Source of the DNA: Pyxidicoccus parkwaysis
GTDB taxonomy: Bacteria; Myxococcota; Myxococcia; Myxococcales; Myxococcaceae
Assembly: GCF_017301735.1 (NCBI RefSeq)
Contig: NZ_CP071090.1
Coordinates: forward strand, 4,330,001 to 4,394,000
DNA length: 64,000 bases
Direction: 5' to 3'
The translations under genes were made by a program, and so were the position numbers. Positions 1-64,000 of this stretch are shown here, piece by piece. The notes beneath the pieces were generated by a model, which was not told the DNA's origin, did not search any database, and saw only the letters and a list, made by a program, of their open reading frames with translations. How positions within the stretch are numbered: the stretch's first letter is position 1; the number at the start of each line of letters is the position of its first letter.

Positions 1-15860
<15,860 letters not shown>

Positions 15861-16334
15861 GCACACGCAGGTGCCGCCCATCACCCGTGCCTCGCGTGAG
15901 CAGTCGCTCCCGCTCTCCTTCGCCCAGCAGCGCCTGTGGTTCCTCGACCAGTTCCAGCCTGGCTCCAGCGTCTACAGCCCTCCCCCTGGCGTTGCGGCTG
16001 GGCGGGGGGCTGGACGTGGCCGCGCTCCAGCGCACCTTCGAGGAGCTGGTGCGCCGCCACGAAGCCCTGCGCACCACCTTCCGCTCCGAAGGCGTCCAGC
16101 CCTTCCAGGTCATCTGCGAGCCGCGCAGTTTCCCCCTGGACGTGATGGACCTGTCGGCCCTGCCGGCCGAGCAGCGACAAGCCGAAGCCCGGCGCATCGC
16201 CCAGCTCGAGGCACAGCGTCCCTTCGACTTGTCCAACGGACCGCTGTTGCGAGCCACCGTGCTCCGGCAATCGCCCACCGAGCACGTGCTGGTGCTCAAC
16301 ATGCACCACATCGTCTCCGACGGTTGGTCCATGA

Positions 16335-29375
<13,041 letters not shown>

Positions 29376-29627
29376 GGTTGAGCCGGCAGATCCTCGCGAC
29401 CCCGCTGTAGCAGTTCGAACAGCTCGGCCAGCACCGGCTGCTGGCCATGCTGGCGGATGATGTGCTCCTCATCAGCCAGGGGCTGGCGGTGCTGCCCTGC
29501 TTCACCATCAACGTGGCCGTGGTGCTGGGCTGCCTCGGGCCAGGGCGAGTCAGCCTGCGCCATGGCGACGGGTTCCGCCTCGACGTCGGCTTCATTCGCG
29601 GCTCGGTCCTCGTCAGCTTCGAGGTCC
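29376..29627. other. Spacer after the NRPS without a convincing gene
   Basis: The stretch between the NRPS stop and the tRNA-Pro terminator has open frames on both strands (for example 29336-29629 on the minus strand, 97 codons, starting at a TTG inside the terminator U-run). None has a good start, a known motif or a sensible context. I see no tailoring gene or transposase remnant that I could name. Confidence 0.5.
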
Positions 29628-29681
29628 AAAAAGTCGAAGGCCCTGGAATCCTCAGCTTTCGCCGAGAACTCCAGGGCCTTC
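29628..29681 (-). terminator. Rho-independent terminator of tRNA-Pro
   Basis: A 12-bp perfect inverted repeat (arms 29636-29647 and 29670-29681) encloses a second short stem closed by a GAAA tetraloop. On the minus strand it is followed by a run of five T (29628-29632). It starts three bases after the tRNA-Pro 3' end. Confidence 0.85.
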
Positions 29682-29684
29682 AGT

Positions 29685-29762
<78 letters not shown>

Positions 29763-29857
29763 TACTGCGTGTGCTGCCACCGCCGTGAAACGGTGCGCCC
29801 TTATGCCCCCGCCGAACGCTCAGGTCAAGCAAGAGCAGCAGGCCACCGTGGGAAAAC

Positions 29858-30247
29858 TCAACCCTCCGCGTCCTCCATTCCCTCCTCGTCGAAGTCCTCG
29901 CCCCGGGCCTCCGCCGCGTCCGCCGCCGCTTCCTCGCGCGCGTCGATCTCCGCGTGGTTGTCCGGCGGCGCCTCGCCGTTCAGCGCGCTCTTCAGCACCT
30001 GGCTCGGCCGAAAGGTCAGCACCCGACGCGCCGAGATCTCGATTTCCTTCCCGGTCTGCGGATTGCGCCCCACCCGCGCCTTCTTCTGACGCACCTGGAA
30101 GTTGCCGAAGCCGGAGATCTTGATCTTGTCCCCCCGCTCCAACGTCTCCTTCAGCGTGTCGAACACGAGCTCCACGATCTCGGCCGACTCCTTCTTCGAG
30201 AAGCCGACCTTCTCGTAGACGCCCTCGATGATGTCCGCCTTCGTCAT
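29858..30247 (-). CDS. ihfA: Integration host factor subunit alpha
   Basis: DNA-bending nucleoid protein of the HU/IHF family, 129 residues. It opens MTKADIIEGVYEKVGFSKKE and has the hallmark stretch GDKIKISGFGNFQVR and the beta-arm RNPQTGKEIEISARR with the intercalating proline. The family core ends at about residue 94; a further acidic tail of about 35 residues rich in Ala and Glu is added. It is the last gene of the thrS-to-ihfA block, about 90 bases after pheT, which matches the E. coli order pheS-pheT-ihfA and supports the alpha call over HU or the beta subunit. Confidence 0.93.
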   Translation of the reverse strand: MTKADIIEGVYEKVGFSKKESAEIVELVFDTLKETLERGDKIKISGFGNFQVRQKKARVGRNPQTGKEIEISARRVLTFRPSQVLKSALNGEAPPDNHAEIDAREEAAADAAEARGEDFDEEGMEDAEG

Positions 30248-30340
30248 GCGATTCCTCGGGATGCCCTCGGTGCGATGAACGCGAAGGCACTGTTGCAGCC
30301 TTCCCGGAGACGTGTCAACCCTCTGACTTCATTCAGGAAT

Positions 30341-32755
30341 TCAGGCCCGGAGCTCGGCCCCCAGCCGCCGCTTCACCTCGTCGACGATGCGTTTATGCGC
30401 ATCATCCACCTCCACGTCGGTCAGCGTCCTCTCGGCCGAGCGGTAGCGCAGCGCGTACGCCAGGTTCTTCCGCCCCTCGGGAATCGGCTTGCCCGTGTAC
30501 ACGTCGAACACCTGTGCGTCCTCCACGAGCGGCCGGCCCACCTCCAGGATGACCCGCCGCACCTCGTCGTTCGCCAGCTCCACCGGCACCACCACCGCGA
30601 GGTCTCTGAGCACCGCCGGGAAGCGCGGCAGCGGCCGGTACGCCGGCACCAGCTTCGCGGCCGCGTACAGCGGCTCCGTGTCCAGCTCGAAGGCGAACAC
30701 ACCCTCCGGCAGTCCCAGCGCCTTCACCACGCGCGGGTGCAGCTCGCCCACGTGGCCCAGCACCGTGCCGTCCGCCGCCTTCACCTGCGCGCTGGCCTTC
30801 GGGTGGTACGCCGGGTGCTCGCCGGGCGAGTACGTGACGCCCTCCACGCGCAGCGCCTCCAGCACCACCTCCACCGCGCCCTTCGCGTCGTAGAAGTCCG
30901 CTCGCGCGTCCTTCTGCGTCCAGCTCCGGCCGCCACCGCGCAGGCCCCACACGAGGCCGCCCACACGGTGCACCTCGCGCGCCGCGGGCCGCTGGCCCTG
31001 GCCGCCCTGTGCATCCCGGAAGTACGCGCGGCCCGTCTCGTAGATGGCCACCGACTCCACCTGGTGCCGCACGCTGCGCGACAGGTTCTCCACGAGGCCC
31101 GGCAGCAGGCTGGTGCGCATCACCGACTGCTCCGCGCTCAGTGGGTTGAGCAGCGCCACCGGCTGCTCCTGGATGCCCAGCACCTCCAGGTTCTTCGGCG
31201 CGACGAACGAGTAGTTCACCACCTCGCTCAGCCCCGCCCCCGCCAGCGCGTGGCGCATGCGGCGCTCGGCCTCCGCGTGCGCGGGCTCCGGCGCCAGCTC
31301 CGCCAGGCCTCGCGGCAGCTTCGCCGGGATGTTGTCGTAGCCGTAGACACGGGCGACCTCCTCCAGCAGGTCCTCCTCGCGCTCCACGTCCACGCGCGCC
31401 CGGGGCACCTCGTACGTCACCTGCCCCGTCCCCTCCTCCACCGCCTTGAAGCCCAGCGCCGCGAGGATGCGACGTACCTCGGGCTCCGCCACCGCCACGC
31501 CCAGCACCTTCTCCACCCGCGCGAAGCGCAGCGTCACCCGCCGCGGAGGCTTCGGCGCCGGGTACACGTCCACGCGCCCCGGGGCCACCGTGCCGCCGGA
31601 CAGCTCGGCAATCAGCTGCGCCGCGCGGTCAATCGCCGGCACCACCGCGTCCAGGTCCGCGCCGCGCTCGAAGCGGTGCGACGCCTCGGTGTGCAGCACG
31701 TGCCGCTTCGCCGTCCGCCGCACGCCCGAGCCCTGGAAGTTCGCCGACTCCAGCACCAGCCGCTTCGTGCCCGGCGTCACCTCGCTGTCCCCGCCGCCCA
31801 TGACACCCGCGAGCGCCTGCGCCTGCTTCCCATCCGCGATGACCAGGTCATCCGCGTCCAGCGTGCGCACCTTGCCGTCCAGCGTCGTCAGCTTCTCGCC
31901 CTGCTTCGCCAGCCGGACCACGATTTCCTGCCCGCCCAGCTTGTCCAAATCGAAGGCGTGCAGCGGCTGGCCGTACTCCAGATTCACGTAGTTGGTGACG
32001 TCCACCACGTTGTTGATGGCGCGCACGCCGGCCGCCTTCAGCCGGTCCTGCATCCACTGCGGCGACGGGCCGATGGTCACGTTCTCCACCACGCGCGCCA
32101 CGTACCGCGGGCAGCGCTCCGGCGCGTCCACGCGCACCTTCACGTGCTCGGCCGCGGGCTTGCCGGACTCGGCCGGCTTCGGCTGCGGCACCTTGAGTGC
32201 GGCGCCCGTCACCACGCCCACCTCGCGCGCCACGCCCAGGTGGCTCAGCGCGTCCGGCCGGTTCGGCGTGACGTTCACCTCCAGCACCACGTCATCCAGC
32301 CCCAGCGCCTCGGCGATAGGCATGCCCGGCTTGGCGTCGGGCGACAGGATGAGCAGCCCGCTGGACTCCTCGGAGAGCCCCAGCTCCTTCGAGGAGCAGA
32401 GCATGCCGAAGCTGTCCACGCCGCGCAGCGCCGCCTGCTTGATGTCCGCGCCGTTGGGCAGCTTCGTGCCCACCGTGGCCAGCGGCACCTTGTCGCCGAC
32501 CTTGTAGTTCTTCGCGCCGCACACCACCTGCAACAGCGCCGTCCCGCCGATGTCCACCTGCGTGACGGACAGCTTGTCCGCGTTGGGGTGCTGCACGGAC
32601 TCCTTGATTTGCGCCACCACCACGCCGCGCAGGCCTTCCGCGGGGCGCTCCATGCCTTCAATCTCCAGGCCCGCGGCGGTCAGCTTGCGCGCCAGCTCGT
32701 CCACCGACGGCGGCAGCGCCACGTAATCGCCCAGCCACTTCACCGAAATCTTCAC
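30341..32755 (-). CDS. pheT: Phenylalanine--tRNA ligase subunit beta
   Basis: Beta chain of the heterotetrameric enzyme that charges tRNA-Phe; 804 residues, the usual size. I chose the GTG at 32755 because it gives the family start VKISVKWLGDYV, preceded by a purine-rich AAGAGGGTGG. Earlier in-frame codons add only unrelated residues. Visible parts are the N-terminal domain, the EMAP/tRNA-binding-like domain (GLRGVVVAQI, HPNADKLSVTQVDIG), the B3/B4 editing region (ALSHLGVAREVGV), B5 (RVTLRFARVEKVLG) and the C-terminal ferredoxin-fold anticodon-binding domain (YRPLPRFPAVLRDLAVVV). It lies 73 bases after pheS and is surely co-transcribed with it. Confidence 0.96.
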   Translation of the reverse strand: MKISVKWLGDYVALPPSVDELARKLTAAGLEIEGMERPAEGLRGVVVAQIKESVQHPNADKLSVTQVDIGGTALLQVVCGAKNYKVGDKVPLATVGTKLPNGADIKQAALRGVDSFGMLCSSKELGLSEESSGLLILSPDAKPGMPIAEALGLDDVVLEVNVTPNRPDALSHLGVAREVGVVTGAALKVPQPKPAESGKPAAEHVKVRVDAPERCPRYVARVVENVTIGPSPQWMQDRLKAAGVRAINNVVDVTNYVNLEYGQPLHAFDLDKLGGQEIVVRLAKQGEKLTTLDGKVRTLDADDLVIADGKQAQALAGVMGGGDSEVTPGTKRLVLESANFQGSGVRRTAKRHVLHTEASHRFERGADLDAVVPAIDRAAQLIAELSGGTVAPGRVDVYPAPKPPRRVTLRFARVEKVLGVAVAEPEVRRILAALGFKAVEEGTGQVTYEVPRARVDVEREEDLLEEVARVYGYDNIPAKLPRGLAELAPEPAHAEAERRMRHALAGAGLSEVVNYSFVAPKNLEVLGIQEQPVALLNPLSAEQSVMRTSLLPGLVENLSRSVRHQVESVAIYETGRAYFRDAQGGQGQRPAAREVHRVGGLVWGLRGGGRSWTQKDARADFYDAKGAVEVVLEALRVEGVTYSPGEHPAYHPKASAQVKAADGTVLGHVGELHPRVVKALGLPEGVFAFELDTEPLYAAAKLVPAYRPLPRFPAVLRDLAVVVPVELANDEVRRVILEVGRPLVEDAQVFDVYTGKPIPEGRKNLAYALRYRSAERTLTDVEVDDAHKRIVDEVKRRLGAELRA

Positions 32756-32828
32756 AGGTCCACCCTCTTGCCCAATCGCGGGAACACAGGGGCTTGGGGC
32801 CCGAAGGCCCCTCACGCCCCCACGGGAC

Positions 32829-33878
32829 TCAGAACTGCTCGAGGAAGCGCGCGTCGTTCTCGAACATCATCCGCAGGTCGTCGATGCGGTAGCGCAGCAT
32901 GGCGATGCGCTCCACGCCCATGCCGAACGCGTAGCCCGTCACCTCGCCCGGGTCATACCCCGCCGAGGTGAAGACGTTGGGGTGCACCATGCCGCTGCCC
33001 AGCACCTCCAGCCACCCTGTCTGCTTGCACACCCGGCAGCCCTTCCCGCCGCACGAGGTGCAGGAGATGTCCACCTCCGCCGACGGCTCGGTGAAGGGGA
33101 AGAAGGACGGGCGGAAGCGCGTGCGCGTGTCCGAGCCGAAGAACGCCTTCACGAACGCGTCCAGCGAGCCCTTCAGCTCGGCGAACGTCACGTCCTTGTC
33201 CACCAGCAGGCCTTCCACCTGGTGGAACATGGGCGTGTGGGTGATGTCCGAGTCGCGCCGGTACACCCGCCCCGGCATCACCGCGCGGATGGGCGGCTTG
33301 CGGTTGAGCATGTACCGCACCTGCACCGGCGACGTGTGCGTGCGCAGCAGCACCGGGCTGTCCGCCTTCTTCGCGTGCCCCAGCGAGGGCTCGTCCACGT
33401 AGAACGTGTCCTGCATGTCCCGCGCGGGGTGGTCCTTCGGCAGGTTCAGCGCCTCGAAGTTGAAGTAGTCCAGCTCGATTTCCGGGCCGCTGGCCACGTC
33501 GAAGCCGAGCCGCGAGAAGGTGCGGACGATGTCCTCCATCGTCCGGGACACCGGGTGCCGGCTGCCCGGCGCCACCGTGCGCCCCGGCAGCGTCACGTCC
33601 AGGCCCGGGCCCTTGAGCTGCGCCGCCAGCTCCGCCTCTTCCACGCGCTGCACCGCGTCCGCGAGCAGCTTCTCCAGCTCCGCCTTGACGGAGTTGGCCA
33701 CCTCGCCCAGCGTCCGCCGCTCCTCGGGGGGCAGCTTGCCCATGCCGCCCAGGACTCCGGACAGCTCGCCCTTCTTGCCCAGGTAGCGGACCCGAAGCGC
33801 CTCCACCGCGGACTTCTCGGACGCGACGCCAATCTCCTGTCGCGCGGACTCCGCCAGCGCCAGCAAACGATCCCGCAT
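32829..33878 (-). CDS. pheS: Phenylalanine--tRNA ligase subunit alpha
   Basis: Catalytic chain of PheRS, 349 residues. An N-terminal coiled-coil region (about 1-85, with RYLGKKGELS) is followed by the class II core with motif 2 (PGRVYRRDSDITHTPMFHQ) and motif 3 (GMGVERIAMLRY). It also has the insert TSCGGKGCRVCKQTG, whose four cysteines resemble the zinc-like site of some PheS proteins. It starts about 40 bases after a strong terminator-like hairpin that separates it from rplT, so expression probably depends on read-through or an own promoter. Confidence 0.97.
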   Translation of the reverse strand: MRDRLLALAESARQEIGVASEKSAVEALRVRYLGKKGELSGVLGGMGKLPPEERRTLGEVANSVKAELEKLLADAVQRVEEAELAAQLKGPGLDVTLPGRTVAPGSRHPVSRTMEDIVRTFSRLGFDVASGPEIELDYFNFEALNLPKDHPARDMQDTFYVDEPSLGHAKKADSPVLLRTHTSPVQVRYMLNRKPPIRAVMPGRVYRRDSDITHTPMFHQVEGLLVDKDVTFAELKGSLDAFVKAFFGSDTRTRFRPSFFPFTEPSAEVDISCTSCGGKGCRVCKQTGWLEVLGSGMVHPNVFTSAGYDPGEVTGYAFGMGVERIAMLRYRIDDLRMMFENDARFLEQF

Positions 33879-33920
33879 GGCCTTCCGCCTCCACGCCCCA
33901 TGCGCCCTCAGGCACGAGGC

Positions 33921-33951
33921 AAAAAAAAGGGCCGCCCCGAAGAGGCAGCCC
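33921..33951 (-). terminator. Terminator, possible attenuator before pheST
   Basis: On the minus strand an 8-bp stem (33944-33951 with 33929-33936, one G-U pair) and a short loop is followed by eight T (33921-33928). A second pairing, 33949-33954 with 33967-33972, is six perfect base pairs and shares three bases with the terminator stem, so the two cannot form together. E. coli has the pheM attenuator at this spot, but I found no Phe-rich leader peptide here. Confidence 0.75.
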
Positions 33952-34032
33952 GTTCACTCACCCGGAAACGGGCGGAGGCTGAAGCCACCGCCCTCTTCCG
34001 TCCTGTTACCAGCCCTCACGGGCCAGCGTGTC

Positions 34033-34380
34033 TCAGGCCGCCTTCGTGCTGTTGGCGACGGCCGCAAAGCCCGCGGGGTCCGCGATGGCCATGTCGGACA
34101 GCACCTTGCGGTTCAGCCCGATGTTGGCCTTCGCCAGGCCGGCGATCAGCTTCGAGTAGGACAGGCCCACCGTGCGAGCGGCCGCGTTGATGCGGACGAT
34201 CCACAGACGGCGGAAGTCCCGCTTGCGCTGCATGCGGTCGCGGCTGGCGTAGTCCAGCGCCCGCTCAACGGCCTGGTTGGCGCGCTTGTAGCAGTTCTTC
34301 CGACGGCCACGGTAGCCCTTGGCCAGCTTCAAAATCCTATTGCGACGGCGACGAGCCTTGAAACCCTTCTTGACGCGCAT
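34033..34380 (-). CDS. rplT: 50S ribosomal protein L20
   Basis: Large-subunit assembly protein, 115 residues, the standard length. It opens [20 protein letters not shown] and carries the conserved [20 protein letters not shown] and [14 protein letters not shown]. In other bacteria L20 represses the infC-rpmI-rplT messenger; I saw no site here that I could assign to this. It follows rpmI with a gap of about 90 bases and precedes the hairpin in front of pheS. Confidence 0.97.
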
Positions 34381-34473
34381 GACTCAACTCCCGACTGCGT
34401 AGTTTGGAGCCCCGCGGTTGTTGGCGTACCGCCGCACCGACGAGGCCACGCTTACTGCTCACTTCGCTTCAGC

Positions 34474-34680
34474 TCAGCCCCCGTAGGGGAACATCTCCTG
34501 GATGACCTTCTTCGCGTCCATGTCGCGCAGATGGCCAGTGCCGCGGTTGCCGCGCTTCTGCTTCGGCGTCTTGGCGTGCGTGAAGAGGTGCTTGCCGTAG
34601 GCCTTACCGTGCTTGACCTTGCCGCTCTTCTTCACATCGAAGCGCTTCTTCGCGCTGCTACGGGTCTTCAACTTCGGCAT
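34474..34680 (-). CDS. rpmI: 50S ribosomal protein L35
   Basis: Small basic ribosomal protein of 68 residues. The start MPKLKTRSSAKKRF and the conserved HLFTHAKTPKQKRGNRGTG leave no doubt. It lies between infC and rplT, the usual place, with gaps of about 90 bases on either side. Confidence 0.96.
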   Translation of the reverse strand: MPKLKTRSSAKKRFDVKKSGKVKHGKAYGKHLFTHAKTPKQKRGNRGTGHLRDMDAKKVIQEMFPYGG

Positions 34681-34769
34681 CGTCCTGATCCTTCCTCACT
34701 CAGTGCCGTCAGCGTCCGGCCTCGGGCGTTGTCAAACCGGGCCGCAGCAAGAGCCGGCAGCCTCTATCA

Positions 34770-35498
<729 letters not shown>

Positions 35499-35597
35499 AG
35501 GAGAATCCTCCGAAAGTGGGGCACGATATCCGGGTAGGACGGGGAGTCAAGACCCGCCCACATTCCCAGTGCCACACCTCACGGAGCGCGCTCCCAT

Positions 35598-37526
35598 CTA
35601 CGGCAGGGCGGCCTCCTTCGCGAGGAGGGCCTGGAAGTCCTCCAGCTTCATCGTCTTGAGGTCCTCGCCGCCATACCGGCGCGGCGCCACGGCCCCCGCC
35701 TCCACCTCGTTGTCGCCCACCACCAGGGTGAAGGGCACCTTCTGGAGCTGGGCCTCGCGAATCTTCGCGTTGAGCGTCATGCCGCGCTCGTCCAGCTCCA
35801 CCCGGTAGCCCCTGGCGCGCAGGCCGTCACGCACCTTGCGGGCGTAGTCGAGCTGACGGTCCGCCACGGTGACAATCGTCGCCTGCACCGGGGCGAGCCA
35901 CGCCGGGAAGGCGCCGGCGAAGTGCTCGATGAGGATGGCGGTGAAGCGCTCGAAGGAGCCGAAGATGGCGCGGTGGAGCACCACGGGGCGGTGCTCGGCG
36001 TTGTCCTCGCCCACGTACGTCAGGTCGAAGCGCTCCGGAGCCAGGTAGTCCAGCTGCATGGTGCCGAGCTGCCAGCGGCGGCCGATGCTGTCCGACACCG
36101 CGAAGTCGATCTTCGGGCCGTAGAAGGCGCCGTCGCCCGGGGCCAGCTCGTACGCGAGGCCCAGCGACTCCAGCGCCGCCTTGAGGCCGCCCTCGGCGCG
36201 GTCCCACAGGGAGTCGTCACCCAGCCGCTGCTCGGGACGCGTGGACAACTTCACCGCGTAGGTGAGGCCCACCGCCTTGTAGACGCGGTCCAACAGCTTC
36301 ACGAAGCGCCGCACCTCGTCGGTGATCTGGCTCTCCATGCAGTAGATGTGCGCGTCGTCCTGCGCGAACTGGCGCACGCGCGTGAGGCCGCCGAGCGAGC
36401 CCGCCGCCTCGTTCCGGTGCAGCACGTCCTGCGTGTGGAGGCGCAGCGGCAAGTCCCGGTAGCTGTGCTTCTTGAAGCCGTAGAACAGGTGGTGCGACGG
36501 GCAGTTCATCGGCTTGAGGGAGAAGTCATGCTCGCCGGACTCGCTGTCCAGGACGAGGAACATGTTCTCCTTGTACTTGCCCCAGTGGCCGCTCGTCTCC
36601 CAGAGGCCCTTGTTGAACATCAGGGGCGTCTTGATCTCCACGTAGCCGTCCTCGGCCGTGAGGTCGCGCATCCAGTTGGAGAGCGTCTGGTAGAGCGCGG
36701 TGCCCTTCGGCGTCCAGAAGGCGGCGCCGGGCGCGTACTGGTGGAAGTGGAAGAGGTCCAGCTCCTTGCCCAGCTTGCGGTGGTCGCGCTTCTTCGCCTC
36801 TTCAATCCGCGTCAGGTACTCCTGCAGCGCCTTCTTGTCGAAGAAGGCCGTGCCGTAGACGCGCTGGAGCATCGGGTTGCGGTGGTCGCCGCGCCAGTAG
36901 GCGCCGCTGGACGAGAGGATCTTGATGACGCCAATCTTCCCGGTGCTCGGCGCGTGGGGCCCGAGGCAGAAGTCCACCCAGTCGCCGTGCGTGTAGAGCG
37001 TGAGCGTCTTGGCGCCCTTGGCGGCGATGTCCTTGACGATCTCCACCTTGAACTTCTCGCCCTTGTCCTCGAAGAGCTTCACCGCGTCGTCCATCGAGAT
37101 TTCGGTGCGGACGAAGGGCGCGTCCCTCTTCAGCTCGGCGTTGGCCTCGGCTTCAATCTTCTCGAGGTCCTCGGGCGTGAAGGGCTTCTCGCGGAAGAAG
37201 TCGTAGTAGAAGCCCTCCTCCGTCGCCGGGCCGATGGTGACCTGCGTGCCGGGGAAGAGGCGCTGCACGGCGCTGGCCACCACGTGGGCGGCGTCGTGGC
37301 GGATGAGCTCCAGGGACTCGGGGCTCTTCGGCGTGAAGATCTGAAGCTTCGCGTCCTCATCCAGCTTCCGGGCCAGGTCCATGTCCTGGCCGTTCACCCG
37401 GGCGAAGAGGGCGGCCTTGGCGAGGCCCGCGCCGATGCTCTCACGCACGAAGTCCGCGATGGTGGTGCCCCGGGCGGTCTGCTTCTGGCTGCCGTCGGGG
37501 AGCGTCACCGTGATCATTTCGGACAT
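35598..37526 (-). CDS. thrS: Threonine--tRNA ligase
   Basis: Class II synthetase of 642 residues, the same length as the E. coli enzyme. The start ATG at 37526 ([13 protein letters not shown]) has a TGAGG six to seven bases upstream. In-frame sequence further upstream runs through the tRNA-Val gene and is not coding. Domains: TGS (1-63), editing domain with [16 protein letters not shown] and the later [12 protein letters not shown] (His/Cys site), catalytic core with [13 protein letters not shown] (zinc Cys/His) and [13 protein letters not shown], and the anticodon-binding end ([12 protein letters not shown]). It heads the translation block and sits just after a strong terminator-like hairpin. 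Confidence 0.97.
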
Positions 37527-37539
37527 GTGAGACCTCAGG

Positions 37540-37583
37540 AAAAACAGCGGGCGGCAGGCTCTTGAGAAGCCGTGCCGCCCGCT
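37540..37583 (-). terminator. Terminator between tRNA-Val and thrS
   Basis: An 11-bp perfect stem (37546-37556 with 37573-37583), extended by an inner GGCT/AGCC pairing, is followed on the minus strand by GTTTTT. It lies 20 bases after tRNA-Val and only 14 bases before the thrS start, so it ends the tRNA transcript and may also act as an attenuator for thrS. Confidence 0.82.
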
Positions 37584-37603
37584 GGATGAAACCTCTACTG
37601 TGT

Positions 37604-37675
<72 letters not shown>

Positions 37676-37728
37676 TTCGTGCGGCGTGTTGAAGCGCGGG
37701 CGGGAATAGCAGCGGGCTCCCGCGGCTG

Positions 37729-38436
37729 TCAAGGAAACACGGAGGGCATTTCACCTCTTCCCGTCAGCAGCACGCGGACGCGCGCCATCACCGCGTCGAA
37801 CATCGCCGGGGTGAGACGCCCCGTCTGGGTGTTCTGCTGGCTGACGTGGTAGCAGCCCATGAGCGTCCGTCCGCCCGGCAGCGCCACCTCCGCGCCGTGG
37901 CCGAAGGCGGGCCGGGGCGAGCCCACCGCGACGCCGGTGCGCTCCAGCGAGGCGAGCGCGGCGTTCCACCCGATGGCCCCCAGTGCGAGCAGCACCCGGG
38001 CGGGCAGGAGCGCCATCTCCCGGTCCAGGAACGGCGCGCACCGGGCCAATTCGTCGGGCAGCGGCTTGTTGTCCGGCGGGGCGCAGCGGGCCGCCGCCAC
38101 GATGAAGGCGTCCGTGAGCGCGAGCCCGTCGTCCCGGTGCTCGCTCGTCGGCTGGTTGGCGAAGCCCGCGCGGTGCAGGCCGGCGAAGAGGAAGTCCCCG
38201 GAACGATCTCCGGTGAACATCCTCCCTGTCCGGTTGGCCCCGTGCGCCGCCGGCGCGAGACCCACGATGACCAGCCGCGCCTTCGGGTCTCCGAAGCCCG
38301 GCACCGGCCGGCCCCAGTAGTTCCAGTCGCGGTAGGCCCGGCGCTTCACCCGGGCCACTTCCTCGCGCCACTCGACCAGCCGGGGGCAGGCCGTGCAGGC
38401 GACGATTTCCTTGTGCAGCTTCTCCAGCTTCGTCAC
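37729..38436 (-). CDS. Uracil-DNA glycosylase, family 5 (UdgB-like)
   Basis: Base-excision repair enzyme of 235 residues that should remove uracil and other deaminated bases. The GTG at 38436 gives the start [20 protein letters not shown] and has a purine-rich GGGAG about a dozen bases upstream. The catalytic motif [19 protein letters not shown] is the form of family 5, which lacks the usual acidic or Asn residue of other families. Four cysteines (two in CTACPRL, one each in ARCAPPDN and LARCAPF) fit the 4Fe-4S cluster of families 4 and 5. A C-terminal [13 protein letters not shown] stretch supplies the second motif. It lies 25 bases after the AI-2E family gene, so the two probably form an operon. 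Confidence 0.9.
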
Positions 38437-38461
38437 CGCGGGCTCCCGTCGCCTCCCGTGC

Positions 38462-39736
38462 TCACTGCGAGGAGGCCTCGCCCGTATATAGCGACGTGCG
38501 CCGGTAGCGCTGCACCACCACGCGCAGCACCACCTTGAGGATGGCCGCCACGGGCACGGCAAGGAGGATGCCTACGAAACCGAACAACTCCCCGAACGCG
38601 AGGATGGCGATGATGACCGCCACCGGCGCCAGGCCCACCTTCTCGCCGACGATGCGCGGAGTGATGACCAGCCCCTCCAGCATCTGACCCACGACGAAGG
38701 TGCCCGCCACCGCGGCGAGCTGCCAGGGCCCCTGCCAGGACAGCATCAGCCCCACCAGCGACAGCAGGATGCCCACGCCTGTACCCAGGTACGGCACCAT
38801 GTTCCCAAAGCCGGCAATCACGCCGATGACGATGGCCATGTCGATGCCGGCCAGCGACAGCCCCACCGAGTAGATGGCCGACAGCACCGCGCCCACCGTG
38901 AGTTGCCCGCGCACGAAGGCGGAGAGCACCTCGTCCACCTCGGCGAAGCGGCGGCCGACGAGCGCCACCGTGCGGCGGGGCAGCAAATCTCTCACCATGC
39001 CCATCAGCCGCGGGTAGTCCTGGAGGAAGAAGAAGGCCAGCACCGGCACTACCGACAGGCCCAGGAGCGTGGCCACGAAGCGCGCCGTGTTGCCCGCGAA
39101 GCTCGCGAGGATTCGCGCCGCCGCGGGGCCCGCGCTCTGCACCAGGTCCGATGCCTGCTGCCCCAGTTCCGCGGTGCGCTGCCGCACCAGGTCCGGCAAC
39201 GAGCGGCCCAGCAACGCCTCGATGTGCGGCACCACCTGCGTGCTTCCGCGGCGGAAGAAGTCGGGGAGCTTCGCCGCCTCGTCGCGGAACACCGGGACGA
39301 GGTACAGCACCGCGCCCGCCGCGAGCAGCGTGCCGCCCACGAAGACGAGCGTCGTCCCCCACGTCCGGTCCAGCCCCCGCTTCTCCAGGGCCGTCACCAT
39401 CGGGTTGAAGATGTAGGCCCCCGACAACGCCAGCAGCACCGGCACCGCGACGCCACCGAACACGGAGAGCAGCGCGAACACCAGCCCCAGCGAGCCCACC
39501 ATCACCGCGGACCACCACAGGTCGATGCGCCGCGCCTCCACCTCGGTGAGCCCCACCTCGGGCGCGGGCGGAATCACGCTGCCTGGCAGTGGAGCGCTCG
39601 GCTGCCCTGCCCCTCCCGAGGCGGGTTGGGTCACCGCGTGGAGCACGGGCGTGGATGCAGCACCCGGCTCGACGTACGTGCCAGCAGGTGCCGCCCCCGT
39701 GGGGCGCACGGGCGTGGATGATGTGGCGGGTGCCAC
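38462..39736 (-). CDS. AI-2E family transporter (PerM/UPF0118)
   Basis: Multispan inner-membrane protein of 424 residues. The first 70 residues are Pro/Ala-rich and look cytoplasmic. About seven to eight membrane helices follow, with paired helices near residues 77-115 and 140-165, a soluble stretch at about 165-215, and the family-typical AGFGNMVPYLGTGVGILLSLVGL and ITPRIVGEKVGLAPVAVII. Relatives include the putative AI-2 exporter TqsA and transporters of unknown cargo; the substrate cannot be read here. The GTG at 39736 has no clear ribosome site, whereas an in-frame ATC at 39772 follows AGAGGAG at good spacing and only 24 bases after the FecR-like gene, so the true start may be non-standard. 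Confidence 0.88.
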   Translation of the reverse strand: MAPATSSTPVRPTGAAPAGTYVEPGAASTPVLHAVTQPASGGAGQPSAPLPGSVIPPAPEVGLTEVEARRIDLWWSAVMVGSLGLVFALLSVFGGVAVPVLLALSGAYIFNPMVTALEKRGLDRTWGTTLVFVGGTLLAAGAVLYLVPVFRDEAAKLPDFFRRGSTQVVPHIEALLGRSLPDLVRQRTAELGQQASDLVQSAGPAAARILASFAGNTARFVATLLGLSVVPVLAFFFLQDYPRLMGMVRDLLPRRTVALVGRRFAEVDEVLSAFVRGQLTVGAVLSAIYSVGLSLAGIDMAIVIGVIAGFGNMVPYLGTGVGILLSLVGLMLSWQGPWQLAAVAGTFVVGQMLEGLVITPRIVGEKVGLAPVAVIIAILAFGELFGFVGILLAVPVAAILKVVLRVVVQRYRRTSLYTGEASSQ

Positions 39737-39796
39737 CCCGGCACGAGCACTCGGTTTCCGACGGCGTCCGATGGCGTTCTCCTCTTCTGGTCCGGG

Positions 39797-40549
39797 CTAC
39801 GGCTTCTTCAAGCCGCCATTGCGCTTCACGAAAGCGCCGAAATCGTCATTGACCCGCTTCGTGTCCAGCTTCGTCACGGGGCCTACCTTGTCGCCCACTT
39901 CTATCTGCCTGTTCTTCTGCAGCTCGCGGACGATTTCCTCCCACTCCTCCACGGAGACTTCGTGCGGGCCGGGAACCTGTACACGCTCACCGGGCTTCGT
40001 GCCCGCGTCCGGCGCGGCCTTCGGCTTCGGCACGCGGGCCACCACCTGCACCACTCCCGTGTACACCTGCACCACCGTGCTCGGAGACAGCGCACCGACG
40101 ATGACGGGCGGCGCCGCGTCCACGCGCAGCACGGTGCCTCGCACGCCCGCCACCGCGCGGTCCGTCTTCACCTCGAACTTCGCCTCCGAGCCGGACAGCG
40201 CCTTCTTCACCTCGGCCCAGACCTTGCCCAGCTTGAGGTAGCCCGAGAAGCTCGTGCGCTCCTGGCCGGCGAACGTCGCCTCGGTGATGACGAGCTGACT
40301 GCCCGCGCTCAGCATCAGCACGCTGCCGTCGTTGAGCTCCAGCTTCACGCCGGACTTCGCGTCCACGTCCAGCGTGTCCTTCTGCTCGATGTCCACTCCG
40401 GACTGGAGCGCCTGACGCTCGGCACCTTCGGGCGTGCGCCACGCGGAGCCCTCCACCTTCACCACGCGGCCCACCGCCGCCGCGGCGAGTCCCGGCATGA
40501 GCAGCAGCGCCGCCACCAGCGCCCTCGCAGACCACGCGTCCCGTCGCAT
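39797..40549 (-). CDS. FecR-domain exported protein
   Basis: Exported protein of 250 residues starting at the ATG at 40549 that overlaps the preceding stop (TGATG). A signal peptide (RRDAWSARALVAALLLMPGLAAAA) is followed by a FecR-type beta domain (about 26-160) with the pattern GRVVKVEGSAWRTPEGAER, LNDGSVLMLSAGSQLVI and VKTDRAVAGVRGTVLRVD. The rest is a Lys-rich segment with no motif I know. FecR domains of this kind are found in many envelope proteins and do not imply iron signalling. It is co-translated with the PEGA lipoprotein and forms part of the four-gene envelope set. Confidence 0.82.
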   Translation of the reverse strand: MRRDAWSARALVAALLLMPGLAAAAVGRVVKVEGSAWRTPEGAERQALQSGVDIEQKDTLDVDAKSGVKLELNDGSVLMLSAGSQLVITEATFAGQERTSFSGYLKLGKVWAEVKKALSGSEAKFEVKTDRAVAGVRGTVLRVDAAPPVIVGALSPSTVVQVYTGVVQVVARVPKPKAAPDAGTKPGERVQVPGPHEVSVEEWEEIVRELQKNRQIEVGDKVGPVTKLDTKRVNDDFGAFVKRNGGLKKP

Positions 40550-40908
40550 CACGGAGCACCTCCGCCAGGGGCCGCCGCGGAGCGGAGCTGGATGGTCAGC
40601 CTCGCCCGGGCACCGCTGGGCTCGTAGTACGTCGTGTACGGCCAGAAGCCCTGCTTCTTCACCTCGATGTGGTGCAGCCCCGCGCCCACGCGGAGCGACT
40701 TCGGCGAGCCCGTGAAGTCGCTGCACAGCCCCTGGAGGACGCCGTCCAGATACACCTCCGCGTCCACCGGCTCGCAGCGCAGGGCCAGGTTCCCGCTCGG
40801 CGTCTCCGCGCTCCGCATCAGCTCGCGCGCCTTCGCCACGGACTCGGGCTCCTGGCGCCCCGCACATGCGCACGCCAACACCGCCGCTGCCAGCAGGACT
40901 CCTCGCAT
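40549..40908 (-). CDS. PEGA-domain lipoprotein
   Basis: Small lipoprotein of 119 residues. The signal peptide ends in a lipobox (VLACAC), so it should be lipid-anchored. From about residue 40 a PEGA-type beta domain reads LALRCEPVDAEVYLDGVLQG, with GLHHIEVKKQGFWPY. PEGA modules are small beta domains of surface and periplasmic proteins, often thought to bind wall or polysaccharide. Its start and stop both overlap the neighbouring genes as TGATG, which is strong evidence for translational coupling in this set. Confidence 0.85.
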   Translation of the reverse strand: MRGVLLAAAVLACACAGRQEPESVAKARELMRSAETPSGNLALRCEPVDAEVYLDGVLQGLCSDFTGSPKSLRVGAGLHHIEVKKQGFWPYTTYYEPSGARARLTIQLRSAAAPGGGAP

Positions 40909-42131
40909 CAACGGGCCAGCGTCAGCTCGACGGTGTTGCTCGTCACGCCCGTCACGCTGGCCTTCGCCGCGGGCTTGCCGCCCAGCGCCGTCGTGAGCTT
41001 CTGCTGGAAGGCCGCCTCGCCGAGCGCCTCGGCCAGCGCCTCCGTGCTGCCCAGGTAGCGCAGGTCGAACTGAATCTGTCCCTTCTGGAAGTTGCCCTGC
41101 TTCACGTCGCTGATGCCGGTGATGGTCCGCGCCAGCACGTCCTTGAAGGCCTTCACCGCCTTGAAGTCCGCCAGTCCCTGCACCGTCATCACCACCTGGG
41201 TGCCGTTCTGCTCCGCCTGGGAGAGGTAGTCCACCACCGCCTTGCGCACGCTCGCGACGATGTCCTTCCCTCGGTGCTGCGCAATCTGGAACGACGTGCG
41301 CTCATAGGACACGACGGGTGCCGCCGGGCCGCGGCTCTCGGGGCTGCTGTCGAACTTGTCGGCCAGCCGCGCGACCTGCGTGCCCGAGTCCGTCGCGAAC
41401 ACCGAGAGCTCCCACTCGCCGGAGACCATGTAGAAGCCCTTGAGCTGGTCCTGGAGCGTGCCCGAGTTGGAGCCCGGCTTCTCGTGGCGGAACGTGACGG
41501 TGCCGGTGATGACGTAGTCGGCGACCTTCAGCTCCTGGATGACCTTCCGGTCCGGAGTGGTGAGCGACACGCCCGAGGACAGCTCCAGCTTCCCCGCCGC
41601 GAAGGACGGGTCGATGATTCGCCAGCCGTCCTTGCTGAACGCATCCGTCAACACCTGCGTCAGCACCGCGCTGCTGGTGATGACCTTGTCCGGGCTCACG
41701 GCCTGCTCCTGCAGCACGATGAGCAGCCGGCTGTTGCTCATTCTCCGGATGAGCGCCTGCACCGCCTGGAGGTCCTTGTCGAGCTGGGCCGTGCCCACCT
41801 CCGCGCGGACCTTCACCTTCGCCACCCCGCCCTCCTCCTTGCGCTCCAGCACCTCGTGCGTGCGCACGTAGCCGGCGCTGCGCGTGAAGATGCGGTCGCT
41901 CAAGAGCTGGCTGTTCGCGGTGAGCGTGTCCGAGGACACCAACACTCCGGCCACCTGCTCCACCGCCTCGCGCAGGGCGGCGTTCTTCGCCTCGGCGAAG
42001 GCCTTGTCCCGGTTGCCGTCGACGATGGCCGCCTCGCCCGTGACTTCCTTCGTGACGGTGGCGGGCGGAGGCGCGGCCGCGAACACCGCCGAGGCCAGGA
42101 CCAGGGACAACGCCGTCAGCTTCAGGGACAT
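40908..42131 (-). CDS. Exported protein with FlgT-N-like domain
   Basis: Periplasmic or outer-membrane-associated protein of 407 residues. It has a signal peptide (KLTALSLVLASAVFA) and then a domain of the LPP20/FlgT N-terminal type, with GEAAIVDGNRDKAFAEAKNAALREAVEQVAGVLV. The middle part (about 130-300) resembles an ABC-type auxiliary or TolB-N-like fold (NSRLLIVLQEQ, ADYVITGTV), but I am not sure of that. It ends with a second alpha/beta stretch. In Vibrio, FlgT belongs to the flagellar H-ring; no flagellar gene is near and myxobacteria glide, so another envelope role is likely. It starts 22 bases after the LPP20-like gene. Confidence 0.72.
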   Translation of the reverse strand: MSLKLTALSLVLASAVFAAAPPPATVTKEVTGEAAIVDGNRDKAFAEAKNAALREAVEQVAGVLVSSDTLTANSQLLSDRIFTRSAGYVRTHEVLERKEEGGVAKVKVRAEVGTAQLDKDLQAVQALIRRMSNSRLLIVLQEQAVSPDKVITSSAVLTQVLTDAFSKDGWRIIDPSFAAGKLELSSGVSLTTPDRKVIQELKVADYVITGTVTFRHEKPGSNSGTLQDQLKGFYMVSGEWELSVFATDSGTQVARLADKFDSSPESRGPAAPVVSYERTSFQIAQHRGKDIVASVRKAVVDYLSQAEQNGTQVVMTVQGLADFKAVKAFKDVLARTITGISDVKQGNFQKGQIQFDLRYLGSTEALAEALGEAAFQQKLTTALGGKPAAKASVTGVTSNTVELTLAR

Positions 42132-42153
42132 GGCCGGCCTCGAGACGGGAGCG

Positions 42154-42996
42154 CTACTGGGTGACGATGACGACCCGGCCCTCGGCCAGGAAGAGCGTGT
42201 TGACTCCGGCCAGCGCCTTCGCGTCGTCCGAGGCGAGCACCAGGTCCGAGCCCTTCAGCCCCGTGGCCTTCACCACCAGCGGCTTCTCTCCCACCAGCTC
42301 GGCCTTCTTCGCCGCCTCGAGACTGTCGAACCAGGCCGCCACGCCCGCGGTGGCGCGACTCTCGTCGGAGAGCGCCGCCGCTCCGTAGAGCGCCTTGCCG
42401 GAGCCGTCCAGCAGCCGGGGCGCCAGCATGGGCTTCACGCCCAGGCCTCGCGCGTCCACCACCAGCCCCGTGTACTTCTCCGCGCCCTGCGCGTTGAGGG
42501 CAATCGCGGTGTCCGGCGCGGGCGTCACCAGCGACGCGGTGATGGCCGCGAGCGGCACCTCCACGTCCACCTCCACGCCACTGTCCGAGAAGTAACGCTT
42601 GGCCACGACCTTGTAGCCGCGGATGGCGCCCTCGACGCGGCCGCGCACCTCGTCGCGAGCCATCTCGTCCCCGACGGTGCGGCCGACGCTGAGCTGGATG
42701 CCTCGCGCCTGCTCCAGGAGATTGCGGAACGCGTCCATCTTCGCCGCGCGCTCCGCGCCCAGTCTCGCCTGCGCCGGATTGGCGGCCTTGAGGTCCGGCG
42801 CGCCTGAGCCGGTGGCCCGGAGCACCTGTCCCTCCCAGTTGACGCCGGCGCCCGCGGGCTTCGCGGCCTCCGCCGTAGGACTCGCGGGCTTCGCGGCCTC
42901 AGCCGCGGCGACCGGAGACGGGGCCTTCGCTTCCTTGCCCTGGCCGAGTGCCGTCAGCGGCACCGCCAGCAACATCCCCCACAGCGAACGCCTCAC
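42154..42996 (-). CDS. LPP20-like exported protein
   Basis: Exported protein of 280 residues. I chose the GTG at 42996 because a perfect GGAGGA lies seven bases upstream; a GTG further up would place that site inside the coding sequence. A signal peptide (RRSLWGMLLAVPLTALGQG) precedes an Ala/Pro/Lys-rich linker (to about 50). An LPP20-type domain follows with ARLGAERAAKMDAFRNLLEQ, RGRVEGAIRGYKVVAKRYF and VEVDVEVPL. A C-terminal domain of about 110 residues has no motif I recognise. It is the first gene of the envelope set that continues through the FlgT-N-like, PEGA and FecR genes. Confidence 0.75.
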   Translation of the reverse strand: MRRSLWGMLLAVPLTALGQGKEAKAPSPVAAAEAAKPASPTAEAAKPAGAGVNWEGQVLRATGSGAPDLKAANPAQARLGAERAAKMDAFRNLLEQARGIQLSVGRTVGDEMARDEVRGRVEGAIRGYKVVAKRYFSDSGVEVDVEVPLAAITASLVTPAPDTAIALNAQGAEKYTGLVVDARGLGVKPMLAPRLLDGSGKALYGAAALSDESRATAGVAAWFDSLEAAKKAELVGEKPLVVKATGLKGSDLVLASDDAKALAGVNTLFLAEGRVVIVTQ

Positions 42997-43113
42997 GGGA
43001 AATCCTCCAGTCCTCACCCGACGTGGCGGGTAGACACAGGACAGAATGATCCGCCATTGAAAGGGCCCGCTTCGAATGAAGTCAAGGCACGCCTCGATGC
43101 GTACCGCGACGCG

Positions 43114-43455
43114 TCAGTTCTCGTTGCCGTGTCGGTCGACGTAGGCGTCGATCATCTTACGGTGACGCTCGGTGAGGAGCGTGAAGCGGACACCCGAGCG
43201 CTCACGCTTCGCGGCGGGCGCGGCCTCCACCCACTCACGCACCACCTCGCCCTCGGCGTAGATGATTTCGTCCGAGCCCGGGAGCTGGAACTGGAGGCCG
43301 ATGCGCTTCGCCTCGTGCTGCGGCTCGAGCAGGCGAGCGAGGCTGAGTCCCTCCTGGCTGATGTCCGCGGCCCTCGACATGTACGGCACACCACCCATGT
43401 ACTTGTTCAGGTAGATGTCGAGGGGCGCCCGCCGGGCCTTCCGCTTGTCGCTCAT
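43114..43455 (-). CDS. PilZ-domain protein
   Basis: Single-domain protein of 113 residues starting at the ATG at 43455, with GGAGG about a dozen bases upstream. The PilZ pattern is visible: basic RKARRAPL at residues 5-12, then ADISQEGLSL in the place of the D-x-S-x-x-G motif. Together these residues bind cyclic-di-GMP in known PilZ proteins. It may link that second messenger to motility or development. It is transcribed alone, about 120 bases upstream of the LPP20-like gene and divergent from the FKBP gene. Confidence 0.86.
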   Translation of the reverse strand: MSDKRKARRAPLDIYLNKYMGGVPYMSRAADISQEGLSLARLLEPQHEAKRIGLQFQLPGSDEIIYAEGEVVREWVEAAPAAKRERSGVRFTLLTERHRKMIDAYVDRHGNEN

Positions 43456-43701
43456 TGCTCCGTCGCCTCCGTGAGATGCAACAGGCCGCTTCGGGGGTGA
43501 AGCAACCTGAGATTCAGGGTAGAGGCGCGCGATGAAGTCGCAAGAAAACGACCGGCGCTCCGCGCACCAGGCTGCGAGGCATGCGCCGACTGTGCTTCCT
43601 CGCTGAATTCTTCGCGCGGATTTGTGTCTGAGCAGCACGCGGAGGTGCACACGCCCGTGCGCCTCACGCCTATATTCCGCGCTCCCATGAAAGGCGAACG
43701 C

Positions 43702-44439
43702 ATGCGAACGATGTGGATGGCGGCCCTGGTGTTGGCGCTCGGCGCACCCGCGGCCCACGCTCAGACTCCGAAGCCCGCGAAGAAGCCCGAGCCCTCGGCA
43801 AAGCAACCCCCGGCCACCCCGCCCGCTCCCGCGGCCCCGTTCAACCCCGAGTCCGAGGACGCGAAGACCATCTACGCCCTCGGCGTCTCCATGGGCCGTG
43901 ACTTGTCCTTCTTCGCGCTGACGCCCGAGGAGGTACAGCTCCTCCAGAAGGGCCTCGCGGACAGCATCGCCGGCACCGCGCCCGCGATTGATGCAAAGGA
44001 ATACGGGCCCAGGATTCAGGCGCTCGCGAAGGCCCGGCAGGCGCAGGCCAGCGCCGCCTTGCTGGAGCGCGCCGCGAAGGAGCCCGGGGCCGTGAAGCTC
44101 CCCTCGGGCGTCATCTACCGCGAGGTGCAGGCCGGCACCGGCAAGAGCCCGCGCCCCACCGACACCGTGAAGGTGAACTACGAGGGCCGGCTGTTGGATG
44201 GCACCGTGTTCGACAGCACGGCGAAGCGCGGCATCCCCGCCGAGTTCCCCCTCAACGGGGTCATCCCCTGTTGGACTCAGGGCGTCGCGAAGATGAAGGT
44301 GGGCGGCAAGGCGCAGCTCACCTGCCCCGGCAGCACCGCGTACGGTGAGCGCCCTCCTCCGGGCTCGCGCATTCCGCCCAACGCCGTGCTCATCTTCGAC
44401 GTGGAGCTGGTGGACATCCCCGGCGATACCTCGAAGTAG
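43702..44439 (+). CDS. FKBP-type peptidyl-prolyl isomerase, exported
   Basis: Folding helper of the Mip/FkpA type, 245 residues. The ATG at 43702 has AAAGG at a suitable distance; an ATG at 43687 has none. A signal peptide (MRTMWMAALVLALGAPAAHA) leads to a Pro/Lys-rich spacer and an N-terminal helical dimerisation domain (about 45-125, SEDAKTIYALGVSMGRDL). The FKBP domain is at about 135-240 and shows VNYEGRLLDGTVFDST, FPLNGVIPCWTQGVAKMKVG and PNAVLIFDVELVDI. The usual catalytic-site aromatic and Asp residues are present. It stands alone on the plus strand, facing the peptidase gene. Confidence 0.92.
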   Translation: MRTMWMAALVLALGAPAAHAQTPKPAKKPEPSAKQPPATPPAPAAPFNPESEDAKTIYALGVSMGRDLSFFALTPEEVQLLQKGLADSIAGTAPAIDAKEYGPRIQALAKARQAQASAALLERAAKEPGAVKLPSGVIYREVQAGTGKSPRPTDTVKVNYEGRLLDGTVFDSTAKRGIPAEFPLNGVIPCWTQGVAKMKVGGKAQLTCPGSTAYGERPPPGSRIPPNAVLIFDVELVDIPGDTSK

Positions 44440-44488
44440 TCGCACCGGCTTCGGGCTCCGGAGCGACGCCGGAGCCCGGTGCAGTGGC

Positions 44489-46621
44489 TCAGTGCTTGTC
44501 GAGCGCGGCCTCGGTGGCGTGCAGCAGCGCGTCCGCGCTCACCGGCGCGCCCGTGGCGTGAATCATCCACTGGTCCGGCGTCACCGAGCCTTGGCTGGCC
44601 ATCCGCTCGAACTCCGCGCCCAGCGGGCCCTTGCGCTTCAGGTGCTCCTCAATCTGGAACGCGATGAGGTGGCCCAGCGGATAGTCCGGCAGATAGAGCG
44701 GGTAGCTGATCATGTGGCTGTAGACGCCCAGCAGCGTCGAGCCCTCGCCGCCCAGCACCGGTGCGTAGTACCGGTTCCACACGTCGCGGGAGATGCCCAC
44801 CACCGCGTCGCGCAGCTCCGCCGGCTTCGCGTCCGGATGCGCGTACATCCAGTGCCACACGGCCATGTCCACCAGCGCCACGCCGGAAATCTCCCACGTC
44901 TGCCAGAAGTCGTTCAGCACGCGCTCGCGCTCGGCGGCCGCGTCCGGCTTGCCCAGGCCCAGCAGCTCCAAGTCACGCGCCTGGAACACGAAGGCCAGCG
45001 CCTCCGTGAAGGCGCTGTTGGGCACGCCCGCGAGCAGCGTGTGGTCCACCTCATAGAGGCTGAACACCTGCTCCACGTTGTGCCCGAACTCGTGCACCGC
45101 GATGTTGTAGCCCTTGTAGTTCATGCCCCCCTTCTCCACGCGCGTGCGCAGGTGCGGGAAGTCCCCGCGCCGCATCGCCTGCTGCGCGTGGCCCGCTCCG
45201 CGTGACGCGTCCACCTGGATGTGCGCCGCCAGCCAGGTGGCCTTCTCACGCGTGAAGCCCAGCCCCTGGAGGATGCGCGGCAGGTCCTTCGCGAAGGCCT
45301 CCGCCGTGGGGTAGCGCTTGCGAGTCAGCGCATCCAGCTCCGTCTCCGGCCGCTTCGAGCCCGGCTTGAAGCCCGGGTACCAGAGGTCCTGCGGCCCCAG
45401 CTTGCGCCCCACCCGCGCTTCAATCTCCTTCGCCACGCGCGGCACCACGGGCGACTCCAGCACCTGCGTGAGCAGCGCCTTCACGCGCTCCTCGGGAATC
45501 TCGCGCATCAGCTCGAAGCTGCGCGCAATGCGCGTGGGCGCCACCGGCGAGTACGGGTCCGCCTTGCGCGCGGCCTGGAAGACGGCCAGCAGGTTCGCAT
45601 AGCGCGTGTCCGGCTCCGGGGCGGCGTCCGGCTTCACCTCGCGCGCGGGCGCGTCCTCCTCCACCGTCTCCGCGGGCGCCACCGTCACCGCGTTGGTGAA
45701 GGGGTTCCAGTCCAGCCTCGGGTTGTCGATGACGGCGGCGGGAATCGTCTGCGTGACGATGCGGTCCATCACCTGGAGGATGAGCTTCTGCTTCGCCGGC
45801 CCGTTGGGGTCCGTGTAGTCGCCCTTCAGCTCGTCACGCAGGTTCCAGTGGCTGATGAGCCGCAGCCCCTTGGGGAAGGGCCGCTTCCCCTCCGAGTCCA
45901 CGAGGTGATGCATCCAGATGTTGTACTCGGCGATGTAGAGGTTGGCCGCGGCGATGGCCCGCGACGACTCCTGCTCCACCTCCGCCGGCACGCGCCGGTT
46001 GAAGCGCGATGCGAGCCGCACCTCTGCCCACTGACGCCGCGTCCACTTCGGGCCCTGCTCCACGCGCTCCGACAGCGTGGTCAGCGGGAAGTTGAGCAGC
46101 ACCACGAAGCCCACCTTCGCCCGGAACAAGTCGCTCGTGACGTTGGTGGACGGGTCATACGAAGCCAGCAGCGGCTCCACCGGCAACAGCGGCCCCAGGT
46201 CCAGGTCCGTGTACCACTGCAGCTCGCGGCCCAGTTCGTTCATGTGGCCGTCGAGCTGCTCGAACACCCGCTCCAGCCGCGCGAAGGTGGCGTCCAGTGC
46301 CTTCGGGTCCGAGAGGAACTGCTCGCGGATGAACTCCGCCGCGTCCCCGTCCTCCTCGCGCCACTGCGCCAGCACCTGGTCCACGCCGCGCTCGATTCGC
46401 GCGCGCTGCGCTTCACCGTGCTTCGCCACCAGGTCCGCCTTCAGCGCGGCGGCGTCCAGCGCGGGCTTCTTCATCGCGGGCTCCTGCGAGGCGGCGGGAG
46501 GCGCCGGTGCTGGGGACGCTTGTGGACTGTCCGGCACGGGCCGCGGGGTGGAGCAGCCGAGCAGGGCGAGCAGGGGCAGCAGGCGGGCGCGCGCGGCGCG
46601 AGGTTTCTTCGGAGAGGACAC
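44489..46621 (-). CDS. Zinc metallopeptidase lipoprotein (gluzincin, HExxH)
   Basis: Lipid-anchored peptidase of 710 residues. The GTG at 46621 (VSSPKKPRAARARLLPLLAL) has GGAG eight bases upstream and gives a signal peptide ending in a lipobox (LALLGC). The catalytic helix is AVHEFGHNVEQVFS near residue 510. About 30 residues later SAFTEALAFVFQ offers the third zinc ligand Glu, the layout of M2/M3-like enzymes. The long N-terminal half is mostly helical and has no signature I recognise. It probably degrades peptides in the periplasm or at the surface; substrate unknown. It follows the cold-shock gene on the same strand but is unlikely to depend on it. Confidence 0.83.
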   Translation of the reverse strand: MSSPKKPRAARARLLPLLALLGCSTPRPVPDSPQASPAPAPPAASQEPAMKKPALDAAALKADLVAKHGEAQRARIERGVDQVLAQWREEDGDAAEFIREQFLSDPKALDATFARLERVFEQLDGHMNELGRELQWYTDLDLGPLLPVEPLLASYDPSTNVTSDLFRAKVGFVVLLNFPLTTLSERVEQGPKWTRRQWAEVRLASRFNRRVPAEVEQESSRAIAAANLYIAEYNIWMHHLVDSEGKRPFPKGLRLISHWNLRDELKGDYTDPNGPAKQKLILQVMDRIVTQTIPAAVIDNPRLDWNPFTNAVTVAPAETVEEDAPAREVKPDAAPEPDTRYANLLAVFQAARKADPYSPVAPTRIARSFELMREIPEERVKALLTQVLESPVVPRVAKEIEARVGRKLGPQDLWYPGFKPGSKRPETELDALTRKRYPTAEAFAKDLPRILQGLGFTREKATWLAAHIQVDASRGAGHAQQAMRRGDFPHLRTRVEKGGMNYKGYNIAVHEFGHNVEQVFSLYEVDHTLLAGVPNSAFTEALAFVFQARDLELLGLGKPDAAAERERVLNDFWQTWEISGVALVDMAVWHWMYAHPDAKPAELRDAVVGISRDVWNRYYAPVLGGEGSTLLGVYSHMISYPLYLPDYPLGHLIAFQIEEHLKRKGPLGAEFERMASQGSVTPDQWMIHATGAPVSADALLHATEAALDKH

Positions 46622-46645
46622 GTGGGGAGCTCCAGAAACACGAAG

Positions 46646-46665
46646 GGCCCGACCCTTTACGGGCC
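46646..46665 (-). terminator. Weak hairpin after the cold-shock gene
   Basis: Six perfect base pairs (46646-46651 with 46660-46665) around an eight-base loop, downstream of csp on the minus strand. There is no proper T-run after it, so the terminator role is a guess. Confidence 0.35.
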
Positions 46666-46709
46666 GGACCCCCATGTAGCATCAGGAAGTCGTTCGAACG
46701 ACGCCCTGC

Positions 46710-46913
46710 TCAGGCGGCGCGGACGTTCTGCGCCTGCAGGCCCTTGGGGCCCTTGGTGACTTCGAACTCCACCCGCTGGCCCTCGGCCAGGGTGCGGAAG
46801 CCATCCATGTTGATGGCGGTGTGGTGGCAGAACACGTCCTCACCACCCCCGTCCTGGGTGATGAAGCCGAAGCCCTTCGCATCGTTGAACCACTTCACGG
46901 TACCGGTAGCCAT
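46710..46913 (-). CDS. Cold-shock protein, CspA family
   Basis: Single-stranded nucleic-acid-binding protein of 67 residues. It has both RNA-binding signatures, KGFGFITQ and DVFCHHTAI, after [12 protein letters not shown], and the closing [16 protein letters not shown]. The ATG at 46913 is preceded by a purine-rich AGAAGAG. There is a 5' region of more than 100 bases before the next gene, as is common for csp messengers. After the stop come a 14-bp perfect palindrome (46689-46702) and a short hairpin. Confidence 0.95.
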
Positions 46914-47031
46914 TTGCGCTCTTCTTCTTTCGTCACGGACGCGAAAATCCGTCGTCCGGTCCGGGCGAGTGAAGCCGCCCGGACCGGCGCAATCTATGCG
47001 CGGGCCCGGGCCGAGTCCACCCGGGAAGGTG

Positions 47032-48933
47032 TCACCAGCCGCACTTCTGGCCCTTGTTCTGGGCCTGGAGCCAGGTGCGCAGCGGGCTGAAGTAATCCAG
47101 CAACGGGGTTGCATCCATCTGTCGGGTGCCCGTCATGGCCTGGAGCGCGTCCGGCCACGGCTTGCTGGCGCCCAGCTCCAGCATCGCCTGGAGGCGCTTA
47201 CCGGCCTCCTTGTTCCCGTAGACGGAGCACTCGTGGAGCGGGCCCTTGAAGCCGGCCGCCTCGCACATGGCCTTGTGGAACTGGAACTGGAGGATGCGGG
47301 CCAGGAAGTACCGCGTGTACGGGACGTTGGCGGGGACGTGGTACTTCGCACCCGGGTCGAAGTCCTCCTCGGTGCGAGCCACCGGCGCGGCCACGCCCTG
47401 GTACTTCTCGCGCAGCTCCCACCAGGACTTGTTGTAGTCCGACGGCTGGATGCGGCCGGAGAACACCTCCCACCGCCACTGGTCCACGAGCAGGCCGAAC
47501 GGCAGGAAGGCCACCTTCTCCAGCGCGTCCTTGAGCTGGAGGTTGATGAGGTTCTTGTCGTTCTTCGGCACCGACTTCAGCAGGCCGAGCTGCTGGAGGT
47601 ACGCGGGGGTGATGCTCAGCGTGAGCGCGTCACCGATGGCCTCGTGGAAGCCGTCGTTGGCACCGGCCTGATAGAGCACCGGAAGGTTGTAGTAGTACGT
47701 GTAGTAGTAGTTGTGGCCCAGCTCGTGGTGGATGGTGATGAGGTCCTCCTCGGTGGGCTTGATGCACATCTTGATGCGCAGGTCGTTCTCGTAGGTCACG
47801 TCCCATGCGCTGGCGTGGCAGACGACCTCACGATCACGCGGCTTGGTGAACATGGAGCGCTCGAAGAAGGTCTGCGGCAGCTCCTTGAGGCCCATGGAGG
47901 TGAAGAACTTCTCCCCCAGCTTCACCATGCGCATCGGGTCATAGCCCTGCTTCTTCATCTCCGCGTCCACGTCCAGGCTGGCCTGGCCGGGGAAGGGCTC
48001 CACGAGCGGGTAGATGTTGTTCCACTCCTGGGCCCACATGTTGCCGAGCAGGTGCGCGGGGATGGGCTTGCCGGCGGGCACCTTGGCCTCGCCGTACTGC
48101 TTCGCGAGCCGGGCGCGCACGTAGCAGTGCAGCTCGTCATAGAGGGGCTTCACCTGGCCCCACAGGCGCTGGGCCTCCTTCTCGAAGTCGGCGGGCGGCA
48201 TGTCGTACGACGAGCGCCAGAGCGTGCCCAAATCGTTGAAGCCGATGTCCTGCGCGCCCTCGTTGGAGATGGTGACGAGGCGCTGGTACAGCGGGCGCAT
48301 GGGGCGGGAGATGCCGTGCCAGCCCTGCCACGCGTCGAGCAGCTCGTCGTAGTTGTGGCTCTCGGCGATGACGTCGGACAGCTCCTCCAGGTCGCGGCAC
48401 TTCCCCTTGCCGTCCTTGCCGCAGTACTTGCCCTTGCCGTACATGCCCTCGAGCTTCGCGGCGATGCCGGCCAGCTCCGCGCGCTTCTGCGCGTCCGCGG
48501 GCGCGGGCAGCGACTGGGAGACCTTCAGCAGGTGCAGCATGCGCGCGGTGTCCGCGTCGAGCTGCAGGCCGTCGAAGCGGCGCGACTCCTTGATGGCGCC
48601 GTTGACGTACGCGAGCACCTCTTCGTTGACGTAGGCGGCGTTCCGCTCGGTGTCGTCGGTGATGTACGTGTTCTTGATCCACTCGGCGGTGGCCTGCTTC
48701 GTCCACAGGCGCTTCAGGTCCGCGTTGAGCTTCTCCACGAACTGCTTCGCCTGTTCCGGCGTGGCCTGGGGCGCGGCGGCGGGCTGCGCGGAGGCGGCGG
48801 GAGGCGTGGACTTCGTGGTGGCCGGCGTCTCACGCGTCACTTGCGAATCCTGGGCACAACCCAGGAAGGCGGGCAGCGCCATGGCCGCGAGGGCCGTGCG
48901 CAGCAGGGGCTTCAGAGGGGATTTCCGGGTCAT
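47032..48933 (-). CDS. M2 family metallopeptidase (ACE-like) lipoprotein
   Basis: Peptidyl-dipeptidase of the angiotensin-converting-enzyme family, 633 residues, about the size of one ACE domain. A signal peptide ends in a lipobox (PAFLGC), so it is probably lipid-anchored. The zinc site is complete: [13 protein letters not shown], then [13 protein letters not shown] with the third ligand. Other ACE features are [20 protein letters not shown] and the C-terminal [20 protein letters not shown] with [14 protein letters not shown]. Bacterial relatives cut dipeptides from small peptides. It lies upstream of csp on the same strand, with a gap of about 120 bases, and close to a second metallopeptidase lipoprotein. 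Confidence 0.93.
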
Positions 48934-48999
48934 GGGGGCGGACCGTAGAGGAATGGCCGCCCGATGACACCCCGAAAAATGTCAGTGGGACGTCCGCGG

Positions 49000-49956
49000 T
49001 CAGGGGGCCGTCGCGCCCTGCCCTCTCGCCGGCTGGCGCTTCGCGCCGAGCTGACGCAGCGCGAAAAGCGCGCGGTCCTTCTCCTTCGCCTCCAGCATGA
49101 AGTCCGCCGGGCCCACCAGCGCGGACACCATGGCGCGAAAGTCCGCCGGGTCCACGAAGTCCGAGTGCGCGCCGGGCCGCCCGTCCGGCTTCTGGCTGGC
49201 GAGGTGGAACTTGGGGCGCAGGTCCAGTGCCGTCCAGGTGGCGGCGGCCTCGCGCACCAGGTCCTTCAGCGACAGCTTCGGGGACGACGGCAGCACGGCG
49301 TTGTGCAGGTTGTCGCCCACCATGGGGATGCCGTGCTCGCGCGCCAGCGGCAGCACCTCGCGCGCGCTCCACACCTTGTCGTCGTGCTCCACGGTGATGC
49401 GGTTGCGCAAATCGTCCGGCATCTCGTCGAGGAAGCGGTGCGCGGCGGCCAGTGCCTCCTCGCGCGACGGCGCGGCGCCACCGACGTGGAGCACCACGCG
49501 TGACTCGGAACCGGCGTCCAGCAGGTCCAGCACCCGCGCGCCGTAGCTGAGTTCCGCGAGCGCGGCCTTCCGCACGTGCGGGTGGCGTGAGGACAGCGAA
49601 GCCGCCGCGGGCGACGGGTGCAGGGACAGCCGTTGATGGGAACGCCGCGCGATGCGGGAGAGCTGGTCGAACGTCTTCGCGAACGTCTTCCACCACGGCA
49701 GCGTGTTCACCGCGTGCGAGGCGAAGGGCACCAGCGACGAGCCGATGCGGAACACCTCGATGCCGCGCGCCTCGTTGAAGAGGAGTATCTGCTCCAGCTC
49801 CTCCAGGTTCTGTGCGGTGAGCGCCTCCAATCGCTGTGGGGTGGCGCCGGCGAGGCGGCAGGTGTGGCTCGCGCCCACGCCGAGCGTCAGGCAATTGGCG
49901 ACATAGCCGAGTCGATACGTCGTGAGGCCTTCCATGGTGCCTTTGAGATTCGGCAT
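49000..49956 (-). CDS. uvsE: UV DNA damage endonuclease (UvsE/UVDE)
   Basis: Nicks DNA 5' of UV photoproducts and other lesions, an alternative to the UvrABC route. The protein has 318 residues. It opens near RLGYVANCLTLGVGASHTCR and has NEARGIEVFRIGSSLVPFAS, the signature of the family, then a TIM-barrel with RLSLHPSP, RITVEHDDK and PMVGDNLHN carrying the metal-binding His, Glu and Asp residues. Two starts are possible, ATG 49956 (used here) and ATG 49935, the latter with AAAGG close upstream. It is divergent from the DHH gene. Confidence 0.9.
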   Translation of the reverse strand: MPNLKGTMEGLTTYRLGYVANCLTLGVGASHTCRLAGATPQRLEALTAQNLEELEQILLFNEARGIEVFRIGSSLVPFASHAVNTLPWWKTFAKTFDQLSRIARRSHQRLSLHPSPAAASLSSRHPHVRKAALAELSYGARVLDLLDAGSESRVVLHVGGAAPSREEALAAAHRFLDEMPDDLRNRITVEHDDKVWSAREVLPLAREHGIPMVGDNLHNAVLPSSPKLSLKDLVREAAATWTALDLRPKFHLASQKPDGRPGAHSDFVDPADFRAMVSALVGPADFMLEAKEKDRALFALRQLGAKRQPARGQGATAP

Positions 49957-50068
49957 GGAACGGGCCGTCTCACAGGAGGCGGACCTCGCACGCGAGCCCG
50001 GAGGGAGAGCGTACGAGCACTCCGGCCCCGCCCTCCCCCGCGCCCGCACGGCGTTACAGCTTCACTCC

Positions 50069-51169
50069 ATGCTGCTGGGACACACGAAAGACTCGCGTTG
50101 GCCCGCGCCCGAGGAGGCCATCGAAGACGCCCGCCGCTTCCTCCGCGAGCAGCAGGGCCGGCGTGTCCTCGTGGCGCCGCACACGGACGTGGATGGCCTC
50201 ACGTCTGGCGTGCTGATGCTGCGTGCGCTGGAGGCCGTGGGCGCGCACCCCTTGGCACGGGTACCGGGCAAGGGAGAGCACGCCCACTCGCCGGCCTTCC
50301 AGCAGCGGCTGCGCGCGGGCTCGCATGACGCGCTGGTGGTGCTCGACATGGGCAGCCGTGGAGCGCCCATCGTCCCCGGATTGCCGACGCTCGTGGTGGA
50401 CCACCACGCCTCTGATGAATTCCCCCCGGGAGCGCACGTGCTGAGCGCGCACGGGCATGAGCCTGTCGCCAACAGCAGCCTGCTGACGTACGTGCTGGTG
50501 TCTCCGCTGGTGGTGCCCGGTCCGCAGGAGTGGCTGGCGGTGATGGGAACGGTGGCGGACCTTGGCGCGACGGCGCCGATGCCGTTCCTCAAGGACGCGC
50601 TCAAGCGCGCGGGCCGCAAGGCGGTGACGGAGTCGGTGGCATTGCTGAATGCAGCGCGGCGCTCGTCACGCTTCGCGGCCCCGCTGGCGCTGGAGGTGCT
50701 GCTGCGCGCCGGACGCGCGGCAGACATCGCCGAGGGGCGCGTGCCCGGCGTGGACGTTCTGCACGACTGCCGGCTGGAGGTTCAGCACGAGGTGGCCCGG
50801 TGCGCGAAGACGCCGCCGCGCTTCGCGAGCAACGTGGCGCTGTTGCTGTTCAGCTCCGAGGCGCAGGTGCATCCACTCGTCGCGGTGCGCTGGGCGCAGC
50901 GGCTTCCCGGGCACATCGTCATCGCCGCCAACGCGGGCTATCTGCCGGGCCGGGTGAACTTCGCGCTGCGCAGCCGGGCGCCCGTGGACCTGATTGCCTT
51001 CCTGAAGGGGCTCGACCTGCCACCCATGGGCGGGGAGTTCGCTCATGGCCATTCGCGCGCCACGGGCGGCAGTCTTTCGCAGGAGGACTTCATCCGCTTC
51101 GCCGACGCGGCGGGCTTCCGGGGGCTGCGCACCTTCGACGTGGAACGCCGGGGCGCCTTCCCCGGCTGA
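50069..51169 (+). CDS. DHH-family phosphoesterase (RecJ-like)
   Basis: Metal-dependent phosphoesterase of 366 residues. It shows the DHH-superfamily motifs in order: APHTDVDGLTSG near residue 37, ALVVLDMGS, TLVVDHHASDEFPPG and MGTVADLG. A DHHA1-like end follows with HIVIAANAGYLPGRVNFALRS and GGEFAHGHSRATGGSL. It is shorter than RecJ and lacks its OB domain, so it may be a small exonuclease or a nucleotide phosphoesterase; I cannot decide. The ATG at 50069 has no good ribosome site. Its stop overlaps the next start as TGATG. Confidence 0.85.
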   Translation: MLLGHTKDSRWPAPEEAIEDARRFLREQQGRRVLVAPHTDVDGLTSGVLMLRALEAVGAHPLARVPGKGEHAHSPAFQQRLRAGSHDALVVLDMGSRGAPIVPGLPTLVVDHHASDEFPPGAHVLSAHGHEPVANSSLLTYVLVSPLVVPGPQEWLAVMGTVADLGATAPMPFLKDALKRAGRKAVTESVALLNAARRSSRFAAPLALEVLLRAGRAADIAEGRVPGVDVLHDCRLEVQHEVARCAKTPPRFASNVALLLFSSEAQVHPLVAVRWAQRLPGHIVIAANAGYLPGRVNFALRSRAPVDLIAFLKGLDLPPMGGEFAHGHSRATGGSLSQEDFIRFADAAGFRGLRTFDVERRGAFPG

Positions 51170-51765
51170 TGCGGTATGACTGCGGCGTGAACCTCCGCCC
51201 CCTCGTCCTCGTCCCTTCCCTCGTCGCTCTCGTGTCGCTCTCGGCCTGCGGCTCCACGGAGCCGGAGCCGGAGCCCCAGCCGTCTGCCGAGGGCTGCGAC
51301 CGGTTCGACTTCCCGCTGTCCGCGCAGACCGACAATCACCACGTCGCCACGTGCTCCAGCACCGCGTGCGGTGCTTCGTCGACGATGGAGGCGGAGAACC
51401 CGCCGAGCTCCGGAATGCACTGTGGAACCTGGGCCGCCTGCGGCGTGTACACGGAGCCCGTCGCACGCTGCATGTACGTGCACAACCTGGAGCACGGGCA
51501 CGCGGTGTTCCTCTACAACTGCCCGGAGGGCTGCCCCGACGAGGTGGCGAAGCTCGAGGCCGCGGCGGCCTCGGTGCCGGCGGGCTCCAACGGCGTGCGC
51601 CGCGCGCTGGTGGCGCAGGACCCGCAGCTTCCGAAGCGCGTCGCCGCGCTGCTGTGGCGTCGTGCATACGTGACGGACACGGCGGACCCGGACGCGCTGC
51701 GGTGCCTGCTGGCGTACCAGGACGTCGATGCCCCCGAGCCGGGGCTTGCGTGCCAGGCCCACTGA
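51169..51765 (+). CDS. DUF3105 lipoprotein
   Basis: Lipoprotein of 198 residues, translationally coupled to the DHH gene (start at 51169 within TGATG; a GTG at 51187 is the alternative). The signal peptide ends in a lipobox (VSLSAC) and is followed by an acidic Glu/Pro repeat. The main domain has NHHVATCSS, NPPSSGMHCGTWAACGVYTE and YVHNLEHGHAVFLYNCPEGC, the His/Cys-rich pattern of DUF3105. Its function is unknown; the conserved histidines suggest metal binding. It has eleven or so cysteines, many more than typical. Confidence 0.82.
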   Translation: MRYDCGVNLRPLVLVPSLVALVSLSACGSTEPEPEPQPSAEGCDRFDFPLSAQTDNHHVATCSSTACGASSTMEAENPPSSGMHCGTWAACGVYTEPVARCMYVHNLEHGHAVFLYNCPEGCPDEVAKLEAAAASVPAGSNGVRRALVAQDPQLPKRVAALLWRRAYVTDTADPDALRCLLAYQDVDAPEPGLACQAH

Positions 51766-51982
51766 AGCGACATCCGCTTCGGGACATCCGGCTTGGACCT
51801 TGGTCGTAACGCATGCACGACTGAGCGAGCGTCCGCACGTGCGGATGAACGGTCGCCTGCCCTGAGTCGAGGCGGTCAGGTGTTCGGCCCCGGGCTCATG
51901 GAGCACGCGGGGCGGTTGGAATGTCGGCACCTGCCCCGGCGGGCGGCGTACGCAGCCCCCGCCGTTTGTCATTCAGGGTGCC

Positions 51983-53956
51983 ATGAGAACGAACCCCCGA
52001 CGCGCCCTCGCCGCGCTGCTGATGACGCTTTCCCTCGTCGTTGGTGTGCCCACCCTCGCGCAGTCAGTTACCGGCGTGCAGGGGCAGGTGCCCATAGGAC
52101 TTCCCAACCGGCTGGCCATCGGCCTCTTCGAGGAGGCCGGGCAGAACTGGATGCGCGACAGCGGCGTGCCCTGGGATGTGCGCTACCGCTACTTCACCAA
52201 GGGCTGGGTGGATAACTGGGGCTGGGGCCCCTACGACGGCGCGTGGGGCGCGGCCTTCCTGCAGGAGTCGTATACGCAGGGCTTCATCCCCGCCCCCGTC
52301 TTCTACCAGCTCTTCTCCGAGCCCGGCGGTGGTGAGGACGCGTCGCTGACCAAGGTGCAGAACGCCACCACGATGCGCAGCTACTTCAGCGACGTGAAGC
52401 TGCTGATGCAGCGCGCGAAGGAGTTCAACAAGCCCGTGCTCGTGCTCATCGAGCCGGACGCCTTCGGCCTCCTCCAGTTCCAGACGAACTCGAACCCCAA
52501 TGCGTACGCCGCGGTGGCGGCCACCGGCCTGCCCGAATTGGCGAGCCTCCCCAACACCGTCGCTGGCTGGGGACAGGCGTTCCTCCAGATGCGCAAGGCC
52601 GTGGGCGCGAACAACGTCATCCTCGGCATGCACGTGTCCGCATGGGCCAGCGGCAAGGACATCTCCTGCTGCTCGGTGACGGACCCGCTCCAGCCCGAGG
52701 TGGACAAGGTCGTCAACTTCCTCAAGCCCCTGGGCCTGGGGCCCAACACCACCGGCGCCACCTACGACGTGCTCGTGGGAGACCCGCTGGACCGCGACGC
52801 GGACTTCTACAAGCTCACGCGGGGCCAGGATGTCTGGTGGGACGCGAGCGACATCGCGTCCATCTCCTCGCGCTCGTTCAATCGCTACGCGGAGTGGCTG
52901 CGGTTGTTCAACGTGGCCACCGGGAAGCGCTGGGTGCTGTGGCAGATTCCGCTCGGCAACAGCAACCACCGCAACATCAACAACGATGGCTCGGCGCGCG
53001 CGGGCTACAAAGACAACCGGACGGAGTACTTCTTCGGCCTGCTGGGCGATTTGCACCGGAGGAAGTTCGCGAACTCGGGTGTCATCGCGCTGCTGTTCGG
53101 CGCGGGCGCGGGCGGGCAGAGCTCGTACCAGAATGACCAGGGCACGGATGGACAGCTCCTCGTCAAGGGCCGCGCCGGGAGCTTCCTGAACGCGGGCGGA
53201 CTGACGCTTCCCGCGGTGGGCACCACCCTGCCCCTTCCGGGCTCCGGGACGGATGGTGGCACTCCGGGCGGCACGGATGCGGGCACTGTGGATGGAGGCA
53301 CTCGCGGCCCCGATGCGGGCACCACGGATGCGGGGACTCGCGACGGTGGCGTCGATGCGGGAACGGACGCGGGCACTCGCGATGGTGGCGTTGATGCCGG
53401 CACGGACGCGGGAACTCGCGATGCTGGCACCGGCGGCACGGATGCTGGCACGCGTGATGCTGGCACCGGCGGCACGGATGCCGGCACGGGTGGAACCGAC
53501 GGCGGCACCCCCACGACGCGCGGCTACGGATTCGAGTCCGGCACCGAGCAGTGGGCCGCTTCCGGCGCTCCGGTCAAGGCGGTGAGCTCCTCGACGGCGC
53601 GCGCATATTCGGGCACGCGCTCGCTCGCGGTGCCCTTCAGCGGCACGTCCGGCACCGGCATGGCGGTGGTCTCGAGCGCGGCGGTTCCCAACGGCGCGAC
53701 GGTGACGTTCCGCGTGTGGATTCCCTCGGGAAGCAGCATCACCTCCATCCAGCCCTTCACGCTGGAAGGAGCCGCGGGTGGCTGGCGCTACACCGGGAAG
53801 TGGACCGGCATCGCGAACCTCCAGGCCAATGCCTGGAACACCGTGACGGTGAAGATGCCGACCGGGAGCACCACGCCGCTATACCAACTGGGCGTGGAGT
53901 TCACCACCAGCGGGTCCTGGACCGGCACGGCGTACCTCGACGGCATCACCTGGTAG
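51983..53956 (+). CDS. Secreted modular protein, glycosidase-like N-domain and CBM-like C-domain
   Basis: Exported protein of 657 residues. A signal peptide (to about residue 26, LVVGVPTLAQS) is followed by a globular domain of about 390 residues that looks like a TIM-barrel carbohydrate enzyme: rich in Trp and Tyr, with DNWGWGPYDGAWGAAFLQE and LVLIEPDAFGLLQF. The EPD motif recalls GH6 cellulases, but I cannot confirm a family. A low-complexity linker of about 90 residues follows, and then a jelly-roll domain of about 140 residues (YGFESGTEQWAASG to AYLDGITW) like carbohydrate-binding modules. The protein probably acts on polysaccharide outside the cell. It stands alone, with a 217-base upstream gap that holds a 14-bp palindrome. 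Confidence 0.75.
   Translation: MRTNPRRALAALLMTLSLVVGVPTLAQSVTGVQGQVPIGLPNRLAIGLFEEAGQNWMRDSGVPWDVRYRYFTKGWVDNWGWGPYDGAWGAAFLQESYTQGFIPAPVFYQLFSEPGGGEDASLTKVQNATTMRSYFSDVKLLMQRAKEFNKPVLVLIEPDAFGLLQFQTNSNPNAYAAVAATGLPELASLPNTVAGWGQAFLQMRKAVGANNVILGMHVSAWASGKDISCCSVTDPLQPEVDKVVNFLKPLGLGPNTTGATYDVLVGDPLDRDADFYKLTRGQDVWWDASDIASISSRSFNRYAEWLRLFNVATGKRWVLWQIPLGNSNHRNINNDGSARAGYKDNRTEYFFGLLGDLHRRKFANSGVIALLFGAGAGGQSSYQNDQGTDGQLLVKGRAGSFLNAGGLTLPAVGTTLPLPGSGTDGGTPGGTDAGTVDGGTRGPDAGTTDAGTRDGGVDAGTDAGTRDGGVDAGTDAGTRDAGTGGTDAGTRDAGTGGTDAGTGGTDGGTPTTRGYGFESGTEQWAASGAPVKAVSSSTARAYSGTRSLAVPFSGTSGTGMAVVSSAAVPNGATVTFRVWIPSGSSITSIQPFTLEGAAGGWRYTGKWTGIANLQANAWNTVTVKMPTGSTTPLYQLGVEFTTSGSWTGTAYLDGITW
53241..53515 (+). 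repeat. Coding repeat, Thr-Asp-Ala-Gly linker
   Basis: Degenerate short direct repeats that encode a linker of TDAGT, RDGGVDAG and GGTDAG units. TDAGTRDGGVDAG and TDAGTRDAGTGG each occur twice in a row. The DNA repeats are close enough that copy number could vary by slippage. Confidence 0.85.
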
Positions 53957-53959
53957 TCC

Positions 53960-54901
53960 TCACCTCCGTCGCGGCGGACGCGGCCCGGCTCCCGAGCCCA
54001 GCCGCTCCGCCGCGTGCTCCCGCGCCACGTCCACGAAGGCACGCAGGGCGGGTGACACCTGCGCGCGGCTGGGGAAGTACAGGAACAGTCCCGACACCAG
54101 CGCGGAGAAGGGCTCCAGCACCACGCGCAGGGAGCCGCGCTTCAGCTCCTGCTGGATGAGGGACTCGAAGTCGTACGCGAGCCCCAGCCCCGCCTCCGCC
54201 ATGCCGCGCATCAGCGTCTGGTCATTGGTGACCACCGGCCCGCGCACCGGGATGCGCCACGTCTGCTTCCCGCGCTCCAATTCCCACTGGTAGATGCCGC
54301 CCGTCGTCTTCGAACGGATGCCGATGCAGTCATGCGCGAGCAGGTCCTTCGGCGTCTCCGGAGTCCCCCTGCGTTCGAGGTACGCGGGAGACGCCACCAC
54401 GACGAACCGGCACGCGCCGTAGACGCGGACCTGCACCATGTCGCGCTCGACGGCCTCGTCCAGGCGGATGCCCGCGTCGTACCCCTCCGCGACGATGTCC
54501 ACGAAGCGGTCCTCGACGTGGGCCTCCACCTCCAGCTTCGGATGACGCGCGAGCAGCTTCGGCAGGAGCGGCTTGATGACGCTCTCAACGGCAATCGTCG
54601 GCACCGAGAGCCGGACCCTGCCCGTCACCTCTCCCGGCTGCACCGAGGCCGTCTTCAGCGCTTCGAGCGCCTGGTCCACGGCCGGCCCGGCGTTCTCCAA
54701 TAGCCGCCTGCCTGCATCCGTCAGCGCCACGCTCCGGGAAGTCCGGGTGAGCAGGGCGACGCCGAGCCGCTCCTCGAGCTGGCGAACGGACTGGCTGAGC
54801 GCCGACGTGGAGATGCTCAGCTCGACGGCGGCCGCCGAGAAGCTCTTGCGCCGGGCCACCGCGAGGAACGCATTCAGGGCATTGAGCGGGGTGGAAGCCA
54901 T
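53960..54901 (-). CDS. LysR-family transcriptional regulator
   Basis: One-component regulator of 313 residues. The N-terminal winged helix-turn-helix reads LNALNAFLAVARRKSFSAAA, LSISTSALSQSVRQLEERLG, and TRTSRSVALTDAGRRLLE. The rest is a periplasmic-binding-protein-like effector domain (RVRLSVPTIAVESVIKPLLP to the end). It resembles the group of LysR proteins often found divergent from oxidoreductase genes and it faces the alcohol dehydrogenase with about 100 bases between, so that gene is its likely target. The effector is unknown. Confidence 0.92.
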   Translation of the reverse strand: MASTPLNALNAFLAVARRKSFSAAAVELSISTSALSQSVRQLEERLGVALLTRTSRSVALTDAGRRLLENAGPAVDQALEALKTASVQPGEVTGRVRLSVPTIAVESVIKPLLPKLLARHPKLEVEAHVEDRFVDIVAEGYDAGIRLDEAVERDMVQVRVYGACRFVVVASPAYLERRGTPETPKDLLAHDCIGIRSKTTGGIYQWELERGKQTWRIPVRGPVVTNDQTLMRGMAEAGLGLAYDFESLIQQELKRGSLRVVLEPFSALVSGLFLYFPSRAQVSPALRAFVDVAREHAAERLGSGAGPRPPRRR

Positions 54902-55004
54902 TGTGAAGGATTTCTAAACGGCCCATTCACATCCTGCCAGTTTCGGATGCCTCGCCAAGAGAGCATATCTCCGGGCGTTCCAACCACCCCATCGAGGAGA
55001 TTCC

Positions 55005-56066
55005 ATGCTGAAGACTCACGCCTATGCCGCTGCCGCCGCTGGAAAGCCGCTGGCGCCATACACGTTCGAGCAGCGGGAGCCCGGTCCTCACGACGTGCTC
55101 ATCGACATCCTGTACTCCGGCGTCTGCCACTCGGACATCCACCAGGCCCGCGACGAGTGGGGCGGCGCCATGTTCCCCATGGTGCCGGGCCACGAAATCA
55201 TCGGCCGCGTCCGTCAGGTGGGCGCGCACGTCAAGAAGCTCAAGGTGGGCGACATGGCGGGCGTCGGCTGCATGGTGGACTCGTGCCGCGACTGCCAGAC
55301 GTGCCGCCGCGACCTGGAGCAGTTCTGCGAGCGGGGCATGGCCCCCACGTACAACGGCACGCTGATGGACCGGAAGACGCCGACCTACGGCGGCTACGCG
55401 TCCCAAATCGTCGTCACCGAGCACTTCGCGCTGAAGGTGCCCGAAGGGCTCGACCCCGCCGCCGCCGCGCCGCTGCTGTGCGCCGGCATCACCACGTATT
55501 CGCCGTTGCGTCAGTGGAACTGCAAGAAGGGCGACCGCGTGTGCGTGGTGGGCCTGGGCGGCCTGGGCCACATGGCCGTGAAGCTCGCCGCGTCCATGGG
55601 CGCGGAGGTGACGGTGCTCAGCACGTCCCGCACCAAGGAGGCCGACGCGCGCCGCCTGGGCGCCCAGGGCTTCGAGGTGACCAAGGACGCGGACACCTTC
55701 AAGAAGCTGGCGGGCCACTTCGACCTCATCATCGACACCATCTCCGCCCCGCATGACTACAACCAGTACCTGGGCATGCTGCGCGCCCAGGGCACCATGG
55801 TGGTGGTCGGCGTGCCCCCGGAGGCGGTGCCCGTGCACGCGTTCTCGCTCATCGGCGGGAACAGGCGCCTGGCCGGGTCGATGATCGGCGGCATCGCCGA
55901 GACGCAGGAGATGCTCGACTACTGCGCGAAGCACAACATCGTGTCCGACATCGAGCTCATCCCCATCCAGAAGATCAACGAGGCCTACGAGCGCATGCTG
56001 AAGAGCGACGTGCGCTACCGCTTCGTCATCGACATCGCCACGCTCAACAACGCCGCCGCGCGCTGA
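55005..56066 (+). CDS. NAD(P)-dependent zinc alcohol dehydrogenase (CAD/YahK type)
   Basis: Medium-chain dehydrogenase of 353 residues that should interconvert alcohols and aldehydes. The start at 55005 has GAGGAG eight bases upstream. The catalytic zinc site is shown by GVCHSDIHQ (Cys/Ser-Asp) and PGHEIIGRV (His-Glu). The structural zinc has four cysteines in CRDCQTCRRDLEQFC. The nucleotide-binding loop is VGLGGLGHMAVKLA, and the following STSR in place of an acidic residue favours NADP(H), as in YahK-like enzymes. It is divergent from the LysR gene and probably controlled by it. Confidence 0.93.
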   Translation: MLKTHAYAAAAAGKPLAPYTFEQREPGPHDVLIDILYSGVCHSDIHQARDEWGGAMFPMVPGHEIIGRVRQVGAHVKKLKVGDMAGVGCMVDSCRDCQTCRRDLEQFCERGMAPTYNGTLMDRKTPTYGGYASQIVVTEHFALKVPEGLDPAAAAPLLCAGITTYSPLRQWNCKKGDRVCVVGLGGLGHMAVKLAASMGAEVTVLSTSRTKEADARRLGAQGFEVTKDADTFKKLAGHFDLIIDTISAPHDYNQYLGMLRAQGTMVVVGVPPEAVPVHAFSLIGGNRRLAGSMIGGIAETQEMLDYCAKHNIVSDIELIPIQKINEAYERMLKSDVRYRFVIDIATLNNAAAR

Positions 56067-56125
56067 AGCTCCGAACGAACGCTCCGCCGGGCCGGGTCCC
56101 CCGACCGAACCCGGCGGAGCGCCGC

Positions 56126-57676
56126 TCAGGTCCGCACGAAGGCGCTCGCGTCGGGCAACCCGCTGCCTGACGTGTCGACGCCCAGGGCCGTGAGAATGCC
56201 GGAGAAGATGTCGGGCTCGTTCGACGCCACCTTGCCCTGCTGCCGTGCGCCCGTACGTGGGTCGAAGCCGTAGGTGAGCGTGGTGAGCGGGTCGACTCCG
56301 CCGAGCACCGTGTTGCCCCGGAGCATCGGCGACAGCAGCAGGAAGCCGTTGTTCAGGTCATGCCCGGTGCCGAACTCCGTCGCGTCGGCGGTCCGTGTGC
56401 GCGTGCGGCCGAAGTCCGTGGCCACGTAGATGAGCGTGCGGTCCCACATGCTCTCGCCCGTCGTCGCGTCGAAGGGCTCCGCCTTCAGCAGGTCGATGAG
56501 CTTGTCCACCACGCCCATGACGCGTGCCCACATGAAGGCCTGGCCCGTGCGGTGGTCGTTGTGGCTGAAGTCGAAGGCGAGCGGCGGATTCGCGATGCCG
56601 TTCTCCCCTCCCACGGCCACGTTGAACGACGGGCCCAGCGTCACCGTCACCGACACCCGGTACTTCAGCAACAGGAACGCAAGCGCCGCCTGCCCTTCCA
56701 CCGGGTCCGTGAAGTAGTCCGGGAAGACGGAGCGCAGCCGCGCGCCGTCGGGTGAGCTCGACAGGCCGTACTGCGAGAGGGGAATCCGCGGAGGCAGGTC
56801 CGGCAGGACGTTGAGTCGGTTGATGAGGTCCTGCACCTCCAGCGCCGGCTGGCCCACGCCGCGCTGCTCGTTCCACCGCTTCAGCGCCGGTGCGTTCTCG
56901 AAGGTCTGCCCGAAGACGGACTTCGCATCGAGCTCGTCACGCGTCCGCCGCGCCAGGGCCATCACGTCCCGCGACGGCACGTCCTTGAGCCCCTTGCTCC
57001 CGTCCAGCCCCAGCGGCCAAAGGGAGGGATTGGTCACCACCTCTCCGAAGCAGTGGTTGGGCAGCGAGCCGTCCGTGCCGCGCTCGGCGTAGCCACCCAC
57101 GCCCATGTTGACGTTGGGGATGGGGAAGCCCGCGCCGTACTGGAGGGCCACACACTCCTGCAGCGTGCGGCCGCGCCAGGCCGCGTTGCCGGTGAGGCTG
57201 CGCTTCTGCGCGATGACGTGGTTCACCGACGTGCCCACCGACGTGGCCACCAGCATCGAGTCCTTGTGCTTGCGCACGAAGGGAAGCTGGTCCGTGTTCA
57301 CCGGCACGTTGATGCTGCCCAGCTTGGAGCTGCTCACCTTCACGGCTCGAAACGGCGAGCCGTCCACGGACTGCACCTGCGCGTCCGGGAAGGTGTTGAG
57401 CTTCGACGCCTGGGTGCTCGCCTCCGACGCGCGCACCGCGAGCAGGCTGTCGATGATGGAGGCCCCACCCGCGGCCCCCACGACGATGAGGAAGCGGGGC
57501 TTGCCATCCAGCCGCGCCTCGCGCACGCCGCCGCGCTGCTCCAGCGCCTCCGGTGTGTCGAGCGCATCGCGGCAGCCCGTCAGCAACGGGCCCAGCACCG
57601 CCGAGCCCGCGGCGCACATGGACAGCGCCTTCATGAGTTCCCGGCGCGAGAGCCGGCCATCCTTGCGGAGTGACAT
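56126..57676 (-). CDS. DUF1501 protein with Tat signal
   Basis: Exported protein of 516 residues. The N-terminus has a twin-arginine signal (SRRELMKALSMCAAG) with a possible lipobox (PLLTGC), so it should leave the cell folded, perhaps with a cofactor. The body follows the DUF1501 pattern, a distant relative of sulfatase/alkaline-phosphatase folds: LIYVATDFGRTRTRT, GTGHDLNNGFLLLSPMLRGN and VLGGVDPLTT. The function of the family is unknown. It is the last of three linked genes after the cytochrome-like and lipoprotein genes, a grouping often seen in Planctomycetes and myxobacteria. Confidence 0.85.
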   Translation of the reverse strand: MSLRKDGRLSRRELMKALSMCAAGSAVLGPLLTGCRDALDTPEALEQRGGVREARLDGKPRFLIVVGAAGGASIIDSLLAVRASEASTQASKLNTFPDAQVQSVDGSPFRAVKVSSSKLGSINVPVNTDQLPFVRKHKDSMLVATSVGTSVNHVIAQKRSLTGNAAWRGRTLQECVALQYGAGFPIPNVNMGVGGYAERGTDGSLPNHCFGEVVTNPSLWPLGLDGSKGLKDVPSRDVMALARRTRDELDAKSVFGQTFENAPALKRWNEQRGVGQPALEVQDLINRLNVLPDLPPRIPLSQYGLSSSPDGARLRSVFPDYFTDPVEGQAALAFLLLKYRVSVTVTLGPSFNVAVGGENGIANPPLAFDFSHNDHRTGQAFMWARVMGVVDKLIDLLKAEPFDATTGESMWDRTLIYVATDFGRTRTRTADATEFGTGHDLNNGFLLLSPMLRGNTVLGGVDPLTTLTYGFDPRTGARQQGKVASNEPDIFSGILTALGVDTSGSGLPDASAFVRT

Positions 57677-57688
57677 GCGTGTGTTCCC

Positions 57689-58363
57689 TCAGAAGAAGAC
57701 GGACTCGGCGGAGGAGAGGACGGCGAAGCAGGCCGCCGTCATCCAGTCCCGGCCGGGAGTGGGACTGCCCGTGGCCTCCACGTCGGCGGAGAGCTGGAGG
57801 AGCGCATCCACCTCGGCCTGCGTGGGGTCTCGCAGCAGCCCGCGTTGATAGAGCGCGGTGATGGCGTTCCTCACCGGAGCACCGTCACGGCTCGCCAGCC
57901 GGCCCTGGGCGTCCAGGGTGATGCCCGTGAAGATGACCGCGCTCGACGGCGTGCCGACGTCCAGGCTCACCCGCCGCGCGCAGGCGGACAGGGCCACGCG
58001 GTCCACGGCGATGGGCGTGGTGACTCCGGTGACGGGCAGCGGCTCATAGAGGCCACTGTTGTACGGCTCCACGCCTCCGAGCGTGACGCCGTGGACCGTG
58101 ACACAGGGGTACTGCCCCAGCTCCTTGCAGACCGCGTCCACGGGCAGCGAGAGCGCCGCCGCGAAGTCGAGCGTCAGCCGCTCGGGCCCCTTGAAGCGCA
58201 GGTTGTTGCGCGACGAGCGCGCCAGGGCCGAGGACGTTCCACCGTCCGCCTGCCCGTCGACAGTCGAGCCCGCATCCACTACCCGGGCAATGGGTTGTTC
58301 CGAGCAGGCCGTGAGCGCGCACACGGCGGAGAGCAGCCACACGCGAAGACAGTCAGGGCGCAC
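57689..58363 (-). CDS. Lipoprotein of unknown function
   Basis: Protein of 224 residues with a signal peptide that ends in a lipobox (CALTAC), then an Ala/Gly/Asp-rich spacer and a domain with a few cysteines (VCKELGQYPC, SACARR). I recognise no family. Its start overlaps the end of the cytochrome-like gene by 11 bases, and it is followed after 12 bases by the DUF1501 gene, so it is probably a working partner of these two proteins in the cell envelope. Confidence 0.75.
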   Translation of the reverse strand: MRPDCLRVWLLSAVCALTACSEQPIARVVDAGSTVDGQADGGTSSALARSSRNNLRFKGPERLTLDFAAALSLPVDAVCKELGQYPCVTVHGVTLGGVEPYNSGLYEPLPVTGVTTPIAVDRVALSACARRVSLDVGTPSSAVIFTGITLDAQGRLASRDGAPVRNAITALYQRGLLRDPTQAEVDALLQLSADVEATGSPTPGRDWMTAACFAVLSSAESVFF

Positions 58364-59759
58364 CGTAGGCCTCCGTGCGAATCAGGTCGTGGAGCATTCG
58401 CTGCACGCTGTAGCCGTGCGTGTCCTTGAAGCGCCGCCACGTCGCGACGAACTCTTCGTGCTCCTCGGCCGTCGGCGCGTGCCCCACCAGCAGCTTCCAG
58501 TAGTCGGTGACGGCGGAGATGGCGAAGGCGTCGCTATCCGCGCCCACCTGCGCCCATTCGGTGAGGTCTCTCACGGGCTGGCCGAAGAGGTAGCCGGCCT
58601 CGGGCGTCTGGGTGATGGTGGGCGAGACGTCGCTGAAGAACAGCTCCAGCCGGTTGGGCACGTAGCGCGCCGAAGCCGCACCCGCGATGCCGTTGTAGTT
58701 CCGGAAGGGATAGCTCAGCGGGTCCAACGTCGCGTGGCAGGCCGCGCAGGCCGGCGCCTGGACTCCCTTGGCGTCATAGTCCCGAGGCTCTCCGAGCACG
58801 CTGTGGAGTCCCTCCTGCTTCGCGATGTCGAGCCCCAGGTACGCGCGGTAGCTCTGCGCGGCGGCATTGCGCGGCAGCGCGGTGAACATGACGAAGGAGA
58901 TGAGGCTCCACGCGGAGGTGAGGTTGCCCGCGCGGCGCGACGTCTCCACGAACTGCGAGGTCGGAAGTGATTCCACCCGCGTGTAGCGCGTGGGCCCCGT
59001 CAGCCGGCGCACGTAGTACTTCGCCGTCATCACCTCGCGCGCGTCGTGGTCATCGAGCTGCGCGTACGCATAGAGCGCGTAGTCGTCGTAGTAGTCGGCG
59101 AGCGGAATGGCGCCCCGGTCCTCGCCCTCCTTGAGGGAGCCCACGGGGCGAATCTTCGGGTGCGCGAGCTTCCACAACTGCCCGTTCTTCCCGCGCCAGA
59201 ACTCAGTGGTGGTGCAACGGTCCAGCTCCGAGTCGAGCAGTGCGCGCTGGGCCTCTCCGCTCAGCGCGGCGAAGGCCTGGAGCTGCGCATACGTCGGGGA
59301 CAGGCCGCAGAAGTCGAGCAGCACGCGGCGGTACGCGAAGCGCGCGTCATAGCGGCACACGTCGTACTGGGGGTTCTGCCCTTCCCCGCAGCCTCCCGAG
59401 TCCACCGGCTTGCTGGAGGCATCCGCCGGAAGCGTGCCCCGCTGGATTTCCTCCAGGTTGGAGGCACCGTCTCCATCGGTGTCCTCGGACTCCACGGCCC
59501 GAAGTGCCGCGGGCAGGGCCATGGAGAAGTCGCCGTCAGAGAGCGGGCGAGCCGCTCCGGGAGCCAGGTGGGGCTCCAGCGCGGCGCCATACGCGTTTCG
59601 CTGGGGCGGCGCGGTGTGGCACAGGGTGCACGCGGGCTGCTGCCCATTACAGGCGGGCGCGGAGGGATAGGTGGCGCAGAAGCCGCCCGGCCCTGGAGGC
59701 TTTGCCAGCGCATTGGCTGACAGGCAGACTGCCGCCCCCAACATGAGTCGTCGAAGCAC
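58353..59759 (-). CDS. Exported c-type cytochrome-like protein
   Basis: Protein of 468 residues. The GTG at 59759 has GGAGG four bases upstream and yields a signal peptide (VLRRLMLGAAVCLSANALA). Two haem-binding CxxCH motifs are visible: CTLCH at residues 44-48 and CAACH near residue 340. Between them EDTDGDGASNLEE (about 92-104) looks like a calcium-binding EF-hand/thrombospondin-type loop. The region around CAACHATLDPLSYPFRNYNG resembles the DUF1588/DUF1592 cytochrome families of Planctomycetes. It is the first gene of the operon with the lipoprotein and DUF1501 genes and probably carries electrons to or from that complex. Confidence 0.8.
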   Translation of the reverse strand: MLRRLMLGAAVCLSANALAKPPGPGGFCATYPSAPACNGQQPACTLCHTAPPQRNAYGAALEPHLAPGAARPLSDGDFSMALPAALRAVESEDTDGDGASNLEEIQRGTLPADASSKPVDSGGCGEGQNPQYDVCRYDARFAYRRVLLDFCGLSPTYAQLQAFAALSGEAQRALLDSELDRCTTTEFWRGKNGQLWKLAHPKIRPVGSLKEGEDRGAIPLADYYDDYALYAYAQLDDHDAREVMTAKYYVRRLTGPTRYTRVESLPTSQFVETSRRAGNLTSAWSLISFVMFTALPRNAAAQSYRAYLGLDIAKQEGLHSVLGEPRDYDAKGVQAPACAACHATLDPLSYPFRNYNGIAGAASARYVPNRLELFFSDVSPTITQTPEAGYLFGQPVRDLTEWAQVGADSDAFAISAVTDYWKLLVGHAPTAEEHEEFVATWRRFKDTHGYSVQRMLHDLIRTEAYGAP

Positions 59760-59828
59760 GAGACCTCCTCGTGGGCGCGGTGCGCCGTTCATCCGTATGG
59801 ACACAGCAACACCCCTGGAACGAAAAGG

Positions 59829-60953
59829 TTGCGGTGCACTTTGACGTCGAACGACGCCCGCCCTGTCTCCGTCTCCCAGGACCGCGTGCGCGCCATCGAC
59901 TGGCTGCGCGGCATCGCGGTGCTGTTCATGGTTCAGACCCACTCGCTCGCGCTGCTCACGCCGGAGCTGCGCAAGACGGTCTGGGTGGGGCGCCTGTTGA
60001 AGGTGGATGGGCTGGTGGCGCCCGCGTTCATCTTTGCCGCGGGCTTCGCGACGGCGCTGCTCATGGTGCGCAGCGCGGCCGCGGGCGTCCTGCGCGAGCG
60101 CGTGCGCCGCAACCTCCGTCGCATCGGTGAAGTGCTCGTCGTGGCCACGCTGGTCAACTGGGCGTGGTTCCCGCTGCTGAAGGAGCCGGTGTGGATTTTC
60201 CGGATGGACATCCTCCAGTGCGTGGGCGTGTGCCTGCTCATCGTGCTGCCGGTGGCCGCGATGCTGGCCTCTCGCCCGCGCGCGCTGGCGGTGGTGACGT
60301 TCGTGCTCGCGATGGCCACGTTCGCGGTGGCTCCGCTCGGTGAGTTGGTGCAGGGGCCGTTGGCGACGCTGACGAACAAGTCCTCCTTCGCGCCCTTCCC
60401 CCTGCTTCCCTGGCTGGGCTTCGCGTGGCTCGGCGCGCTCTCCGGCACGATGGCCGGTGCGTGGGGCCGCTCGGGACTCGTGAAGGTGCTGGTGGGGCTG
60501 GTCGTGCTGGGCTTCGTGGGGATGCTGGCGGCGGACTTCCTCTACAGCCTGTATCCGCCGCACCGGTTCTACGTGGCGAATCCGTCGAATTCGGCGGTGC
60601 GCTTCGCGTGGGTGTGCACGGTGCTGCTGGTGCTGCTGTGGCTGGAGGGGCGTGTGCCGGCGGGCACGGCGCCGTCACGGGTGCGGCGCTTCGTGGAGGT
60701 GTTCGGCACCTCGTCACTGTCCGCGTACTTCTTCCACGAGATGCTGCTGTTCTACCGGACGTTCGGCGTCTTCTCGTTCCAGCGCTTCTGGGGAGACAAG
60801 AGCGACTGGCCCCAGTACTGGCTGCTGCTCGCCGCGCTCATCGGGCTGACGTACCTGCTCTGTATCGCCACGGACCGCGTGGAGCGCGTGGTGCGGCCCG
60901 CGCTGCGCGGGTGGATGGGCAGGCTGGGGCAGCGCGTCCGGCCCTCTACGTGA
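59829..60953 (+). CDS. Membrane acyltransferase-like protein (DUF1624/HGSNAT type)
   Basis: Integral membrane protein of about 374 residues with some ten membrane helices. The start RVRAIDWLRGIAVLFMVQTHSL matches the first helix of the heparan-alpha-glucosaminide N-acetyltransferase and related acyltransferase families, with the conserved Asp-x-x-Arg-Gly and a His after the helix. KVDGLVAPAFIFAAGFAT and RMDILQCVGVCLLI follow the same pattern. The acceptor is unknown. The start is not clear: TTG at 59829 or 59841 are candidates; no ATG fits. It is divergent from the cytochrome-like gene with a gap of about 70 bases. Confidence 0.75.
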   Translation: MRCTLTSNDARPVSVSQDRVRAIDWLRGIAVLFMVQTHSLALLTPELRKTVWVGRLLKVDGLVAPAFIFAAGFATALLMVRSAAAGVLRERVRRNLRRIGEVLVVATLVNWAWFPLLKEPVWIFRMDILQCVGVCLLIVLPVAAMLASRPRALAVVTFVLAMATFAVAPLGELVQGPLATLTNKSSFAPFPLLPWLGFAWLGALSGTMAGAWGRSGLVKVLVGLVVLGFVGMLAADFLYSLYPPHRFYVANPSNSAVRFAWVCTVLLVLLWLEGRVPAGTAPSRVRRFVEVFGTSSLSAYFFHEMLLFYRTFGVFSFQRFWGDKSDWPQYWLLLAALIGLTYLLCIATDRVERVVRPALRGWMGRLGQRVRPST

Positions 60954-61004
60954 ACCGGGGTTCAGGAACCTCGCTCCCGCACATGCCCATATGATGCGGG
61001 TCTG

Positions 61005-63785
61005 ATGACGAAACCTCCGGTCACCGAAGAGCTTGCCCCTCCTGGCTCGGAGGGCGTGACGGAACCTGTCGGTCCGCCGGTCCGGTGGAGCAGCCAGGAG
61101 CGGCCCACCACTGCTCGCGACAACCCAGCCGCATCGCAGCCCATGGACATCGGGCTCCTGCTGGAGCGCGGCACCCGTGTCGAGCGCTACGTCATCCTCA
61201 AGCCCGTGGGGCAAGGCGGCATTGGCGTGGTCTACGCCGCCTATGACCCGGAGCTGGACCGCAAGGTGGCCCTCAAGCTGCTGCGCCCGGACAAGGCCCA
61301 GTCCGGCCTCATGACCGAGGCGGCCGGACTGCTGCGCGAGGCCCAGGCCATGGCCCGCGTCTCCCATCCCAACGTCATCGCCGTGCACGACGTGGGGACG
61401 GTGGGCGGAGGCGTCTTCATCGCCATGGAGTTCATCCAGGGCCAGAACCTCCACGAGTGGGTCCGCCAGCAGCCCCACCTCACGCAGCAGCAGGTGCTGC
61501 GCGTGTTCCTCCAGGCCGGGCAGGGACTCGTCGCGGCGCATCAGGTGGGGCTGGTCCACCGGGACTTCAAGCCCGCCAACGTGCTCCTCGGCAACAACGA
61601 CCGCGTCTGCGTGACGGACTTCGGGCTGGCTCGGCTCTCTCCCCTGCCTCACGAGGAAGGGATTGCGCTCCCCGACGAAGAGACGCTGGTCCAGGTGGGC
61701 GGTCAGCAGCAGCTCGCCACGCCGCTGACACAGGCGGGGCTCGTGAAGGGCACGCCCCACTTCATGCCGCCCGAGCAGTACCTGGGCAGCGGCGTGGACT
61801 CACGCTCGGACCAGTTCAGCTTCTGCGCCTCGCTGTGCTGGGCGCTGTACCGCAAGCACGCCGTGACGCCCCGCCTCATGGTCGAGGCGGCCACGCAGGC
61901 GGTGCGGCGCCAGGGCGAGGCGCCTCCCGGCACGGAGGCCTGGCGGCTGCTGCCTCGTGATTCCGTGTCGCTGCCTCCCGCGGATGACCGCGTCTCCGCT
62001 CGGGTGCGGAGCGTGCTGTCGCGGGGCATGTCCCTGCACCCGGACGACCGCTTCCCTTCCATGGCGGCGCTGCTGGAGGCGCTCGCACCGGAGCAGCGAC
62101 GCGGACAACGCCGTGGAGCACTCGCGGCCGTGGGCCTGGTGGCTGCGGCCGCGGTTGGCACCGGCCTTTACGTCCACCACCAGAGCCAGTTGTGCGCGGG
62201 GGCTGATGCCCTCGTGGGTTCCGTCTGGGGGCCCACGGAGCGGCAGAAGTTGGAGGCCGCCTTCAGCGCCACGGGCAAGCCCTTCGCCACGGAGAGCGCT
62301 CACGGAGTGACGCGGCTGCTGGATGCCTATGCCAGCCGGTGGGCCCGCCTGCACACCGAGGCCTGCGAGGCCACCCGCGTGCGCGGCGAGCAGACGGAGG
62401 CGCTGCTGTCGTTGCGCATGGTGTGCCTGGAGCGCCGGCGCAAGAGCCTGGACGCGCTGGTGGACCTGTTCACCGGAGCGGATGGCAAGGTGGTGGAGCG
62501 CTCCGTGGATGCCGCCTCCGCGCTCCCGGGGCTCGAGGAGTGCCGCGACATCGAGTCCCTGTCCGAGCAGCCCGCCCTGCCTGACGACCCGTTGCGCCGC
62601 GCCGCCATCGAGCAACTCGGTGAGCAGCTCGCTCGGATTCGCGCGCTGCTCGATGCGGGCCGCTACGCGCAGGGGCTGGAGCTGGCGCGGAAGCTGGAGC
62701 CCCAGGCGGCGCTCACCGCGTATCTCCCCGTCCAGGCGGAGCTGAGCTACCTGCTGGCGTGGCTGCTTCATCAGCAGGGCGAGCCGGAGGAGAGCCTGCG
62801 CCAGTTCGAGCGCGCCCTGCAGACGGCAGAGGCGAGCCATGCGGACCGGCAGCGCCTGGAGATGCTCACCCGCTTCACCTACGCGCTGGCCAACAACGGC
62901 CACACGGATGATGCGCGCCGGTGGGGCGAGATGGCGCGCGGCGTTCTCGAGCGCGTGGGCACCGAGCCGCCCTCGGCCATCGACCTGAACGTGAACCTCG
63001 GCTACGCGGCCCTCTTCGGTGGGCGATACAAAGAGGCCTGGGAGTCCTTCTCCAAGGCCCGCGCGTTGGAAGGGGCGCTCGCGCTGGAGGACCCGCGACG
63101 GGCCAAGGTGAGCCACGCACTGGGCCTGGCGGCGCTGCGCCTGGGAGACCTTCCCAAGGCCATCGTGATGCTCAGCGAGTCGCTGAAGCGCACGGAGGAG
63201 CTCAAGGGACCGAAGCACCCCGAGGTCGCCATCCGCCAGAGCATGCTGGCCACGGCATACCGGGAGAGCGGCGAGCCCGAGAAGGCGCTGGAACATGCCC
63301 AGGCGGCGCTCGCGGTACGCCGGGCCGCGCTGGGAGCAGAGCACCCTTCCACGGCGGACGACCTGGATGAGCTGGGGGAGTGCTTCCTCCAGTTGAAGCG
63401 GTACGACGAGGCCCTGACGTCCTTCCGCGAGGCCGAAGCACTCAAGCGGCGCGTGCTCGGCGCAGAGCACCCAGACCTCTCCTATTCGCTGGACGGCGTG
63501 GGCAAGACGCTCTTGGCGCAGGGCCTGCCCTCCGAGGCCATCGGGCCCCTGCGGCAGGCGCTCTCCTTCGAGAACACGGACGCGGAGGCACTTGCAGAGA
63601 CGGGCTTCACCCTGGCCCAGGCGCTGTGGGCCACGGGCCGTGAGTGGGAGCCGGCGCGCGAGGAGGCACGGCGGGCTCGGGAGCGCTACACGGCGCTGGG
63701 CAAGCAGCGTCAGGTGGCGGAGATCTCAGCCTGGCTCGATGCCCGGAAGGAGCGCGCCGCGCCCCATGGCTCTGGGCCACGGTGA
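61005..63785 (+). CDS. Ser/Thr protein kinase with C-terminal TPR domain
   Basis: Eukaryotic-like protein kinase of 926 residues. The kinase domain (about 62-365) has VGQGGIGVVYAAYD (P-loop), VALKLL (Lys), HRDFKPANVLL (catalytic loop) and VTDFGLARL (DFG). The usual APE motif reads MPPEQ. One membrane helix follows (about 370-386, GALAAVGLVAAAAVGTGLYV). The outer part is a linker domain and then TPR repeats (about 560-900), with NEXT-like units such as LDELGECFLQLKRYDEALTSF. This layout, typical of myxobacterial Pkn proteins, suggests that TPR binding outside the membrane controls the kinase inside. The targets are unknown. Its 3' end runs into the first copy of a 47-bp repeat. Confidence 0.93.
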   Translation: MTKPPVTEELAPPGSEGVTEPVGPPVRWSSQERPTTARDNPAASQPMDIGLLLERGTRVERYVILKPVGQGGIGVVYAAYDPELDRKVALKLLRPDKAQSGLMTEAAGLLREAQAMARVSHPNVIAVHDVGTVGGGVFIAMEFIQGQNLHEWVRQQPHLTQQQVLRVFLQAGQGLVAAHQVGLVHRDFKPANVLLGNNDRVCVTDFGLARLSPLPHEEGIALPDEETLVQVGGQQQLATPLTQAGLVKGTPHFMPPEQYLGSGVDSRSDQFSFCASLCWALYRKHAVTPRLMVEAATQAVRRQGEAPPGTEAWRLLPRDSVSLPPADDRVSARVRSVLSRGMSLHPDDRFPSMAALLEALAPEQRRGQRRGALAAVGLVAAAAVGTGLYVHHQSQLCAGADALVGSVWGPTERQKLEAAFSATGKPFATESAHGVTRLLDAYASRWARLHTEACEATRVRGEQTEALLSLRMVCLERRRKSLDALVDLFTGADGKVVERSVDAASALPGLEECRDIESLSEQPALPDDPLRRAAIEQLGEQLARIRALLDAGRYAQGLELARKLEPQAALTAYLPVQAELSYLLAWLLHQQGEPEESLRQFERALQTAEASHADRQRLEMLTRFTYALANNGHTDDARRWGEMARGVLERVGTEPPSAIDLNVNLGYAALFGGRYKEAWESFSKARALEGALALEDPRRAKVSHALGLAALRLGDLPKAIVMLSESLKRTEELKGPKHPEVAIRQSMLATAYRESGEPEKALEHAQAALAVRRAALGAEHPSTADDLDELGECFLQLKRYDEALTSFREAEALKRRVLGAEHPDLSYSLDGVGKTLLAQGLPSEAIGPLRQALSFENTDAEALAETGFTLAQALWATGREWEPAREEARRARERYTALGKQRQVAEISAWLDARKERAAPHGSGPR

Positions 63786-64000
63786 AGGCTCGGAGGGAGC
63801 GCGCCGTGCAGCCTGGCTCCGGGCCACGCGGAGGGCCCAGTAAGGAACGTGCCGCGCACTGAACTCCGGGCCACACAGAGGGCCCAGAAGAAATGCGGCG
63901 CGCCCGAGGACTCAGGGCCCTGCTGAGGGCCCGGAATGGAACGCGCCGCGCCCCTGAACTGCGGGGTGCGCTGATGAGCCGATGCGGGAGAGGCCCGGGC
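63735..64000 (+). repeat. 47-bp imperfect tandem repeats at the kinase 3' end
   Basis: Units begin at 63770, 63817, 63864, 63911 and 63959, each opening CTCxGGGCC, with spacings of 47, 47, 47 and 48 bases. A shortened copy at 63735 lies inside the last codons of the kinase gene. Most units hold a GGGCC...GGCCC inverted pair and a GCGCGCCG-type core. The array reaches the window edge, so its full length is unknown. Confidence 0.8.

Follow-up and report, generated by a model that had tools for sequence, protein, structure and literature searches.

Predicted FlgP- and FlgT-like proteins in a conserved, non-flagellar envelope operon of Myxococcota

FlgP, FlgT and FlgO have been studied as accessories of the flagellum. 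Proteins of the FlgP/Lpp20 type include components of the C. jejuni basal disk and the Vibrio H-ring as well as HP1456 of H. pylori, and FlgT and FlgO belong to the Vibrio H-ring. Literature found under these names is mostly flagellar (for example PMC12222027, PMC11756786 and PMC6375700), and PMC12222027 ties a beta-hairpin between the SHS2 helix and the second strand to ring formation. A related fold is found in Tp0624 of Treponema pallidum (5jir; PMC5104382), where a tandem of domains D1 and D2 is followed by a C-terminal OmpA-like domain, D3. That paper reports D1, D2 and D3 together in treponemes only and close to 50 sequences that have D1-D2 but no D3; it found D1 in no case without D2 and gives no function for D1-D2. 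CsgG and GNA1162 represent outer-membrane lipoprotein systems, the former in curli and the latter in Neisseria.

The window analysed here is a 64,000-nt stretch of Pyxidicoccus parkwaysis (NZ_CP071090.1, assembly GCF_017301735.1, positions 4,330,001-4,394,000 of the forward strand). According to the ORF calls, it contains four tandem genes for exported proteins on the minus strand (42996-39797), whose products we call P1 to P4 (Table 1). P1 and P2 are separated by 22 bases, the P2/P3 and P3/P4 junctions are both TGATG overlaps, and either candidate start of P4 overlaps the stop of P3. Reading the frames and junctions thus confirmed the layout given by the original prediction, namely four exported proteins coupled by TGATG overlaps or gaps of about 20 bases and followed by an AI-2E-family gene. 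The AI-2E frame lies ~60 bases past P4, assuming a GTG start at 39736; in the neighbour tables it is a frequent, not a constant, neighbour, and it is probably not part of the system. The PilZ gene adjoins in most Myxococcaceae loci examined and serves as a syntenic marker. A promoter scan found nothing, and a terminator scan gave chance-level results only. A GAGGAG followed by a conserved ATC before the AI-2E gene was set aside, as it is common to three genomes only, and a phage origin was rejected after a PHROG search of P1-P4 gave no match at E<=0.001. Against close relatives, dN/dS is 0.16-0.53 across the four genes, which indicates coding constraint; together with the conserved gene order described below, this places the four-gene set beyond chance.

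Table 1 Features of the locus, in window coordinates
Feature	Coordinates	Strand	Evidence
P1, exported, SHS2/LPP20-FlgP-like domain and Tp0624-D2-like domain (predicted)	42154..42996	-	ORF, LPP20 matches of orthologues, AlphaFold2, Foldseek, VIA, profile
P2, exported FlgT-like protein (predicted)	40908..42131	-	FlgT_N over cut-off, AlphaFold2, Foldseek, VIA
P3, small PEGA-domain lipoprotein (predicted)	40549..40908	-	ORF, PEGA match, invariant Cys15
P4, exported FecR-domain protein (predicted)	39797..40552	-	FecR match; start GTG 40552 or ATG 40549
AI-2E-family membrane protein, downstream	38462..39736	-	PF01594 7.7e-52
PilZ-domain gene, upstream	43114..43455	-	PF07238 1e-8
thrS, syntenic marker	35598..37523	-	Named by eye; neighbour tables

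P1 is 280 residues long and is predicted to fold into two domains, an SHS2/LPP20-FlgP-like domain (residues ~50-157) and a Tp0624-D2-like domain (~170-280) with which the chain ends (AlphaFold2 monomer, pLDDT 88.0). The window protein has no Pfam match at E<=1; LPP20 (PF02169) is matched at E<=0.1 by 21 of 27 aligned P1 proteins (best 4.2e-6), and the orthologue at the deep locus L129 passes the LPP20 cut-off (34.2 vs 25.9 bits). Tp0624 (5jir) is found by Foldseek at 1.1e-12 and aligned by VIA over 225 residues (Z 20.0, rmsd 3.9, 21% identity); the D1-D2 tandem is shared and P1 lacks D3. A P1 profile searched against the PDB matches 5jir at 2.2e-14 and FlgP at 1.7e-13 (C. jejuni) and 6.5e-9, while Lpp20 (5ok8) aligns by VIA over 103 residues (Z 9.8, rmsd 3.5). 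P1 thus shares the SHS2 domain with FlgP and Lpp20 in both profile and predicted fold. It differs from them in adding D2 and in its host genome, which has no flagellin match. Whereas FlgP and Lpp20 carry a lipobox, no cysteine could be seen by eye in the signal sequence of the window P1 or of its orthologue at locus L134. The ring-forming hairpin is also absent from the P1 model, where helices 108-111 and 115-126 (within 99-126) occupy its expected position.

P2 is predicted to contain three domains: FlgT_N (29-112), a TolB-N/CsgG/PelC-like middle domain (~133-305) and an alpha/beta C-terminal domain (~310-407), with a model pLDDT of 88.6 (AlphaFold2 monomer). The FlgT_N match is above its cut-off (31.9 vs 28.8 bits, E 2e-7) and is found at E<=0.1 in all 33 aligned P2 proteins; FlgT_M and FlgT_C have no Pfam match in the window P2 or in the aligned P2 proteins. 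The similarity to FlgT (3w1e, Foldseek 2.8e-12) holds domain by domain, and the whole chain superposes badly (Foldseek TM 0.27-0.31, rmsd 20.4; VIA alignment spanning 26-303, rmsd 15.2). A second structure, 8z5n, aligns by VIA over 124-397 (Z 11.5, rmsd 3.0 over 151 residues). For the middle domain, TolB, PelC and further lipoproteins reach VIA scores close to that of FlgT, a profile match to FlgO is weak (5e-3), and Foldseek finds the CsgG/GNA1162-type fold (4hrv, 4uv2). In the P2 model, helix 71-83 stands at the ring-hairpin position and the hairpin is again absent. The P1 and P2 N-terminus share 59 columns when their separate alignments are compared (hhalign probability 92). Profiles and models together place predicted SHS2-type domains of the FlgP/Lpp20/FlgT superfamily in both P1 and P2, and comparison shows that P2 adds a TolB-N/CsgG/PelC-type domain. 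The domain searches, with 21/27 P1 and 33/33 P2 proteins matched at E<=0.1 in addition to the profile matches, bear out the LPP20 and FlgT homology proposed originally. Unlike FlgT of the Vibrio H-ring, with which it shares FlgT_N and the fold of single domains, P2 is encoded in a non-flagellar operon and has a FecR protein as its genomic partner. A partial match to Leptospira LipL46 (NCBIfam) reaches 2.1e-9, yet scores 36.6 bits against a cut-off of 400.

P3 matches PEGA at 25.8 bits (cut-off 20.8), and its lipobox cysteine, Cys15, is invariant in 25 aligned sequences. P1, P2 and P4 have N-terminal Sec-type signal sequences without a lipobox cysteine, as read by eye. P4 matches FecR at 46.3 bits (cut-off 24, E 5.9e-12), and its motif AVAGVRGT (residues 132-139) is invariant in 33 aligned proteins. 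Leptospira LipL45 (NCBIfam) matches part of P4 at 4.1e-10, yet at 39.2 bits against a 350-bit cut-off. FecR-type signalling was considered and rejected, as no ECF sigma factor gene was found among the nine window proteins scanned with Pfam (37729-46675).

Of 80 named loci, in which P1 and P2 were each counted with a model made from its own sequence set, 45 retain the order P1-P2-P3-P4, and this order extends to contigs labelled Syntrophaceae and Desulfobacterales. The order is therefore conserved far beyond close relatives, a test that had been set beforehand. Another 16 of the 80 loci have P1-P2-P4 with no P3 detected, and seven distinct loci carry P1-D1 fused to P2 in a single ORF; these fused loci carry D1 alone, unlike the sequences reported with Tp0624 (PMC5104382). 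Eight deep loci contain a longer operon, P1 - TPR/SLH lipoprotein - P2 - GNA1162 - CsgG - P3 - P4, complete with seven genes in L121, L124, L128-L132 and L134; L141 has six of the genes. At L129, the CsgG and GNA1162 matches reach 1.7e-28 and 2.4e-23, and thrS is again found downstream in L121, L124, L129 and L132. The two genes of the CsgG/GNA1162 systems, which stand between P2 and P3 in these eight loci, are absent from the window operon, while the middle domain of P2 shares their fold. CsgG has no match among the nine scanned window proteins and a single partial one (27.6 bits) elsewhere in the genome; GNA1162 has none in the genome. Since deep loci carry the longer operon, the window locus appears to represent an old outer-membrane gene cluster that has been reduced. 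Searches of open-access literature yielded no description of the four-gene set, in agreement with its proposed status as an undescribed system.

Among 116 genomes, P2 and P4 are both present in 44, P2 alone in one, P4 alone in three and neither in 68. The single P2-only case and two P4-only cases sit at contig ends, and the third P4-only genome, G106, retains a P2 remnant. In the 27 genomes of the genus, P1 and P3 are present in all, while full-length P2 and the P4 orthologue are found in the same five and both are missing in 22. All 45 distinct P2-less loci examined keep P1 and P3, and 44 of them lack P4 (the loss tree holds 76 loci; L082 and L205 are one genome, and the duplicate was dropped from the P2-less count). 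Two genomes, G074 and G078, have differing P2 and P4 remnants, with the TGATG into P3 intact in both; these remnants show that genes were lost in the two genomes. P1 and P3 in genomes that lost the pair are under purifying selection (dN/dS 0.09-0.27 and 0.145-0.50, respectively, in nine pairs). Loci with P2-P4 and no P1 match also occur. Comparison thus shows that P2 and P4 appear and vanish together, and that P1, or in Myxococcaceae P1 with P3, persists alone. The idea of one stable, obligatory four-protein complex is not supported, since 22/27 genomes of the genus retain P1 and P3 but have no full-length P2 and P4. Nor can a core of P1 and P3 apply generally, given the 16 P1-P2-P4 loci.

We considered whether these genes encode H-ring or basal-disk parts, leftover or accessory, of a flagellum that has been lost or still exists. 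The folds and profiles of P1 and P2 match FlgP and FlgT, and P2 is weakly associated with flagellin, which is matched in 14 of 45 P2-bearing genomes and in 8 of 71 without full-length P2 (p=0.014, not ancestry-corrected). However, 31 of the 45 have no flagellin match, the eight have flagellin without full-length P2, and P1 shows no association (15/90 vs 7/26, p=0.26, in a sample that may not cover all 116 genomes). Among the nine window proteins scanned with Pfam, FlgT_N itself is the only match to a flagellar family. In line with the original observation that no flagellar gene lies near the LPP20 and FlgT-N genes, flagellin has no match in the window genome. FlgP-type rings are doubtful because the P1 and P2 models lack the hairpin insert. 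On the co-occurrence counts we rejected a flagellar accessory as the main reading, and we regard a flagellar relic as very unlikely. It is also conceivable that four unrelated envelope genes stay adjacent beside thrS merely through translational coupling and because rearrangement is slow: the order of thrS, PilZ and AI-2E is often conserved too, P1-P3 persist without P2-P4, and P1-P2-P4 occur without P3. This is highly improbable in our estimate, as P2 and P4 are lost jointly though the intervening P3 stays, P1-P2 fusions exist, and distant loci keep the order despite other inserted genes.

Two further explanations involve known outer-membrane machinery. The proteins might form an outer-membrane adaptor of the Agl/Glt gliding machinery or of a PelC-like exopolysaccharide exporter: the P2 middle domain resembles the outer-membrane export parts PelC and CsgG, deep loci carry CsgG, and P1 and P3 are kept throughout the genus. 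Myxococcus and Corallococcus are gliding organisms, and many of their genomes lack P2 and P4, which makes a gliding task of these two proteins unlikely; a four-protein gliding complex was rejected, as most of the genus lacks full-length P2 and P4, and no polysaccharide gene was found among the nine window proteins scanned. We consider an adaptor of either kind quite improbable. Alternatively, the operon may at heart be a CsgG-type exporter with P1-P4 as its periplasmic adaptors, as the eight complete loci could suggest, but most Myxococcota loci keep P1-P4 without GNA1162 and CsgG in the operon, and the window genome offers only the partial CsgG match. This explanation, too, seems quite doubtful to us.

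We give about an even chance to a different explanation, in which an ancient non-flagellar operon for a periplasmic scaffold associated with the outer membrane has been reduced in Myxococcota to these four genes. P1 would be the constant core of this scaffold, together with P3 in Myxococcaceae, and the P3 lipoprotein, where present, would fix the assembly beneath the outer membrane. P1 and P2 may pack together through their SHS2 domains, as suggested by the lineages in which P1-D1 is fused to P2. P4 would be a dedicated partner of P2, and the two would form a removable tier, which in the deep form may serve a CsgG/GNA1162 outer-membrane assembly for export or cell-wall coupling; Myxococcia would have lost the CsgG/GNA1162 part from this locus. 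Such a scaffold would resemble flagellar H-ring and basal-disk parts in fold and probable place, independently of the flagellum. Both its biochemical task and, from signal sequences and homology, its location under the outer membrane are what we infer here. A broader version, which we consider unlikely, holds that the deep seven-gene operon is an undescribed non-flagellar outer-membrane machine with FlgP-, FlgT/FlgO-, CsgG- and GNA1162-type subunits, that subunits of such machines were recruited to form flagellar H-rings and basal disks, and that the P1(-P3) core and the P2-P4 module of myxobacteria survive from it.

The operon gives a non-flagellar genomic context for FlgP-, FlgT- and FlgO-type parts and for the D1-D2 tandem of Tp0624. 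The loci also form a natural deletion series, comprising P1-P3 only, P4 beside a P2 remnant, P2-P4 lacking a P1 match, P1-P2-P4 lacking P3, and P1-P2 fusions. Relations between the partners can thus be tested directly, in part in myxobacteria available in culture; Pyxidicoccus fallax and Corallococcus sicarius are cultured species with all four genes. The relatives that lost genes are natural experiments on what ring-part-like proteins do outside flagella.

Within the window (G000:C1:4330001-4394000; the genome is one contig of 13.2 Mb), four genes encode an LPP20/FlgP-like exported protein (P1), a FlgT-like protein (P2), a PEGA lipoprotein (P3), and a FecR-domain protein (P4). P1 and P2 are separated by 22 bases, and the P2/P3 and P3/P4 junctions are TGATG overlaps. 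A PilZ gene (Pfam 1e-8) precedes P1, and an AI-2E gene (Pfam 7.7e-52) follows P4. The domain names of the original prediction hold for P2, P3, and P4 by Pfam, and its LPP20 label for P1 holds only through relatives: window P1 matched nothing in Pfam at E ≤ 1, and LPP20 was detected in 21 of 27 aligned P1 relatives (E ≤ 0.1). FlgT_N was detected in 33/33 aligned P2 proteins (E ≤ 0.1). The AI-2E gene may start at ATC, six bases past GAGGAG, and the same GAGGAG-AACGCC-ATC recurs in L073/L156 (one genome) and L074. We also observed a 728-aa exported protein with a HEFGH metallopeptidase-like motif, read by eye, which has no match in Pfam or NCBIfam and whose gene is close to the operon at many loci of the Myxococcaceae.

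Coordinates of the operon genes and of related features (window positions unless a locus is named)
Feature	Position	Strand	Evidence
P1	42996-42154	minus	ORF
P2	42131-40908	minus	ORF; Pfam FlgT_N 2e-7
P3	40908-40549	minus	ORF; Pfam PEGA 9.7e-6
P4	40549/40552-39797	minus	ORF; Pfam FecR 5.9e-12
Possible AI-2E gene start	39736-39772	minus
728-aa exported protein	44489-46675	minus
Short P2 of G004	L067:7338-8063
Tandem GNA1162-like pair	L130:12405-13767
Tandem GNA1162-like pair	L131:12405-13758
Second FlgT_N protein	L134:16525-17652		FlgT_N 2e-9

P1 was found in 145 of 193 Myxococcota genomes, and searching named genomes with the P1 alignment yielded at least 80 loci. Among the 80 loci listed, 45 have P1-P2-P3-P4 in order, 16 P1-P2-P4 with P3 undetected, seven P1-P3, six P1-P2 only (their contigs end shortly beyond), three P1 alone, one P1, a P2 remnant, P3, and P4 (L080), and two other arrangements (L133, L151). 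The listed P1 loci extend to contigs labelled, as recorded, Syntrophaceae and Desulfobacterales. In the class (116 genomes), P2 was matched in 47 genomes by a single-query search and in 55 by a profile search. We count 45 of these 55 as P2-bearing, with best pieces >120 bits and G001 counted from two pieces; weak matches to P1, remnants, and the truncated P2 of G004 are excluded.

P2 and P4 are nearly always kept or lost together. Within the genus, P1 is present in 27/27 genomes and P3 adjoins it in 27/27 loci, full-length P2 is found in five of the 27, and a P4 orthologue in the identical five. Across the class, with P4 counted at ≥200 bits (scores leave a gap between 205.9 and 171.6), 44 genomes have both, one P2 only (G114), three P4 only (G089, G115, G106), and 68 neither. 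In G114, G089, and G115 the gene found is at a contig end, so its partner may lie beyond that end; G106 (L080/L208) has an intact P4 and a P2 shrunk to a 25-bit remnant. G033 keeps P2 and P4, with P1 unmatched. On a loss tree of 76 loci (75 distinct genomes, as L082 = L205), P3 is present in 45/45 distinct P2-less loci and P4 is missing from 44/45. P1 presence in these loci is by construction, because they were found through P1, but P3 presence is not. The 16 listed P1-P2-P4 loci speak against a simple P1-P3 core; P3, being short, may have been missed or lost in them. Each paired loss takes two deletions, because the retained P3 separates P2 from P4. Dollo counts give five P2 losses on a 43-locus tree, and eight (P2) and nine (P4) on the 76-locus tree; they vary with topology, and several nodes are weak.

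In two genomes, remnants record such deletions. G074 (L156) has a 36-codon in-frame P2 remnant that keeps the first and last codons and ends in a TGATG leading into P3. The P4 remnant of this genome has the first codons joined to the last. In G078 (L155) the P2 remnant is different and C-terminal, also ending in TGATG, and the P4 remnant is C-terminal. These two genomes thus lost the genes through deletions that differ from each other, and in each the coupling to P3 survives. The short P2 of G004 consists of N- and C-terminal parts only, without the middle domain; P3 adjoins it, and no P4 orthologue was found in this genome. In two P2-less genomes (L201, L202), ~1.8 kb between P3 and the AI-2E gene matches none of our search models.

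Between the window and its relatives, dN/dS is 0.16-0.20 for P1, 0.33-0.53 for P2, 0.35-0.42 for P3, and 0.31-0.38 for P4; nine pairs of genomes lacking P2 and P4 give 0.09-0.27 for P1 and 0.145-0.50 for P3. P4 values are 0.13-0.16 in three other pairs keeping both genes (L093/L098, L104/L138, L095/L138) and higher in the window's clade (also 0.45, L072/L074) and in Corallococcus keepers (0.39, 0.58). P2 in the same three pairs ranges over 0.19-0.50, not consistently tighter. Relaxed constraint on P4 before its loss is suggestive only.

At eight distant loci (L121, L124, L128, L129, L130, L131, L132, L134), the genes belong to a longer operon in the order P1, TPR/SLH lipoprotein, P2, GNA1162, CsgG, P3, P4, with GNA1162 duplicated in tandem in L130 and L131. 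L141 lacks only the TPR gene, and L119, L127, and L139 have the first part of the set and then end early. The thrS gene is downstream in four of the eight complete loci (L121, L124, L129, L132) and in the window too; it is not within the stretches covered of L130, L131, and L134, and L128 stops before that point. This shared thrS suggests that the locus was inherited by descent rather than assembled repeatedly. L134 (contig labelled Desulfobacterales) encodes a second FlgT_N protein one gene downstream of P4. GNA1162 and CsgG genes ~1 kb apart were also observed in seven genomes of family f2 (G008, G021, G024, G035, G057, G058, G069; loci L210-L217 are from the same GNA1162/CsgG search), where the profile search did not find P2, so such a pair also exists apart from P1-P4. 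G096 and G108 have the pair, ~1 kb apart, plus P2.

AlphaFold2 models were built from 58 (P1) and 64 (P2) sequences of the window and named contigs, with pLDDT of 88.0 and 88.6, respectively. The P1 model is closest to domains D1-D2 of Treponema pallidum Tp0624 (Foldseek 1.1e-12; VIA Z 20.0, 225 residues, rmsd 3.9, 21% identity), followed by Lpp20 (VIA Z 9.8), and its sequence profile matches Tp0624 (2.2e-14), C. jejuni FlgP (1.7e-13), and Vibrio FlgP (6.5e-9). PMC5104382 leaves the function of Tp0624 D1-D2 unassigned. The top Foldseek match of the P2 model is FlgT (3w1e, 2.8e-12), domain by domain only; over the whole chain, Foldseek gives TM 0.27-0.31 and rmsd 20.4. The P2 profile matches FlgP (4.6e-6), FlgT (6.7e-4), and FlgO (5e-3). 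By VIA, P2 aligns with the flagellar LPHT ring (8z5n; Z 11.5, 151 residues, rmsd 3.0). For the middle domain, the scores of TolB, PelC, and other lipoproteins come within about one Z unit of that for 8z5n. Because of these near-equal scores, we regard this domain as TolB-N/CsgG/PelC-like and not specifically FlgT. PMC12222027 ties ring formation in the superfamily to a beta-hairpin insert, which is absent from both monomer models, and we therefore do not claim FlgP-type rings for P1 or P2. In seven distinct loci (L054, L061/L144, L146, L147, which is cut by the contig end, L149, L060/L148, L058/L150), the first Tp0624-type domain of P1 (P1-D1) and P2 form one ORF with a single signal sequence, read by eye, which argues for contact between the two.

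Flagellin was matched in 22/116 class genomes; the genome of the window is not among them. Its matches fall in 14/45 P2 genomes versus 8/71 others (p=0.014, with ancestry ignored); P1, on a list from the 193-genome Myxococcota survey's own sample, shows no association with flagellin (p=0.26). Myxococcus and Corallococcus glide, and P2 and P4 are absent from many of their genomes, so these two proteins are probably not needed for gliding.

Beyond the observed operon anatomy, homology, P2/P4 co-loss, and P1-P2 fusions, we favour a model in which P1-P4 form an outer-membrane-associated periplasmic scaffold, whose localization, contacts, and task we infer. P1 would be its constant part, anchored by P3 where P3 is present; P2 would be an SHS2/TolB-N-type adaptor contacting P1, with P4 as its partner. 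In the seven-gene form, the same putative adaptors share their operon with CsgG and GNA1162. No description of the P1-P4 combination was found in the open-access literature searched. P1-P4 belong to already known families.
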